From Neptunicella marina (GTDB taxonomy: Bacteria > Pseudomonadota > Gammaproteobacteria > Enterobacterales > Alteromonadaceae): a DNA stretch of 64,000 bases. A program made the position numbers and the translations under genes. The notes beneath the pieces were generated by a model, which was given only the letters and a program-made list of their open reading frames with translations, had not been told where the DNA came from and searched no databases. Below are positions 1 to 64,000 of this stretch, piece by piece. The DNA is taken from the NCBI RefSeq assembly GCF_014270035.1, contig NZ_JACNEP010000007.1, positions 1 to 64,000 on the forward strand, given 5' to 3'. Position 1 is the stretch's first letter. Each line of letters begins with the position of its first letter.

Positions 1-53
1 CTTATCCAAGATGGGTAAAACCGAAAACAAATCGATATCCCCATAAAAAGAAA

Positions 54-82
54 AATGCCAGTCAGCTTAACTGACTGGCATT
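54..82 (-). terminator. Rho-independent terminator-like hairpin
   Basis: A 12-bp perfect stem (AATGCCAGTCAG / CTGACTGGCATT) encloses the loop CTTAA. It is followed on the minus strand by a T-rich run (complement of 43-53). No minus-strand gene lies upstream of it inside the window, so it would end an RNA from the hairpin region or be a repeat relic. Confidence 0.5.
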
Positions 83-136
83 AGCCGTTGGCTCCTTTTT
101 TGAATTTCAAATATGCATCATCCCTGATGTTTTTCA

Positions 137-183
137 CGCCCAGTCCCGTGGGCGCGAGCCTATTTGGAAAGACCCAAATAGGC
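137..183. repeat. Two adjacent short hairpins
   Basis: CGCCCA (137-142) pairs with TGGGCG (149-154). Immediately after it, GCCTATTTGG (158-167) pairs perfectly with CCAAATAGGC (174-183). The segment just before (about 118-136) carries CATCCCTGATGTTTTTCACGC, a near match to the arms of the hairpin at 6749-6796. Confidence 0.6.
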
Positions 184-245
184 AAAAGGTCTTTCACTCC
201 ACTTACTTTTTTAACGGCAAACCGGACTTGTCTTTAATTCGAACC

Positions 246-301
246 GGCCAAAGGCAACATCCATGTAAAGCGTTGGCCTTGGCAGAACCTCCTGTTCTGC
301 C
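246..301. repeat. Two adjacent short hairpins
   Basis: GGCCAA (246-251) pairs with TTGGCC (273-278). Next to it GGCAGAAC (281-288) pairs perfectly with GTTCTGCC (294-301) around the loop CTCCT. The order of hairpin, then a GACAGCC-like segment, then a T-rich stretch parallels 6622-6690. Confidence 0.55.
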
Positions 302-348
302 ATTCGACAGCCAAATCCGTTTTGCCTAAAAGTCAGAGTCGCGGTTAA

Positions 349-365
349 GTCAGCCGTTGGCTGAC
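349..365. repeat. Short hairpin GTCAGCC-GTT-GGCTGAC
   Basis: This is a perfect 7-bp inverted repeat with a 3-base loop. The same AGCCGTTGGCT core occurs at 83-93 beside the first hairpin, so it is part of a local repeat family. Confidence 0.55.
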
Positions 366-554
366 TGGTAAGAAAGTTATTTGGGGCAGTGTAATATTAA
401 ATTTTAATTTAAACGTCACTCCCAAAAGCAAAGCGAAGCTTGGTAAATGTCACTACAGTCAAATTCTAATAGCTTAAAGGTACCTCGCCCTCTTTTTTCC
501 GTGTGATATTTACAACAAAGATATAACACCTTGTTTTAAATCATGTTTAGCGTT

Positions 555-594
555 AGCTTGGAAAAACAAACAAAAACTAACAGGCAAGACACTC
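555..594 (+). repeat. 40-bp direct repeat, copy A (before the FRG gene)
   Basis: The 40 bases starting AGCTTGGAAAAA and ending GACACTC match the copy at 1484-1523 at 37 of 40 positions. The two copies bracket the FRG-domain gene and are 929 bp apart start to start. I see no integron attC core sites in them. Confidence 0.8.
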
Positions 595-640
595 AGTATA
601 AAAAACGTGCATTTTAGTTGTTACGTAAAAAGGAATTTAA

Positions 641-1417
641 GTGAAACTTGAAAGAACAGAAATTTTCGGATTAGTCAGAAGGCCCGCTAGTTTTAATGAT
701 CTACTAAATTTTATTACTAGTTGTGCTCCTCCCAATAGCAGCTTCATAACTAGAATGTGGAGAGGGCAAGGAGACATTAATTGGCCAGTCCACAGTTCTG
801 GTTATAGAAGATGTATCCCAAATAGTGATTTGGAATTAGCGAGCTATGAAAAAAGGTTATTAGATGAAGCAACACATCAAGGTTATAGATTCGTTAATGG
901 GAGAGAATTGCCAGATTTTGAGCTACTTGCCAGACTCCAACATCATGGAGCGGCAACTAGGTTGGTTGATGCAAGTAGGAATGCTCTTGTTGCTTTGTGG
1001 TTTTGTTGCAATAGTGAACCAAATAAAACAGGTGCTCTAATTGGAATCCATACCCATCATTTATGTGGATATGAAGGTCAATTAGAAATAAGGCCTTATC
1101 GCGAAATTATTGAAGATTTAAAAGAAAATGAAAATTTGTATACATGGGAGCCGCCAGCCGTAACTAAAAGGATTGCTTCGCAAAACTCACAGTTCTTATA
1201 TAGCAAAGTGATACACGAAAAAACTGGAAATTTAGTCCTGCCAAAAGAAGAAGATGTGACAATTGTTATTTCAATTAGACCTAAATTAAAAGAAGAATGT
1301 TTAACCATACTTCAAGAAGCATTTGATATACGGCAACTAACGCTGTTTCCAGACATTGATGGTTTTTGTGCATCCAATTCTGTGAATAAGGCCAAATACT
1401 ACAATAACAGGTGGTAA
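641..1417 (+). CDS. FRG domain-containing protein
   Basis: This 258-residue protein belongs to the FRG-domain family, named for a conserved Phe-Arg-Gly motif and often found in accessory and phage-defence contexts; its biochemical activity is not settled. The FRG signature is visible as FITRMWRGQGD at residues 35-45 and LLARLQHHGAATRLVD at 95-110, followed by NALVALWFC. No signal peptide or membrane segment is present, so it is likely cytoplasmic. The start is a GTG preceded by AAGGA. Codon use is clearly more AT-rich than in the housekeeping genes of the window, and the gene sits between two 40-bp repeats, which suggests acquisition. It has no partner gene in an obvious operon; the next gene is a small unknown. 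Confidence 0.85.
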   Translation: MKLERTEIFGLVRRPASFNDLLNFITSCAPPNSSFITRMWRGQGDINWPVHSSGYRRCIPNSDLELASYEKRLLDEATHQGYRFVNGRELPDFELLARLQHHGAATRLVDASRNALVALWFCCNSEPNKTGALIGIHTHHLCGYEGQLEIRPYREIIEDLKENENLYTWEPPAVTKRIASQNSQFLYSKVIHEKTGNLVLPKEEDVTIVISIRPKLKEECLTILQEAFDIRQLTLFPDIDGFCASNSVNKAKYYNNRW

Positions 1418-1483
1418 TTTTAATAAATATGGACAGAGTAACATTAAGTTTCACTGTAAAAATCATTCCCATAAGCCGTAAAA

Positions 1484-1523
1484 AGCTTGGAAAAATAAAC
1501 AAAAACTAACAGACAGGACACTC
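1484..1523 (+). repeat. 40-bp direct repeat, copy B (after the FRG gene)
   Basis: This is the partner of the copy at 555-594, with three mismatches in 40. It is preceded by a CAGAGTAACATTAA segment (about 1431-1447) related to the repeat modules at 380-447 and 2418-2486. Confidence 0.8.
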
Positions 1524-1573
1524 GTTATAGAAATGAGTATTTTGCATTCTATATAAATTGTTAAATTGCATTT

Positions 1574-1771
1574 ATGAATTCGGACGGTTTCAGACTTTAC
1601 GCGGGCGATAATGTTTCATCTCATGCTACTTTCGAATTAGCAAAAGAAGCAGCCAAAACATATATGCCCAGTGAAAAATATCTTCGGATAGAAATAATTG
1701 GTAGCGTCGCTATAGGTGATGCTGATTGGTGGGCTTATGAATATGATAATAACGAGTGGGTTCCATCTTGA
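1574..1771 (+). CDS. Hypothetical protein, 65 residues
   Basis: I do not recognise the family. The protein is small, soluble and acidic, with an AKEAAKTYMPSEKYLRIEI segment and an aromatic C-terminus (DADWWAYEYDNNEWVPS). This has the look of a compact alpha/beta cassette protein like those common in mobile arrays. It starts at ATG 1574 without a strong ribosome binding site. It lies just after direct repeat copy B, in the same AT-rich accessory stretch as the FRG gene. It could be a real cassette gene; coding status is fairly likely but unproven. Confidence 0.5.
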   Translation: MNSDGFRLYAGDNVSSHATFELAKEAAKTYMPSEKYLRIEIIGSVAIGDADWWAYEYDNNEWVPS

Positions 1772-1892
1772 GCTTTGTAGTTGTTTGCCATTTTACAAGT
1801 TGCTTAATTTCGTTACGGTCATAAACAGTATGGCCTCCACAATACAGCCTACGTTACACTGAGGCAGTCAATTATCAAAGCGTCAGTTGATT

Positions 1893-2414
1893 ATGTTCAG
1901 ATTAAGCGCATTAATATTTATGTTTTTCTCACTTCAAGCTTTATCTACTGAAGAGACCTTTAAATTAAATAGTTTACGTTTTCAGCACTTAATGAATACT
2001 TCTGATAAGTTTATTATTCCAACTGAAAAGTTTGAATTTACTCGGTCTGATGAGCATGGAGCTTTAAAAGGTGTGATCACCAGTGGCGTATCAAAAGAGT
2101 CAGCGTATTACTTAATTGACGTAGACGATAAACGTTATTCGGATACATTTATTAAACTTTCAAATCATTTAACTAATGTTCAGGCCTTTAAACAAAATGT
2201 ATTAGACTTTTCGCCGTCTTTAGATATTGAATCAAAATTTGTTGTCGGAAAATTTGATTTCAATGGATATTCATACAACGGATTTATGATTGCTGGAAAA
2301 AATAAAAGAAACTCACATCAATATATCTATGAATTTTATTTCCTAATTGATGGGGATTTGTATTCGTTAACCTATTTTACGACCTACGGGTTTGACGATA
2401 TATTCACCCAATGA
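1893..2414 (+). CDS. Hypothetical secreted protein, about 173 residues
   Basis: I do not recognise the family. The N-terminus MFRLSALIFMFFSLQALS looks like a cleavable signal peptide, so the product is probably periplasmic. The rest is a mixed polar protein without cysteine pairs or known motifs. ATG 1893 is preferred over an upstream TTG at 1887 because it gives a compact signal peptide. A related repeat module and a strong terminator follow the stop. Base composition is AT-rich like the two genes before it. Confidence 0.6.
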   Translation: MFRLSALIFMFFSLQALSTEETFKLNSLRFQHLMNTSDKFIIPTEKFEFTRSDEHGALKGVITSGVSKESAYYLIDVDDKRYSDTFIKLSNHLTNVQAFKQNVLDFSPSLDIESKFVVGKFDFNGYSYNGFMIAGKNKRNSHQYIYEFYFLIDGDLYSLTYFTTYGFDDIFTQ

Positions 2415-2417
2415 TTG

Positions 2418-2520
2418 GGGTCAGAGTAACATTAATTTTTAATTTAAAAGCCATTCCCCAATGCCAAGCAACCGCTTGGCTTTTTCTTTTCTACAACTCT
2501 GACTTTTAGCCAAAACAAGC
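2418..2520 (+). repeat. Repeat module with embedded terminator, copy 1
   Basis: The module has a GGTCAGAGTAACATTAA head, a GCCAAGC/GCTTGGC terminator hairpin, then CTTTTCTACAACTCTGACTTT. Its tail matches 4745-4775 closely, and its head matches degenerate copies at about 384-447 and 1429-1497. A reverse-oriented match to the tail (CTAAAAGTCAGAGT) lies at 326-339. I take it to be a dispersed intergenic repeat that also serves as a terminator. Confidence 0.6.
2463..2485 (+). terminator. Rho-independent terminator
   Basis: GCCAAGC (2463-2469), loop AACC, GCTTGGC (2474-2480), then TTTTT C TTTT. It ends transcription of the 173-residue secreted protein gene. Confidence 0.85.
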
Positions 2521-2660
2521 TACCTCCAAATAACAAAGTGACTGTTACGCCCTTTTGCCCCCTGCTTTAAAACGATACAAAAATATTTTTCAATTTTCTG
2601 TCACAGATTTCATTGCTGCTGTTTCTTGGTTATGAACATTCAATAATCAGGAACGAAATA

Positions 2661-3557
2661 ATGAACACTAAACAGGCTTTTTTAAAATTTTTCCACCTTA
2701 CCGCTGTTACAGCAATCACCGGTATTTTTTCCATTTCAGTTATCGCTCAAAAGCCGCAGGACGTTATCCATGTCGAGAGTTATGGCAAAGGTGACCCGGT
2801 TATTTTAATTCCGGGTTTGATGTCTGACGGTTCGGTATGGCAGCAAACCATTGAACAGCTGCAAGATGATCATCAGGTGCTGGTGGTCAATGTCGCGGGT
2901 TTTGGTAAAACACCTAAAGTCGCTGGTACTAACCTGCACAAGGTTGAACAGGCGATTGTTGATTATGTTAATCAGCATCACATTAAACAACCAGTTGTGA
3001 TTGGCCACAGCATGGGCGGATTTTTAAGTTTAGCGCTGGCGGTTAACCCGAATATCGAGGTAAAAAAAGCGATTTCGGTGGATGGCTTACCCTACATCGG
3101 TGCCATTTTCGCCCGTACTAATCAGGTGACAGTCGATATGATGCAACCTCAGGCTAAAGGTGCACTGGCATATTTTCAGAATATGGATCAGCAACAACTG
3201 GTAGCGCAAACCAGACAGGGTTTAGCCATTCAGGCAACCTCGCAACAGGCGCAGCAAAAGATATTAGATTTTGCCGCTGAGTCTGATCCTGTAACCGTTG
3301 GGCAAATCACTTACGATTTATTAATGCGCGATATTCGTCAGGAGCTGGTTGGTGACAAGACCCCTATTCTGATGCTGGGTGCATCTGGCGGCTTTGACAC
3401 CGATGAACAGCATGCCGCGGTAGAAAGCTTATATCGAGGTCAACTTGCCAACAGCCCCAATGCTCAGGTACAAATGAATACTCACTCCCGCCATTTCATT
3501 ATGTTTGATGATGCAAAATGGCTGGCCACACAAATCGCGCAATTTATCGGGGAATAA
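2661..3557 (+). CDS. Alpha/beta hydrolase, exported
   Basis: This is an alpha/beta-fold serine hydrolase of about 298 residues. The N-terminus (MNTKQAFLKFFHLTAVTAITGIF) is a signal peptide, so it probably acts in the periplasm. The oxyanion-loop region is ILIPGLMSDGSVW and the nucleophile elbow is GHSMGG. A late HSRHFIMFDD segment carries the likely catalytic histidine. ATG 2661 is preceded by AGGA and gives a proper signal peptide, unlike the longer reading frame from 2613. The following sigma-factor gene starts 2 bases after the stop, so the two are cotranscribed. The substrate cannot be told from sequence; the fold is certain, the ester or amide specificity is not. Confidence 0.85.
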   Translation: MNTKQAFLKFFHLTAVTAITGIFSISVIAQKPQDVIHVESYGKGDPVILIPGLMSDGSVWQQTIEQLQDDHQVLVVNVAGFGKTPKVAGTNLHKVEQAIVDYVNQHHIKQPVVIGHSMGGFLSLALAVNPNIEVKKAISVDGLPYIGAIFARTNQVTVDMMQPQAKGALAYFQNMDQQQLVAQTRQGLAIQATSQQAQQKILDFAAESDPVTVGQITYDLLMRDIRQELVGDKTPILMLGASGGFDTDEQHAAVESLYRGQLANSPNAQVQMNTHSRHFIMFDDAKWLATQIAQFIGE

Positions 3558-3559
3558 TC

Positions 3560-4663
3560 ATGAGTGTATTGATTGTAGAACAGGATGTTGTTGCCGCGAT
3601 GAATGGCGATAGCTCAGCCTTTACTCGGCTGATTCAGGCCAGCAAAAATACCATTAGCAGCATCGCACTGGCGGTAGTCAAAGATTTGGATGCCAGTGAA
3701 GAAGTAGCACAGCAGGTATATATCCAGTGCTGGCAAAAGCTTAACACTTTGAATAACCCGGCCAGTTTTTTACCCTGGATACGCCAGGCCACACGCTACG
3801 CTGCGTTTAATTACCTGCGTGATAATAAAGTTGCTGATCGGGTTGGCGGTGACGATGCCGACTCGTTATTTGCGCGGTTTTGTAATGAGAGTGATGATGG
3901 TGAAACCAGTCTGAGCCGCTCGCAGCAGGCAGCTATTCTGGCCCGAATCGTCGACGATTTGCCAGAAGAAACCCGTGAAATAGTATTATTGTATTATCGT
4001 GAAGAGCAATCGAGCGCTCAGGTTGCCCGGTTGCTATCAATTACAGATGCAGCGGTGCGCCAGCAACTTAGCCGTGCCCGTCAAGCGCTGAGAACTAATT
4101 TATTAGATAAATATGGCAATATGATCCTGTCCACAGCACCAACGCTGGCAATAGGATCTGCACTTTTAGCCAGCACAACGATAAGCACGCCGGCACAGGC
4201 CGCCACAGGGGCGGTCGCAAAAGGTGGATTTTTGGGCGTGGTAAAATGGTTATTAAGCGGTGCTATGTTTGCGGCATTTGTTGGTGCCATAGCGGTTTAT
4301 TTTAGTGCTGAAATCCCCATTCGCCGTATGCAAAGCAGCGAGCGCAAAGCCGAGCTCAGAAAACTACGTGGTCGCTCGGTTGTCGCTATATTGATTACAG
4401 GAGGGCTGTTGGCAGCGGCTTATGAATTAACTACAGGATGGATTGCGCCAATTGTGGCTTATGAAATTCTAATGGCGATAGTTTTTGTTCAAACCCGCAA
4501 AATGCAGGATATTATCGCCATTGAACAGTGCGAAAAACAAGTACAGGGTAAGTTAATTTTTGGTCTTTGTGCGGGACGTATAGGTTTGTACGCAGGCATT
4601 TTATTTGGCAATGTGGCACTCTTGTACGGTCTGTACGCCAGTGGCAGAGCGTTTTGGGGATAG
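3560..4663 (+). CDS. ECF-like sigma factor with C-terminal membrane domain
   Basis: The N-terminal half is a sigma-70 family (ECF-like) protein. Region 2 spans about residues 15-85 (with SFLPWIRQATRYAAFNYLR). Region 4 spans about 120-175 (LPEETREIVLLYYREEQSSA, then a helix-turn-helix ending VRQQLSRARQALR). The C-terminal half, from about 185 to the end, has several hydrophobic segments, including WLLSGAMFAAFVGAIAVYF, VVAILITGGLLAAAYEL, IAPIVAYEILMAIVFV and IGLYAGILFGNVALLYGLY. The product of about 367 residues is therefore membrane-anchored and may be held inactive by its own tail; no separate anti-sigma gene is adjacent. The start ATG 3560 follows the hydrolase stop directly. The inference that the hydrolase acts in the same response comes only from the operon. 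Confidence 0.8.
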   Translation: MSVLIVEQDVVAAMNGDSSAFTRLIQASKNTISSIALAVVKDLDASEEVAQQVYIQCWQKLNTLNNPASFLPWIRQATRYAAFNYLRDNKVADRVGGDDADSLFARFCNESDDGETSLSRSQQAAILARIVDDLPEETREIVLLYYREEQSSAQVARLLSITDAAVRQQLSRARQALRTNLLDKYGNMILSTAPTLAIGSALLASTTISTPAQAATGAVAKGGFLGVVKWLLSGAMFAAFVGAIAVYFSAEIPIRRMQSSERKAELRKLRGRSVVAILITGGLLAAAYELTTGWIAPIVAYEILMAIVFVQTRKMQDIIAIEQCEKQVQGKLIFGLCAGRIGLYAGILFGNVALLYGLYASGRAFWG

Positions 4664-4725
4664 AGAAGTAATTTTTGGAGTAAATTTTCAAAGCTCAGAT
4701 AAAATTTAATATCTGTAGTACCAAA

Positions 4726-4749
4726 GCCAGGCGGCCGCTTGGCTTTTTT
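4726..4749 (+). terminator. Rho-independent terminator (repeat module copy 2)
   Basis: GCCAGGC, loop GGCC, GCTTGGC, then TTTTTT. It ends the hydrolase/sigma operon. The sequence after it (CTTTTCTGCAACTCTGACTTT) repeats the tail of the module at 2418-2520. Confidence 0.85.
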
Positions 4750-4939
4750 CTTTTCTGCAACTCTGACTTTCAACCAAGAACAGGGACGATTTAGCGATGT
4801 TCTGTAAAGAGCCAATATACGATTTTGCATTCAACTTGTTGTTACACAAGTTAAACCGTATCTTTTGCCACTGACTATTAATCCACTTTATTATCAACAA
4901 TCAGTTCACTAAAAAACCATTCAGGGAACGAACAACGCC

Positions 4940-5347
4940 ATGTATCAATTAAAACAACAACCACCCACAGTGGAACAATTTGCATCACTACGCGATGCCG
5001 TGGGTTGGACAAATCCAAAGGAATCGGTGCTGCAATCTAGCGTTGATAATTCTTTATTTTGGGTGTGTATTTTTGAACAGGAGACTCTTGTTGCCACCGG
5101 GCGGGTTATTGGTGATGGCGCGATGTATTTTTATATTCAGGACGTGATTGTGCACCCTGCCCATCAGCAGCAAGGTTTGGGTAAACAGATCATGCAGTGC
5201 ATTGAACACTACTTGTCACAAACCACAGTAACCGGCTGCACTGTTGGCTTACTTGCAGCGCAGGGCAAAGAGAAATTTTATAAACGCTTTGCTTATGTTG
5301 AACGTGATGGAAATATGCTTGGTTTAGGCATGTGCAGGTTTATTTAG
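4940..5347 (+). CDS. GNAT family N-acetyltransferase
   Basis: This 135-residue protein is a compact GNAT enzyme that would transfer an acetyl group from acetyl-CoA to an amine. Motif A is clear at residues 69-85: VIVHPAHQQQGLGKQIM contains the Q/RxxGxG/A-type pyrophosphate-binding loop (QQQGLG). The beta-strand before it (MYFYIQDV) is typical. The ATG at 4940 gives a normal family length. It is a single-gene unit. The acceptor substrate is unknown. Confidence 0.85.
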   Translation: MYQLKQQPPTVEQFASLRDAVGWTNPKESVLQSSVDNSLFWVCIFEQETLVATGRVIGDGAMYFYIQDVIVHPAHQQQGLGKQIMQCIEHYLSQTTVTGCTVGLLAAQGKEKFYKRFAYVERDGNMLGLGMCRFI

Positions 5348-5480
5348 ATTCAAAAGCCAACAGTTAAACCATTTGCATTAAAAGTTAAGACATTGGGTTA
5401 TTAAACATGTAACCTAAATTTGAAACTACCAGCGTTAGAATGATTCAGTTTTGTAACCTCATTAAATTGGATTTTTTGAA

Positions 5481-5885
5481 ATGAAAAACGTGCTATTGAT
5501 TTTATTTGCTTTCATCTCAGGCAATGCTTTTGCGTTAAATAATTGCGCGATTCCTGAAGGTAAATCGACTGGCAAGCCCGCTATTCGTGTTATTCCATCT
5601 ATTCCATTAAAAAGTATTGCCAATGAAGCAATATTGGACGGTGATTGCACGTTAGTGTCTTACAAATTGAAAATTAAAAAAGACACAATGGGAAAAGGAT
5701 TAGTGCCTTACGATTTTAGGATTGAAGCAACCACCAATAATACACTTACAAGACAAACCATCAGTGCACTGGAAGGCTGGTTATATTTTGCCAAATGGAA
5801 CAGCACACATAAACGTTATTACTACTCTTTTACTCACAAAGAAAAAGGAATATTAAAGAAAAAGGAACTTACTGTTGGCTATTAA
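5481..5885 (+). CDS. Hypothetical secreted protein, 134 residues
   Basis: I do not recognise the family. Residues 1-18 (MKNVLLILFAFISGNAFA) are a good signal peptide. The mature part is about 116 residues with two cysteines (LNNCAIPEG and DGDCTLVSY) that could form a disulfide. It ends in a lysine-rich segment. The stop overlaps the TTG start of the next, broken reading frame by 11 bases, which suggests translational coupling of the original pair. Confidence 0.6.
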   Translation: MKNVLLILFAFISGNAFALNNCAIPEGKSTGKPAIRVIPSIPLKSIANEAILDGDCTLVSYKLKIKKDTMGKGLVPYDFRIEATTNNTLTRQTISALEGWLYFAKWNSTHKRYYYSFTHKEKGILKKKELTVGY

Positions 5886-6372
5886 TCCAGATTATAAAAA
5901 TTACAGCTCAGACGACTTGGAAGATGTCATTAGCAATATTGACAAAGAGCGCTTCCCACAAAGATATAATGACGCAGTTACCGAGTTACACACACGCACA
6001 ATTGAAAAGCCCCAAACGGTAAACAATACTGCTAAAAATGATGAATATGTTCCAAATGAAGTTCCGATTTTATAACAAATTAAAAATGTAACTTTCTCAA
6101 TTATTGTCATTGCAGGTGGTGCGTTTGGTGTCATTGAAAATGACTTAGCCGTAACTGCATGCAAAAGATGTGAAACTGTCTATCACCTCAAAGATGAAGC
6201 CGCTTGGGTAATGTATGCATCGATGTTGTTTATGGCTGCTGGGTTAATTTCAGAAGTTGTTGATCACTATGACAAACGCAACAATGAGCATCTTTATCAC
6301 AGAATATCTAATTTCACTATGTTGCCTGGACTAGCGCTTTTCTTATTAGCATTTTTCCTCCACTTCCGATAA
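5875..6372 (+). pseudogene. Membrane-protein gene interrupted by one in-frame stop
   Basis: From a TTG at 5875 a 66-codon frame runs to TAA at 6073-6075 and then continues in the same frame for 98 sense codons to TAA at 6370-6372. The first part has the DYKNYSSDDLEDVISNIDKE motif, of a kind found at the N-terminus of many small bacterial membrane proteins. The second part has two hydrophobic segments (VTFSIIVIAGGAFGVI and LPGLALFLLAFFLHF), a weaker third one (WVMYASMLFMAAGLI) and a CKRC pair. The two halves look like one protein of about 165 residues broken by a point mutation. Stop readthrough or a sequencing error are alternatives. Confidence 0.7.
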
Positions 6373-6411
6373 TAAATAGGCATCAAAGTAAATGGAACCA
6401 ACATTTCAAAA

Positions 6412-6435
6412 GCCAGGCAAATGCTTGGCTTTTTT
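6412..6435 (+). terminator. Rho-independent terminator (repeat module copy 3)
   Basis: GCCAGGC, loop AAAT, GCTTGGC, then TTTTTTGTTTTT. It is the third member of the GCC(A/G)GC/GCTTGGC terminator family. It lies just before CCAAGCGAAGCTTGGTAAA (6445-6463), which matches 430-447. Confidence 0.85.
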
Positions 6436-6472
6436 GTTTTTGCACCAAGCGAAGCTTGGTAAAACGTCCCAT

Positions 6473-6605
6473 CACTGTGTCTAATTTAAAATTCAGATTA
6501 GCGAACTGCCAGACGAGGCAGGGATGCAGAGTCAGTCGTAACAGAAAGGATGTGGATTTGCGACGCTGGCAGTTTGCCTGAATTTAAAATTGAACAGGCA
6601 CAGTG
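6473..6605. repeat. 133-bp MITE-like element with 40-bp imperfect inverted ends
   Basis: The left arm (6473-6512, CACTGTG ... GAACTGCCAG) and the reverse complement of the right arm (6566-6605) share their first ten and last ten bases at nine of ten positions each, and a central AATTT-AAATTCAG block with a small shift. The 53-bp core encodes nothing. The element could be a miniature inverted-repeat transposable element or a large RNA hairpin. No target-site duplication is obvious. Confidence 0.6.
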
Positions 6606-6621
6606 TGGGTGCCGGGTGAGT

Positions 6622-6653
6622 CCAGAGAGGTTGCGGCAGCACAACCTCTCTGG
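6622..6653. repeat. Perfect 12-bp inverted repeat
   Basis: CCAGAGAGGTTG (6622-6633) pairs with CAACCTCTCTGG (6642-6653) around the 8-base loop CGGCAGCA. It lies in the gene-free stretch 6373-6806 and is not followed by a T run. Confidence 0.7.
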
Positions 6654-6748
6654 TTGCTGTCGCCAACGTGACGCCCAAACTTTACTTTTATGACATGTGG
6701 TTGGTTGCTCAGCAATATCCCTGTATTTTCAATCTAACACACATTTTT

Positions 6749-6796
6749 CCCTGATATTTTTCATGCGTAATTTAGCACGCGCGAAAAATATCAGGG
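6749..6796. repeat. Perfect 14-bp inverted repeat (CCCTGATATTTTTC)
   Basis: CCCTGATATTTTTC (6749-6762) pairs with GAAAAATATCAGGG (6783-6796). An inner GCGT/ACGC pair extends the stem. Its arm motif recurs at about 122-136 near the left window edge. It sits just beyond the 3' end of the VOC gene on the minus strand and could act as its transcript end. Confidence 0.7.
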
Positions 6797-6806
6797 ATGA
6801 TAAAAC

Positions 6807-7217
6807 CTATGCCTGCTCTGGCATGCCCTTCTCATCCATCCAAAATGGTCCCCAAATATGCCCATCGGGATCAGCCAAATCGCGACCATACATAAAACCT
6901 AAATCCTGAGTGGGGTTAATATCGCAAGTGCCCCCATGTCCTGCGGCGGCAACGTTCATCGCATCAACCTCTTCCCGGCTGTCGCAGGAAATATTCAACG
7001 CCACTTCACTTGAGCCTTCGGGTGGAATAGGACGATCGGTAAAGCTATGCCATTTTTCATGAGTAAGGATCATTACATAAATGGATTCACTCCAGATCAT
7101 GCATGCACCTTTGTCATCCGAATACTGTGGGTTGTATTCAAATCCCAGTGCTTCATAAAACGCTTTGGATACTGCTAAATCTTTAATTGGCAGGCTGATA
7201 AAAATCATTTTTGTCAT
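6807..7217 (-). CDS. VOC family (glyoxalase/bleomycin-resistance fold) protein
   Basis: This protein of about 136 residues has the vicinal-oxygen-chelate fold. It opens with the beta-strand IFISLPIKDLAVSKAFYEALGFEY and ends with the second-module strand GRDLADPDGHIWGPFWMD. The latter is the usual metal-ligand segment of this family. It may be a metal-dependent isomerase or dioxygenase-like protein; the substrate is unknown. ATG 7217 is chosen because GGAGAAAAGA precedes it, rather than the in-frame ATG at 7229. It is a single-gene unit. Confidence 0.85.
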   Translation of the reverse strand: MTKMIFISLPIKDLAVSKAFYEALGFEYNPQYSDDKGACMIWSESIYVMILTHEKWHSFTDRPIPPEGSSEVALNISCDSREEVDAMNVAAAGHGGTCDINPTQDLGFMYGRDLADPDGHIWGPFWMDEKGMPEQA

Positions 7218-7390
7218 TCTTTTCTCCATTGTATCAGGGCAACAACAAAATCATTGTGCGCCTATAGTCGAATGGCGAAAAGGGGAATCGACATCATCAT
7301 ACTAATAAATACAACTTTTGTTTTAACCACAGTTAAAACAAGAAATGATTTGACTTAATAAGGTGGCAGAAAGTACCCTTCAAATGCATT

Positions 7391-7405
7391 TGATAATGAT
7401 TATCA
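7391..7405 (+). promoter_or_regulatory. Perfect Fur box
   Basis: TGATAATGATTATCA matches the 7-1-7 Fur consensus (TGATAATnATTATCA) exactly. It lies 28 bases upstream of the ATG of the small membrane protein at 7433, a usual position for iron repression. The divergent VOC gene starts 174 bases away on the other side. Confidence 0.85.
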
Positions 7406-7432
7406 TATAGATTAACGGCAAAGGATGTGCCT

Positions 7433-7630
7433 ATGAGCTTTTCTGTATTAGTAGTATTGCTACTCATCTTCTTTTCTATCTTCGTCTCAATCTGCAGTTA
7501 TAACCTGGGAAAAAGGAAAACAAGTACGCCTAAAATGGCTGCGGTTATAGGATTTGTAATTGGTTTTGTGCCCATTTTAGCCATGATTTATCTGGCAATA
7601 TTGCTACTGAAGAAGGATGTAAACCCGTAA
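7433..7630 (+). CDS. Small two-helix membrane protein, probably Fur-regulated
   Basis: I do not recognise the family. The product is 65 residues with two hydrophobic helices, residues 2-22 (SFSVLVVLLLIFFSIFVSIC) and about 35-59 (MAAVIGFVIGFVPILAMIYL). A short basic loop GKRKTSTPK separates them. It has a lysine-rich tail. ATG 7433 is preferred over GTG 7427 because AAGGA lies at the right distance from the ATG. The perfect Fur box just upstream implies expression under iron limitation. It is monocistronic. Its role, perhaps with an iron transporter encoded elsewhere, is inference only. Confidence 0.65.
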   Translation: MSFSVLVVLLLIFFSIFVSICSYNLGKRKTSTPKMAAVIGFVIGFVPILAMIYLAILLLKKDVNP

Positions 7631-7679
7631 GCAGCAAGCTGGTAAAAGCTAAAATGAAATAAGGACAAATGTTGACGTT

Positions 7680-7706
7680 AAGCGGGTAACGCTCGCCTAC
7701 CCGCTT
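7680..7706. repeat. Hairpin between convergent genes
   Basis: AAGCGGGTA (7680-7688) pairs with TACCCGCTT (7698-7706), and the stem extends one or two bases on each side. An A run follows on the plus strand, so it is not a textbook terminator for either direction. Its position between two convergent genes suggests a transcript-end role. Confidence 0.5.
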
Positions 7707-7719
7707 AAAAAAAAAGGAA

Positions 7720-8739
7720 CTAACTGCTAAACCAATGTCGGGTTCGGTTGGCAAACCACACCAGAGATAACATCACAGGCACTTCCACCAACACCCCTAC
7801 CACGGTAGCTAGTGCCGCGCCTGAATGCAGACCAAACAGGGAAATCGCCACAGCGACTGCCAGTTCAAAAAAGTTAGAGGTGCCAATCATGCAAGCTGGC
7901 GCCGCTATGTTATGCGGCAGTCGCCATTTTTTCGCTGCAAAATAGCTGATGGCAAAAATACCGTAGGTTTGCAGCAATAGCGGAATAGCAATCATCAGGA
8001 TAACGCTAGGTTGCGCCAAAATGGTGGTGGCTTGTAAGGCAAATAACAGCAACACGGTGGCGAGTAAACCCAGTATCGACCAGGGTTTGAGTGCACTAAC
8101 AAAACCGTTTAAACGCTGGTGATTATCTTCGCTGTCGAGCCATTTGCGAGTTACTATGCCTGCCACTAACGGGATCACCACATACAGCAATACCGACAAT
8201 AACAAGGTTTGCCAAGGCACCTGAATATCGCTGATGCCAAGCAATAACGCGGTGAGAGGCGCAAAAGCAAACACCATAATGATGTCGTTGAGTGATACCT
8301 GCACCAGCGTATAATTCGGGTCACCTTTAGTTAGCTGGCTCCACACAAACACCATAGCAGTGCAAGGCGCTACGCCTAATAAAATCATACCAGCGATATA
8401 TTCACTGGCCGATTGCGCGTCTACCCAATCGGAAAAAATCACAGTGAAAAACAACCAGCCAAGTAACGCCATGCTAAAGGGTTTGATTAGCCAGTTAACC
8501 ACCAGGGTTAAAATAATGCCTTTGGGTTTTTGGCCTATGTTTTTAATTGCGCCAAAATCCACCTGAATCATCATGGGATAAATCATCAGCCAGATCAGCA
8601 CCGCCACCACCAGATTCACCTGCGCATATTGCAACTCTGCCAGCGTGTTAAACACCTCTGGTGCCAAATTGCCTAACAGCACACCACCTGCGATACACAG
8701 CGCTACCCACAGCGATAAATAACGTTCAAATAATCCCAT
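7720..8739 (-). CDS. acr3: Arsenite efflux transporter, ACR3 family
   Basis: This integral membrane protein of 339 residues and about ten transmembrane helices exports arsenite across the inner membrane using the proton motive force. Family features are the first helix [14 protein letters not shown] and the conserved cysteine at residue 126 in [14 protein letters not shown], which is essential in studied ACR3 proteins. The conserved glutamate in [13 protein letters not shown] near the C-terminus is also present. It is the last gene of arsR-arsC-acr3, 17 bases after arsC. AAGGT precedes its ATG. Length is normal for the family. Confidence 0.93.
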
Positions 8740-8756
8740 TTTTTTACCTTTTGGTT

Positions 8757-9230
8757 TTAAGATTGGTGGCTATCAGCCAGTTGTTGAAGTTGTGATGCCC
8801 AGTTGGCTTTGTCTGATTTCGCCACCTGCTTTAACTGCTCAACCCGCGTTCGAATAATTTCGATGCACTGTTTAAACGCGGCTGCGATTTCGGCTTCGCT
8901 ACCTTCTAGTTTGGATGGATCCTGTAAACCCCAGTGCAGTTTTATCGCCTTGCCAAACCAAACCGGGCAGGTTTCTGCAGCCGCGGAATCACATACGGTA
9001 ATCACCACATCGGGTTCAAACGACTCAAACTCATGCCACGACTGACTGATTAAGCCTTCGGTACTCATGCCCTCTTCGGCCAGATATTTAACCGATAGCG
9101 GATGCACCTTTCCCACCGGCTGGCTACCTGCGCTTTTGGCTATTATCAGGCCATCGGCCAAATGATTGGTGATGGCTTCGGACAAAATGCTGCGGCAGCG
9201 GTTGTGGGTGCAGATATACAAAATTTTCAT
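8757..9230 (-). CDS. arsC: Arsenate reductase, low-molecular-weight phosphatase type
   Basis: The enzyme of about 157 residues reduces arsenate to arsenite, which Acr3 then exports. The active-site loop CTHNRCR (residues 7-13) is the CX5R motif of low-molecular-weight tyrosine phosphatase-like reductases. Cysteines 80 and 88 ([13 protein letters not shown]) match the relay pair of the thioredoxin-coupled ArsC class. DPSKLEGSE follows as usual. ATG 9230 gives the family-typical [10 protein letters not shown] start; a GTG at 9242 is also in frame. The arsR stop lies 1-4 bases upstream of this ATG, so translation is probably coupled. Confidence 0.92.
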
Positions 9231-9231
9231 G

Positions 9232-9564
9232 TTAGTTCTCACAGCAGGCGTTAAGGTGCTGATTTAATAAATCGAGGTTGGGCTGAATAACATCAGCATT
9301 GTGATTAAGCGTATGGCTCAGCAGTTGATTAACCCAATCAGGCATATCGCTAGCCAGTTGGTAATAGACCCATTTACCACGTCTTTCGTCTTGTAATAAG
9401 CCAGCCTTACGTAAATCGGCCAAGTGGCGTGACACTTTGGGCTGACTAATGTCCAGCGCATTTTGCAAATCACACACACAAAGTTGCCCTTTACTGGCAA
9501 CAAGTAGCATGGATTTAAGCCGGGTATCGTCGGCCAGTAATTTAAATAAGTTAAGCGGTGACAT
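9232..9564 (-). CDS. arsR: Arsenic-responsive repressor ArsR
   Basis: This 110-residue winged-helix repressor of the ArsR/SmtB family controls the ars operon. The metalloid site is the CVCDL motif (Cys29 and Cys31), as in ArsR of E. coli plasmid R773. It precedes the recognition helix ISQPKVSRHLADLRKAG. A Cys-Cys pair sits near the C-terminus (NACCEN). It is first in the operon and lies directly behind a long palindromic operator, so autoregulation is expected. Confidence 0.93.
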   Translation of the reverse strand: MSPLNLFKLLADDTRLKSMLLVASKGQLCVCDLQNALDISQPKVSRHLADLRKAGLLQDERRGKWVYYQLASDMPDWVNQLLSHTLNHNADVIQPNLDLLNQHLNACCEN

Positions 9565-9585
9565 AAGTTGCCTGAGCTAACCTTG

Positions 9586-9619
9586 CATACGGAATATCAT
9601 ATATATGAAATTTCGTATG
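9586..9619 (-). promoter_or_regulatory. Putative ArsR operator
   Basis: This is a 34-bp imperfect palindrome, CATACG ... CGTATG, with 15 of 17 base pairs matched between arms. It starts 22 bases upstream of the arsR ATG. Its position and symmetry fit an ArsR dimer site overlapping the promoter. Confidence 0.75.
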
Positions 9620-9643
9620 TAAATAAACTTTTCACAGCTAAAC

Positions 9644-9668
9644 AAAAAAGGAGCCGTTTTGGCTCCTT
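9644..9668 (-). terminator. Rho-independent terminator
   Basis: AAGGAGCC, loop GTTTT, GGCTCCTT, followed on the minus strand by TTTTTT. It ends the hydrolase lipoprotein transcript just before the ars promoter. Confidence 0.85.
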
Positions 9669-9684
9669 AATGACTCAACTAAGG

Positions 9685-10710
9685 CTATTTGGCGTTGTCT
9701 GTTTGTTTAAGAAAATTAATTAAACCTTCAAAGTAGGTTTGCTGGTCATCATACATCGCCATATGACTGCCTTTAGGGCAATACAGATAATGTCCTTGGG
9801 CAAACTCCTGGCTCATCCACTGCATATGTTTGGGATCCATGGTGTCGTATTCTGCGCCAATCACCAGCGTGGGCACCTTGATTGAATGCAAATCGGCGGT
9901 TCTATCCCAGTTAAGCAGTTTACCGCTGGCACCCAGTTCACTTGGCCCCTGCATCGGCACGTAAATATTGGGGTTTATTTTGGCAAAGGCACGATTGACC
10001 GGATCGGGCCATTGCTCAGCTGGCATGCGCAATACATGTTTGTTGTAATGATGCTGCATTAGCAAATCCATATAGCGCGGATTGGCGTAATCTTTGGCAG
10101 CTTCCAGTTGTTGCAGTTCGGCCAGTACTTCTGGTGGCATAGCCGGTTTTAGCACTTCATCAGCGTACTGGTTGTAGGCAGGAATACTGGCCATCATGTT
10201 TGAAATAATCATGCCTTTTAAATGTTGTTGATATTTAAGTGCATATTCAATCGCTAATACCCCGCCCCAGCTATGACCTAACACATAAAAATTATCTTTA
10301 TTGAGTCCCAGCGCTTTGCGCACGGTTTCTACTTCTTCCACAAAACGCGGGATTTCCCACAAGCTGTCATCATTGGGCTGGTCGGAATAAGCAGAGCCTA
10401 ACTGGTCATAATAATAATATTCGATTCCCGCTGCCGGTAAGTAACTGTCGGCAGCTTCAAAATATTCATGGGTGGCGCCGGGACCGCCATGTAGCAGCAA
10501 CACCTTAATGCTGGGGTTATTGCCAACGCGTTTGGTCCATACCTTAAATTGCCCTTTGGGTGTATCGATAGTGATTAATTTCACCCCGCCACTTAACACA
10601 TCATCGCGGGCGCTATTATCAAAATAATCAGTATTTGCTGTCTGTTGTATCGATTCACCACAACAGGCAGTAAGTAAAAACACACAACCTATCATAATAA
10701 GTTTGTTCAT
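9685..10710 (-). CDS. Proline iminopeptidase-like alpha/beta hydrolase lipoprotein
   Basis: The 341-residue protein has an S33 (proline iminopeptidase-type) hydrolase domain. HGGPG at 74-78 forms the oxyanion region and GHSWGG (Ser147) is the nucleophile elbow. A late KGSHMAMYDD segment carries the likely catalytic His. The N-terminus has a lipobox (LLTAC, Cys16), so the enzyme is probably tethered in the periplasm, where it would release N-terminal residues from peptides. AAGGA precedes the ATG. It is monocistronic. Substrate preference for proline is a family inference. Confidence 0.85.
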   Translation of the reverse strand: MNKLIMIGCVFLLTACCGESIQQTANTDYFDNSARDDVLSGGVKLITIDTPKGQFKVWTKRVGNNPSIKVLLLHGGPGATHEYFEAADSYLPAAGIEYYYYDQLGSAYSDQPNDDSLWEIPRFVEEVETVRKALGLNKDNFYVLGHSWGGVLAIEYALKYQQHLKGMIISNMMASIPAYNQYADEVLKPAMPPEVLAELQQLEAAKDYANPRYMDLLMQHHYNKHVLRMPAEQWPDPVNRAFAKINPNIYVPMQGPSELGASGKLLNWDRTADLHSIKVPTLVIGAEYDTMDPKHMQWMSQEFAQGHYLYCPKGSHMAMYDDQQTYFEGLINFLKQTDNAK

Positions 10711-10924
10711 TTATCTGTCCTTATTGTTTTTATTGAACATGTAAAATATGCCTGTTGGAAAAGGCACACTGAATAAGCTAAACAAATTAATATTAATTGT
10801 ATAGATGATGTACAAAACTGCTGATGTTGTGCATTATATGAAATCAGTTGTGTTGTTTAATGGTCAACCAAAACAAACCATTAGCCGCAGCTGAAATTTC
10901 GATGTGAATGACGAGAAAGTAAAA

Positions 10925-11194
10925 ATGAAGATCAATTTGCAAGGGATTAGTACTAAAGAAGCACTGCACAAACATCTTGCCCATAGTTTAGATTTACCTG
11001 ACTGGTGTGGACATAACTGGGACTCGTTCTGGGATGCCATTACCGATCAAATCACCCTTCCCCATCGTGTCGTATTTGTAGGTTTTAAACAACTTAGCAA
11101 AGTACTGCCCGATGATGCGGCAAAGTTACAACACAGTTTTGAACAACTGGCCGTAGAATATCCAGAAATTGAGTGTGACGTTACCTATCGGTAA
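10925..11194 (+). CDS. Barstar-like (ribonuclease inhibitor family) protein
   Basis: This protein of about 89 residues resembles barstar, the inhibitor of the RNase barnase. It has the diagnostic LDLPDWCGHNWDSFWDAITD segment, which in barstar carries the RNase-binding helix and loop. The C-terminal region (LQHSFEQLAVEYPEIECDV) also fits. ATG 10925 gives the usual length; a GTG at 10904 would add seven residues. No barnase-like toxin gene is adjacent, so it is an orphan that might protect against a foreign or contact-delivered RNase or have another role. Confidence 0.8.
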   Translation: MKINLQGISTKEALHKHLAHSLDLPDWCGHNWDSFWDAITDQITLPHRVVFVGFKQLSKVLPDDAAKLQHSFEQLAVEYPEIECDVTYR

Positions 11195-11225
11195 CCAGGG
11201 CAACCGCTCTCGCACTTTGTCATCA

Positions 11226-11250
11226 CCGATTAGCCGCTAAGGCTAATCGG
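11226..11250. terminator. Hairpin between convergent genes
   Basis: CCGATTAGCC and GGCTAATCGG form a perfect 10-bp stem around GCTAA, between the barstar gene and the phosphorylase gene. There is no T run, so it is a terminator candidate only. Confidence 0.5.
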
Positions 11251-11259
11251 CACTGAAGT

Positions 11260-13014
11260 TTAATAAACGATATTAGTGATCCACACTGTTTGATAAGGCA
11301 TTAATTCCAGTTCCATCAGCGCATCATTAATTTCCATTTCGCTGATTAAATCCTGCCATTTATCTGTGCCAATTAAATTAACATCGGATAACCGCAAAAT
11401 TTGTATGGTATCGGTGATATTACTCACACAAAAAATACTTTGACGGCGGTCGATACTCTGACGCCAGTAACCAAACAACTGACTTCCTAGCTGCAACGTA
11501 AACTGAGTTGCATTAGGATGAAATGCCGGTTGTGCAGTACGTTTTTGTAGTAATGACGTTAAACGTTTATGCGCTTTAGCGTGCTGACTATGCTGATTCG
11601 ACAGTTCAGATTCGAGCTTGTCATAATTCCAGCGATGGCGGTTAATCGAACGGTTTTGATTGGTATTGGCCAAGCGGTCATAATCATTACCGGTTGCCAG
11701 TAAACTGTGTACATATAAACCGGGAATACCTTCTAAGCCAAACATAATGGTATGCGCACACACAAAACGTTCCATGCCCCACTTATCCTGCCCGGCGGTG
11801 GTGCCTTGCAGCGCATCAAATAAGGCAATATTTATCTCATAAGGCTTTTGCTGGCCATTGTCTGCTACACGCCAGGACACACGTCCACCAAATTGTTGCA
11901 TGGTGCTAAGTAAGGTATTTAACTCACGCTCTTCCAGTAAACCTTCTGCAGGGCGCAGACCAATGCCATCGTGCGAGGCAATAAAATTAAAATAGGTAGT
12001 TCCGTTTTGCGCCGGCGGCATGCTCATCATCCAGTTTTTCAGATAAGTACAATCACCGGTAATCAGGGTATTAAGCAGCAGCGGCGGTAACGAGAAGTTA
12101 TAAATCGCATGTGCTTCGTTAGCATTACCAAAGTAGGCAAGGTTTTCACGATTGGGGATATTGGTTTCAGTGATAATCACGGCATCGGGCTGCGCATGTT
12201 CAATTAGCGTACGAATTAAGCGCACCGCTTCGTGGGTTTGCTCAAGGTTAATGCACGGCGTGCCAATCTGCTTCCATAAAAACGCCACGGCATCCAAACG
12301 GAATAAACGTACACCGTTATCCAGATACTGACGAATAATCGAGATAAAGGTGATCAGTACTTCCGGATTACGGAAATCAAAATCCACCTGATCATGACTA
12401 AAAGTGCACCACACATGTTGCTCGCCATTAGCGGTAACCGTTTCACGTAGCAAGGGGGATGTGCGGGGGCGCACAACCTGGGATAAATCATCCTGTGGCG
12501 AGGCAGTATAGAAAAAATCGTGCCCTTGTCCCTCTCCCTTTATAAAGTTATCAAACCAGGCACTGCGCGCCGAGCAATGGTTAATCACCAAATCCGCCAT
12601 CAAACGGTAATCATCAGCAATCTGCGCAATGTGTGTCCAATTACCTAATGATTCATTTACGCTGGAATAATCGATAACCGAAAAGCCGTCATCCGAGCTG
12701 TAAGGGAAAAACGGCAAAATATGCACGCTGTTAATATAGGGTTTGCAGTACCGCTCTAAAAAACAATGCAGGGTTTGTAGTGGTTTTTCGCCTTCTTTTT
12801 CTATGCTGTCACCATAGGTGATCAGTACCACATCTTTTTCATTCCAGTGGTTCTGATGTGGCACAATCGGCCGCACATTATTTTCATCATCCAGCCCCAT
12901 GGTTTGCAGCAATCGCTGCTTGATGTCATCCAGTGATTGCGTGGTTTCCACCCCGGCATAAATCACCGCCAAATGATGTAAAACAGTTTCCTGTAACAGA
13001 GTATGGGGCAACAT
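11260..13014 (-). CDS. GH13_18 phosphorylase, probably glucosylglycerate phosphorylase
   Basis: This 584-residue sucrose-phosphorylase-family enzyme has the GH13 catalytic residues Asp241 ([12 protein letters not shown]), Glu283 (VIITETNIP) and Asp349 ([13 protein letters not shown]). GH13_18 enzymes split a glucoside with phosphate to give glucose 1-phosphate. The operon partners act on glucosyl-3-phosphoglycerate and glycerate, so the substrate is inferred to be glucosylglycerate, giving glucose 1-phosphate and glycerate. E. coli YcjM and a Meiothermus homologue are known glucosylglycerate phosphorylases. It is the last gene of the operon; AAGGAG lies within the end of the gpgS gene, 5 bases before its ATG. 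Sucrose phosphorylase is the main alternative. Confidence 0.82.
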
Positions 13015-13016
13015 GA

Positions 13017-14240
13017 TTACTCCTTAAATTCCTGATAATCCAGTTCCACGGCTTCCTTAAGACGCTCAAGTACATCCGGCATGGCACTGACCACACGGTT
13101 CCAACTTGGAATAAACGGACGTTCCATTGGGTTTTCCAAAAAGCTCTGACCTGCCGTCATAATATTACTGGCAAACATTTCCACTGCTTTTTCTTCGTTA
13201 TGAATATCCAGCTTAAGACCATTCATCAGGGCATCGTTGTGGTAGGTCTCAACAAAATCCAGTGCGATACGGAAATAGGTCGCTTTTAGTGAGCGGAAGG
13301 TTTCGCTGTTGAAGGTTTGCCCCTGCGTGGCCAGCTTACGCAACAGTGCTTTGGTAATATCAATCGACATTTTGGATAAACCGGCCTGCTGATCATGCAA
13401 GGATAAATCCTGATGTTTATGATCGTAAGTTTCAGCAATATCGACCTGACACAGACGGTTGCTGGAGTAGTTACGGTACATTTCCGATAACACTCCAATT
13501 TCCAGTCCCCAGTCACTGGGAATGCGAATATCGTTTAATACATCACGGCGGAATGAAAACTCCCCTGCCAGTGGATAACGGAAGCTATCCATAAACTCAA
13601 GATAAGGACTGTGTCCCACTATCGATTTAAGTGCACGCAGTAAGGGAGTAACCAGCAAACGCGATACCCGGCCATTCATTTTGCCATCAGCAACCCGTGC
13701 GTAAAAACCTTTACAGAATTCATAATTAAAATTGGGATGTGCTACCGGATAGATCAGACGTGCCAGTAATTCACGATCATAGGTAAGAATATCGCAATCA
13801 TGCAGCGCCACCGATTCGGCTTTGCCTGAGGCCAGAATATACCCCATGCAATACCAGACATTACGTCCTTTGCCCAGTTCACGTGGGGCTAACTCCATTT
13901 CTGCCAGTTCAGCATCCAGTGCTTTTAAGCGTGGCCCATCATTCCATAAAATACGATGATGTTGTGGTAATGCATCGAAAAACTTAAGTGCATGTTTGTA
14001 TTGCGCCTCATCAGCCCGGTCGAGGCCAATTACAATTTGTGATAAATAGGGTACATCACAAATATGCTCAATAATTTTGCCCAGTGCCGGTCCTTCAAGC
14101 TCAGAAAATAACGATGGCAATATCAGTGCCATGGGTCGTTTTTCTGAAAAGCTGACCAGTTCTTTTTCCAGTTCTTCCAGTGGACGTTTTGCCAGATTGT
14201 GCAAGGTAGTCACTACGCCATTTTGATAAAAGTCAGCCAT
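13017..14240 (-). CDS. gpgS: Glucosyl-3-phosphoglycerate synthase (GT81)
   Basis: The 407-residue glycosyltransferase makes glucosyl-3-phosphoglycerate from an NDP-glucose and 3-phosphoglycerate, the first step to glucosylglycerate. The N-terminal GT-A domain begins [16 protein letters not shown]. The DxD-like metal and sugar-nucleotide site is HDCDI at 147-151. Acceptor-side segments [19 protein letters not shown] and EFSFRRDVL are typical of GT81 proteins. AGGAGATGTT precedes the ATG. The neighbouring HAD phosphatase supports the assignment; mannosylglycerate chemistry is the alternative. Confidence 0.87.
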
Positions 14241-14248
14241 AACATCTC

Positions 14249-15079
14249 CTAAAAATAATGAGCCAGAATTTGCTCAACGGTTTCACTCCAACCCTGTGGG
14301 CCGGGCAAAGTACTGGTGATTACGTTGTGTTTGCGGGTTAAGTCAGGGGGTGGTTTGTGCGGGGATAAAATACGAATGGCAACATCAGCCACTTCCAGCA
14401 TCGCCACATCATTGTGGCTGTCACCAATTGCCAGTGTGTAAAACTCACCGCCGCGCTGACGTTGATATTCGGCAGTTAACCAGTTAAGTGCCCTGCCCTT
14501 ATTACAATTACCAGAGACATGAATAAAACGCCCTCCGGTCAGCGGCTCAGCACCAGCATCTTCCAGTGCTTTAATAAATGCCAGACGCTGAGCATCATCA
14601 CCATGCCACAGCACAGGCTCACTAAAATGACGATCGGCAGCCAGCGCAGCCTGTTCAGGAGACAAACCAGTTGACTCACAAATACGTTTAATGCTCATTT
14701 CGGCAAAATGTTCATATAAGGATTCAAACGACTGGCCGGCCTGATTTAATACCTCTATCCAGTGTGCACGTAACTGGGTGAATTCCTTTACCCAGTAACC
14801 TTCAAATTCGACCACACCAGCCGGCGCCTGATTAAAGTAACCGATGGGAATAAATACCGCCGCACCATTTTCCACAATAAAAGGAGACGTGAGTCCCAGT
14901 TCCTGATTAAGTTGTAATAACTCAGGATAGGTTTTACTGGTATTGGGAATGATGGGTACACGACGCGCCTTGAGTTCAGTCAGCGTTGCATCAGCGGGAA
15001 GATGGCTGTAAGTATCATGATCCAGCAACGAGCCATCCATATCGGTAAAAATAAGGTACTTTTTATCAGGCATAGGCAT
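14249..15079 (-). CDS. gpgP: Glucosyl/mannosyl-3-phosphoglycerate phosphatase (HAD)
   Basis: This 276-residue HAD-superfamily phosphatase (Cof/MPGP type) would remove the phosphate from glucosyl-3-phosphoglycerate to give glucosylglycerate. Motif I is FTDMDGS at residues 12-18, with the nucleophile Asp13 and Asp15. Motif II is the NTSKT segment and motif IV is LAIGDSHNDVAML. Two in-frame ATGs (15079 and 15073) are possible starts. Either overlaps the end of the glycerate kinase gene, so translation is coupled. The upstream and downstream neighbours fix the pathway; the mannosyl substrate is the alternative. Confidence 0.87.
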   Translation of the reverse strand: MPMPDKKYLIFTDMDGSLLDHDTYSHLPADATLTELKARRVPIIPNTSKTYPELLQLNQELGLTSPFIVENGAAVFIPIGYFNQAPAGVVEFEGYWVKEFTQLRAHWIEVLNQAGQSFESLYEHFAEMSIKRICESTGLSPEQAALAADRHFSEPVLWHGDDAQRLAFIKALEDAGAEPLTGGRFIHVSGNCNKGRALNWLTAEYQRQRGGEFYTLAIGDSHNDVAMLEVADVAIRILSPHKPPPDLTRKHNVITSTLPGPQGWSETVEQILAHYF

Positions 15080-15947
15080 CCCGTGTGGTCACAGAAACGA
15101 TGTTGCGATCTTTATCCAGTTTAAAGACCTGATCACAACGGGCAGGCAAAGTGTTTAACGCATGTTGGGTTAAACGCTGAAAATGCTGAATAAAATCACA
15201 AATTTGCTGAGTGGACATAATGTGGCGCTTTTCACCCGTAGCGCTCAACGCAAGTTTTTTCTCCTGTTCTAAACGCCACTGAAAAACATGATCGAAACTC
15301 GGCGCTTGTAACATCAGCCAGTAATCCATTTGCTCGTACAGGGGCTGATAATGCACCATTAGTTGTTGGTTAACATACTGACGCCATATTTTGCGCTGGT
15401 CCTGCTCTGCCTCCAGTGAATTAACCGCTTGATTAAGCTGATCTGCCGACTGTGCCATCACTCCCCAGCTCCAGCCTTCAAAAATAACCATATCTACCGG
15501 TGTTTTCACCACCGGCCAGTAAGCAGAGGACAAGGGATTATCGTTGGCTTTGTTAAAACGCGGGATGGCAATTTCACTGTGGCTTCCATGCAATTGTTCC
15601 AGAACGGACTTTATCAATTGCACATCATGAGTGCCCGGCACCCCACGCGTTTGCAAAAGTGGATGAATATTCATGCCCAGTTGTGCACGTTGCTGACGAC
15701 TTAAATAAAAGTCATCCAGCGACAATACCACCACACGTAACTGATGTTGCTGATGCAGATATTCGCTTAAAAAATCAGCCAGCGTGGATTTGCCCGATCC
15801 CTGACAACCATTAATGCCCACATAAAAGGGCTTATTTGCACTACTCTGGTGCACTAATAATTGTTCGGCCAGAGGGATATACCACTGATTGGCTATGGTG
15901 GTGAACCTGTCATCCAGCCGGTGTTTAGTGATAAATTCTTCAAGCAT
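15066..15947 (-). CDS. D-glycerate 3-kinase
   Basis: The 293-residue P-loop kinase phosphorylates D-glycerate to 3-phosphoglycerate. The Walker A loop GINGCQGSGKST is at residues 44-55. The LSLDDFYLSRQQRAQLG segment is characteristic of the plant and yeast-type glycerate kinase family (GLYK). A second phosphate-handling stretch is RGVPGTHDVQL. It is the first gene of the four-gene operon. It would feed 3-phosphoglycerate to the synthase and recover the glycerate that the phosphorylase releases. A 16-bp palindrome lies 27 bases upstream of its ATG. Confidence 0.87.
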   Translation of the reverse strand: MLEEFITKHRLDDRFTTIANQWYIPLAEQLLVHQSSANKPFYVGINGCQGSGKSTLADFLSEYLHQQHQLRVVVLSLDDFYLSRQQRAQLGMNIHPLLQTRGVPGTHDVQLIKSVLEQLHGSHSEIAIPRFNKANDNPLSSAYWPVVKTPVDMVIFEGWSWGVMAQSADQLNQAVNSLEAEQDQRKIWRQYVNQQLMVHYQPLYEQMDYWLMLQAPSFDHVFQWRLEQEKKLALSATGEKRHIMSTQQICDFIQHFQRLTQHALNTLPARCDQVFKLDKDRNIVSVTTRDAYA

Positions 15948-15973
15948 GACAACCGCTCTCCCTAGTTTATTAA

Positions 15974-15989
15974 GACAATAACTATTGTC
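15974..15989 (-). promoter_or_regulatory. Putative operator upstream of the glucosylglycerate operon
   Basis: GACAATAACTATTGTC is a perfect 7-bp inverted repeat with a 2-base centre, 27 bases before the glycerate kinase start. It is probably bound by a dimeric regulator encoded elsewhere. A TTGAAA element upstream on the minus strand could be a -35. Confidence 0.5.
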
Positions 15990-16067
15990 CCTGACATCAG
16001 ACTTTCAACATCTGTGCCAGCCTCAAAACTGTATAGGAGAAATGGTTACAAAGACATGACCGCAGGA

Positions 16068-17600
16068 TTACTGAACGGTTAAACTCAGCTCCAGCGGGCG
16101 AATAAGGTCAGACTCACGGGCTAAATCAGCTGCCAGCAAAGGTTGTTGCTCTTCCAGCCAGTTTTCGGGAAAAGTAAGCTGCAGGCTATTTTTACCGGCA
16201 TCGATTGTAAAATCTGCCAGATAGTCATCTTGTCTGGCGATATTGAGCAATACCCCCAAGCGTAATAAACAAATCAGTTTATTCACCTGCTCGGCATCAT
16301 ACTGGTCTAACTCAATAAGATCACTTTTGCGGATTTTTTTGCGATGTAAGCCCACCAACAGCGCTAATAACAGTTGCTGTTCCTGGTTAAAGCCAGGTAA
16401 TTCCACTTCAGAAATAATATAAGCGGAGTGACGTTGTACTGCGCGCGAATTAATTTGCAATCCCACTTCGTGCAACAACGCCGCCCACGACAACATGCTT
16501 TTTAACTCTGCGCCTTTTAAGCCCCAGGCTTTGTGACAAGCATCATAAAGCCGGAGCGTGGTAGCCAGTACGCGTTTGGCCTGTTCAATATCCACATCAT
16601 AACGGGTAGCGAGACTTTCCGCAGTGCGCTGACGGATGTCAACCCGTTGCAGGCTATCTTCCATCTCATAAATAACCCCTTCACGCAGAGCACTGGTGGA
16701 ATAAGCCATTTCATCGATTTTAAGACTTTTAAATACTGCCGTTAATACGGCTAAACCAGCAACAAACACCGGTTGTCTGTCATCACTCAAACCGGATAAT
16801 TTAATTTTTTCAATACGCTCAGCTTTAAAACAAACCTCGGCTATCGCCTGCAGATCATCAAGTGTAATGGTCAGCTTATTTGGATTGTCAGCCAGAGCTG
16901 ATGCCACATCCAAAATGGTGCGAATAGTGCCGGATGTGCCAATACAGCTTTGCCAGCCAGTATGACGATACTTTTTATCCAGCAGTTCCAGTTCCTGCTG
17001 TGCCGCAGTGACCGCCTTTTTAAATTGTTTGGGGGTAATCTCACCGTTGCTGAAAAACTTTTGGGTATAACTGACACAACCCATTTGCACACTGCGCAAT
17101 AAAATGGGATCAAAGCCCTGCCCAATAATACATTCAGTAGAACCGCCACCTATGTCTACCACCAACTGATTGCCGGTTTGATAGTTAGTATGGGCTACGC
17201 CTGCATAAATTAAACGTGCCTCTTCCACACCAGCAATCACTTCAACCGGATACGGCATAATTTTACGCGCGGCTTTAATAAAGGTTTTGGCGTTTTTGGC
17301 TTTACGCAGGGTATGGGTTGCAACAATGCGCACATATTCCGGGTGAAACCCCTGCAGGCTTTGCGCCATTAACGACAAGGTGTCTAACCCACGATTAATC
17401 GCGTCTTCTGATAAATAATTGTCGTCGTCCAATCCTTCGGCCAGACGCACCTTTTGTTTGATGGTATGCAGAATCTGCACTGAGTCAGCGACGATGCGCG
17501 CCACCACCAGATGGAAGCTGTTTGACCCTAAATCCAGAGCGGCCACTTTAACCGCTTCACGGGCATCAATATCGTTAAAGGTGGTGTGCGGACTGGGCAT
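16068..17600 (-). CDS. ppx: Exopolyphosphatase (Ppx/GppA family)
   Basis: The 510-residue enzyme removes terminal phosphates from polyphosphate, and some members also hydrolyse pppGpp. The actin-like ATPase-fold loop DLGSNSFHLVVARI at residues 23-36 and the second phosphate loop VDIGGGSTECIIGQG are clear. The C-terminal HD-like helical part (MLSWAALLHEVGLQIN) is present. It starts 2 bases after the ppk stop, with AGGAG in the end of ppk, so the two opposing activities are made from one transcript. Length matches E. coli Ppx. Confidence 0.93.
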   Translation of the reverse strand: MPSPHTTFNDIDAREAVKVAALDLGSNSFHLVVARIVADSVQILHTIKQKVRLAEGLDDDNYLSEDAINRGLDTLSLMAQSLQGFHPEYVRIVATHTLRKAKNAKTFIKAARKIMPYPVEVIAGVEEARLIYAGVAHTNYQTGNQLVVDIGGGSTECIIGQGFDPILLRSVQMGCVSYTQKFFSNGEITPKQFKKAVTAAQQELELLDKKYRHTGWQSCIGTSGTIRTILDVASALADNPNKLTITLDDLQAIAEVCFKAERIEKIKLSGLSDDRQPVFVAGLAVLTAVFKSLKIDEMAYSTSALREGVIYEMEDSLQRVDIRQRTAESLATRYDVDIEQAKRVLATTLRLYDACHKAWGLKGAELKSMLSWAALLHEVGLQINSRAVQRHSAYIISEVELPGFNQEQQLLLALLVGLHRKKIRKSDLIELDQYDAEQVNKLICLLRLGVLLNIARQDDYLADFTIDAGKNSLQLTFPENWLEEQQPLLAADLARESDLIRPLELSLTVQ

Positions 17601-17601
17601 A

Positions 17602-19674
17602 CTACTCCTGTTCGAGGGATTTCAGATAATCGTAAATTTCATACTGAGAACGTATCTTACGACGATTTCCACGAACAACATAGCGGTTAGACTGCTCCTT
17701 ATCAATGACACGTGCTTTGGTGGTATCACGTAATTGAATATCCAGCATATGTAATAAACGCATCTTAAGGTTGGTATCATACACAGGACACCCCACTTCA
17801 ACCCGGTTATCCATATTACGAGTCATCCAGTCCGCAGAAGAAATAAATACTTTATGATCGCCACCATTTTCAAACACCATCAGCCGTGGATGTTCAAGGA
17901 AGCGATCCACCACGCTGGTAATACTGATATTGTCACTTAAACCTTTAACCCCCGGCAGCAATGAACACATGCCACGCACTATGGCTTTTACTTTTACCCC
18001 GGCCTGACCCGCTTTATACAATTCGTCGATTAATTCCTGATCCACCAGATTATTCACTTTTAAAATAATCTGCGAGAACTTACCCTCGCGGCAGTTTTGA
18101 ATCTCTTCCCGAATGAGCGACAGCAATTTAGCTCGGGTATTAAGTGGTGAAACCTGCAAGTGTTTAAACTTGTGCTGACGATATGGCGCCTGAATAAAAT
18201 CAAACACGTTTATCGCTTCCTGTGCCAGTTCCTGATTGCGGGTAAACAGGCTGTAATCGGTATAAATTTTGGCAGTTTTTTCGTTAAAGTTACCGGTACC
18301 AAAATGGGCGTAGTTAACTAACTGCCCTTTTTCTTCACGGGTTACCACACACAGTTTGCAATGCACTTTTAATGAAGGGATCCCCAACACCACGCGAATA
18401 CCGGCGTCTGTCATGGTTTTTGACCATTCAATGTTGTTTTGTTCATCAAATCGAGCACGTAATTCCACAATAACAGTCACGGTTTTGCCGTTGTCTACCG
18501 CGTCAATTAACGAATCGATAATGCGCGACTTATTGGCAACCCGGTAAATATTCAAACGGATATGGCGTACGCTGGGGTCAAATGAGGCCTGACGCACAAA
18601 TTCGGTAAAGTGTAAAAAACGATGGTAAGGATAATGCAGTAAAATATCGCGATGACTTATGGCATCAAACACAGTATCAAATTTGCTAAAGTCCTTGCTG
18701 CTGATCGCAGGCAATTTAGGGTTAACCAGATAATCACGACCTATATTGGGAAAACCAATAAAGTCTTTGAAATTACGATATGGCCCGCCACCTATCAGCC
18801 CTTCTGTTGAGCCGATATTCAGGCACTTGCGTAAATATGTCAGCATTTCCAAAGGCATAGTGGCGTCGTAATTCACCCGCACAGGTTCTGCGCTTAACCG
18901 CTGCTTCATACTGTCCGACATTTTTTCCACGAAACTCTCATCAATTTCATCATTAATTGAATACTCAGAGTCGCGGGTCATTTTAAAGGAATAAGCTTCA
19001 AGGCTATCAAAAGGCACAAAGCCCCTTAGGATATCTTCAAGACAAAGTTTGATGATGTCATCCAGCAGAATGATATGTTTACGTTTTTTACTCTGTTCCG
19101 GCGGCAACACAATAAAACGTGAAACAGCCTGTGTGGGTACTTCGATAGAAGCATAGCGTGTTACCCGCTTTTTACGGTTAATCGCCACAAACAAATAGGT
19201 GCTTGCGCCATTAATGCGTTTAGCCAGATCCACTTTGCGCTGAATCAGCACGGGTGAAATATGACGTAGTATTTTGTTTTTAAAATAATCCCTCAGCCAT
19301 TCCTTATGAAAATCACTCAGCTCAGTGTGATTCACCAGTACAATGTTGTAGCGTTTTAGCTTGGCGATCACCTCTTTGTATATGCGATCGAATTCCTTGG
19401 TCAGATCCATTACTTTTTGCTGGATCTGATTCATCAGCTGTTTGGTTTTAGCCGCCTCTTCATGCTCATCACGGTTAGTCTGGATCAGAAACTTACGTTT
19501 TACCTCTGCAAAACGCACCCGATAAAATTCATCCAGATTATTGGAATAAATTCCTAAAAAACGGATACGTTCAACAATGGGGTTATTAACGTCGTTTGCT
19601 TCCTGAAGTACTCGCTGGTTAAAAGCCAGCCAGCTCAGTTCAAGAGGAAAATAAGGCGATTCCTGCTGGGTCAT
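17602..19674 (-). CDS. ppk1: Polyphosphate kinase 1
   Basis: The 690-residue enzyme makes polyphosphate reversibly from ATP at the membrane. The N-terminal domain opens with YFPLELSWLAFNQRVLQEA, the usual PPK1 start. The catalytic phospholipase-D-like domains carry the autophosphorylated histidine in KVHCKLCVV and a second His in FLEHPRLMVFENGG. The NYAHFGTGNFNEKTAKIYTD segment is a family signature. It is followed directly by ppx. Length is normal. Confidence 0.95.
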   Translation of the reverse strand: MTQQESPYFPLELSWLAFNQRVLQEANDVNNPIVERIRFLGIYSNNLDEFYRVRFAEVKRKFLIQTNRDEHEEAAKTKQLMNQIQQKVMDLTKEFDRIYKEVIAKLKRYNIVLVNHTELSDFHKEWLRDYFKNKILRHISPVLIQRKVDLAKRINGASTYLFVAINRKKRVTRYASIEVPTQAVSRFIVLPPEQSKKRKHIILLDDIIKLCLEDILRGFVPFDSLEAYSFKMTRDSEYSINDEIDESFVEKMSDSMKQRLSAEPVRVNYDATMPLEMLTYLRKCLNIGSTEGLIGGGPYRNFKDFIGFPNIGRDYLVNPKLPAISSKDFSKFDTVFDAISHRDILLHYPYHRFLHFTEFVRQASFDPSVRHIRLNIYRVANKSRIIDSLIDAVDNGKTVTVIVELRARFDEQNNIEWSKTMTDAGIRVVLGIPSLKVHCKLCVVTREEKGQLVNYAHFGTGNFNEKTAKIYTDYSLFTRNQELAQEAINVFDFIQAPYRQHKFKHLQVSPLNTRAKLLSLIREEIQNCREGKFSQIILKVNNLVDQELIDELYKAGQAGVKVKAIVRGMCSLLPGVKGLSDNISITSVVDRFLEHPRLMVFENGGDHKVFISSADWMTRNMDNRVEVGCPVYDTNLKMRLLHMLDIQLRDTTKARVIDKEQSNRYVVRGNRRKIRSQYEIYDYLKSLEQE

Positions 19675-19962
19675 TCGATTACCATTAGCGACAAAGGGTT
19701 ACACAGGTTCAACAGTCTGACAAAAGTCTGTGTCTTTTTAATGACAATAAGCCAAATATTGCAAAAAAATGACAATTATTAATTTAGCATATTATTGAAA
19801 AACCTAGCTAAATTACTCACTAATAAGATCAACAGCCCCTAGCCAGTCAAATATTAGTCAAAGGTATTGAACAATGGCTTACAGATATTAAACAGGCTGT
19901 TATAGAAACCGGTAAAAGGAAATGACTAAAGTAGATTAAAAGTAACCAACAGGCACAAAAAA

Positions 19963-20919
19963 ATGATTAAACCAATTTTAATGCTCAGCACACTGATAGT
20001 CGCGGCGACTGTTCAGGCTAAAAATCCGGTATTTGACGGCTGGTACGCAGATCCGGAAGGCATTGTTTTTGATAATCAGTACTGGATATATCCCACCTAC
20101 TCGGCTCCTTACGACCAACAGATTTTTTTTGATGCTTTCTCCTCCCCGGACTTAGTGCACTGGACCAAACACAGTCGAATATTAACCAACAAGCAGATTA
20201 CCTGGGCCAAACGTGCCATGTGGGCACCTTCGATCATCAAACACAACAATCAATATTTTTTCTTTTTTGGCGCTAATGATATTCAAAGTAATCAAGAACA
20301 CGGTGGAATTGGTGTGGCTGTGGCAGACCAGCCACAAGGTCCGTTTAAAGATTATTTAGGCAAACCGTTAATTGATCAGTTTCATAACGGTGCGCAGCCT
20401 ATTGATCAGTTTGCCTTTCGTGACCAGGATGGTCAGGTTTATTTGATCTATGGTGGCTGGCGCCACTGCAATATAGCCAAACTCAAAGATGACTTTAGTG
20501 GATTTATTCCTTTTGCAGATGGTGAAACCTTCAAGGAAATGACTCCTGAAGGTTATGTGGAAGGCCCATTTATGTTTATCCGCAACGGTAAATACTATTT
20601 TATGTGGTCAGAAGGTGGCTGGACCGGTCCGGACTATAGCGTGGCCTATGCCATCGCAGACTCACCTATGGGACCATGGAAGCGCATTGGGAAAATATTA
20701 AAGCAGGACGATCAAATTGCGCGCGGTGCGGGTCATCATTCGGTGATAAAAGTACCTAATAAGGACGAGTACTATATTGTCTACCACCGCCGTCCGCTGG
20801 ATGAAACCGATCGTAATTCAAGAGAAACGGCCATCGAACATATGTACTTTGATGAAAACGGCTTAATTAAACCAGTTAAGTTGACTCATGAAGGCGTGGC
20901 AGCAAATCCAATAAAATAA
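19963..20919 (+). CDS. Glycoside hydrolase family 43 protein, secreted
   Basis: The 318-residue five-bladed beta-propeller enzyme would cleave arabinose- or xylose-containing glycans. Residues 1-19 are a signal peptide ending VQA. The GH43 catalytic set is visible: base Asp30 (WYADPEGIVF), pKa-modulating Asp148 (QPIDQFAFRDQDG) and acid Glu200 (YVEGPFMFIRNG). It is a single-gene unit divergent from ppk and ends in a strong bidirectional terminator. No polysaccharide-utilisation partners are adjacent, so the exact linkage is unknown. Confidence 0.88.
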   Translation: MIKPILMLSTLIVAATVQAKNPVFDGWYADPEGIVFDNQYWIYPTYSAPYDQQIFFDAFSSPDLVHWTKHSRILTNKQITWAKRAMWAPSIIKHNNQYFFFFGANDIQSNQEHGGIGVAVADQPQGPFKDYLGKPLIDQFHNGAQPIDQFAFRDQDGQVYLIYGGWRHCNIAKLKDDFSGFIPFADGETFKEMTPEGYVEGPFMFIRNGKYYFMWSEGGWTGPDYSVAYAIADSPMGPWKRIGKILKQDDQIARGAGHHSVIKVPNKDEYYIVYHRRPLDETDRNSRETAIEHMYFDENGLIKPVKLTHEGVAANPIK

Positions 20920-20932
20920 ATTAGACACACAC

Positions 20933-20961
20933 AAAAAAGCCGGTTTAACACCGGCTTTTTT
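20933..20961. terminator. Bidirectional rho-independent terminator
   Basis: AAAAAAGCCGGT and ACCGGCTTTTTT form a perfect 12-bp stem around TTAAC, between the convergent GH43 and phosphatase genes. Confidence 0.92.
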
Positions 20962-20962
20962 A

Positions 20963-22090
20963 TCATACTGTTGGGATTTTTTCGTATATCCAGTTCCAGG
21001 CAGGAATTTCTATTTTCACTACACCTTCACCATCCTTAGCAATGAAATAGCGCAATGACGGTGCACCACCTTCAACATCAACCACATCCGTTAAAAAATT
21101 GCCGGCAGGAACAGACACTTGTGCCTCGCCCGTTTTAGTAACAGAAATAAACTTAACTTCATTATCCTGTGGGTTGAACCAGTTGAAATAACTGGGTTTG
21201 CTGGTGTATTGCAGATTGGGCAATATATTTAAAATCATCTCACGTGCATAACTGTGCGCCGGTAACCAGCGATCAATACTAATATGCCCCTGTTCTTTAT
21301 AGGCGCGACGCGACATATCTGAATAACCCACAACATGGTTGTCGGCAAATGTGACTTTAACATCCATTGCTTTGTTCACTGTGCCAGACATTCTGACACT
21401 CAGTGGTTTTAAACTATCGGCATCGGCCCGCACCTTAACAATGCGGTTAATATCGTTTTGTGGCAGTAACGTAAGATGTGTCACTTCCAGTCGCTGCGGC
21501 GTTTTAATCATTTCACGGATTTCATAACCCGCTTCTTTACCATCAATATAAATCGCATAGCGCTGACGTTCGGTTTTTAGTGATGATGGATCAAGCGGCA
21601 GAGGTTGTGCCACCACATTTTTTTGTGGTGCAATATCGACCAGTCTGGTGTGTGGTGTCTCTTGAGCAAACTCCACAGTGAACACGTCACCAAAACGATT
21701 AGCATCAATACTCTGTGCATCACCTCCGGTTAGATGAACCAGCAATGGAATGGTTTGCATATTACCAATAATCAGCGCGTTTTGTTCTTTCTCATTCAGC
21801 ATGGCCGCTAAGTCCGGCAACTCGGAATTTTCATACACTATGATGGGTAAATCTTGCTGGTTGGCGGTGGGCTTGGCGGTTTGCTCGGTATTTTTAAGAT
21901 AAGTGCAGTAAACAGCCTGAATGTTTTTATCTTTAAGAAACGCTGCCAGATTTTTTGCCCGCTGCATGCCTGTGGCAGATAAATCTCCGGACGAGGTCTG
22001 CTCAGCATGACGACTGAAGTACAGGGTGTAATCAGGTGCCGCAATCGCGCTGACACTCAGCAGCATACATAAACTAATCAGAATGCGCAT
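20963..22090 (-). CDS. Histidine phosphatase–DUF3108 fusion, exported
   Basis: The 375-residue protein has a signal peptide (residues 1-18, ending AIAA). A histidine-phosphatase-like domain follows, with the RHAE signature at 27-30 (usually RHGE) and TYLKNTEQTAKPTA. From about residue 170 a DUF3108-like beta-rich domain (QRYAIYIDGKEAGYEIREM to the end) follows; such domains occur in periplasmic proteins. The phosphatase half appears short and may lack some substrate-side residues. It is a single-gene unit on the minus strand. Catalytic activity is uncertain. Confidence 0.75.
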   Translation of the reverse strand: MRILISLCMLLSVSAIAAPDYTLYFSRHAEQTSSGDLSATGMQRAKNLAAFLKDKNIQAVYCTYLKNTEQTAKPTANQQDLPIIVYENSELPDLAAMLNEKEQNALIIGNMQTIPLLVHLTGGDAQSIDANRFGDVFTVEFAQETPHTRLVDIAPQKNVVAQPLPLDPSSLKTERQRYAIYIDGKEAGYEIREMIKTPQRLEVTHLTLLPQNDINRIVKVRADADSLKPLSVRMSGTVNKAMDVKVTFADNHVVGYSDMSRRAYKEQGHISIDRWLPAHSYAREMILNILPNLQYTSKPSYFNWFNPQDNEVKFISVTKTGEAQVSVPAGNFLTDVVDVEGGAPSLRYFIAKDGEGVVKIEIPAWNWIYEKIPTV

Positions 22091-22146
22091 AGGCTCTTCC
22101 TTTCGATAAATCTGCAGAAATCTTAGTTGAAGTCGTTAGCGGGGTA

Positions 22147-22175
22147 AACTGCCAGTGCAAATTACACTGGCAGTT
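22147..22175 (-). terminator. Hairpin after der
   Basis: AACTGCCAGTG pairs perfectly with CACTGGCAGTT around CAAATTA, about 30 bases beyond the der stop. There is no strong T run, so it is a terminator candidate. Confidence 0.55.
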
Positions 22176-22204
22176 AATATAAAAAATGACGTTTTTACAG
22201 AGGG

Positions 22205-23653
22205 TTACTTACGTTTGTGATAACTCATCAGGCGACGGCGTTTGCGCTGTTGCGCCAGCGTAAGCTCGTTCTTTTTCCTCTCAAATGGGTTTGAACCTTC
22301 GCGAAATTCAATTTTGATCGGTGTGCCCATAATTTTAAGTGACTGACGATAATAGTTCATCAGATAACGCTTATAAGAATCAGATAAATCTTTTACCTGA
22401 TTTCCATGAATGACAATCACAGGAGGATTGTAACCACCAGCATGCGCATATTTCATTTTAACCCGACGGCCACGTACCATAGGTGGCTGATGATCCTGCT
22501 GTGCCATATCCATAATACGGGTCAGCATGGATGTACCTACGCGATTTGTTGCGCTGGCGTAGGCTTCCTGTACCGATTCAAACAAATGACCCACACCTGT
22601 ACCGTGCAGGGCTGAAATAAAGTGCAAACGGGCAAAATCGATGAAACCTAAACGTCTGTCCAGTTCGCGTTTGATATTATCTTTGGCGTCCTGCTTCAAA
22701 CCATCCCACTTGTTAACCGCGAGAACAATTGAACGGCCAGCATTTAATACAAATCCCAGCAAGCTGAGATCCTGATCGGTAATACCTTCACGTGCATCGA
22801 TAACCAGTAATACGACGTTAGCTTCTTCAATCGCTTGCAAGGTTTTAATGATGGAAAATTTTTCTACGGCTTCGTTTATATTACGACGACGGCGCACACC
22901 CGCTGTATCGATAAGAATGTAATCCCGCTCATCACGCTGCATCGGGATAAAGACACTGTCACGTGTGGTGCCAGGCTGGTCAAATACCACCACCCTTTCC
23001 TCACCCAAAATCCGGTTAGTTAAGGTGGATTTACCTACGTTAGGTTTACCTACAATCGCCAGTTTAATCGGGGAAGCCTGCAGCTCGGCCAGCATTTGTT
23101 CAGCGTCTTTTTCTTCCTGTTCTGTGTCCTTATCATCCTGAACATACATATCAGGGAATGCTTCTGCCAGAGGCTCAAGAGTGGTGTTTAATAACTGCTG
23201 TACACCACGACCATGGGCTGCTGCAATTTGCAGTACATCACCCAGTGCCAGCGAATAAAATTCGGCGCTTTCGCTGTCACCGTCAATACCATCAACCTTA
23301 TTTGCCACCAGATACACTTTTTTGTTCTGTTTGCGCAGATGATTAGCAATGCCAATATCAGCAGAGGTGACACCAGCACGCGCATCAACCAGAAACAACA
23401 CCACGTTTGCTTCGTCAATGGCCAACAAAGATTGTTCCGCCATTTCAGCATCAATGCCCTGTTCATCACCGCTGATACCACCAGTATCAACCAGAATAAA
23501 CTGCAGCCCCTCATATTTGGCCTGACCGTATTTACGGTCACGGGTTAGTCCGGGAAAGTCCGCCACTAACGCATCACGACTGCGGGTTAAACGGTTAAAC
23601 AGTGTCGATTTACCGACATTTGGGCGCCCAACCAGGGCAACAACAGGTAACAT
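22205..23653 (-). CDS. der: Ribosome biogenesis GTPase Der (EngA)
   Basis: This 482-residue GTPase has two tandem G domains and acts in maturation of the 50S ribosomal subunit. The P-loops are GRPNVGKS at 9-16 and GKPNVGKS at 202-209. The matching DTGG and DTAG switch II motifs and NKVD/NKWD specificity motifs are present. The C-terminal KH-like domain ends in a basic [13 protein letters not shown] tail. It lies after bamB with a hairpin terminator in the 72-bp gap, so it may be partly uncoupled from the upstream genes. Confidence 0.96.
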
Positions 23654-23673
23654 AGTGTTTTTCCAAAAATAAA

Positions 23674-23698
23674 AACGGCCCGATGAATTCGAGCCGTT
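23674..23698 (-). terminator. Terminator-like hairpin between bamB and der
   Basis: AACGGC and GCCGTT pair around a 13-base interior that pairs further (CGA/TCG). On the minus strand it is followed by TTTATTTTT. It would end or reduce transcription from bamB into der. Confidence 0.75.
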
Positions 23699-23725
23699 AT
23701 TTTAACTTAGTTTTCAATAGAAGGC

Positions 23726-24973
23726 TTAAGGAGTTTCAACCGCAAATAATTCACCACTGCGGGTTTGAGTATAAACCGTGCGCCCCTCTACTATCGGCGT
23801 GGTATATATGCCTTCATCTTCGTCATCTCCACCAATATTGGCACGGGCAATAATTTCACCATCCGACTGATTCATCCAATGCAAAAATCCGAATTTATCG
23901 CCAACGACCACATAAGATCCAACAGGGGCAGCGCCAGTCACCAAGCGAGAACGTAACGCACTGTTACTCCAGCGCTCCACTCCGCTACGACGATCCAGAG
24001 CATAAATCACACTATCATTATCGGTAACAAACAGGTTATTACCTTCAATGCTTAAATTACGATATGATTTGTATTCACGTTTCCAGATTACACGGCCACT
24101 GCGCAACTCTACTGCTGCCAAAGTGCCATCATAAGAAACGATATAGGCAATACCACCCATGACTAATGGTTCGACATCGATGTCAGCCAGACGATCCAGT
24201 TCGGTGAAACCGGTTGGAGACGCCACAGCCTGTTCCCATGCAACCTGACCATTTTCAGACAAAACCACCGCCAGTTTCCCCATGGCAGTCCCCACCAGTA
24301 CGCCACCACCAGCTAATGTTGGTGTGGAAACGCCACGCAGCGACAATGCAGGTACTTCTGATTCATAACGCCATTTTTCTTCGCCATTCTCGGCATCCAG
24401 AGCAAACATCACACCTGACGATGTATTTACTGCGACTATGCCTTCATCTACCGCTGGTGGAGCAATCACTTCTCCGTGAACATGCACTTTCCATTTGGTC
24501 TCACCGGTTTGTTGATCAAGTGCAAAGACTGTCCCGTTTTCAGTACCGAAATAAAGCTTGTCATAAGCCACTACCAAACCACCGGAAATACGCGCTGATT
24601 CGCCCTCTTTCCACATGTTAGTGATGCCAGATAACATGCCGTCATCTTTAAACTCAGATAAATTGGTTTTCCATAGCGGTTTACCAGATTGCAGTTCAAA
24701 GGCTCTGACCAGACCATGGCGATCTGCTGCAAAAATTTTATCGTATCCAATAGCCGGTTCCAGACGAGAGAAAAAATCATCCACACCGTCACCGACTTCA
24801 TGTTGCCAGACAACATTAGGCTGGAAAACAGCATTAATTGGCTTTAATTCACGGATTTTAATTTCATCTTCATCAGCAAACCAGTTAGAGACTGTGGTAC
24901 AGCCTCCTAAGGTTGCGATAAAGGTCAGTGCTAACAGAGCTCTTTTCACCTGCATCCCCTTATTTGCTTTCAA
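23726..24973 (-). CDS. bamB: Outer membrane assembly lipoprotein BamB
   Basis: BamB is a lipoprotein of the BAM complex that assembles outer-membrane beta-barrel proteins. The protein has a lipobox (TLGGC) after a short signal sequence. An eight-bladed PQQ-like beta-propeller fills the rest, with repeated ALDxxxGxxxW blade motifs (for example VFALDQQTGETKWKV and MFALDAENGEEKWRY). The frame opens at TTG 24973, overlapping yfgM, but MQVKRALLALT from ATG 24955 is the more family-like start. The order yfgM-bamB-der is conserved in gammaproteobacteria. Confidence 0.94.
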   Translation of the reverse strand: MKANKGMQVKRALLALTFIATLGGCTTVSNWFADEDEIKIRELKPINAVFQPNVVWQHEVGDGVDDFFSRLEPAIGYDKIFAADRHGLVRAFELQSGKPLWKTNLSEFKDDGMLSGITNMWKEGESARISGGLVVAYDKLYFGTENGTVFALDQQTGETKWKVHVHGEVIAPPAVDEGIVAVNTSSGVMFALDAENGEEKWRYESEVPALSLRGVSTPTLAGGGVLVGTAMGKLAVVLSENGQVAWEQAVASPTGFTELDRLADIDVEPLVMGGIAYIVSYDGTLAAVELRSGRVIWKREYKSYRNLSIEGNNLFVTDNDSVIYALDRRSGVERWSNSALRSRLVTGAAPVGSYVVVGDKFGFLHWMNQSDGEIIARANIGGDDEDEGIYTTPIVEGRTVYTQTRSGELFAVETP

Positions 24974-25583
24974 GTGCGGCCAGATTATCCAGCTTTAATT
25001 GCAGCAAGGGGTTATTGGCATTTTTATCCAGCGAAGCCACATAAGCCTGACGCGCTTGCTCATATTGGCCCAACTGTGAATAAGCATCACCTTTGATCTC
25101 TTCAACTGAAGCGCTATAGGCGTCCATGTTAATGCCTGACAAGGTTTTGATCGCATCGTCGGCTTTTTCCTGTGCCAGCTGGATACGTGCTAAACGTAAC
25201 TGAACCAGTGATTTAATCGCGTTATCATCAGCATGCTCAGCAGCCCAGCTAAGTTGTTTTTGCGCTTCGGCAAAATCTTTACTGTCTACTGCTGATTTAG
25301 CCAGTTGTAAGGCTGTCATCATTGCATAACTGTTTTCAGGATTATTTTTAATGTAATCAGCAGCAGCACTAAAACCCTTTTCGTCTGCACCAAGAGCGCT
25401 GACCAATTGTTCATACTGAGTGGACGCTTGTTCACGCTCTGCAATTTGCGTTTCGGTGTAATAACGCCATCCCCAAAGTCCGCCCAGACCAATCACAGCA
25501 CCTAAAATAATGGCGGTACCGTTTTCTTTCCAGAATCGTTTGATCGCTTCTACTTGTTGTTCTTCGGTGCTAAATGATTCCAT
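24960..25583 (-). CDS. yfgM: YfgM-like protein, SecYEG ancillary subunit
   Basis: This 207-residue inner-membrane protein has one N-terminal helix (GTAIILGAVIGLGGLWGWRYY, residues about 21-41). A periplasmic TPR-like domain with repeated alanine-rich helices follows. E. coli YfgM associates with the SecYEG translocon and the chaperone PpiD. The ETFSTEEQQVEAIKRFWKENG-type N-terminus is typical. It starts 8 bases after hisS and reaches into the bamB frame. Confidence 0.92.
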   Translation of the reverse strand: MESFSTEEQQVEAIKRFWKENGTAIILGAVIGLGGLWGWRYYTETQIAEREQASTQYEQLVSALGADEKGFSAAADYIKNNPENSYAMMTALQLAKSAVDSKDFAEAQKQLSWAAEHADDNAIKSLVQLRLARIQLAQEKADDAIKTLSGINMDAYSASVEEIKGDAYSQLGQYEQARQAYVASLDKNANNPLLQLKLDNLAALESK

Positions 25584-25591
25584 TTTATCCT

Positions 25592-26866
25592 CTACTTCTT
25601 CGTCTTCAGCATTTCAATCAGTTGTGCTGTTGTCATACTGATTTGTGCTTGTTCTTCACGTAAATATTTAACAGTAACCTGCTGACTGTCGGCTTCACTT
25701 TCACCAATCAGTAATGCGATATCAGCACCACTGGCATCAGCACGTTTCATTTGTTTTTTAAAGTTACCACCACCGCAGTGGCTTAATACACGCAAATGCG
25801 GCAATTGATCACGTAATTGCTCTGCCACATTAACAGCAAATAACTCGGCGCTTTCACCCATTGCCGTAATATAAATATCTACCGGTTTAGGTACAGCTGA
25901 GGTCAGCTCCAGGGCTTCCAGCATTAACACTAAACGCTCCAGCCCCATGGCAAAACCCACTGCCGGCGTGGCTTTACCGCCTAACTGCTCTACCAGACCA
26001 TCGTAACGACCACCCGCACAAACTGTGCCCTGAGCACCCAAACTATCGGTGACCCATTCAAAGACAGTGCGATTGTAATAATCTAAACCACGCACCAATC
26101 TTGAATTAACCCGGTATTTGATACCCAGGTTGTCCAAACGTTCACACAAACCTGAAAAATGTTGTGCAGATTCGTCATCCAGATAATCCAGTAAGCTTGG
26201 CGCATCGGTAATTGCCGCTTGTACATCCGGGTTCTTGCTGTCAAGTACACGCAATGGATTGCTGGTCATACGACGCTTACAATCATCATCCAGTTTATCT
26301 TCCCGTGCTTGTAAATACTCAACAAGCGCGTCTTTGTAACGCGCGCGAGCTTCGTTTGAGCCCAGTGAGTTAAGCTCCAGAATAACATGGTCGCTTAAAC
26401 CTAACTGCTTCCACAAACGCGCGGTCAGCAATATGATTTCTGCGTCAATATCCGGGCCGTTTAAACCAAACACTTCCACACCAAACTGGTGGAACTGGCG
26501 ATAACGGCCTTTTTGAGGTCGTTCGTGACGGAACATAGGTCCCATGTACCACAAGCGCTGCTGCTGGTTATACAATAAACCATGCTGATTACCAGCTCGC
26601 ACGCAACAGGCGGTGCCTTCCGGGCGCAGCGTCAGACTATCGCCATTGCGATCGTCAAAGGTATACATTTCTTTTTCAACGATATCCGTGACTTCACCAA
26701 TAGAGCGTTTGAATAAATCTGTGCTCTCTACAATTGGCATACGGATTTCCTGATAACCATATTGGCTCATCAGGTGTCTGAGGTGGTTTTCCAGGTATTG
26801 CCACAATCCACTTTGTGATGGCAGACAATCGTTCATACCGCGGATTGCCTGAATTTGCTTACTCAC
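25592..26866 (-). CDS. hisS: Histidyl-tRNA synthetase
   Basis: The 424-residue class II synthetase charges tRNA-His. It starts [16 protein letters not shown] and shows motif 1 around [15 protein letters not shown]. Motif 2 is [17 protein letters not shown] and the histidine-specific loop [15 protein letters not shown] is present. The C-terminal anticodon-binding domain ([10 protein letters not shown]...) is complete. It follows ispG in the conserved block. Confidence 0.97.
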
Positions 26867-26924
26867 TACGACCTATCTCTGAAATTGTAAAGCCCGGCAT
26901 TATAGGTGCTTTGGGCTTGGTTGG

Positions 26925-28046
26925 CTATTGATCTATGGTGTTGATTGAAATTCGGCGTGATTCGTCCAACAAACTGGCTTTGGCACGAATTCGTTTTTCC
27001 AGCTGATCCACCAAATCATCGTTGGCTAAACGTTCTTTCTGACGTTTACCATCCACATAATATCCACTCATATTACGCGCCCCGGTTAAACCTAAATCCG
27101 ACACTTCGGCTTCTCCCGGACCATTGACCACGCAACCAATAATCGACACATCCATTGGCGTTAATACATCTTCCAGACGTTGCTCTAACTGATTAACGGT
27201 ATTGATCACATCAAATTCCTGACGTGAACAACTTGGACAAGCAATAAAATTAATGCCACGTGAGCGAATGCGCAGTGATTTTAAAATATCAAACCCGACT
27301 TTAATTTCTTCCACCGGATCGGCTGCTAATGAAATACGCAAGGTATCACCGATACCTTCAGCCAGTAACATGCCTAAACCCACAGAACTTTTCACGGCAC
27401 CGGCACGCAAACCACCGGCTTCAGTAATACCCAAATGCAGTGGCTGGTCAATTTCTTTGGCCAGTAAACGATATGCACCAACAGCTAAGAACACATCAGA
27501 TGCTTTTACACTGACTTTAAACTGGTCAAAATTCAGTCTGTCGAGAATATCCACGTGGCGCATGGCTGATTCAAGCAAGGCCTCAGGTGTAGGTTCACCA
27601 TATTTTTCCTGCAAATCACGTTCTAGTGAACCGCCATTTACCCCAATACGTATTGGAATATTTTTATCGCGTGCACAGTCCACTACTGAACGAATGCGTT
27701 CTTCATTACCGATATTACCAGGATTAATACGCAAACAATCCACGCCGTATTCAGCCACCTTAAGTGCGATACGATAATCAAAATGAATATCGGCAATCAG
27801 TGGAATATCCACCTGCTGGCGGATTAACTTAAAGGCTTCGGCCGCATCCATGGTTGGAACCGATACCCGAACAATTTCACCACCTACAGCCTGAATACGT
27901 TTAATTTGATTAACCGTTGCTTCAACATCAGTAGTGGGTGTATTGGTCATCGACTGCACGGCGATAGGTGCACCGTCACCAATCGGCACTTTACCCACAT
28001 TAATGCGGGTCGACTTGCGCCTTTTTATCGGGGATTCAGCAAACAT
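26925..28046 (-). CDS. ispG: 4-hydroxy-3-methylbut-2-enyl-diphosphate synthase
   Basis: The 373-residue iron-sulfur enzyme performs the seventh step of the MEP isoprenoid pathway. The TIM-barrel domain opens with [19 protein letters not shown]. The [4Fe-4S] cysteines are in [13 protein letters not shown] and [13 protein letters not shown]. It is preceded by rodZ with 2 bases between genes. Length is standard. Confidence 0.97.
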
Positions 28047-28048
28047 GA

Positions 28049-29077
28049 TTAATCCTCTAACGGTAAGTTAAAGCGCGCGGTACGATTTTTAGGGAAGCGG
28101 GAGAGATCCACTTCTTCACCCGCATAGGAAATTTTAACCGCTTCAGGAATACCGACAGTCACTTCAAACGGCGGAATACCACTAACCGGCATAACACGTC
28201 CTTGAACTTTGATTCCATAGGCAATGGCCTCACCTGTGGCATCGACGATATTGATCCAGCAATCCTGTGAGAATTCAAAAACAAGTTGTACCGGATCAGC
28301 AAAATCATGCGCTTCAGTGGCTGTAAAATGTTGTACTCGTGGTTGTTCTTCTGCTTGTTCTACAGAATCATCAGCTACGATATTTTGTTCATTTTGCTCA
28401 ACTACGCTGGCCACATCTGTTTCTTCTATACCTGAGTTATCTTCTGACGGCACTTGTGTGTCAGCAGTCGTGTTATCAGCAACAGGCTGATCACTATCTT
28501 GCAATTCAGCCACACTATCGGCCTCAGTTTGAGGGTCTTGTTCAGACAGCGTCTGCTGTTGCTCTATTGCTTGTGGCTGGGTTGCACTGCCACTGTCTTC
28601 AGCCGTTTTTTCCTCTGCTTTGGTAGTCACATTTGAGCTGGTAGCGTTTAATTTAGCTGGCGCCACATCATCTGATTGCTGGAACCACCACATCACCGAC
28701 AACGCCACCAGAATAATAACAATCGCATATGTCACCAGCATCAGGCGATCATCGCTGGCCTGACGCGCAACCCGGCGTGAAAAGCTTTGTAATTTAGCCG
28801 GCTCTTTACTGGCACGATTAACCTGCTCAAAGGCATCCAGAACTTCGACTTCGGGTACTTTTACCAATTTGGCGTAGGTTTTCAGATATCCCTTAGTAAA
28901 GGTCAGAGAAATTTTACCATCATAAATGTCTGCTTCGATATCATCGATAATATGCTCACGCAGATTTAAACGCAGCGCGACCTGTGCGGTACTGAGCTGC
29001 ATCGCCTCACGCGCTTGTTTTAACAGTTGACCAGGAGTGACAATAGTTGCCTGTTCTAATTCTTGTTCTTCGTTCAT
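28049..29077 (-). CDS. rodZ: Cell shape protein RodZ
   Basis: RodZ links MreB filaments to the membrane and controls rod shape. The 342-residue protein has an N-terminal Xre-like helix-turn-helix (residues about 15-75, [19 protein letters not shown]). One transmembrane helix follows (about 112-132), then a long acidic, low-complexity periplasmic linker rich in Glu, Gln, Asp and Ser. A C-terminal DUF4115 domain starts near [20 protein letters not shown]. It sits between pilF and ispG as in many gammaproteobacteria. Confidence 0.95.
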
Positions 29078-29096
29078 TCTTACGACACTTAATGGT

Positions 29097-30179
29097 TTAT
29101 TCTGGTGCGCTAACGCGCAGTTTCATTTTGGGACGGATAGACCCGGCATCTTTGAGATGATTCCATTCAATCAATTTGTCCATGCGCACATTGTATTTCA
29201 AAGAAATACGGTAAAGATTCTCACCATCTGCCACCACGTGATAGGTTACATTGTCTCCGTCATCAGTTGACTTGGCGGATGTATCGTCACTGGCTGCCTG
29301 TTGCTCTTTACTAGGCTGTTGTTCTTCAATCACCTGACTAAAAGGTTTTGGCTGCCTTACCTGTGGCTGCTTTGGCTTAGTTGCGACAACAGCAGGTTCA
29401 GTTTTGTTCTGCAAAGATTGAATAAATTGTTTTGCATAGGGATGGCGTGGATACATTTGCACCAGCATTTTTCCATATGCTTGTGCGCGTTCAGGGTTGC
29501 CCAGCCCCGTTTCGATCTGCACCCAAAACCAGATGGTTTCAGCCGATACACTGCCAGCTTTTTCATAGTCCATCAGACGTTTTTTAGCTTCAGTCCAACG
29601 TTGTTGGTCAATCAACAACTGTATCAGCATCACAATCGATTTACTGCGGCTTGGATCATGTTTTAACGCACTTTCCAGATAACTTATCGTATCTTCCACC
29701 TGTCCATCATTTTGACTACATAAGGCAAGGTTTTCATACGTTTCTGCAGCACGAATGTAGTCGGGGGTATTAATTGCCTGCAAAAAGTACTTTTTCGCTT
29801 GCGGATATTTACCGGCCTGGCACAAAAACGCACCATAGCTATTGGCAATATCAGCATCATTTGGTTTAAGTTTTAACGCGGTTTGATAGGCTTGGTCAGC
29901 CAGGGCATTTTCACCCACATGCTGATAGTAATACCCCAGTCCCAGGTGAGTGTCGGCCAGTTTAGGCGCGAACTGCAATGCTTTATCCAGATTAAATTTG
30001 GCTTGTTTATAATTATCGTTTTTGAGGTAAGTTAACCCCAGCGAAATACGGGTTTTTGCGGCTTCAATATGATCGAAACCGTCTGATGACTTAAAAGCCG
30101 GCTCAGTTGGTTGGCTGGCACAGGCACTTAACAGGGCAATCGCAAAAACAAGTAAACACTGACGCATAACTCGAAACAT
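29097..30179 (-). CDS. pilF: PilF/PilW-like type IV pilus lipoprotein with C-terminal LysM
   Basis: This lipoprotein (lipobox LLSAC) has several TPR repeats between about residues 35 and 240, such as ADTHLGLGYYYQHVGENALA and ADIANSYGAFLCQAGKYPQA. They match PilF/PilW, which helps the PilQ secretin assemble. The usual family protein stops near 250 residues. This one continues with a Gln/Lys/Pro-rich linker and a C-terminal LysM domain (about 308-357, VTYHVVADGENLYRISLKYN) that could bind peptidoglycan. It sits between rlmN and rodZ in the conserved order. Confidence 0.9.
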   Translation of the reverse strand: MFRVMRQCLLVFAIALLSACASQPTEPAFKSSDGFDHIEAAKTRISLGLTYLKNDNYKQAKFNLDKALQFAPKLADTHLGLGYYYQHVGENALADQAYQTALKLKPNDADIANSYGAFLCQAGKYPQAKKYFLQAINTPDYIRAAETYENLALCSQNDGQVEDTISYLESALKHDPSRSKSIVMLIQLLIDQQRWTEAKKRLMDYEKAGSVSAETIWFWVQIETGLGNPERAQAYGKMLVQMYPRHPYAKQFIQSLQNKTEPAVVATKPKQPQVRQPKPFSQVIEEQQPSKEQQAASDDTSAKSTDDGDNVTYHVVADGENLYRISLKYNVRMDKLIEWNHLKDAGSIRPKMKLRVSAPE

Positions 30180-30191
30180 CCTTTTTTATAA

Positions 30192-31316
30192 TTAGTTTGC
30201 CATTTTTACTGAAATTGCTTCACCCTTCATCTGTTTTTTTAACATTCGTTTGGTTCGGTCAACCACATCACCCACTAACTGCCCACAAGCTGCATCTATA
30301 TCATCACCGCGAGTTTTACGCACCACCACGGTTAAACCGTACTCCATCAGTACTTTAGAAAAGCGATCAATACGCGAATTACTTGAACAGGTATAAGGTG
30401 AACCCGGGTAGGGGTTAAATGGAATAAGATTAATTTTACAGGGTGTTTCTTTTAACACTTTGGCTAACTGATGAGCCTGATCCATGCTGTCATTAATGCC
30501 GTTTAGCATCACGTATTCAACCGTCACTTTACCCTGATTCGCATTTGACTTAGCTAAATAACGACGAACGCCAGCAAGAAATTCTTCAATCGGATATTTT
30601 TTATTAATTGGCACAATTTCATCGCGCAACTCATTGGTGGGTGCGTGTAACGAAATCGCCAGTGCCACATCAATTTGATCACCTAACATATCTAATGCAG
30701 GTACAACCCCCGAAGTACTTAAGGTCACGCGACGTTTCGATAAACCAAAACCAAAGTCATCCAGCATAATATCCATCGCTGGAACCACGTTTTTCATGTT
30801 AAGCAAGGGTTCGCCCATACCCATCATTACGACATTGGTAATAGGACGTTTAGAGGTATCTTTAGATAATCCAATTGCTTTGGCCACACGCCAAACCTGA
30901 CCAATAATTTCTGCCACCGATAAATTACGGTTAAAGCCCTGTTGTGCGGTTGAGCAAAAAGTACATTCCAGTGCGCAACCTACTTGTGAGGACACACACA
31001 GGGTTGCGCGGTCACTTTCCGGGATCCACACTGTTTCCACTTCCTGACCACCATCAAGTCTTAATGCAAATTTAATGGTGCCGTCGGAGGCATTTTGTTG
31101 CACAGCAATCTCTGGGGCACGGATTTCACAGTTAGCCATCAACTTAGCACGCAGTGCTTTGTTGATATTGCTCATTTGTTCAAAATCATCACAGCCATGC
31201 TGATATATCCATTTCATCAGCTGATCAGCACGAAATGGCTTCTCACCGATTGAAGCGAAATAATCACGCAATCCCTGCCGATTAAAATTTAACAGGTTGA
31301 CTTTTGATTCTGACAT
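30192..31316 (-). CDS. rlmN: Dual-specificity 23S rRNA/tRNA methyltransferase RlmN
   Basis: RlmN is a radical SAM enzyme that methylates C2 of A2503 in 23S rRNA and A37 in some tRNAs. The 374-residue protein has the CX3CX2C cluster motif in [15 protein letters not shown]. Also present are the [16 protein letters not shown]-binding stretch and the C-terminal catalytic cysteine in DIDAACGQL. It leads the pilF-rodZ block. Length and order match the family. Confidence 0.96.
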
Positions 31317-31400
31317 TAATGGGTCCGTTTAAAAATGAATGTGACTATTGTAGGTTTTTTAATGGTTAAAGTTAACCACGAACCTAAGGTTTAAATACAC

Positions 31401-31423
31401 AAAAGGGGCTGAACGCCCCTTTT
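31401..31423 (-). terminator. Rho-independent terminator after ndk
   Basis: AAAAGGGGC and GCCCCTTTT form a perfect 9-bp stem around TGAAC, about 20 bases beyond the ndk stop. The flanking T/A runs would allow action in either direction. Confidence 0.85.
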
Positions 31424-31444
31424 ATTTGTTCTGCAGCGTCGGGC

Positions 31445-31876
31445 TTAGCGAGTGCGAGAACACACTTCTTCGTCAGAGAAGAAATATGCGATTTCGCGAG
31501 CCGCTGATTCCGGCGCATCTGAACCGTGAACAGCGTTCTCGTCGATAGACGCAGCGTAGTCAGAACGTAAAGTACCGGCTAATGCGTCAGCTGGGTTAGT
31601 TGCGCCCATGATTTCGCGGTTTTTAGCAACAGCATTTTCACCTTCTAACACCTGAACCATTACTGGGCCAGAGGTCATGAATTCAACTAAAGCGCCAAAG
31701 AAAGGACGCTCTTTGTGTTCTGCATAGAAGCCTTCAGCTTGCTGCTGGCTTAAGTGAATCATTTTTGCTGCAACAATGCGCAGACCTGCAGATTCGAAAC
31801 GATTGTAAATAGCACCGATTACGTTTTTAGCTACCGCATCAGGCTTAATAATGGAAAAAGTGCGTTCTAACGCCAT
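31445..31876 (-). CDS. ndk: Nucleoside diphosphate kinase
   Basis: The enzyme of about 143 residues balances nucleoside triphosphate pools. The active-site histidine is in [12 protein letters not shown]. The N-terminal [12 protein letters not shown] and [16 protein letters not shown] segments are diagnostic. ATG 31876 (MALERTF) is the family start; the five extra codons upstream are not typical. A TATAAT-like -10 lies on the minus strand at 31922-31927. Confidence 0.95.
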
Positions 31877-32096
31877 GTTAAATCTCTCCAAACAATTTGG
31901 TACGTGTTCAATTTCGCGCGGATTATACGTAAAAGCATGGTGAATAACTAATTTTTCCTGTGATTTTTAAAATTGTTCATAAAACGTTCACGAACAAACA
32001 GCAAAAACGCTAGAATCACAGTGATTTATGGGGTTAGACAATCTAATTTTTCGGGTGTATAACTATTATAAACTCAATCATTAATAGATTTTAACA

Positions 32097-33050
32097 ATGA
32101 TAAAAATTCGTGACCTCGAATACCTTAATGCACTGGCCACCTATAAACATTTTGGTCATGCCGCAGAAGCCTGTCATGTGAGTCAGCCAACTTTGAGTGG
32201 GCAGTTAATGAAGCTCGAAGAACAACTCGGACTGCAACTGATTGAGCGCCATCGTCGCAATGTGATGTTAACCCCTGCGGGTGAGCAATTAATCAAAGAT
32301 GCGCGCCAGGTATTAAAGGCAATGAAAAATTTCGAAGAATCTGCCAAAGCACTGCTTGATCCGCTGGCCGGCGATATTCATATGGGACTGATCCCGACAC
32401 TGGCCCCCTACTTATTGCCGCTCATTATGGAAAACCTCAATAAAGAGCTGCCAAGAATCAATTTCTACCTACACGAAAATAAAACCGAAGTACTGCTAAA
32501 CGAGCTGAACAGTGGCAAACTGGATTTTCTGGTATTGCCGTGGCTGGATGATATGAACGCGTTTGAACGTTACGATTTGTTTGAAGAACCTTTATTGCTG
32601 GCCGTACATCCGAACCACCCTATGGCTAAAAACGACACCGTAACCATTAAGGCTTTAGAAGGACAGCAAATATTAACCCTTGAAGACGGACATTGTTTGC
32701 GTGATCAGGCGATGGACTACTGTTTTACCGCCGGCGCAAATGAAGACCATCGTTTTCAGGCCACGAGTTTAGAAACACTGCGCCATATGGTTGCCAGCAA
32801 TCGCGGTATTACCTTATTACCTGAGTTGGCCACATTAAATGTCGCAGCCAGCAACAGTATTAAATACATTCGTTTTGCTGAACCACAACCTTTCAGACAA
32901 ATTTCACTGGTTATTCGTCCTAATTATTCACGCATGCAAAGTATTCGTGAAATAGCAGGATCGATCAGGCAATCAGTAAAACAAATACTCACAACCCAGA
33001 GCGTGTTGAACTTTGCTGTAGAAAACCAAACACATAACAAAGGTCAATAA
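32097..33050 (+). CDS. oxyR: Hydrogen peroxide sensor OxyR
   Basis: The 317-residue LysR-type regulator activates peroxide defence genes. The helix-turn-helix (HAAEACHVSQPTLSGQLMKL) is at 21-40. Redox cysteines 200 and 209 in DGHCLRDQAMDYCF match Cys199 and Cys208 of E. coli OxyR, including spacing. It is monocistronic and divergent from ndk. No catalase or ahpC gene is adjacent. Confidence 0.94.
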   Translation: MIKIRDLEYLNALATYKHFGHAAEACHVSQPTLSGQLMKLEEQLGLQLIERHRRNVMLTPAGEQLIKDARQVLKAMKNFEESAKALLDPLAGDIHMGLIPTLAPYLLPLIMENLNKELPRINFYLHENKTEVLLNELNSGKLDFLVLPWLDDMNAFERYDLFEEPLLLAVHPNHPMAKNDTVTIKALEGQQILTLEDGHCLRDQAMDYCFTAGANEDHRFQATSLETLRHMVASNRGITLLPELATLNVAASNSIKYIRFAEPQPFRQISLVIRPNYSRMQSIREIAGSIRQSVKQILTTQSVLNFAVENQTHNKGQ

Positions 33051-33147
33051 TATATAGCTAGCCAGTATAAAATGGCAGAACCTGGGTGATTGATTCAATC
33101 TCAAACGCCCCCATCTGAAGACTACAACCTGTTTAACTTAAGTCGTT

Positions 33148-34128
33148 ATGATCCCACTTTCTGTTTTAGACCTGGCACCAATTACTGAAAATCATTCACT
33201 GTCTGACACTATCGAACATAGTCGCCAGCTGGCGATTGCAGCCGAACAACATAATTATCAACGATTCTGGTTAGCTGAACATCACGGTATGCGCGGTGTG
33301 GCTAGCTCAGCAACGGCGCTGATGATAAGTCAGGTGGGCGCTGTGACTAAAAAGATTCGTATTGGCGCGGGTGGTATTATGCTGCCGAATCATCCTCCAT
33401 TAGTTATTGCTGAACAATTCGGTACCCTGGAAGCCTTGTTTCCCGGACGGGTTGATTTGGGTTTGGGCCGCGCACCGGGTAGTGATATGGCGACAATCCG
33501 CGCGCTACGACGTGATATGCATAGTCAGGTTGACACTTATCCTGACGATATTCGTGAGTTACAGCGTTACCTGGCGGAAGAACAGGCTAACCAACAAGTC
33601 ATTGCGATGCCAGGCCAAAATAGCAAGGTGCCCTTGTGGTTATTAGGTTCAAGTTTGTACAGCGCTCAACAAGCGGCCAGAATGGGTTTACCCTTTGCGT
33701 TTGCTTCTCATTTTGCTCCCGACATGCTGCAGGATGCGATTAGCCTGTATCGCTCGCAATTCGTTCCTTCAGCGCAACAGGACAAACCCTATGTGATTGG
33801 TGGTGTCATGGCTGTGGTAGCGGATTCTGATGAAGAAGCAGAATTCTTATCCAGTTCCATTAAACAACAGTTTGTTAATTTACAACGCGGAGACAATAAA
33901 CCTTTCTCTGCGCCTGTTGCCGACATCAATTCAGTCGCGGCACCGCATGAATTGCACAGAGTGAATCACACACTCAAATTTTCATTGATTGGCGATAAAG
34001 CTAAAGTAAAAGATAAGTTGGAACGTTTTGTTAAAGCGACCGGTGTTGACGAAGTTATCGCGTCTTTTCCACTGTATGATATTGAAAAACGCTTAAACAG
34101 CCTGCGCTTATTGGCAGACTGTCAATAA
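33148..34128 (+). CDS. LLM class flavin-dependent oxidoreductase
   Basis: The 326-residue protein is a bacterial luciferase-like monooxygenase of the MsnO8 type. Features are the N-terminal strand [27 protein letters not shown], and [25 protein letters not shown]. The [16 protein letters not shown] segment is also a family mark. It would use reduced FMN and oxygen on an unknown substrate. It is a single gene downstream of oxyR, with 97 bases between them. Confidence 0.9.
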
Positions 34129-34154
34129 CGTTAAACCTTGGGTTAACTTGTGAA

Positions 34155-35813
34155 TCAACTCGCCTGCTTATGCGGGTGAGATGATTCTCCCTGTTTAAGT
34201 CCGTCTTCTGTTTCTTCAACAAACTCTTTTGGGAAAAAACTATCCGCCACGGATTCTTTCATTGCCTGCTCGAACTTATGTGGTACATCGCCATTTAATA
34301 AACTGCCAGTTCGCAGATTAGTGTAGATTTCGTCATAGCGGCGCACTTCAGTCTGGGTGATACGGCGGAAAATATGTGAACGATTTAAATGTTCAGAGTG
34401 ACGTAAACCAGCTGAAGCAATAATTTCCATCACGGCTTTGACTGTCTCACGCTGATAACGAGCGACCCGCTCAGCTTTATCTTCCACCACCAGCCCCCGA
34501 ATTAATTTAGGATCTTGCGTTGCGATACCTGTGGGGCATTTATTGGTATTGCACACCAAGGACTGTACACAGCCCAATGCCACCATCATGCCACGCGCGC
34601 TGTTACACATATCAGCCCCCAGCGCCAGATTCTTCACTAAATGAAATCCGCTAAACACCTTGCCGCTGGCAATAATTCTAATGTCTTTACGCAAATCAAA
34701 ACCAGTCAAAGCATCATGTACAAATGCCAACGCTTCGGTTAATGGCATGCCAACAGAATTGGAATATTCGAGCGGTGCCGCACCGGTTCCACCTTCTCCA
34801 CCATCAACAGTAATGAAATCAGGTTTAATACCCGTTTTGACCATGGCTTTACACACTGCTACAAACTCACTCATTCGGCCAATACACAGCTTGAATCCTA
34901 CTGGTTTTCCACCGGACAGCTCTCTTAACTGAGCAATAAAATGCATCATCTCAATGGGCGTACTAAATGCACTATGTCCCGGTGGTGAATTAACCTGAGT
35001 ACCTTGTTCAACCAAACGAATTCGGGCAATTTCTGCGGTATTTTTATCGGCCGGCAAAATCCCCCCATGGCCAGGTTTAGCCCCCTGCGAGAGTTTGATT
35101 TCAATCATTTTAATCGAATTCTGTGACGCCACCCTGGCAAAATTATCGGGACTGAAATGACCGTCATTATCACGACAACCAAAATAGCCGGTACCAATTT
35201 GCCACACCAGATCGCCACCGTGCTCCAAATGATAAGGGCTCACGCTGCCTTCACCGGTATTATGGTAAAACTCCCCTAACATCGCGGCCTTATTTAATGC
35301 GCGGATGGCATTGTTACTTAACGCCCCAAAACTCATAGCTGAAATATTTAAAATCGCGGCGCTGTAAGGTTGTTTACAATCCGGACCACCCACGACAATG
35401 CGAGCTTCGTTATGATGTGACTCATGATGTTTAGCCGCAATAGAATGCCCTATCCATTCATACCCCACTGCATGGGTATCCAGTTTAGTACCATAAGGGT
35501 TGGAATCGAGACTGCCTTTGGCACGCTGATAAATGAGGGTACGAAACATGCGGCTGATAGGCACGCCGTCAGTTTCGGACTCAAAAAAATACTGACGCAC
35601 AAACGGACGGAAAAACTCCATGACCCAACGTCCGCGACCAACAATGGGAAAATTACGCCAAAGCGTATGTGAAGACTGGACTAAATCATAAAGTCCCATC
35701 ACAGACAGAGGCAATAAGATAAGTAGCGCCCACCACGCTCCCGGCCAAATGCTCATTGCCGTAACAACACTAAGCACAGTCAGCAGCAATACCACCACTA
35801 ACACTCTGTACAT
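34155..35813 (-). CDS. FMN-binding glutamate synthase family protein, membrane-anchored
   Basis: The 552-residue protein has a hydrophobic N-terminus with two helices (about residues 3-45). A GltB-like FMN-binding synthase domain follows. The domain marks are ILNISAMSFGALSNNAIRALN, GAKPGHGGILPADKN and ITVDGGEGGTGAAPLEYSN. The cysteine cluster CNTNKCPTGIATQ resembles the [3Fe-4S] site of glutamate synthase. It lacks the glutaminase domain, so it is not a complete GltB; its electron donor and substrate are unknown. Confidence 0.88.
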   Translation of the reverse strand: MYRVLVVVLLLTVLSVVTAMSIWPGAWWALLILLPLSVMGLYDLVQSSHTLWRNFPIVGRGRWVMEFFRPFVRQYFFESETDGVPISRMFRTLIYQRAKGSLDSNPYGTKLDTHAVGYEWIGHSIAAKHHESHHNEARIVVGGPDCKQPYSAAILNISAMSFGALSNNAIRALNKAAMLGEFYHNTGEGSVSPYHLEHGGDLVWQIGTGYFGCRDNDGHFSPDNFARVASQNSIKMIEIKLSQGAKPGHGGILPADKNTAEIARIRLVEQGTQVNSPPGHSAFSTPIEMMHFIAQLRELSGGKPVGFKLCIGRMSEFVAVCKAMVKTGIKPDFITVDGGEGGTGAAPLEYSNSVGMPLTEALAFVHDALTGFDLRKDIRIIASGKVFSGFHLVKNLALGADMCNSARGMMVALGCVQSLVCNTNKCPTGIATQDPKLIRGLVVEDKAERVARYQRETVKAVMEIIASAGLRHSEHLNRSHIFRRITQTEVRRYDEIYTNLRTGSLLNGDVPHKFEQAMKESVADSFFPKEFVEETEDGLKQGESSHPHKQAS

Positions 35814-35943
35814 ATTTCCCCCAATGTTTTAGTTAGTTATTCGCGCCTTTCAGATAAGGTACGTTTCGCGCTTAAAAGTTTCAAATTCTGTTACGTTTGA
35901 TAACAAGTTCTCACTAGTTGATCCAGTGTTACATTTAGCAAAA

Positions 35944-35956
35944 CGCTAGGCTAGCG
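35944..35956 (+). promoter_or_regulatory. Palindrome upstream of the lipoprotein gene
   Basis: CGCTAGGCTAGCG is a 6-1-6 perfect inverted repeat, 29 bases before the lipoprotein ATG. It could be an operator or part of a promoter; nothing else supports it. Confidence 0.3.
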
Positions 35957-35985
35957 GTGTTAAATAACCAAAACGGGAAACAACG

Positions 35986-36687
35986 ATGAAATACCCTCTG
36001 CTTAGCCTTGTGTGCATCAGCTTATTAAGCGCGTGTGGATCCGATATTGTGGTACTGGCCCCGGATGGACCGCAAACCATTACGTTTGACTTTGATACAG
36101 GCAAACAAGGATGGCAAGCCGCTTATTCAGATTACCCAACAGACAATGCCGACATTTATGAACTGTCATCTGGCATCCTAAGCCTGCCAGACGACACAAC
36201 GCATAACGGATTTTTTATGTCGGGCATGAATCGCAGCGACGATTTGTTCATGTATTTAAAAGCACGATTCACTGGTTTTGAACCTCTTACCCGATACACT
36301 GCCAATGTTGATATGACAATTTACTCCAACGCAGGTGACGATTGCTTTGGCGTAGGTGGCGCTCCGGGCAGTTCTGTTTATCTAAAATTTGGTTATGCCG
36401 AGACTGAACCGAAACAGGACGATTACTATCTTAACGTTGATAAAGGTAATCAAAGTAATGGAGGTGCAAACGCCAACGTTATAGGTGATATGGTAATTGA
36501 AGGATTGCCATGTGAAGGCACAGAGTTTTCCAGTAAAACGATCAAAACCACTGAAGAAAACCAGCTAGAATTCACCTCTGCTGCGGACGGTAGCATCTGG
36601 TTTTTTATTGGTACTGACTCAGGTTACGAAGGTCGTACTGATGTGTATTACGATAAAATATCCATCACGGTACAACCTGCAATTTAG
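35986..36687 (+). CDS. Hypothetical lipoprotein, 233 residues
   Basis: I do not recognise the family. The lipobox LLSAC is at residues 13-17. The mature part is beta-rich and resembles a carbohydrate-binding-type jelly roll (ITFDFDTGKQGWQAAYSDYP near the start, IWFFIGTDSGYEGRTDVYYD near the end). Two cysteines (DDCFGVGG and LPCEGTE) may form a disulfide. It is monocistronic, between the divergent GltB-like gene and a terminator. Confidence 0.7.
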   Translation: MKYPLLSLVCISLLSACGSDIVVLAPDGPQTITFDFDTGKQGWQAAYSDYPTDNADIYELSSGILSLPDDTTHNGFFMSGMNRSDDLFMYLKARFTGFEPLTRYTANVDMTIYSNAGDDCFGVGGAPGSSVYLKFGYAETEPKQDDYYLNVDKGNQSNGGANANVIGDMVIEGLPCEGTEFSSKTIKTTEENQLEFTSAADGSIWFFIGTDSGYEGRTDVYYDKISITVQPAI

Positions 36688-36710
36688 CTACTTTCTATCA
36701 CTTGACATAT

Positions 36711-36743
36711 AAAAAGGGTTTTAATGGATAAAACCCTTTTTTT
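36711..36743 (+). terminator. Rho-independent terminator
   Basis: AAAAAGGGTTTTA pairs with TAAAACCCTTTTT around ATGGA, and further T residues follow. It ends the lipoprotein transcript. Confidence 0.9.
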
Positions 36744-37257
36744 GTATCTCTAACCTATTAATAATTAAGATTATTTAACTGTCAAAAAATTGACTAACCA
36801 TGAAATTTAATCGACATTCCAGCACATTTAACTCTCATTTTCATATACAGAATTAATTTACGCATTTTATACGGTAAAACACCTTGGTCGGTGTGCACAT
36901 TTCAACCATCACCCCATTTAATCCTATATATAAACCAACTATTTCAAGCACTTTATAGCTAAAACACAAAACAGCAGACAAAAGTCTAACTTTTATAATC
37001 AAGTCAAATTCACCACATCTTCGTATCGTTTGTTTTTACTGGATTGAACAAGATTTATTCTTAATCAAATAAAGCCGAACATTACTATTAAATTTGATAA
37101 AAACAGCTTACACAGCCAGCTTTTAGCAAGTTAATCATTAAAATTTAACGGTTACATTGGTGTAAAGCGCCAAATTCTTATATAATTGCACTTTATGTTC
37201 GTATACGAGCAAGCGTGTCCATCGAGTTTAGCGCCTGCTCGCCACCAGGTAACCTTG
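36744..37257 (+). other. Gene-free AT-rich stretch and deaD leader
   Basis: About 510 bases without a gene separate the lipoprotein terminator from deaD. The stretch is strongly AT-rich. A promoter-like TATAAT (37181-37186) implies a 5' untranslated region of some 65 bases. That leader contains GAGCA (37206-37210) and TGCTC (37237-37241), which can pair. I see nothing else recognisable in 36744-37150. Confidence 0.5.
37157..37186 (+). promoter_or_regulatory. Putative deaD promoter
   Basis: TTGGTG (37157-37162) and TATAAT (37181-37186) are separated by 18 bases. The start point would fall near 37193, which rules out the upstream in-frame start codon and supports ATG 37258. Confidence 0.55.
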
Positions 37258-38988
37258 ATGACAAGTAATACAGATATCACTTTTAAAGACTTTAACCTTC
37301 CTGAATCCTTGCTTAAAGCTCTGGAAAAAGTAGGTTATGAAAAACCCTCTCCTATTCAGGCCGAGAGTATCCCTCTAATTATGGAAGGCCATGATTTATT
37401 AGGTCAGGCACAAACCGGTACCGGTAAAACGGCCGCGTTTGCTTTACCAATATTGGCTAAAATCGATGATACAGCAACCTTGCCGCAATTATTGGTATTA
37501 GCGCCAACTCGCGAACTGGCGATTCAGGTAGCGGAAGCGTTTCAGGCTTATTCCAGTTTTAATAAAGCCATTAAAGTTCTGCCTATTTATGGCGGTCAGT
37601 CTTATGAAAACCAAATCCGTACATTAAAACGTGGTGTACAGGTTGTAGTGGGAACCCCCGGTCGTGTTATCGATCACATCAAAAAAGGCACACTTAAATT
37701 ACACGATTTAAAAAATCTGGTTCTGGATGAAGCCGACGAAATGTTACGCATGGGCTTTATCGACGATGTTGAGTGGATTTTAAGTCATGCTCCGGCTGAA
37801 CGTCAGACGGCACTGTTTTCTGCTACTATGCCTGATCGTATTCGTGCGATTACCAAAAAGTACTTAAACAATCCTAAAACGGTAAAAATTGCCTCTAAGG
37901 TAAGTACTGCCAGCACCATTACTCAGCGTTACTGTCAGGTTGCTGGTCACCACAAACTGGAAGCACTTACCCGTATTCTGGAAGTGGAAGACTTTGACGG
38001 CGTTATTGTATTCGTGCGCACTAAAACTGCAACACTGGAACTGGCCGAAAAATTATCAGCCCGTGGTTACGATGTGGAACCATTAAATGGTGACATTCCG
38101 CAAAATGCCCGTGAACGCACCGTAGAACGTCTAAAACGTGGTGATATCGACATCCTGATTGCCACTGACGTTGTGGCGCGTGGTTTGGATGTTGAACGTG
38201 TTAGTCATGTTATTAACTACGATATTCCTTACGATACTGAATCTTACGTTCACCGTATCGGCCGTACTGGCCGTGCCGGACGTCAGGGTGACGCCATCCT
38301 GTTTATTTCACATCGTGAAAAACGGTTGTTATTTGCAATTGAAAAAGCCACTAAACAACCGATTGAATTGATGCCAATTCCTTCAATCAACGAATTAAAC
38401 GAAACCCGTTTAAACCGTTTTAAACAAAACGTGATTGAAGCAATGAATGACAAATCAATCGAAGCCATGATGCCAGTGATTGAAGCCATTCAACAAGAAA
38501 CGGAAGCGGCTCCAGAAGTATTATTAGCTGCTTTAGCAAAAATGGCACAAGGCGACGAACCTTTAATCCTTAAAGAAAGCGACCGCCCAAATCTGGATGC
38601 CCGCCCACCACGTGACCGTGATAACCGTTCGCGTGATCGCGACAGAGGTGGACGTGATAATCGTGACGGACGCGATGGTCGTCAACGTCGTCGCTCATCC
38701 AGTGCACCTGAAGCAGGCATGCAGCGTTTCCGTATCGGCGTAGGCCACAGCCATGGCGCTAAACCGGGCAATATCGTAGGTGCCATTGCTAACGAAGCGA
38801 ATATTAGCAGCAAGCACATTGGCGCAATTGAAATCTATGACAACTACAGCACAGTAGATTTACCAGAAGGTATGCCTGCTGAAGTGCGTAAAACGCTGGA
38901 AAAAACCCGTGTGGCTGGCCAGCAGTTAAATTTACGCGAATGGTCAGACAGAGCACCGGCCAAAGGCAACAAACGCCGCTCGTCTTAA
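37258..38988 (+). CDS. deaD: DEAD-box ATP-dependent RNA helicase DeaD (CsdA)
   Basis: The protein of about 576 residues unwinds RNA in ribosome assembly and mRNA decay, especially in the cold. Helicase motifs in order are the Q motif (YEKPSPIQAESIPL), motif I (AQTGTGKT), PTREL, motif II (LDEADEML), SAT and HRIGRTGRAGR. The C-terminus has the DbpA-like RNA-binding domain (MQRFRIGVGHSHGAKPGNIV) between Arg/Asp-rich low-complexity tails. ATG 37258 gives the family-like MTSNTDITFKDF start. It has a long AT-rich upstream region. Confidence 0.94.
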   Translation: MTSNTDITFKDFNLPESLLKALEKVGYEKPSPIQAESIPLIMEGHDLLGQAQTGTGKTAAFALPILAKIDDTATLPQLLVLAPTRELAIQVAEAFQAYSSFNKAIKVLPIYGGQSYENQIRTLKRGVQVVVGTPGRVIDHIKKGTLKLHDLKNLVLDEADEMLRMGFIDDVEWILSHAPAERQTALFSATMPDRIRAITKKYLNNPKTVKIASKVSTASTITQRYCQVAGHHKLEALTRILEVEDFDGVIVFVRTKTATLELAEKLSARGYDVEPLNGDIPQNARERTVERLKRGDIDILIATDVVARGLDVERVSHVINYDIPYDTESYVHRIGRTGRAGRQGDAILFISHREKRLLFAIEKATKQPIELMPIPSINELNETRLNRFKQNVIEAMNDKSIEAMMPVIEAIQQETEAAPEVLLAALAKMAQGDEPLILKESDRPNLDARPPRDRDNRSRDRDRGGRDNRDGRDGRQRRRSSSAPEAGMQRFRIGVGHSHGAKPGNIVGAIANEANISSKHIGAIEIYDNYSTVDLPEGMPAEVRKTLEKTRVAGQQLNLREWSDRAPAKGNKRRSS

Positions 38989-39001
38989 ATGACTGATTCA
39001 T

Positions 39002-39027
39002 AAAAAAGGAACTTCGGTTCCTTTTTT
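39002..39027 (+). terminator. Rho-independent terminator after deaD
   Basis: AAAAAAGGAAC and GTTCCTTTTTT form a perfect 11-bp stem with a stable TTCG tetraloop. Confidence 0.93.
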
Positions 39028-39132
39028 ATTATCCAAATATATTACAATCTGGAATATATTTCTTTAAATTAGTATTTATAGGTTATATGAAGTTAGGCTA
39101 AAGTAAAGCCGGTTCTGACTACTTTATTTGTT

Positions 39133-40518
39133 ATGCGATTTTTCCCAATATTTCTAAATGCCGATCATCTCCACTGTCTGGTTGTAGGCGGTGGTGAAGT
39201 GGCTGCACGCAAAATTGAGCTACTGCTTAAAACCAATGCCAAAGTTACAGTGGTGACTAAGCAGGCGTGCGACACCGTTAGCGGATTCGCTGAGCAAGGT
39301 AAAATTTCTCTTGATTTACGTGCGTTCAGCGACAGCGATATACAACAAAAACAACTCATTTTTGTTGCAACAGATGATCATCAGTTAAATCGTGATATTG
39401 CCACTTTAGCCAAACATCACAATATTCCGGTCAATGTGGTAGATAGCACTGAGCTTTGTGGGTTTATTACCCCGTCTATTATCGACCGTGACCCGCTGTT
39501 AGTGGCGCTTAGTAGTAGCGGTACAGCCCCGGTTTTACTGCGTTATTTGCGTCAGAAACTCGAATCCTGGATCCCAACGCACTTTAGCCGTCTTGCACGT
39601 TTTTCTGACCGTTTTCGTGACAAAGTCAAAACCCGGTTTGAATCGGTTAATCAGCGCCGTGCATTTTGGGAACAAGTGATTGAAGGCCCGATTGGCGAAA
39701 ATGTATTAGCCGGTCGTGAGCAACAGGCCGAAGTACTGTTAAACAAATTACTTCAGGCACCGAATGACAACCAGGGTTGTGTGTATTTGGTCGGAGCTGG
39801 CCCGGGTGATGCAGATTTACTTACCTTTAAAGCGCTGCGTTTAATGCAACAAGCCGATTTGGTGGTTTACGACCGACTGGTATCGCAGGAAATCCTTGAA
39901 CTGGTGCGTCGCGACGCCGAAAAAATCTATGTGGGCAAAAAAGCCAGTCTACATTCCGTTCCACAGGATGAAATTAATCAATTGCTGGTCGATGCCGCCA
40001 AACAAGGTAAACGTGTGGTTCGCCTAAAAGGTGGTGACCCCTATATTTTTGGTCGTGGTGGTGAGGAAGTACAAACCCTAGTTGAACAGAGTATTGCCTT
40101 TGAGGTCGTGCCTGGAATTACTGCCGCTACCGGTGCCAGTTGTTATGCCGGCATTCCTCTTACTCACAGAGACCACGCGCAATCCGTGGTATTTGCTACC
40201 GGCCATCTAAAAGACAATACCATCGATTTAGACTGGCAGGCCCTAGTGCAAAACCAGCAAACGCTGGTATTTTATATGGGATTAACCGGATTAAATGTGA
40301 TCAGTCAAAAACTGATTGAACACGGTATGCCAGCGTCGATGCCAATTGCGTTAGTTCAATCGGCCACCACCGCGCAGCAAAAAGTGGTCACCGGCACCTT
40401 AGAGACTATCGTTCAGCGTGTTGAAGAAGCCGGTATTACTCCACCAGCACTTATTATTGTGGGCACCGTCGTTAGCCTGCACGACACCCTGGCTCCTGCT
40501 TTACCTTCAAACAATTAG
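39133..40518 (+). CDS. cysG: Siroheme synthase CysG
   Basis: The 461-residue fusion enzyme makes siroheme from uroporphyrinogen III. The N-terminal precorrin-2 dehydrogenase/ferrochelatase domain has the NAD loop VVGGGEVAARK at 17-27. From about residue 215 the SAM-dependent uroporphyrinogen methyltransferase follows, with VYLVGAGPGDADLLTFKAL, VRLKGGDPYIFGRGGEE and VVPGITAATGASCYAG. The stop overlaps the convergent thioesterase gene by a few bases. Siroheme serves sulfite and nitrite reductases encoded elsewhere. Confidence 0.96.
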   Translation: MRFFPIFLNADHLHCLVVGGGEVAARKIELLLKTNAKVTVVTKQACDTVSGFAEQGKISLDLRAFSDSDIQQKQLIFVATDDHQLNRDIATLAKHHNIPVNVVDSTELCGFITPSIIDRDPLLVALSSSGTAPVLLRYLRQKLESWIPTHFSRLARFSDRFRDKVKTRFESVNQRRAFWEQVIEGPIGENVLAGREQQAEVLLNKLLQAPNDNQGCVYLVGAGPGDADLLTFKALRLMQQADLVVYDRLVSQEILELVRRDAEKIYVGKKASLHSVPQDEINQLLVDAAKQGKRVVRLKGGDPYIFGRGGEEVQTLVEQSIAFEVVPGITAATGASCYAGIPLTHRDHAQSVVFATGHLKDNTIDLDWQALVQNQQTLVFYMGLTGLNVISQKLIEHGMPASMPIALVQSATTAQQKVVTGTLETIVQRVEEAGITPPALIIVGTVVSLHDTLAPALPSNN

Positions 40519-40916
40519 CTTTTACTGGCGCGTTTTTGCGCGCCATCTTCTAATCTCGAACTGTCGATAATCGCGCGGGTGTGAGTGCCCTCGCCTGCTA
40601 AACCGCCTGAATCATACAAATAAACATTAAAGCCATGTAATTTACCTTGTGGCCCAGTATATTCCGCACGAGCAGTCACCGTATCATCCACTGCTGTTGC
40701 TGCCATATGTTTAACATTTACATCAATACCAACCGACAATTCCCCTGCTTGCAATTGAGGTTTTAATACCCTTGCCGCAGCCAGTTCCATCAACGCCACC
40801 ATGCGCGCGGTAGCCAGTACTGATGGAAAATTATCTTGCGGGTCAAAAGACAGCGCCTTAGCGGTATCCGCGTGTGTGACCTGATAAACAATCTCTGCTT
40901 TATCGCCTGTTCGCAT
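40515..40916 (-). CDS. Hotdog-fold thioesterase (FlK-like)
   Basis: The protein of about 133 residues resembles fluoroacetyl-CoA-specific thioesterase-type hotdog proteins. The marks are FPSVLATARMVALMELAAARVLKP, the central helix, and VDVNVKHMAATAVDDTVTARAEY-like beta-strands (here VGIDVNVKHMAATA). It would hydrolyse a small acyl-CoA. ATG 40916 is chosen because GGGGGGAAAACTA precedes it; the longer frame from 40958 lacks a site. It is convergent with cysG. Confidence 0.82.
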   Translation of the reverse strand: MRTGDKAEIVYQVTHADTAKALSFDPQDNFPSVLATARMVALMELAAARVLKPQLQAGELSVGIDVNVKHMAATAVDDTVTARAEYTGPQGKLHGFNVYLYDSGGLAGEGTHTRAIIDSSRLEDGAQKRASKS

Positions 40917-41053
40917 TAGTTTTCCCCCCAAATTGAGACAAACCCAGAGTAACGACAAGTGGTCATTTTAATCAATCAAATTTGCTGATACCGACCATAC
41001 AGCCTCTTTATACTGCGAGTGAAAATAGTTTAACGCCTTTTTCAACAGGCATT

Positions 41054-41081
41054 AAAAAAGGCCGCCTAAGCGACCTTTTTT
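41054..41081 (-). terminator. Rho-independent terminator after the Hsp70-like gene
   Basis: AAAAAAGG-CGC pairs with GCG-CCTTTTTT around CTAA. The stem has one internal mismatch and U-tracts on both sides. Confidence 0.85.
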
Positions 41082-41099
41082 ATTAATAGACGAAACAAA

Positions 41100-42596
41100 T
41101 TAAAGCTTAGCTGCCTGAATGCTTAAACCCTGACACACAGAATTAAAGGCATCGCCTTGCATTAAAGGTAAGCCGGGTAACATATCCATCACTTCCTGCT
41201 GCACTATGGGGGATAAACTCATGCCACCGGTGATAAACAGCATTTCTGGTGCTTCGCTGCTGTTATCCAGACATTCACGGATCAGCTTTTTCACTTTTGC
41301 CAGCCAGCTATTCATCGAGCGCTTCAAATCATCGGTGGTGATATCCACATCATAGTCATCCTGAATATATTTAAGTGGCAACGTCACCCCTTGTTTATTG
41401 GATAACATCTCTTTAGCTAAACGTGCTGAATTAACCAGCCTTGCTGATAACTTTTCGGTTTGCACTATTAACAAACGCTGCAATAACTCAGGATGACTGG
41501 ACACCGATTTAGTCTGAGCGATTTCAAGCCCGTATTCATCAGAGAAAAACTCATTTAAACGCGGGATGTTATCTACCGCACACATATCGGAAAAATAGGT
41601 TGGCGGCACTGGTAAATTATTACCAAAGGTGGTGCCAAGTCCCATACTAGGTGCAATCGCCTTGGTGATAAGATTTTTATCACACTCCATGCCGCCGATA
41701 CGGGTACCGGTTACCGACAAAACATCTTGTTGCCTGTCGAGTGCCAGCAAACGCTCCGGCGATAATTTAATGCAGCAAATATCCGTGGTACCGCCGCCAA
41801 TATCCACCACCAGTACGTTGGTGGCTTTAGGTAGCTGACTCTCAATATTGTATGCCGCAGCAATGGGCTCTTCCAAAAACTCGACACGCTCAAACCCGGC
41901 CAGTTTTGCCGCCGCGCGCATAATGGTAATCGCCTGAATATTGCCCTGCTCGCCTCGGGTACCATGGAATTTAACCGGGCGACCGATAACAGCCGTGGTG
42001 ACTTTTTTATCCAGTTGTTGTTCGGCACATTGCTTAAAATAGGCAAGCTGTTTGGCTATCATGCCTTCAAAAGCCTGCTGCTGACCGTCCAGCAAACTCG
42101 CGCCCAAAAAGTTTTTCGGAGAATAAATTAAACGCCCTTTTTCGGGACTTTTGAGATAACGACGGAAGCCAGCCTCGCCAAATAAAAATTCACCGGTTTC
42201 CACCAGTTTGGCTAAGGGCAAATCCTGAACCGTCATATCTTCCATTAACAAATGAATAGCCTGCTGTTGCAGCTTTGGACGGTTATGGAAATCGCCGCGC
42301 AAACTATCGATACGGTTTGAATAGATTTGCTGCTCTTTGGGATCACTGGCTGAATAGTAGCCGTCTTTAGCTTTTTCCAGCTTGTCCCCTATCGCGCGCT
42401 GTAACTGAGCTACCTTAGCTTCTACCAGTTCGGCAGGCGGCAATGGCAATTCATCTTCGTAATAGACAAACACGGATGAACGGATTTTCAGCGGTGTACT
42501 GGATAAGGGGTCAAGCTTGATTAACTGATGTTGTTTTCCATCAAAATACACCACTTCTGAGTTCGAAGTGCCGTAATCAATTCCTATGGCGGTCAA
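41100..42596 (-). CDS. Hsp70-family protein, YegD-like
   Basis: This 498-residue actin/Hsp70-fold ATPase has the phosphate loops IGIDYGTSNSEVVYF (residues 3-17) and VLVVDIGGGTTDICCIKL, with the adenosine-side motif MLFITGGMSLSP near the end. The YegD-type insertion (RRYLKSPEKGRLIYSPKNFLG) is present. It lacks the peptide-binding domain of DnaK. It is a single gene with its own terminator. The cellular role of YegD-like proteins is poorly known. Confidence 0.9.
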   Translation of the reverse strand: MTAIGIDYGTSNSEVVYFDGKQHQLIKLDPLSSTPLKIRSSVFVYYEDELPLPPAELVEAKVAQLQRAIGDKLEKAKDGYYSASDPKEQQIYSNRIDSLRGDFHNRPKLQQQAIHLLMEDMTVQDLPLAKLVETGEFLFGEAGFRRYLKSPEKGRLIYSPKNFLGASLLDGQQQAFEGMIAKQLAYFKQCAEQQLDKKVTTAVIGRPVKFHGTRGEQGNIQAITIMRAAAKLAGFERVEFLEEPIAAAYNIESQLPKATNVLVVDIGGGTTDICCIKLSPERLLALDRQQDVLSVTGTRIGGMECDKNLITKAIAPSMGLGTTFGNNLPVPPTYFSDMCAVDNIPRLNEFFSDEYGLEIAQTKSVSSHPELLQRLLIVQTEKLSARLVNSARLAKEMLSNKQGVTLPLKYIQDDYDVDITTDDLKRSMNSWLAKVKKLIRECLDNSSEAPEMLFITGGMSLSPIVQQEVMDMLPGLPLMQGDAFNSVCQGLSIQAAKL

Positions 42597-42778
42597 ACTG
42601 TCTTTCTTCCTGCTTGGCTAATCAAAATAGGATGCCGGAGTGTAAAACAAATTATGTGCAAAGCCAAAAATAAGGCGAGTTAATTGTGTCTGACTTTGCA
42701 AAGTTAATCATCAGTTTACGCTGTTTTTTTAAGCGCCAAATGGGTAAGGTGTAAACATCATTTTCAAGGATAGTCATT

Positions 42779-45160
42779 ATGTTACGCCTGATAGTTTGTT
42801 GTGTTTGTTTTGTCTCATCGTTTTCGTCACTGGCGGCCTTTTCCGATCTCAGCCGTTTTACTCAGGGCTTTAATCATCAGCAAGGTTATTTTGATCTTTA
42901 TTACGACAATAACTCCGGCAAGGTCTATCTGGCGGTAGATAAGTTACATCTGCCCTTTTTGTTTCAAAGCAGCTTGCCACAGGGTGTAGGCTCCAATGAC
43001 ATTGGTCTGGACCGCGGACAGTTAGGCGATACGCGTCTGGTGCAGTTTGAACGTTTTGGCAATAAGGTGTTGTTACGTCAGCTTAATACCACTTATCGTG
43101 CCGATTCCAACAACCTGTCAGAACAACAAAGTGTCGATGAGGCCTTTGCCGATTCGGTACTGGCCGGATTTATGATTGTGGCGGCAGATAACCGTGCGTT
43201 ATTGATTGATTACACCGATTTTTTATTATCGGATATTCATGGCATTGCTCAGCGTCTGGAACAACAGCAACAGGGAAAATTTAAACCTGATGCTAATCGC
43301 AGCGGTGTATATGTTCCGCGCACTAAAGCCTTTATACAAAACACCGAACTGGAATCCCTGGTTACCTTTAGCGCAAAAACGGGCGGTAAGCTGTTGGCCA
43401 GCGTCACACCTGATGCCAGCTCAGTCACGGTTCATCTGCATCATTCATTGATCCGATTGCCTGATGCCGGATACACACCACGTGAATTCGACCCGTTTTC
43501 CGGCTATCAGCTGGTTGATTATTATGATTATGCAGCCGCACTGAATGAGCCCATGCATAAAAAACTGATCCCGCGATATCGGCTGCAAAAAAAGAACCCG
43601 GCAGCCAATCACAGTGACGTCGTGAAGCCCATTATCTATTATCTTGATCCCGGCATTCCTGAGCCGATTAGAAGCGCGCTGCGCGACGGTGCCATGTGGT
43701 GGGCACAGGCCTTTAATGCACTGGGCTACGATAATGCATTTGATGTGCGTGATTTACCCCAAAACGCTGATCCGATGGATGTGCGTTATAACGTCATTCA
43801 ATGGGTGCACAGGGCAACGCGGGGCTGGTCCTATGGTTCATCTGTGGTCGACCCGCGCACCGGCGAAATAATAAAAGGCCATGTTACCCTCGGTTCTTTG
43901 CGTGTGCGTCAGGATTATTTAATTGCACTTGGTCTCACCAGTCCGTTTAAACAAGGCAATGCCGACACTGAGGCGCAACAACAAATGGCTCTGGCACGAA
44001 TTCGCCAACTGGCTGCACATGAAGTGGGTCATACACTTGGTCTGGCGCATAATTTTGCCGCCAGTGAACATCAAATGGCGTCAGTAATGGATTATCCACA
44101 TCCATATTTGTATGTTAAAAACCAGCAGGTACAAATCGATCAGGCTTATCCCAGTGGATTAGGCATGTGGGATATGTACAGCATCGCCTATGGCTATAAA
44201 ACCTTTGATTCGTCGCAGGATCCTAAACAGGCTTTAACAGCGTTATCGGCCAGTGCACGCGCTAATGGACTGACATTTATCACTGACAGAGATGCACGCC
44301 CCTCAGACTCTGTCAGTGCATCCGGCAGTTTATGGGACAATGGCAGTGATCCTGTGGCAGAGCTACAACGCATTATTGAGGTGCGTAAGCTCGCCTTAAG
44401 CCAGTTTGGGATTAATGCCATCGCCGAAAACATGCCCTTATCCTCCTTGCAAACCTCACTGGTACCCATTTATTTATTACATCGATATCAACTGGCGGCA
44501 GCGGCTAAACTGATTGGTGGCATTAACTATAGTTATGAATTAAAGGGACAATCATCGGCTGCCATTGGCACGCAACCCGTGGATTTTGCCAGACAACAGG
44601 CGGCAGTAAAAACCATATTATCCACGCTAAATAGTGAGTTTTTGCAGTTATCACCACAGCTGATAAAACTTATCCCGCCTTTTGCCTTTGGTGATAGCAG
44701 AACACGAGAAGATTTTAGCAGCCGTAACGGCCTGGCGTTTGATCCACTCACTGCCGCTGAAGCAGCAAGTGGTTATGCTGTATCGCAGTTATTAGCCCCG
44801 CAGCGCTTAAATCACCTTGCGGTGCAACAGGGTAATCCACTCACCATCAATAAACTTGTACAACAGTTATTTGCTGCGAGCATTCAGGCTAAAACAACTG
44901 AGCAGCCCGATAAACTTCAAAGCAGGGTTAATTTTGTGGTGTTAGAACAGCTAATGAAAGTGATTGATGATCAACAATTAGCACCGGCAGTGCGAGCGCA
45001 ACTGGTTGCCAGTACCAAAGCGTTGCAAAGCTGGCTGCAACAACAAGCGGATAATGCAGATGCGCAACTCATGGCCAGTCAGCTAACTCGCTATTTTAAG
45101 ACTGGTAAATGGCAGTCGAATTTTAATGTAACCCCCATGCCACCGGGTTCACCCATATAA
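42779..45160 (+). CDS. Secreted zinc-dependent metalloprotease (DUF5117/DUF4953-type)
   Basis: The 793-residue protein has a signal peptide (residues 1-19, ending SLAA). A DUF5117-like N-terminal region (GYFDLYYDNNSGKVYLAVDKL) follows. The metzincin zinc motif HEVGHTLGLAHNF is at 414-426, with His414, Glu415, His418 and His424. A Met-turn candidate is ASVMDYPHPY. It should act outside the cytoplasm on an unknown protein. The following transglutaminase-like gene starts about 40 bases after its stop, so the pair is probably cotranscribed. Confidence 0.9.
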   Translation: MLRLIVCCVCFVSSFSSLAAFSDLSRFTQGFNHQQGYFDLYYDNNSGKVYLAVDKLHLPFLFQSSLPQGVGSNDIGLDRGQLGDTRLVQFERFGNKVLLRQLNTTYRADSNNLSEQQSVDEAFADSVLAGFMIVAADNRALLIDYTDFLLSDIHGIAQRLEQQQQGKFKPDANRSGVYVPRTKAFIQNTELESLVTFSAKTGGKLLASVTPDASSVTVHLHHSLIRLPDAGYTPREFDPFSGYQLVDYYDYAAALNEPMHKKLIPRYRLQKKNPAANHSDVVKPIIYYLDPGIPEPIRSALRDGAMWWAQAFNALGYDNAFDVRDLPQNADPMDVRYNVIQWVHRATRGWSYGSSVVDPRTGEIIKGHVTLGSLRVRQDYLIALGLTSPFKQGNADTEAQQQMALARIRQLAAHEVGHTLGLAHNFAASEHQMASVMDYPHPYLYVKNQQVQIDQAYPSGLGMWDMYSIAYGYKTFDSSQDPKQALTALSASARANGLTFITDRDARPSDSVSASGSLWDNGSDPVAELQRIIEVRKLALSQFGINAIAENMPLSSLQTSLVPIYLLHRYQLAAAAKLIGGINYSYELKGQSSAAIGTQPVDFARQQAAVKTILSTLNSEFLQLSPQLIKLIPPFAFGDSRTREDFSSRNGLAFDPLTAAEAASGYAVSQLLAPQRLNHLAVQQGNPLTINKLVQQLFAASIQAKTTEQPDKLQSRVNFVVLEQLMKVIDDQQLAPAVRAQLVASTKALQSWLQQQADNADAQLMASQLTRYFKTGKWQSNFNVTPMPPGSPI

Positions 45161-45199
45161 ATAACCTTGACAATGATGGTGCTGGCAACAGATGAAAGC

Positions 45200-46180
45200 A
45201 TGACAAAAATAGTGATGAGAACAACACTGAAGAATATTGCAGGCATTGCGCTGGGATTTATCCTGATAAGCCCGGCGGCTAATGCTGAACAGCTGAGTTT
45301 TACGCGCAAACAAGAATCCAGCACCATCAATTTTTATTATCAGTGGCAGGATCAGTATCGAAAGCAACATGAGCTGCAAGTCAGTTTTGATAAGCCCACC
45401 TTTTTAAGCGCGTTTCGTACCTTTAAATTGTACAAACCCGATGTGGCGGCCAAACATACCCTAATGGCGATGCGCAAAGAGGCTGCGCAAGTTGATCCTA
45501 AACAAGCCACCATTCGTGTACGCAAACGTAATGATGAAATCAGCGTACAAGTGCGCTCGCAGGATAAAAATCAAATTGATAAATGGCTGGCTCGTTTTAA
45601 AACACTTCAACAACAAAGCTTTGAGCAATATCTTAATGACAATTATTACATTGAGTTTACTAATACCTTGCGCCAACAAGGCGTAAAACCGAATCATGTA
45701 AAGTTTGCGCGCGATTCGGTGGCATTACTGCAACCACTGGTTAAAGCGTTTCAACAACTGATAGAGCAAAACAAACTTAATCAGCGCAGCGGTATAGAGC
45801 TGGTCGCCAGCTGGGTGCAGTCTATTCCTTACGACACACTGGAAAACCGCTTAACCTCCAACGGTGCAGGGTTTGCACCACCGAATCGATTAATGTTGGA
45901 CAATAAAGGGGATTGCGACAGTAAAACTGTGCTTGCTGCGGCGCTATTACATGGCCTGTATCCGGATATGCCAATGACCTATATTTTCCTGCCGAATCAC
46001 GCGCTCATGGCAGTGAGTATTCCACATAAGCGCAAAGAGCAATTTATTACATATCAGGGTAATGATTATTTTTATCTTGAACCGGTGGGCCCAGCACCAA
46101 CTAAGCTACATGAATTATCACCGCTTAGTCAGCGCGCCATAGGCAACCAACAACAGCAATTTGAAACCATTACCTTTTAG
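45200..46180 (+). CDS. Transglutaminase-like cysteine peptidase, exported
   Basis: The C-terminal third has a transglutaminase-like catalytic triad. The Cys is in [20 protein letters not shown] (residue 239 from this start), the His in [11 protein letters not shown] and an acidic residue in YLEPVGPA. The N-terminal part is an uncharacterised domain. ATG 45200 is preferred over TTG 45167 because it gives a proper signal peptide (ending SPAANA). It sits directly behind the metalloprotease gene and overlaps the convergent chemoreceptor gene by 11 bases. Whether it cleaves or cross-links proteins is not known. Confidence 0.75.
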
Positions 46181-47648
46181 CGTATTTCTGACGTACTAAA
46201 TCATTAATACAGCCAATGACATCTTTGCTGGAGTCTTCCGCTTTACCAATATTATCGACAATGCTTTGCAGAACATCATCACTGCCCATCCAGTCACCTT
46301 TAACTAATTCTATGGCGCGGTGCGTATGGTTATGAACTTTAGCATGATGAGACTCAAGTTCTTTATAGGCCGGCAGACCTTCGAAGCGATTTTTGCCCTC
46401 GCCTTCGTAATACCATTTACCCAAACGACAGGAAAAATGATTCACTTTAACGGCATTGCTTTCTTCACCTTCGCCGCCCTTTTCTAATGCGATATAGCCG
46501 TTTTGTTTGTAGATAACATGATCCAGGTTCACTAACGATGAGAAGGCCCGATCTTTGGTTTCATTCATTAAATCGATGGTGGATTGCGATGCCTCTGCAA
46601 AATGGTCGAAGTTTTGCTGGAAACTAATCACGTCTTCACCAATTTGCTGACTTTGACCACTGACTGCGAGAGTTTGGCTAACCATGCTATCGATGCTTTC
46701 TCGCAGATTATTAATAATGTTACTGATCTCTGCTGTTGAGTTACGGGTGCGATCAGCAAGGCTACGTACCTCATCGGCAACAACGGCAAAGCCCCTTCCT
46801 GCCTCCCCTGCACGTGCCGCTTCTATCGAGGCATTGAGTGCCAGCAAGTTAATTTGCTCGGCAATTTCGGTAATGATTTTGATGGTTTCTGAAATACGCA
46901 CACTTTCATCACCTAAATGTCGCGCTGCACTTTCCACACTTGTCATTCTGTCGTTAACATCAACCAGCGAATTTTTGAGTCCTGCCACCGTGGTTTGACT
47001 TTTTTGTGCGCCTTCACGGCTGGTATTGGCGATTTCCAGCACGTCTTCCATGCAATCGGATAGTTCGGTTAACTCTTTTTGGCTGTTTTTCAGATTAAAA
47101 ATCAATTTACCGGTATTTAAATGATGCAATTCACTCATTAAACGGTTCTGGCGGGAAAAGTTGTAAGCGTTTTCCATAGCATTAATAGCTTTGTTTACAT
47201 TAACCATAGAAGCCGCGAATTCGGCCGGTAAACCTTGCTCAAAGCCTTTACGGAAAAACTCATGATTACTGGCACGTTGAAATGAACTGGATAACTCTTT
47301 TATGGTGACTTCAACAATATCCAGTAAATCATTAACTGCCCAGGCGACTTGCCCAATTTCTCCCATTCCGCGGGTATCGGTAATGCGTGCTTGTGTATCT
47401 CCTTCTCTGGCCGCATTCAATGTATCTTTAATTTTATCCACCACAGCTAATGTGCGGTTGTTATGAAAGTTAGCGTAGTATGCAAAGCCAATGGTAATCA
47501 GCGGGATCAAAAACGTATGCAAACTGAAACCATGATCAAAAAGCTGAATCGCCACAGCAAGCAACACAAAAAATACAAAAATAAAACACACTATCAGGAA
47601 TTTTTGTTTTAGAAACGGGATGTTACGGCTGATATTATTAGTCGTCAT
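46170..47648 (-). CDS. Methyl-accepting chemotaxis protein with CZB domain
   Basis: The 492-residue receptor has two close N-terminal helices (about residues 15-65) with no periplasmic sensor domain. A HAMP-like region follows, then the signalling hairpin tip [30 protein letters not shown]. It ends in a zinc-binding CZB domain, with CRLGKW and HHAKVH carrying the Cys and His ligands. The start codon overlaps the stop of the PAS-protein gene. CZB receptors have been linked to zinc and hypochlorite sensing. The signal input here probably comes from the PAS partner. Confidence 0.92.
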
Positions 47649-48190
47649 CAGGAAGCATCCTTTAAATGTTTTAAATACAACCCCATTGCATACTGCTCAT
47701 AAGTCATATCAAAATTTGATTGAATATGTTGCTCAACCCAGCTCCAGGATGCCTCCGCCGCACCACTACGGTTGGCGCCTTTTTCCAGTTCCTTCATCTG
47801 TGCATAAATAGCTTCCATTGTGTTAATAGTTTCAACCGGAGCACAGCGCCTAACTGAAAAATAGCCGGTCACCTGACCATGTAAGATATCGGGGGTGATA
47901 TTGGCAAATACCCAGTAATAACCATTAGATGAGGTACGATTTTTTACAAAACCAAAAAATTCTTTTCCCGACTTTAAGGTTTTCCATAATCCATAAAATA
48001 CCCCTCTGGGCATATCGGGATGGCGAATAACGTTATGATCTTTTCCCAGCAACTCTTTTTCAGAAAAATCGGACACGCGCATAAAGGTACGATTTGCATA
48101 TTTAATTTTTCCCTGCAAATCGGTTTTACTAATAATCAATTCGTTTTGCGCAAACCTGACTTCCTGCCCACTTCCATATTTTCCGGACAC
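47648..48190 (-). CDS. PAS domain protein, Aer-like
   Basis: The 180-residue soluble protein has an Aer-type PAS domain at about residues 18-115. The signatures are [45 protein letters not shown] and [13 protein letters not shown], which in Aer form the FAD pocket. A helical tail ([17 protein letters not shown]) may contact the receptor. The stop overlaps the start of the CZB receptor gene, so the pair looks like a split Aer energy or redox sensor. FAD binding is inferred. Confidence 0.88.
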
Positions 48191-48284
48191 ATATCCCCCT
48201 GATAACTTACTAATATTGTTTTATTTTCAATCAATTAAATATATATCGACAATAAGTAAGGTCAAATGAGGTGTTAATGATGAA

Positions 48285-49514
48285 TTAGTGACAACGACCG
48301 CTAAATTGCTCGTCATTTCGCAGCAGCAACTGTTGAATAAATTCACGCTCACTTTGATTTTGTGTGAGTTGATAGGCAAGTTGCAGATCATCTCCTACTC
48401 TGCTTTTATCACCAAGTTGATGGTAATATTCAGCTCGTACCAAATAAAAAGGATGATAGTGTTTCAAAGGCTCAACTAATTGTTCTAATTCTCTTTTTGC
48501 AGCGTTAAATGCATTTAGTTTAATTAGTACTACAACCCGATTGACCGCGACAACATGACTTTTGCTTAATTGCCATAGCTTGTCATATAACATCAGAATT
48601 TCTGGCCAGTGAATGCCAGACTGATTATCACATTGCAATGATGCAATGGCCGCTTGTAACTGAAACGGACCAGGGCATTGTTTTAATGCCAGTGATGAAT
48701 CGAGGATTGTCTGGCCTGCCTGGATTTGTTCGAGAACCCATAAACTCCGTTGCTGTTCATAAAGTGGCACTATTGCACCATCCAATTTGACTCTGGCTTG
48801 TGCTCTGCCATCCAGAATCAGCATGAGTGACCAAAGGCCTAGCACTTCCGCATTGTTTGCATAGTGATTTGCAATAAGTTCTGTCAGTGACATAGCCAGT
48901 TTACACAGTTCACGAGACATGAGTTCCGATTGTGCGGTAGCAACATAACCTTCGTTAAATAACAGGTATAAACAGGTCAAGACGCTGTTTAAACGCTGAT
49001 AAAGGTGCTTATCGTGTGGGATGCTATACGCAATTCCTGCCTGACTAATTTTTTGCCGTGCCCGTAATAAGCGCTGTTCCATCGCTTTAGGTTTAACCAA
49101 TAATGCTCGCGCAGTTTGTTCAAGAGAGAAGTTGAGCACCAAACGTAACGTCAGTGCCACTTGTGCAGCGGGATCTAACGAAGGGTGGCAACAAATGAAA
49201 ATAAGCTTGAGTAATTCATCATCCAGCAAAGAACTAAGCTGTTCATCGTCAATATCGCTAAACTGTTGTTCTTCAATATACTCAACAGGCTGTCGACACT
49301 GACGTAAAAAATCTATCGCCTTATTGCGAGCCACTTTATATAACCATGCTTGTGGCGCCGCTGGGATCTCCGATTGCCAGTGATACCAAGCCTTAATTTT
49401 TACCTCCTGCAATAAGTCTTCAGCGTCATCAATATTAGAAACGAGACGAATAAGATAGGCTCTTATCCGTCCCGAATATTGCTGCAGAATTTGCTCGATA
49501 ATGCGTTTATGCAT
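48285..49514 (-). CDS. RNA polymerase sigma factor, ECF42 type
   Basis: The 409-residue protein has ECF sigma regions 2 (DDAEDLLQEVKIKAWYHW) and 4 (AAQVALTLRLVLNFSLEQTARALL) in the first 190 residues. A long C-terminal TPR-like domain (DUF6596-type) runs to the end, with LNAFNAAKRELEQLVEPL and AEYYHQLGDKSRVGDDLQLA. This is the ECF42 architecture, which works without an anti-sigma factor and is usually encoded with DGPF-domain proteins. The DGPF gene lies directly upstream and overlaps by 8 bases. Confidence 0.92.
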   Translation of the reverse strand: MHKRIIEQILQQYSGRIRAYLIRLVSNIDDAEDLLQEVKIKAWYHWQSEIPAAPQAWLYKVARNKAIDFLRQCRQPVEYIEEQQFSDIDDEQLSSLLDDELLKLIFICCHPSLDPAAQVALTLRLVLNFSLEQTARALLVKPKAMEQRLLRARQKISQAGIAYSIPHDKHLYQRLNSVLTCLYLLFNEGYVATAQSELMSRELCKLAMSLTELIANHYANNAEVLGLWSLMLILDGRAQARVKLDGAIVPLYEQQRSLWVLEQIQAGQTILDSSLALKQCPGPFQLQAAIASLQCDNQSGIHWPEILMLYDKLWQLSKSHVVAVNRVVVLIKLNAFNAAKRELEQLVEPLKHYHPFYLVRAEYYHQLGDKSRVGDDLQLAYQLTQNQSEREFIQQLLLRNDEQFSGRCH

Positions 49515-49860
49515 CGACGTCTAATATGGGTCGGATTTCAATACTGCCTGTTTTTGCGGCAGGAATTTGGGCAGCGTAAGACATGGCTTCATCCAGGTTC
49601 TGGCACTCAAGAATATAATAGCCGCCGAGTTGTTCACGGGTTTCAGCAAAAGGTCCGTCTGTGCTGAGCATTTGGCCATCTTTCACTCTGACAGTCGTTG
49701 CTGTTGCCACTTCTTTAAGTGGATCCCCTGCAATCAATACACCTTTAGCCTGCATCTCCTCGGTAAACCCCATATATTCGCCAAACAGCGCATGTTGTTC
49801 ATGTTCTGGCAAGCTCGCGAATTTTGCTTCATTCTCGTAAATCAAAAACATGTATTTCAT
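49507..49860 (-). CDS. YCII/DGPF-domain protein
   Basis: This protein of about 117 residues has the DGPFAETREQLGGYY signature of the DGPF (YCII-related) family. It starts MKYMFLIYENEA as usual. ATG 49860 is chosen because it gives this family start. It is the partner of the ECF42 sigma factor, which is typically the target or sensor arrangement in these pairs. Its biochemical role is unknown. Confidence 0.9.
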   Translation of the reverse strand: MKYMFLIYENEAKFASLPEHEQHALFGEYMGFTEEMQAKGVLIAGDPLKEVATATTVRVKDGQMLSTDGPFAETREQLGGYYILECQNLDEAMSYAAQIPAAKTGSIEIRPILDVDA

Positions 49861-49890
49861 TGCAATTTTCCCTATATTCAATAAGTTATA

Positions 49891-49924
49891 AAAAAAGCAC
49901 GAAGCGAAATGACTACGTGCTTTT
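49891..49924 (-). terminator. Rho-independent terminator after phoH
   Basis: AAAAGCACG pairs with CGTGCTTTT, and on the minus strand further T residues follow. It separates phoH from the DGPF/ECF42 operon. Confidence 0.75.
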
Positions 49925-49970
49925 GTATAACGAATAACAAGTGCAAATTCCTACACTTTAATCATCTTTT

Positions 49971-51368
49971 TTACATATTCACTTCTGCATATTCTGCCAG
50001 GCGACTGCGTACTACCCCATCCAGATTGACCGTCGCACTACCAGAGAAGTCTTTAAACTTCTCGACTAAATAGGTTAATCCGGAGGTAACCGGACTTAAA
50101 TAGTTGCTATCAATTTGCGCCAAATTACCACTACAAACCAGTTTGGTGCCCTGACCACAACGGGTAATAATGGTTTTTAGCTGAGATGCGGTAAGGTTTT
50201 GACATTCATCCAGCAATACCACTGCATTTTGAATACTACGTCCACGCATAAAGTTAATCGATTTAAACTGGATATTGGCTTTATCCATGATGTAGTTCAT
50301 TGAACTGTGGGAATGTTCATCATTTTTATGCAGCACTTCCAGCGAATCGGTGATAGCAGCCAACCATGGTGCCATTTTTTCCTCTTCGGTTCCGGGCAAA
50401 AAGCCGATGGATTCAGCGATTTCCGGCGTACTGCGTGTGACGATAATTTTATCGTACATTTTGGTTTCTATGGTGGTTTCAAGGGCTGCCGCCAGCGCCA
50501 GCAGAGTTTTACCACTTCCCGCAGGGCCGGTTAAAATGACTAAATCGATATGCGGGTCAAGTAAGGCATGTAATGCCATCGCCTGACCAATATTTTTAGG
50601 TGTAATGCCCCAGGCGTTGCGCCCCATCATGCGCTCATAACCTAAATCGAGCACCTCTAAATGCTCTTCTGTGGCGGATTCCACAATACCAGCAAAATGC
50701 TGGGTATCATCAATTAAAAACTCATTGATATACGCTTCCGGCAAAACGCTGCGCTCTATGGTATGAATGGTGTCGCGACCTTCCGTGCGGCTTTCTACCG
50801 ATTTGACTTTCTGCCAGAAATCTCCTTCAAAATGATGGAAACCTTTACTTAGATATTTGATATCAGAAATCAGCTGATCGGTACGGTAATCTTCAACATA
50901 TTTCATGCCCGCGCCTTTTGCTTTAAGGCGCATATTGATGTCTTTGGTGACCAGAATCACCTGTCGGTTGGTTTTATGGCGTTGCAAATACAAAGCGGCA
51001 TTGATTATGCGATTGTCGTTTTCATTGCTGGTAAACACACTTTGTGTTTCGCTGAGGTTGTAATCAGCAAAAATAGATAAAGTGCCCGTGGGAGCGGTTG
51101 TACCAGATCCCAAACCAGCCAAAGGTACCCCAGCAACAATGTCCTCGGGTGATGCATTGTGCATCACATCTTCCATCGCCCTGATCGACACCCTTGCATC
51201 ACGTGATACATCTTTTTTACTGTCTTTGATGTAATCAAGTTCTTCAAGTACTGTCATGGGAATGACAACGTCGTTTTCTTTAAAGGATAAAAAGGCAAAG
51301 GGTTCGTGCAGAAGGATGTTGGTATCTAAAACGTAGATTTTACTTTTAATGACTTCTTTTTCGGGCAT
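49971..51368 (-). CDS. PIN–PhoH family ATPase
   Basis: The protein of about 465 residues has an N-terminal PIN-type nuclease domain (YVLDTNILLHEPFAFLSF, residues about 10-27). A C-terminal PhoH ATPase domain has LTGPAGSGKTLLALAAALE and LLDECQNLTASQLKTIITR. PIN-PhoH proteins are RNA helicase/RNase enzymes in the forms studied. ATG 51368 follows GGAG. It is divergent from rapA. Confidence 0.92.
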   Translation of the reverse strand: MPEKEVIKSKIYVLDTNILLHEPFAFLSFKENDVVIPMTVLEELDYIKDSKKDVSRDARVSIRAMEDVMHNASPEDIVAGVPLAGLGSGTTAPTGTLSIFADYNLSETQSVFTSNENDNRIINAALYLQRHKTNRQVILVTKDINMRLKAKGAGMKYVEDYRTDQLISDIKYLSKGFHHFEGDFWQKVKSVESRTEGRDTIHTIERSVLPEAYINEFLIDDTQHFAGIVESATEEHLEVLDLGYERMMGRNAWGITPKNIGQAMALHALLDPHIDLVILTGPAGSGKTLLALAAALETTIETKMYDKIIVTRSTPEIAESIGFLPGTEEEKMAPWLAAITDSLEVLHKNDEHSHSSMNYIMDKANIQFKSINFMRGRSIQNAVVLLDECQNLTASQLKTIITRCGQGTKLVCSGNLAQIDSNYLSPVTSGLTYLVEKFKDFSGSATVNLDGVVRSRLAEYAEVNM

Positions 51369-51374
51369 TAGCAA

Positions 51375-51693
51375 CTCCGGCTGAACTAGGGTAATTCGTC
51401 CATGCAGGCCTCAAAGATGGAAGGCACTTAGCCAAAGCAGACTACCTGATTTTGAGGTCTGCGTTTTTCGTTGTTTACATTGACACCTTAGAACACTTTT
51501 TCATCGCGATCACTCATTTTGTGCATTATTTGGCAGGTTAATTTTCTGTTTGGATTTCAACGCTTATAGATATGAACAAATAAGAAACAATTGAAACCAA
51601 AACGTCACAAAAACTTACTCAAAAGCAGGCTAAATCTGACAAATTAGCTAAATTGCATATATAATCCCGCTCCATTTTTTGATGAGGGTCATT
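51375..51693. other. Divergent phoH/rapA intergenic region
   Basis: The 319 bases contain the rapA promoter at the right end and presumably the phoH promoter near 51400. I see no further gene, hairpin of note or repeat in it. Confidence 0.5.
51636..51665 (+). promoter_or_regulatory. Putative rapA promoter
   Basis: CTGACA (51636-51641) and TATAAT (51660-51665) are 18 bases apart, about 28 bases before the rapA ATG. Confidence 0.6.
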
Positions 51694-54513
51694 ATGAGTT
51701 TTTCACCGGGACAGCGCTGGTTAAGCGATACAGAAGTAGATTTAGGTTTAGGAACGGTTATCGACGTTAATCATCGCAACGTGACTATCTTGTTCCCCGC
51801 TACTGGTGAAAGTCGGGTCTATGCAACCCAAACGGCTCCCCTCACCCGCCTGGCATTAGAGCCCGGCGAGAGTGTAAAATCTCATGAAGGCTGGCAAATG
51901 CAAATTGCGTCAGTTTCCGAAAAGCAAGGTTATCTGACCTACCACGGTCAACGCGAAGATACCGGTGAAACGGTCGAGTTAGTTGAAACCTTTGTTGACC
52001 ACCATATGCAATTGAACCAGCCGCATAAGCGTCTATTTAACGCTCAGTTTGATGGTCCAAAATGGTTCGATTTACGCAGCGACTGCTGGCAAGCACAACA
52101 CCAATATCAACGCTCAGAATTACGTGGATTCTTAGGCGCACGTGTTGATCTCATTCCCCATCAATTACATATTGCCAGCCAGGTTGGTCAACGTTATGCG
52201 CCTCGCGTATTGTTATCTGATGAAGTTGGATTAGGTAAAACCATTGAAGCGGCGATGATTATTCATCAACAAATTCAAAGTGGCCGTGCCAGTCGCGTGT
52301 TAATTATTGTGCCATCCAGCTTAATGCACCAGTGGCTGGTGGAAATGTTGCGCCGGGTTAATTTGTCATTTTCTATTTTTGATGAAGAGCGCTGTCAGTC
52401 CATGCTGGAAGAAGGCGGCAACCCCTTTGACAGTGAACAGTTAGTATTATGTAGTTTAGAATTTTTGGCTGAAAACAACGGCTATTTTCAGCAAGCGCTC
52501 GAAAGTGAATGGGACTTAATGGTAGTGGATGAAGCGCACCATTTAAGCTGGTCGGTTGATGCGCCATCCGATGAATATGTGTTAATAGAACAACTGGCCC
52601 AAAAGATTAAAGGGGTATTGCTTTTAACCGCCACACCTGAGCAACTTGGTCATGAAAGCCATTTTGCGCGTTTACGTTTGCTTGATGCTGATCGTTTTCA
52701 CGATTATCAGCAATTTTTACAACAAGAAGAGCAATATGCCGCGCTGGCACAAGCGATTACGCCATTATTAAATGGTGAACAACTAAGCGAACAGGACAAA
52801 CAAGCCATTGCCCCATTTGTTAGCACGGAGCCAGAGTTGCTGGATACGCTCGATAGCAGCAATCAGGCGCAATGTGACAAACTCATTGCTCACTTGTTGG
52901 ATTGTCATGGCACCGGGCGTTTATTGTTCCGTAATTCACGTGCGGGGATTAGTGGCTTTCCCAAGCGTCAGCTGATTACCCATGCATTAACCTTACCCGA
53001 TTTTTATCGAGACCGTTATGAGGGCATGCCAGAAAATCTGCTCGTGCCAGAAAGACATCCTCTTTTATTAGATACCTGGCACAAATTTGATCCGCGTGTT
53101 GACTGGTTTATCGAGTTTTTACAACAACACAAAGGGCAAAAAATACTGACGATCTGTACCCATGCAGCCACCGCAATTAAACTGGCTGAAGCAGTACGTG
53201 TCAACTCAGGTATTCGTACGTCTGTTTTTCATGAAGGCATGAGCATAGTCGAACGCGATAAAGGCGCGGCTTACTTTGCGCAGCAGGAAGACGGAGCCCA
53301 GGTTCTGATTTGTAGTGAAATTGGTAGTGAAGGCCGTAATTTCCAGTTCGCGCACCATTTGGTGTTATTTGATTTGCCAGAAGTGCCCGACTTATTAGAG
53401 CAACGAATTGGTCGTCTGGATCGTATTGGTCAGAAATCAGATATCGAAATACACGTGCCTTATTTTGCTGATACCGCGCAGCAAGTATTGCTCAACTGGT
53501 ACCATCAGGGTTTACATGCCTTTGAGCATACATGCCCGACAGGCAGTGCCGTATTAGAACAGGTGCGCACTCAGTTAACACAAGCGCTGCAAGCACCAGA
53601 CGATAGTGAGATTCAGCAACAGCTAATTTCAAGCACTGCAGAATTACACCAGTCATTTAAACAACAACTGGAACAAGGCCGCGACAAACTTCTGGAGATC
53701 AACTCATCAGGTAAAGGTCGCATCGAAAGTTTTATTGAAAAGTTACGCGATGCCGATGAATCCGTAGAACTTGAAAAGTTCATGACCAACCTGCTGGATG
53801 TGATTGGTGTGTTGCAAGATGAAAACGATGAAACCAGTTACATATTAAAGCCAACAGAAGCCATGCATCACAGTTTGCCAGGCGTCGATGAAGAAGGCAC
53901 CATGGTCACCTATGAGCGTGAAACTGCGCTTAAGTTTGAGCAAATTCAGTTTTTAAACTGGGACCATCCCATGGTGCAATACGCACAGGACAGCGTATTA
54001 GCCGATGTGAAAGGTAAAGCCAGTATTGCAGTACACCAAAATACCCAATTACCTGTGGGTTATTTCTGGCTCGAAGGTGTGTTTGTGGTGTCAGCCAAAG
54101 CGCCAAAAAGCATGCAGTTACAGCGCTTTTTACCCGCAACACCAATTCGTATTTGTGTTGATGCAAAAGGTCAGGCTTGTGAACCCGCGTTTAAAGATTT
54201 AATTAAACTTAAGTTCAAAACCGCCAAGGCGCTGGTAAGTGCTTTAGCACCGCAAGTTGAAAAGCAACTGCCGGTATTAGAGGCATTAGCCCAAAAATCA
54301 GCAGACAAAGTAATAAAACAAGCACAAAAAAGTATGCAAGAATTACTCAGCGAAGAATTACATCGGATGCGTACATTACAAAAGCAAAATCCGAGTATTC
54401 GCGACGAAGAAATTGAGCACCTTGAAACGCAAATTAAGGCTCTTAGCCAAAGTATCAGTGGTGCAGACTTGCAGTTTGAAGCCGTACGGTTAGTGGTAAA
54501 TACCCATCAATGA
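51694..54513 (+). CDS. rapA: RNA polymerase-associated ATPase RapA (HepA)
   Basis: This Swi2/Snf2-family protein of about 939 residues recycles RNA polymerase. The N-terminal SH3-like part starts SFSPGQRWLSDTEVDLGLG. ATPase motifs are LLSDEVGLGKTIEAAMII, the DEAHH box, and the GRLDRIGQ segment of the second helicase lobe. The C-terminal domain is complete and slightly shorter than in E. coli (968). ATG 51694 follows GAGG. rluA overlaps its end. Confidence 0.96.
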   Translation: MSFSPGQRWLSDTEVDLGLGTVIDVNHRNVTILFPATGESRVYATQTAPLTRLALEPGESVKSHEGWQMQIASVSEKQGYLTYHGQREDTGETVELVETFVDHHMQLNQPHKRLFNAQFDGPKWFDLRSDCWQAQHQYQRSELRGFLGARVDLIPHQLHIASQVGQRYAPRVLLSDEVGLGKTIEAAMIIHQQIQSGRASRVLIIVPSSLMHQWLVEMLRRVNLSFSIFDEERCQSMLEEGGNPFDSEQLVLCSLEFLAENNGYFQQALESEWDLMVVDEAHHLSWSVDAPSDEYVLIEQLAQKIKGVLLLTATPEQLGHESHFARLRLLDADRFHDYQQFLQQEEQYAALAQAITPLLNGEQLSEQDKQAIAPFVSTEPELLDTLDSSNQAQCDKLIAHLLDCHGTGRLLFRNSRAGISGFPKRQLITHALTLPDFYRDRYEGMPENLLVPERHPLLLDTWHKFDPRVDWFIEFLQQHKGQKILTICTHAATAIKLAEAVRVNSGIRTSVFHEGMSIVERDKGAAYFAQQEDGAQVLICSEIGSEGRNFQFAHHLVLFDLPEVPDLLEQRIGRLDRIGQKSDIEIHVPYFADTAQQVLLNWYHQGLHAFEHTCPTGSAVLEQVRTQLTQALQAPDDSEIQQQLISSTAELHQSFKQQLEQGRDKLLEINSSGKGRIESFIEKLRDADESVELEKFMTNLLDVIGVLQDENDETSYILKPTEAMHHSLPGVDEEGTMVTYERETALKFEQIQFLNWDHPMVQYAQDSVLADVKGKASIAVHQNTQLPVGYFWLEGVFVVSAKAPKSMQLQRFLPATPIRICVDAKGQACEPAFKDLIKLKFKTAKALVSALAPQVEKQLPVLEALAQKSADKVIKQAQKSMQELLSEELHRMRTLQKQNPSIRDEEIEHLETQIKALSQSISGADLQFEAVRLVVNTHQ

Positions 54514-55172
54514 CATTATTGCATTATCAGCCGCCGCTCTATCCTTATCTGAATATTTTGTATCGGGACGATGATTTTATCGTCCTGAACAAACCGAGTG
54601 GTTTATTAAGCGTACCGGGTAAAGCAACTGAACATAAAGACAGTCTGCAACTCAGAGTACAGCGCGTATTCCCCACAGCGACCATTGTGCATCGCCTGGA
54701 TATGGCAACATCGGGCGTGATGGTAATGGCGTTGAATAAAGCGGCACATCGCCATATTTCACTGCAGTTTGAAAAGCGCCTGACCAAAAAACGTTATTTT
54801 GCACGGGTATTTGGCAAGGTGGCTGATTCTGAGGGGTTGGTCGATTTACCGTTAATTTGTGACTGGCCAAACCGGCCAAAACAGATGGTGGATTTTGAAC
54901 GAGGTAAACCCGCGCAAACCAACTGGAAGCGTGTGCAACAATTTGACGGCTATGCCGTTATGGAGCTCACTCCCATAACCGGACGTTCTCATCAACTCAG
55001 AGTGCATATGTTAAGTCTGGGGCATCCCATTTTGGGGGATCGTCTGTATGCCCATGAGCAGGCCAAAAGCATGGCACCACGTTTACAATTGCATGCGCAA
55101 TTACTCACGTTTACCCATCCAACTAACAACACTCAATTAAGCTTTGAAGCTCCATGTGAGTTTTTAGCTTAA
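54510..55172 (+). CDS. rluA: Dual-specificity rRNA/tRNA pseudouridine synthase RluA
   Basis: The 220-residue enzyme makes pseudouridine at position 746 of 23S rRNA and 32 of some tRNAs. The catalytic motif is HRLDMATSGVMV with its Asp; the RSHQLRVHMLSLGHPILGD segment is diagnostic of the RluA family. The ATG overlaps the rapA stop (ATGA), as in other gammaproteobacteria where rluA is next to rapA. Confidence 0.94.
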   Translation: MTLLHYQPPLYPYLNILYRDDDFIVLNKPSGLLSVPGKATEHKDSLQLRVQRVFPTATIVHRLDMATSGVMVMALNKAAHRHISLQFEKRLTKKRYFARVFGKVADSEGLVDLPLICDWPNRPKQMVDFERGKPAQTNWKRVQQFDGYAVMELTPITGRSHQLRVHMLSLGHPILGDRLYAHEQAKSMAPRLQLHAQLLTFTHPTNNTQLSFEAPCEFLA

Positions 55173-55221
55173 TTCGCGATTTAAGTTGCAGAATCTGCTT
55201 CTTTTTCCGATATAGAGAAAT

Positions 55222-56073
55222 ATGAAGCCTCAATTTTTCTATTCCTTAGCATGTGTAGTCCTGATGCAATTTGCGTCAGGGCAATCTTATGCGCAACAAA
55301 ATAATCAACATTTGTATTCGCAGGATCTGTCTTATTATGCCCCCACTGCTCAGGTGGAAACGCTGGAGGTAAATGGGCAGCAACTATCGCTGTTGCGCCA
55401 CGATGCGGATACCGCTTCAGTGAAAGGTTTAGCGTTATTAATCAGTGACTTTAGTCGCCCTTCAGCCAGTAATTTGCATCAGCTAAGTAAACGGTTAAAT
55501 CGTGCAGGTTGGCAAACGCTCATTATTCCGGCTCCTGTCACGTTAGAGCTGACTAATCTGGATTTAAGCCAGGAACAAGCAGACAGACAGCAGCAATTAG
55601 CCAACTCATTTCGTAAAGGTGAATTTGTTGACCAACAAGCCGCCGAGCAATTAGAACAGACGTTTTTGTCACAGATGCAAACGATTAATCAGTCAGTAAA
55701 TCAGCCATCAGGATTCAGATTGGTCATCGCACAAGGCATGTCTGCCGCCTGGTTGGCAAAAATCTATCAGGAGAAAAAACTGCCGGCACCCGATGCGTTA
55801 GTTGCTATTGGGCCGTATTTTCCACAGTGGCAATTAAATCAGCAACTTGGGGAGATGTTGGCAGGCATGACAGCACCAGTGCTTGATTTATATTCAAACT
55901 CCGACAATAACTGGGTGACCAGTACCAGTGAACGACGTCGTATCGAAGCGCAAAAAGCCTTTAAGGTACATTATCGACAAAGGCTGGTTGCCGGATTTGC
56001 ATCCAATGCAACAGAACCAAGTGGCTTTATCAGCCGGGAAATAACTGGCTGGGTAAAATCAATGGGATGGTAG
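55222..56073 (+). CDS. DUF3530 family protein, exported
   Basis: The 283-residue protein matches the DUF3530 family, an alpha/beta-hydrolase-like group of unknown function. It has a signal peptide (residues 1-24, ending QSYA). Segments ALLISDFSRPSASNLHQLSKRL and TLIIPAP recall the family, and FRLVIAQGMSAAW occupies the usual nucleophile-elbow position, without a canonical GxSxG. It follows rluA by 49 bases and may share its transcript. Confidence 0.8.
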   Translation: MKPQFFYSLACVVLMQFASGQSYAQQNNQHLYSQDLSYYAPTAQVETLEVNGQQLSLLRHDADTASVKGLALLISDFSRPSASNLHQLSKRLNRAGWQTLIIPAPVTLELTNLDLSQEQADRQQQLANSFRKGEFVDQQAAEQLEQTFLSQMQTINQSVNQPSGFRLVIAQGMSAAWLAKIYQEKKLPAPDALVAIGPYFPQWQLNQQLGEMLAGMTAPVLDLYSNSDNNWVTSTSERRRIEAQKAFKVHYRQRLVAGFASNATEPSGFISREITGWVKSMGW

Positions 56074-56111
56074 GCAGATATGCTGCCTTTAATATCGATG
56101 ATCTGAACCGA

Positions 56112-56681
56112 TTAATTAAGATGTGAAAAGATGTCATCGATCATATCCAGTACTTCCTGTCGCTGCGGTTTATTTTTAGCATAAAGCCTCAATCCCATCA
56201 GCTGCATTTGTAACCATTTTGCTAATCTGGCAGGGTTTGCATCAGTCCTCAGCTCACCGCATTCTTTACATTGGTTCAAACATTCCGAAAATGTCTCTGC
56301 AATACTTTGCAGTCCACACTGAGCGTAGTGAGCCAGTTCTGGCTGACTTTCCTCAAGTTCGGTCACTGTTTTAACCAACAAACACAATGGTTTTTTAGAA
56401 AAGTCATCACCATCAATAATCTGACTTTCAAAAAAACGTTTTAACCCTTGTAAAGGACTGTCACTGCTATCGACAAACTCCTGTATCGCTAGCTGAAACT
56501 CTTGCACGTATTGTGTTAACGCTTCTTTAAACAAGCCCTCTTTACTTCCAAATCCGGCATAAATACTTCCAGGTCTCATATTCATGCGTAACTGTAAGTC
56601 ACGCATTTTACTGCCCTGAAAACCAAGCTGCCAAAAAACCTCTTTCGCATTTTCAACTGCCTGAGTGCGGTCATATTTCAT
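56112..56681 (-). CDS. TetR family transcriptional regulator
   Basis: The 189-residue protein has an N-terminal TetR helix-turn-helix (FQGSKMRDLQLRMNMRPGSIY, residues about 19-40). The C-terminal ligand domain has several cysteines (QCKECGE). It is divergent from the carboxymuconolactone decarboxylase gene, and two operator-like palindromes lie between them. It probably represses both genes; the inducer is unknown. Confidence 0.9.
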   Translation of the reverse strand: MKYDRTQAVENAKEVFWQLGFQGSKMRDLQLRMNMRPGSIYAGFGSKEGLFKEALTQYVQEFQLAIQEFVDSSDSPLQGLKRFFESQIIDGDDFSKKPLCLLVKTVTELEESQPELAHYAQCGLQSIAETFSECLNQCKECGELRTDANPARLAKWLQMQLMGLRLYAKNKPQRQEVLDMIDDIFSHLN

Positions 56682-56704
56682 TTTTATAACTTATCTGGAT
56701 TAAA

Positions 56705-56720
56705 TTGAACATTTGTTCAA
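56705..56720. promoter_or_regulatory. TetR operator 1
   Basis: TTGAACATTTGTTCAA is a 7-2-7 perfect inverted repeat in the gap between the divergent genes, 24 bases from the tetR start. Confidence 0.8.
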
Positions 56721-56727
56721 AATTAAC

Positions 56728-56743
56728 TTGAACGATTGTTCAA
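56728..56743. promoter_or_regulatory. TetR operator 2
   Basis: TTGAACGATTGTTCAA repeats the operator 1 sequence with two changes, 23 bases further on (centre to centre). Two tandem sites suggest cooperative binding. Confidence 0.75.
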
Positions 56744-56810
56744 GTCAAGTTATCGTTTAAGAAATGCGCATTTACTTACCTATTAAATTTGACTAACTGA
56801 GGACAAAACG

Positions 56811-57359
56811 ATGAACGACTTTACGATCTACAATATTCAATCTGCCCCTGAAGCAGCCAAACCATTATTAGAAGGTTCAGTGAAAGATTTTGGCATGGTG
56901 CCCAATTTACATGGCGTAATGGCGGCCAGCCCGGCACTGTTGGAAGGCTATAAAAAACTGCATGAACTGGCACAACAAACGTCATTTGATGCTGATGAGC
57001 TCACCGTGGTTTGGATGGCAATCAATGTAGAACATGAATGCCACTATTGTGTACCAGCTCATACTGCAATAGCCAAAAGCATGGGTGTCAGCGATGATTT
57101 AATTGAAGATTTGCGAAACCAAACTCCAATTAGTGATCTAAAACTTGAAGCCTTACGTGAAGCAACTCTGGCTCTGCTGCGTCAAAGAGGTGTAGTAAAC
57201 GATACTGATCTTACAAACTTTTTTAATGCCGGTTACGGGCAGCAGCAATTACTGGATATTATTTTAATTCTGTCGCAAAAAGTAATGAGTAACTATGTGA
57301 ATCATTTAGCTCATACTCCGGTTGATGCCCCTTTCAATAAATTTGCCTGGAATAAGTAA
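56811..57359 (+). CDS. Carboxymuconolactone decarboxylase/AhpD-like protein
   Basis: The 182-residue protein has the AhpD-type CxxC motif in ECHYCVPAHTA (Cys77, Cys80, His84). It starts with a region found in uncharacterised CMD-family peroxidase-like proteins (SVKDFGMVPNLHGVMAASPA). It is likely an alkylhydroperoxidase-like redox enzyme. AGGAC precedes the ATG. The divergent TetR gene and operators imply induction by an electrophile or peroxide, by inference. Confidence 0.9.
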   Translation: MNDFTIYNIQSAPEAAKPLLEGSVKDFGMVPNLHGVMAASPALLEGYKKLHELAQQTSFDADELTVVWMAINVEHECHYCVPAHTAIAKSMGVSDDLIEDLRNQTPISDLKLEALREATLALLRQRGVVNDTDLTNFFNAGYGQQQLLDIILILSQKVMSNYVNHLAHTPVDAPFNKFAWNK

Positions 57360-57610
57360 TAATACGGCCGGGGTAAGCGTAACACTCCGGTCTATTACGT
57401 TTGCAGGGCAGACAATACGCACACTTTCATATTTAAATTTTATTACAAATCAACTAGCTAACAGTAAAAGTGTCGCAAATTGGCGACTTGTTTATTATTT
57501 GAGCTATACTATTCGCCAGCAAGATACCGGTAGCAGACTTTCTGCGCTATTGCTCCGGATACCACTATCTGCTGAAGCTAACTATAACAATCATATGAGT
57601 ATAAAAATTA

Positions 57611-57934
57611 GTGATAATTCGAAACTTTATTAACGATAGAGCAGGACAGCTTGCATATTATGTCCGTGCTTTCTGGGATTTTAGGATCCCCTATAGCGAG
57701 CTAGAATTGTACTTTTGGGATGTGTTAGAAGAATGGTTGAACATTGATTCTAACCCGTCGTCACCCTATAGCAATAAAGAGCGGGTATTCTGGTTTGTAT
57801 TGCATCAAACTCAGGATTGTAAAGCATCTGAATTGCTAAGCAATCCTGAGATAAGAGCTGAATTGGAAGTATGTTTAGCTTCGCTCGAGGGAAACTGTCC
57901 GGTTCCACTCGACTATGTTGGCATTCGCCCTTAA
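57611..57934 (+). CDS. Hypothetical protein, 107 residues
   Basis: I do not recognise a named family, though the NDRAGQLAYYVRAFWDFRIP and ELELYFWDVLEEWLNI segments look like a conserved small soluble protein. The frame is open from a stop at 57602, and GTG 57611 is the only reasonable start. A 12-codon ATG frame (57596-57634) overlaps the beginning in another frame. It lies at the left border of the accessory region that includes the thyA fragment. Confidence 0.6.
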   Translation: MIIRNFINDRAGQLAYYVRAFWDFRIPYSELELYFWDVLEEWLNIDSNPSSPYSNKERVFWFVLHQTQDCKASELLSNPEIRAELEVCLASLEGNCPVPLDYVGIRP

Positions 57935-57981
57935 TCATCATGCTTTAGATTAAGGGCTGTTTGCCCTATCGTACCGCAGTC

Positions 57982-58305
57982 CTAAACTGCAAAAGGATAT
58001 TTAATCGCTTCGTGGTGTTGGTAACCTTCCAACTCAAAATCATCTGTACTTACCCAGCTTTCGATGTCTTCCAGAGATTTAATATCGGGATTGATATGTA
58101 ATTTAGGTGATGGATAGGGCTCACGTTTCAACTGTACCTCTTTCATCAATTCCAGTTGGTTTTCATATATATGTGCATTAACAATTTTATGGTACGCGCG
58201 TCCAGCCTTTAATCCGCTAATTTGTGCCATTAGCGCGAGTAACACAAACACCTGAATTTGATTAAAGTTAAGCCCAAGTGGTTTTATTACCCCAATATAA
58301 TGCAC
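57982..58305 (-). pseudogene. thyA: 3' fragment of a thymidylate synthase gene
   Basis: About 95 residues match the C-terminal part of Thy[53 protein letters not shown] and [20 protein letters not shown], ending at the normal ThyA C-terminus. The catalytic cysteine region and everything before it are absent. The 5' end ([13 protein letters not shown] from a GTG at 58305) has lost similarity, and a stop lies in frame just upstream at 58324-58326. It is therefore a truncated remnant, perhaps left by an insertion or deletion next to the accessory genes. Confidence 0.85.
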
Positions 58306-58680
58306 AATTCGTCTCCATGTAAGCTAAAAATCAACCATGCGGCATTGTGCATTTTCAATTTAAAGGCACTAAAGCTCATAATAGCAACATTCTCTCCTTC
58401 ACCAAAGGTAGAATTTGGAACGGAAATATATTGTGGCTGAATATCTTACTGCTATAGAACTTCTTTGGCATTCTTAAAGCTAATTAGATCAACATTACTT
58501 ATTTCCATTTAACTACCTTACCATCCTAATAAATATCGAAAGCCATTCAGGAACAAGCCTTTGTCCAGATATAAGACCATGTATATCAGTTGTGGTTTAT
58601 TTTACAAGCTTATGCCGTTAGCCTTACCTTAACGACTTCAAAGGTAAGGTTACTTGCCAAGCTAAATTTTTGGACGAAAC
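58306..58680. other. Gene-free stretch between the thyA fragment and the CoiA-like gene
   Basis: No convincing gene is visible in 375 bases. A minus-strand frame of about 50 codons without a good start (58286-58438 region) is open but shows no known similarity. The rest is AT-rich with several stops in all frames. The missing upstream part of thyA is not recognisable here. Confidence 0.5.
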
Positions 58681-59679
58681 ATGGAAAGCCTAAAAGTACC
58701 ATATGGACTTGATGACAAAGATAAACTCATTGCTGCGAATCAAGCACTCAAAGGCGAGAGTTATCGCTGTCCGCAGTGTAAGACCTCACTAGTGTTCAGA
58801 TCTGGTGAACACCGAGCGACTCATTTTGCACATGCGCCTGAGTCACACTGTAGCCTTGAGTCCATTTTACACATAACAGCGAAAGGCTTAATCCTCGAAG
58901 CGATGTCAGCTAACGCTTCCGGCAACGCAGTAATTTGTTTGGAAAATCATTGCGAATGCTGTGGTGTTGTCTTCGCAACTGATTTGCCATCAAAAACGTT
59001 CACTGATGCAAAGGTAGAGGTTAGAGTCGGCGACTTTATCTGTGATGTTGTTGGCTATCGTGGTACGAACGTAGCTTTGGCTGTAGAAATTTTAAATACA
59101 CATTCTGTCGATGCTAAAAAGGCAACTAGTTTAGAGGCCTACTGGGTAGAATTAAAAGCCGAGGATGTTTTGCGAGATCCATTCAAATGGGTTCCAACCC
59201 AAGCTCGACTGAAGAACACCTACTGCACTGATTGCAAGACACATTTAAAGAATGTTGTAAACCTGTGTGAACACTTCAATATCAACAGATCATTATATTC
59301 AGCAATCAAAGATCCAAGGCAAGCTCACTATATTGCCGACATAGAAAAGTGCTTTCGGTGTCACGAGAAAACACCTGTTTTTTGGTGGCATGGCGTACCG
59401 TTCTGCGAAAATGAACCGCCTTCACCTAGACCGACTACGATTCAGTACCGCCACTCAAAAAAATACGGTGGATCATATTGGGCAAACACTTGTGCATACT
59501 GCAACGCGTTACAGGGAGATAATTTCTTGTTCCTATTTGACAATGCTCCGTTCAAAGGTTTACCTCTATCTCACGAGTCGTCAGGCAACAGTCACCAAAC
59601 AGGTAATGTTAAGATAGTCACTGGAAACAATGCTGCGATGTCGGAGATGATGAAAGTGATTAAACGTAACTTTGGGTAA
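58681..59679 (+). CDS. CoiA-like nuclease with zinc-finger domains
   Basis: The 332-residue protein resembles competence protein CoiA. It has an N-terminal zinc ribbon (YRCPQCKTSLVFR with Cys30 and Cys33; THFAH and HC at 47-57). A PD-(D/E)XK-like nuclease core follows, with ICDVVGYRG (Asp122) and ALAVEILNTHSVDAKKATSL (Glu136, then Ser/Lys). Unlike typical CoiA, the C-terminal half adds further CxxC pairs (Cys182/185, Cys224/227, Cys271/274). It is likely a DNA-processing enzyme. Its neighbours are gene fragments and a copper island, so it is probably part of the accessory DNA. Confidence 0.75.
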   Translation: MESLKVPYGLDDKDKLIAANQALKGESYRCPQCKTSLVFRSGEHRATHFAHAPESHCSLESILHITAKGLILEAMSANASGNAVICLENHCECCGVVFATDLPSKTFTDAKVEVRVGDFICDVVGYRGTNVALAVEILNTHSVDAKKATSLEAYWVELKAEDVLRDPFKWVPTQARLKNTYCTDCKTHLKNVVNLCEHFNINRSLYSAIKDPRQAHYIADIEKCFRCHEKTPVFWWHGVPFCENEPPSPRPTTIQYRHSKKYGGSYWANTCAYCNALQGDNFLFLFDNAPFKGLPLSHESSGNSHQTGNVKIVTGNNAAMSEMMKVIKRNFG

Positions 59680-59732
59680 GAGAAAAACGAGATGACAGTA
59701 CCCAACGTGACAGATATGGAATTGAACCTTTG

Positions 59733-59864
59733 GTGAATGAATCTGAAATCTACCAGCGCGTCGGCGAATTCGTTGTTCCGTTTCAATGGATTGAGAACAA
59801 ACTCCGGGAGATGCTGTCACGTTCACTCTTGGCAATGTGCACACTACATATAATCACGGCTTAG
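59733..59864 (+). pseudogene. Truncated N-terminal fragment of an unknown gene
   Basis: From GTG 59733 a 43-codon frame reads NESEIYQRVGEFVVPFQWIE followed by NKLREM. I take this as the start of a longer conserved hypothetical protein. After that point the sequence turns to LSRSLLAMCTLH and stops. The break suggests a junction where foreign DNA begins or a deletion ended. No ribosome binding site decides the start. Confidence 0.5.
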
Positions 59865-60052
59865 ACTTAGATAGAAAGTCAGCGGAACGACTTTTAGAGC
59901 AGCAATCATAACTTGCAAGATAATATTGGTTGTACACCATGCAATTTCCGAAATGAATACACTAACTAATATCGCCATTTTAATATTTATTACATATTCG
60001 CATGTGAGTAAAACAACATGCGTTAGTTGACTACTATTTGTATTATTAGCAA
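59865..60052. other. Short gap between the gene fragment and the copper operon
   Basis: About 190 AT-rich bases follow the truncated fragment. A hydrophobic minus-strand frame of about 44 codons ends at 59844 (ILVSVFISEIAWCTTNIILQ), but it has no ribosome binding site and no recognised similarity. I see no inverted repeat or transposase remnant marking the island border. Confidence 0.4.
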
Positions 60053-60313
60053 TCAACTTTGAAGTTGCATATTGTAAATTTTCGCAATTAGCCAACCCAG
60101 TATACCGGCCAGAAACGCCCACAGAATTCCCGCTATCAGCGCACCAAATATAGACATGTGCCATCCCATGCCTTTCCAGTCTGTGTGCAACATATTGCCC
60201 GTCATATCTGACATCATGTCTGGCAAAGCAATTACGAGTAGGGAACAGATAATCCATATAAGGCCAAACGCTGTCGCACAAGCGACGGCAAAGGCATTTT
60301 CACGAATTTTCAT
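60053..60313 (-). CDS. DUF5676 family membrane protein
   Basis: The 86-residue inner-membrane protein has two helices (AVACATAFGLIWIICSLLVIAL and IFGALIAGILWAFLAGILGW) and matches DUF5676. ATG 60313 follows AAAGGAGAT, an excellent ribosome binding site, so the upstream extension is rejected. It is the last gene of the copper operon. DUF5676 genes often accompany copper and heavy-metal resistance genes; the role is unknown. Confidence 0.85.
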   Translation of the reverse strand: MKIRENAFAVACATAFGLIWIICSLLVIALPDMMSDMTGNMLHTDWKGMGWHMSIFGALIAGILWAFLAGILGWLIAKIYNMQLQS

Positions 60314-60341
60314 ATTACATCTCCTTTGGCTATAGAATAGC

Positions 60342-60367
60342 CTCACTCAGAGTTAATTCTGAGTGAG
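60342..60367. repeat. Hairpin between the HMA-like and DUF5676 genes
   Basis: CTCACTCAGA and TCTGAGTGAG form a perfect 10-bp stem with a 6-base loop. There is no T run on the minus strand, so it may stabilise the upstream mRNA or attenuate the last gene. Confidence 0.55.
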
Positions 60368-60391
60368 ATTGCACAATGTCTTAAGCTAATT

Positions 60392-60760
60392 TTACTTCTT
60401 CTTGTGAGACCCTTGCGGCACCGTGTGGCAACTCCACGCTTTGTGTGTTGCATTGTCCTTCACATTCTGATCGACAAATTGATAGTAACCTTCCTTCGTA
60501 TGAGTCCACCAATCGTTATGAAGGTCAGCCCCATGTTTGCGAATGACTTCTTCAATACCATCCAGATTGATATGTGTCGCATCATATGCCAAGTGAATAG
60601 CACCTTCTTTGATGTTATAGCTGACGTCATCAATTCCAAAAAGCTTATCAATATCTTCAATTAGGGCATCACAATTACTCTCGTTTACATTGCTGAGCCT
60701 TAAGTTTCGAACTACTAAATTAGCTTCTCGTACACCAACTCTGTGATCTAAATCACTCAT
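60392..60760 (-). CDS. HMA-like (ferredoxin-fold) protein without CxxC
   Basis: The 122-residue protein has a heavy-metal-associated-type fold. ANLVVRNLRLSNVNESNCDALIEDI and GIDDVSYNIKEGAIHLAYDA are typical beta-alpha-beta segments. The CxxC metal loop is replaced by SNVNESNC with a single cysteine. The tail is His- and Lys-rich (TVPQGSHKKK) and has a second cysteine. GGAGG precedes the ATG. It probably handles copper or a redox partner; metal binding is uncertain. Confidence 0.75.
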   Translation of the reverse strand: MSDLDHRVGVREANLVVRNLRLSNVNESNCDALIEDIDKLFGIDDVSYNIKEGAIHLAYDATHINLDGIEEVIRKHGADLHNDWWTHTKEGYYQFVDQNVKDNATHKAWSCHTVPQGSHKKK

Positions 60761-60777
60761 GTTTGCCTCCAGTAATT

Positions 60778-61188
60778 TTAGTTTGAATGTTTCTCAGACA
60801 TGGATGAATGTTCGCCATCCATTTGTGACATCATCATTTCCATCATTTTGAGATGTTTATCTGCCATCTCAATTTGGCTACGCATAGATTGCCCTTCCAT
60901 TTTCTCGTGCATCATTTGCATCATACCCATCATGGTTTGCATGTGGCTTTTCATCATTTCGTGCTGCTTCTGCGGGTCTTTCTCCGCTTTTATCGCTTCA
61001 ATCTCCTCCTTCATTGCCATCATTTTTGCATTCATCATATGCATATCATTTCCAGACTTGTTCATTCCCATTTTCATATCAGATTTATCTGAATGTTGGT
61101 GTTCATGTCCTTCTATACTTTGGGCTGAAGCTGTTGCCGCCATTAGTATAGACGTTGAAAAAATGAGTGATTTAATGAGTGTTTTCAT
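60778..61188 (-). CDS. Methionine- and histidine-rich periplasmic protein
   Basis: The protein of about 136 residues has a signal peptide ending TASA. The mature part is extremely Met- and His-rich (EGHEHQHSDKSDMKMGMNKS, then MMGMMQMMHEKMEG and MMEMMMSQMDG). Such sequences bind Cu(I) through methionine thioethers in CopC/PcoE-like proteins. ATG 61188 follows AAGGT at a good distance; the frame from 61203 uses a TTG. It sits within the copper operon and is a likely periplasmic copper sponge. Confidence 0.85.
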   Translation of the reverse strand: MKTLIKSLIFSTSILMAATASAQSIEGHEHQHSDKSDMKMGMNKSGNDMHMMNAKMMAMKEEIEAIKAEKDPQKQHEMMKSHMQTMMGMMQMMHEKMEGQSMRSQIEMADKHLKMMEMMMSQMDGEHSSMSEKHSN

Positions 61189-61837
61189 TATTTTTACCTT
61201 CAAAATTAACGTTCAGGTTTGGAATCCAGCTTGGTGTAGTTTTGATATAATTCATATACAGCTCGCCAAATTCAGAAATAGCTAAAGCTTCTTCGCGCTT
61301 AGCCAGTTTTACGTACACAACAACTAAAATTGGAAACATGACTAATGTAGGGATGGTCGGCCACTGCAACAAAAAACCGAACATGATCAGAATAAATGCT
61401 AGATATTGAGGATGGCGACAACGTGCATACCATCCTGTAGTCGCCAATTGTCGGTTTTTCTGGGCATGGTGCAGTACATTCCACGCTGAAGACAAAATAA
61501 AGAAACCTGCAACAATAAACACCATACTGGCGACATGAAATGGGTCCCAATGTGCATCGCCCTTAAGCCCGAAAAAAGTATGAAGCAAATGTCCGTTTTC
61601 GTGCGAGTAAAAATTAATGTTTGGGTAATGTTCTGTCAGCCAACCGGACAGCAAATATATCGTCAATGGGAATCCATACATTTCAGTAAACAGAGCTACA
61701 ATGAATGCAGAAAAAACGCCCAGACTTCGCCAATCCGTCTTCGTCTTTGGCTTTACAAAGCTAAATGCAAAAAAGATGAAAATAGCTGAATTAAGAAATA
61801 CGAGGGACCAAAGTCCATAATCAGAGGCTTCATTCAT
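61172..61837 (-). CDS. Isoprenylcysteine methyltransferase-like membrane protein
   Basis: This polytopic protein of about 221 residues has the ICMT/PEMT-type motif YARCRHPQYLAFILIMFGF and the late REEALAISEFGELYMNY. Several hydrophobic helices precede it. ATG 61837 follows AAGGAGA and overlaps the DUF2933 gene. Members of this family occur in metal-resistance gene sets, but the substrate is unknown. Confidence 0.85.
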   Translation of the reverse strand: MNEASDYGLWSLVFLNSAIFIFFAFSFVKPKTKTDWRSLGVFSAFIVALFTEMYGFPLTIYLLSGWLTEHYPNINFYSHENGHLLHTFFGLKGDAHWDPFHVASMVFIVAGFFILSSAWNVLHHAQKNRQLATTGWYARCRHPQYLAFILIMFGFLLQWPTIPTLVMFPILVVVYVKLAKREEALAISEFGELYMNYIKTTPSWIPNLNVNFEGKNNENTH

Positions 61838-62162
61838 GATCTTTCTCCTTTCCATGCGCTTCTTTTCGCCCTTCCTCTAATCCCTGAATGTATCCATCAC
61901 GATAAGCAGCATTTTTATCGCTCAATTCCTGAAAACTCTCCTGCTTAGTTTCACCGTCAGGAGAGTGGTCGTGTCCGTGTTTACCGTGGCTGCCATGCAT
62001 GAACATATGCATGAAAGGGCACATCAGTAATATCAGATAAGGGAGAAACTGGAGAACATGATGACCATGTTCAAAGATTAAGAAATAAGTTGCAGCAGCT
62101 ATAATTGCCAATGCTGCCCAGCCAGTGGGGGTTGACCAAAATTTGGGATGACTATTCTTCAT
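61830..62162 (-). CDS. DUF2933 family small membrane protein
   Basis: The 110-residue protein has two helices (AALAIIAAATYFLIF and VLQFLPYLILLMCPFMHMFM) and His/Met-rich segments (HGSHGKHGHDHS), as in the DUF2933 family. It ends in a polar, glutamate- and lysine-rich tail. GGAGG precedes the ATG, which overlaps the PII-like gene. The His-rich loop suggests metal binding, by inference. Confidence 0.85.
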   Translation of the reverse strand: MKNSHPKFWSTPTGWAALAIIAAATYFLIFEHGHHVLQFLPYLILLMCPFMHMFMHGSHGKHGHDHSPDGETKQESFQELSDKNAAYRDGYIQGLEEGRKEAHGKEKDHE

Positions 62163-62505
62163 AGCTCCTCCCGGTAGATCTTAAATCGTCACTGGAAACT
62201 TCTGCTTTTGAGTTAATCCAATAGAGCTTCTCTACTGGTGAGATACTTACAATCCCTTCACCTTCAACATTCGTATGTGCTGCGTTGAGTAAGATGTCTG
62301 CGACATATTCAACATCTCTTTTATCCACATAAATTGTCATCACAATATGTTCGGACAGATGATTGCGATTGTATGTATCTGCATAAGCACCACGCCCGGC
62401 AGCTTTATATAAGGTAAACCCCTTGTAGCCGTTCGACAGCAATGCTTCTTCTACTTGGGGTAGCACCAATTCATCAAACGTGGCTGTAATTTGTCTAATA
62501 TTCAT
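62152..62505 (-). CDS. PII-like nitrogen regulator family protein
   Basis: The 117-residue protein has the PII ferredoxin-like fold. The N-terminal MNIRQITATFDELVLPQVEE, the T-loop-like region GRGAYADTYNRNHLSEHIVM and the B-loop-like VEGEGIVSISPVEKLYW are visible. The canonical uridylylation tyrosine is not clearly placed. It sits between cupredoxin and DUF2933 in the copper operon, so it is a metal-associated PII-like protein rather than GlnB. Confidence 0.85.
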   Translation of the reverse strand: MNIRQITATFDELVLPQVEEALLSNGYKGFTLYKAAGRGAYADTYNRNHLSEHIVMTIYVDKRDVEYVADILLNAAHTNVEGEGIVSISPVEKLYWINSKAEVSSDDLRSTGRSYEE

Positions 62506-62513
62506 AATGCCTC

Positions 62514-62867
62514 CTACACCACCTTGAGAACACCGCGATACATCTGCATTTGGCAGTGAAAGACATGTTCGCCCTGTGGAATATCTGAGAGGTGAATTTG
62601 CGTCACATCATTAAGTTTCAATTGCTCACTGATATCTAATGTGGGAATAAGTAGCGTCTCAGAACATGGCGATTGATCTTTCCGCAAAAACTTCAATGTT
62701 ATGGGTTGGCTTGCGTTTACTTGAATTGCTGACGGTGAATACACGCCATCTTTTACTTCTATTAGCACTTCATTATTATTAGCCAACGTTTGATTAGGTT
62801 TGTACAGCCAAAACCACCAAATAATCAGTGCTATAATGGCAATACCAAAAATATTAAAAATCATCAT
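62514..62867 (-). CDS. Membrane-anchored cupredoxin-domain protein
   Basis: The 117-residue protein has an N-terminal helix (IFNIFGIAIIALIIWWFW) and a cupredoxin-like domain. The copper-site segments are SPCSETLLIPTL and GEHVFHCQMQMYRGVLKVV, with Cys, His and Met ligands. It should face the periplasm and bind copper. AGGAGA precedes the ATG. It lies directly after copA. Confidence 0.87.
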   Translation of the reverse strand: MMIFNIFGIAIIALIIWWFWLYKPNQTLANNNEVLIEVKDGVYSPSAIQVNASQPITLKFLRKDQSPCSETLLIPTLDISEQLKLNDVTQIHLSDIPQGEHVFHCQMQMYRGVLKVV

Positions 62868-62878
62868 AAAATTTCTCC

Positions 62879-64000
62879 TTAATGGTCCTGAGCCTTGAAT
62901 AAGCGAAGCCGATTTGCATTCGACACAACAGTCAACGAAGAAAATGCCATAGCGGCCCCAGCAATGACCGGGCTTAATAGCAAACCAAAAAATGGATAGA
63001 GCACGCCAGCAGCGAAAGGAATACCAGCCACGTTATAAACAAACGCACCAAACAGATTTTGTTTAATATTGCGCAATGTTGCTTTACTAACAGCAATTGC
63101 ATCTGCCAAGCCATGTAGAGAGCCGCGCATAAGGGTGATATCTGCACTTTCAATCGCAACATCTGTACCTGTTCCTATGGCAAAGCCAACGTCTGCCAAC
63201 GCAAGCGCCGGGGCATCATTAATCCCATCCCCCGTCATGCCTACTATTTCTCCCTGCTCCTGAAGTTCCTGCACTTTGTTGGCTTTGTCTTCGGGCAATA
63301 CTTCAGCAAAAAATTCGCTTATCCCCGCTTTATTTGCCACCGCTGCGGCAGTTTCTTTATTGTCACCTGTTAACATGATGACTCGGATACCATTGGCTTG
63401 CAGGCGTTTGATGGCAGAAATGGAGTCTGATTTTATCGGATCGGCCACTGCAATGATGGCTGCCAGTTGTCCATCTACTGCGAAATACATCGGGGTTTTG
63501 GCTTCTTTGGCCAGAGCTTGTGCTTTATCGGTGTACTTGCCTAAGTCCACCTGTTTTTTTGCCATGAGCTTGCTGTTACCAAACAACAAGGCTTTTCCAT
63601 CACAACTGGCTTCGACTCCCATACCCGTAATGGCATTAAATGCCTCAATCTTAAGCAGCTCGATATCTTGCTCTAAGGCACTTTCCACTATCGCCATAGC
63701 CAAAGGGTGTTCGGAACCACTTTCCAGACTGGCAGCCAGTTGCAGCACCGTATTTTCATCACTGGCATTAGCTAAAATAATGTCAGTGACTTTGGGTGTA
63801 CCTTCCGTAATCGTCCCGGTTTTATCCAGTATCATCGCAGTGATTTTTGATGCAGTTTGTAGCGCTTCGCCATTGCGAATAAGCACGCCCGCTTCAGCGG
63901 CCTTGCCAACCCCCACCATCACTGACATCGGCGTGGCCAAGCCTAATGCACATGGGCAGGCAATTATCAGTACTGTGGTTGCTGAAACGATAGCAAATGC
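62879..64000 (-). CDS. copA: Copper-translocating P-type ATPase CopA, C-terminal part
   Basis: The frame runs off the right edge; 373 codons of the C-terminal half are visible. They begin within helix 6 with the [10 protein letters not shown] metal site. The phosphorylation motif [15 protein letters not shown] and GDGINDAP follow. The last two helices carry YN and MAFSS, the Cu(I) signature of P1B-1 ATPases. The enzyme exports cytoplasmic Cu(I). It is the first visible gene of the copper operon; the N-terminal metal domains and any CueR gene lie outside. Confidence 0.96.

Follow-up and report, generated by a model that had tools for sequence, protein, structure and literature searches.

The CoiA family is described by two Pfam models, CoiA_N (PF25164) and CoiA_nuc (PF06054), its members being known as nucleases or recombination helpers rather than repressors, while nuclease cores of the PD-(D/E)XK type carry the signature D ... 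E-x-K/Q. CoiA-domain proteins bear a 'competence' label and are therefore easily overlooked in defence annotation. In its account of E. coli anti-phage systems found by selection for phage defence, one study names a CoiA-domain protein (Vassallo et al. 2022, PMC9519451), to which the protein described here can be likened by domain name. Gabija, in turn, is recognised by GajA together with GajB, and no paper naming 'Gabija' and 'CoiA' together was found in the open-access collection searched. As for carriers, GInt elements and the strand-biased circularizing integrative elements (SE) are described as having an ordered set of four recombination genes, a 6-bp site and inverted ends (PMC5385486, PMC10214605), which in the SE paper measure 13–19 bp (PMC10214605). 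The main text of neither paper mentions thyA, and searches of the same open-access collection gave no element that lies in thyA and supplies a substitute copy.

The window, that is, the whole stretch of 64,000 nucleotides of Neptunicella marina analysed here, touches all three of these systems. Of a broken cassette with Gabija genes, a CoiA-like gene alone survives whole, and the scar of thyA beside it marks where a GInt/SE-like element, which brought its own thyA, has one of its ends. The features are collected in Table 1.

Table 1. Features of the CoiA-like locus and of the element that carries it (window positions unless a contig is named)
Feature	Position	Strand	Remarks
Host thyA, 3' part	about 57982-58281	-	about the last 98 codons; Pfam Thymidylat_synt, E=4e-26; 57985-58278 in the genome search
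13-bp terminal inverted repeat, right end	58282-58294		other end at about 94058-94070, contig C44
GInt/SE-like element, part in the window	58282-64000		continues to about 94068 of contig C44
gajA, first eight codons	58484-58507	-	leftmost cassette homology; frame decayed past this point
gajA/coiA intergenic region	58515-58652		three copies of an 8-mer
8-mer copies	58515-58522; two within inverted repeat 58619-58630 / 58641-58652		sequence comparison
CoiA-like protein, ORF	58681-59679	+	ATG start, 332 aa
175-aa HEPN-like gene, first ~27 codons	59733-59812	+	right limit of cassette homology; cut off
Host thyA, 5' part	C44:94039-94623		genome search
Intact second thyA	C44:86987-87811		genome search

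The CoiA-like gene

The 332-aa protein matched Pfam CoiA_N over residues 21–59 (E=2.2e-11), its 43.5 bits lying above the curated cut-off of 26.3, which by the ribbon criterion places it in the CoiA family. It holds five CxxC pairs, starting at residues 30, 91, 182, 224 and 271, so that both the CoiA-type zinc ribbon and the at least three further pairs in the C-terminal half (182, 224 and 271) that a sequence-only reading had described are confirmed. The ten cysteines of these pairs, together with D122 and E136, are invariant in alignment A2 (five rows, the window protein and four relatives). Unlike the CoiA family in general, the protein has the further pairs at 91 and 182 and keeps no company with competence genes.

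The genome scan gave two loci, those of Alteromonadaceae bacterium XY-R5 (L008, 95%) and Alteromonas lipotrueiana (L009, 92%), from which the gene differs at codon positions 1/2/3 by 10/7/37 and 17/10/53 changes, with dN/dS values of 0.118 and 0.150, respectively. A chance ORF is excluded by these differences and by the low dN/dS, the gene being under purifying selection. The 31 changes on the window branch comprised 23 synonymous and 8 non-synonymous ones, compared with a neutral expectation of 77% (equal rates) or 71% (kappa 4) for the non-synonymous share of non-stop changes, and this signal may date from before the loss of gajAB; on the other branches, 10 of 22 (XY-R5) and 21 of 46 (A. lipotrueiana) changes were non-synonymous.

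Searches with the protein in NCBIfam and PHROGs gave nothing useful, and the PDB sequence matches (all at E≥0.046) were judged to be due to chance. The PADLOC scan gave a match to Druantia DruB1 that was confined to the N-terminal part (E=1.9e-6). Sites resembling promoters or terminators did not outnumber those of shuffled sequences. A phage origin was also considered and rejected, tblastn against 50,697 phage records giving no match and viral contigs yielding no relative with the queries P0001, A2, L010 and L012.

The nuclease core

The sequence-only reading had credited the protein with a nuclease core, and this holds in part. The order of its conserved residues, D followed by E, fits a PD-(D/E)XK core, as in the CoiA family, and D122 and E136 are invariant in the eight rows of alignment A1; nevertheless, CoiA_nuc was not among the Pfam matches of the protein at E≤1 (nor found in its own genome, G000, at E≤0.001), and the E-x-K/Q signature is absent, so that the E-x-K active site, whose absence was to count against that reading, is not kept at the sequence level. 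In the place of the E-x-Q of the family stands the motif E-I-x-x-T-H...K, the residues of the core being D122, E136, H141 and K147. The readable rows without CoiA_nuc number 18, the window included (the short or wrong frames L006, L007 and L018 being excluded, L076, the proper frame of L018, lying outside the counts, and L045 being read from upstream of its annotated start). The residue at E136+2 is L, F, V, I, Y, A or C in 15 of these rows and R or H in three, Q at E+2 being found only in the CoiA_nuc protein L041, while His stands at E136+5 in 15 of the 18 and Lys at the K147 column (E136+11) in 12, with L003, L012–L014, L017 and L019 lacking it. H141 and K147 might be replacing the canonical Lys/Gln. 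The AlphaFold model, run with three input sequences, had a mean pLDDT of 32.7, too low for use, and the nuclease activity of the protein is unproven.

The last two CxxC pairs together make up a module that closes with N-x-C-x-x-C-x-x-x-x-G-D/N. A profile built from seven copies gave whole-sequence scores of 40.6 bits with L041 and 35.9 bits with the DUF5710 protein of R721 (35.4 and 25.4 bits for the best single stretch), the top score among the controls, 200 shuffles for each of seven targets, being 7.7. The Deinococcus radiophilus relative scored 4.8, inside the control range, and the other Deinococcus and the Acinetobacter relatives had no outstanding score among the matches listed; tblastn in plasmids reached E. 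coli DUF5710 proteins at a non-significant E of ~0.4–1. On profile scores, the module is common to some CoiA and DUF5710 proteins, L041 having the same one as the window protein. Since it occurs beyond the window family, the module alone marks no new subtype, which weakens the earlier proposal of one. The R721 protein is encoded among conjugation genes (L039 2009–2818) of a conjugative E. coli plasmid.

The Gabija-containing cassette and its remnant

The intact cassette of XY-R5 and A. lipotrueiana spans ~5.5 kb and consists of gajB-gajA, a divergent coiA and a 175-aa gene with a HEPN-like motif. The two loci have a single block in common (4518 to about 10007; 94% identical nucleotides), and the fact that they are similar nowhere else, at E≤1e-5, suggests that the cassette moves as a unit. 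In A. lipotrueiana, GajB (536 aa; PADLOC 644 bits) and GajA (566 aa; 825 bits), the latter matching solved GajA chains such as 8jq9, are encoded on one strand, and coiA, the 175-aa gene and a 63-codon ORF on the opposite one. Outside the block, PADLOC returned MkoC (915 bits) in XY-R5 and dGTPase (214 bits) in A. lipotrueiana. The HEPN motif is Rx4-6H in a helical fold, and the 175-aa protein has RNRVLH, with an AlphaFold pLDDT of 42.4; it had no Pfam or NCBIfam match and none in plasmids or viral contigs.

The window retains the inner part of this block only, BLASTN homology running from 58484 to 59812 (1,329 bp), and no further piece turned up when the genome was searched at the DNA level with the block as query. 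The limits of the deletion are observed directly: gajB is missing altogether, while gajA is reduced to its opening codons and the 175-aa gene to about 27 codons. By the criterion of GajA plus GajB, Gabija is present in A. lipotrueiana and absent from the window, and neither CoiA nor the 175-aa protein is a Gabija subunit. The flanks named in the sequence-only reading, a thyA scar and a downstream gene fragment, proved to be right. The isolation of the gene, which it had also stressed, holds for the present locus, where no competence genes were recognised nearby, but only at present, since the two relatives carry it in the cassette. The XY-R5 coiA (L008 8001–8996) has an in-frame stop at codon 273, with gajAB open.

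CoiA as a general subunit of Gabija was ruled out, CoiA being found in none of six other Gabija loci; this check covered six of the seven matched genomes, G222 (a partial match) and 73 plasmid records with GajA-like proteins being excluded. The tie to Gabija is therefore one cassette lineage plus one loose case, and naming the window protein a Gabija component is not justified.

The element in thyA

The carrier is ~35.8 kb long and ends in the 13-bp inverted repeat, a length found also in the SE paper (PMC10214605), and a 6-bp repeat. When the two parts of the host thyA are joined at the 6-bp repeat, one open thyA of 283 codons results. The far end bears three Phage_integrase-fold genes (409, 779 and 689 aa), all of which pass the Pfam cut-off, the 689-aa one narrowly, and then a 166-aa gene, called srap-like from its position and size alone (no srap model was used), after which comes the second thyA, 28% identical to the host one. 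A four-gene module at one end, inverted ends and a short junction repeat are thus all present, as in GInt/SE elements, from which this one differs by sitting inside thyA and carrying a replacement. The Gamma-Mobile-Trio was a further candidate element type.

The 779-aa (Tfp-like) protein was found at E≤1e-60 in 5 of 394 genomes of the order, its own included, and all five have a partial thyA just past intA and an intact thyA after the fourth gene. G000, G001 (on two contigs) and G470 showed both host parts, G013 and G324 one, the ends of the element being mapped in G000 alone. A CoiA-like cargo was present in two of the five (that of G001, G013 and G324 was read in part), the second case being G470 (L070 6388–15224), where a compact thyA element of ~9 kb has one 530-aa CoiA-like protein as its main cargo. 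The thyA-splitting elements with a replacement thyA are those at contig C44 58282–94068, L067, L068, L069 and L070. In L070 the two classes are swapped: its host thyA pieces are similar to the window genome's island ThyA (55–60%) and its replacement ThyA to the window's host ThyA (72%).

Relatives and their neighbourhoods

Full-length relatives are rare: matches were obtained in 7 of 196, 3 of 394 and 2 of 398 genomes, own genome included, and in those sets the only full-length match beyond the own genome was in G016. The neighbourhoods were taken as returned by the searches and number 18: the cassette (L008 and L009 counting as one), ten plasmid loci (L010–L015 and L044–L047) and seven genome loci (L070–L076), with L006, L007, L048, H10, H12, H119, L040, L042 and L043 not included. 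Defence genes were found in seven of them, in two by annotation alone or mainly, a count that is neither complete nor a test, because the scan took in selected neighbours only, with no random background. Besides the Gabija of the cassette (PADLOC), these are a PD-Lambda-3_B/Aga_HEPN-like protein at a Massilia plasmid locus (E=1.6e-18); type I RM in Nostoc, by annotation only; McrBC in Acinetobacter, annotated, with an AAA protein matching the PD-T4-1 and REase_II models, PADLOC not naming McrC among these neighbours; McrBC in G190 (Pfam E=1.6e-106); in G501, ~3 kb from a different CoiA-like gene (L073 1827–8587), a Gabija that is of another subtype (GajA, 1005 bits); and HsdM (907 bits) with PDC-S02 (514 bits) in G035 (PADLOC). 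Furthermore, the CoiA-like gene overlaps a UvrD/GajB-like helicase gene in D. radiophilus (L015 1841–4119) and in G171 (L075 5894–8928), lying once after and once before it.

Three of the five plasmid homologues with a query coverage of 80% or more (Marinobacter, Pseudoalteromonas and Calothrix) had no recognised defence neighbour, the DUF1778-GNAT pair adjoining the Marinobacter gene not being counted as defence. No housekeeping operon, the finding that was to speak against a defence role, was found around the gene.

Proposed role and alternatives

The gene, a leftover of the cassette in the thyA element, on balance probably encodes a nucleic-acid-binding accessory protein of defence against phages or plasmids. 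According to this reading, gajB-gajA, the divergent coiA and the HEPN-like gene would have been mobile cargo close to an end of the GInt/SE-like element, which would have inserted into the host thyA while supplying a replacement; the loss of gajAB and most of the 175-aa gene would have left coiA alone. The zinc ribbons of the protein would bind DNA, and its restriction-endonuclease-like core, with a non-canonical site, would either cut DNA or only hold it. The defence part of this is favoured by the cassette with Gabija, by the seven neighbourhoods with defence genes by the second, different Gabija of G501 and by the CoiA-domain protein named among the E. coli anti-phage systems (PMC9519451), and the 530-aa cargo of the related thyA element speaks for defence or a mobile-element role. 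Against the defence part stand the six Gabija loci without CoiA, the three plasmid homologues without a defence neighbour, the lost E-x-K/Q signature and the broken coiA of XY-R5 beside an open gajAB. The defence or mobile-element nuclease of the sequence-only reading is supported by context as far as its role is concerned, but is unproven as a nuclease. The sequence of the gene, the selection on it, the cassette of the two relatives, the extent of the deletion and the ends of the element are observed, and zinc binding, DNA binding, catalysis and the part played in defence are what we infer.

A bolder version of the same idea, which we consider unlikely, makes the intact cassette an extended variant of Gabija: the CoiA-like protein with its five Cys pairs would be a component dedicated to it, its PD-(D/E)XK site being rearranged (D, E, T-H and a later Lys), and its clade a roaming effector that rides on thyA-targeting elements and has joined defences repeatedly, namely Gabija twice, McrBC twice and UvrD-coupled genes twice.

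Alternatively, and with a similarly small chance, the protein could serve the upkeep of plasmids or mobile elements, handling the element's own DNA in replication, partition, transfer or repair, with no relation to phage. In fact, two of the three plasmid homologues without a defence neighbour lie near parAB, accompanied by TraM-like genes in Marinobacter and umuDC-like genes in Pseudoalteromonas, dnaB lies near the Massilia homologue and parA near the Nostoc one, two relatives overlap a UvrD-helicase gene, and the C-terminal Cys module recurs among the conjugation genes of R721. Nevertheless, the nearest relatives are in a Gabija cassette, defence genes occur in 7 of the 18 neighbourhoods, and the module is absent from, or undetected in, the Deinococcus and Acinetobacter relatives.

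That the gene is an inert leftover, its role gone with gajAB and its frame slowly decaying, is quite improbable. Such a fate would agree with the disappearance of gajAB and the greater part of the 175-aa gene and with the stop in the XY-R5 coiA, but the frame in the window is intact and the 8 non-synonymous changes in 31 on its branch fall well short of the neutral 71–77%.

Even less probable is a regulator of the cassette, in which a protein with a dead nuclease core would bind the repeated 8-mer between gajA and coiA and control both. The two genes are divergent, the three 8-mers, two of them in the inverted repeat, are kept in all three loci (the repeat being 83% and 90% complementary in XY-R5 and A. 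lipotrueiana), and the canonical catalytic Lys/Gln is missing. However, the intergenic identity among the three loci is 92–97%, which leaves little time for repeats to decay and makes them a weak sign of function; moreover, six other Gabija loci manage without CoiA, and the relatives of CoiA are not known as repressors.

An ordinary competence protein CoiA is almost certainly not the answer, since the CoiA_N ribbon and the RefSeq label of the relatives ('competence protein CoiA family protein') are set against a missing CoiA_nuc match, the lack of recognised competence genes nearby and a near-full-length copy in only 2 of 196 related genomes, own included.

With the accessory of defence as the preferred reading, this locus, taken together with those of its relatives, points to a zinc-rich clade of CoiA-like proteins whose genes are carried by mobile elements in the company of Gabija and further defence genes. 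Its carrier here is an island that splits thyA while supplying a copy of its own, a pattern seen in every one of the five genomes with the recombination protein. The same element also has a metal-handling cargo, which comprises, at window positions 60053–64000, DUF5676, a weak HMA match and a cupredoxin (Pfam), with P-type ATPase- and RND-like ORFs, recognised by eye, further along the contig.
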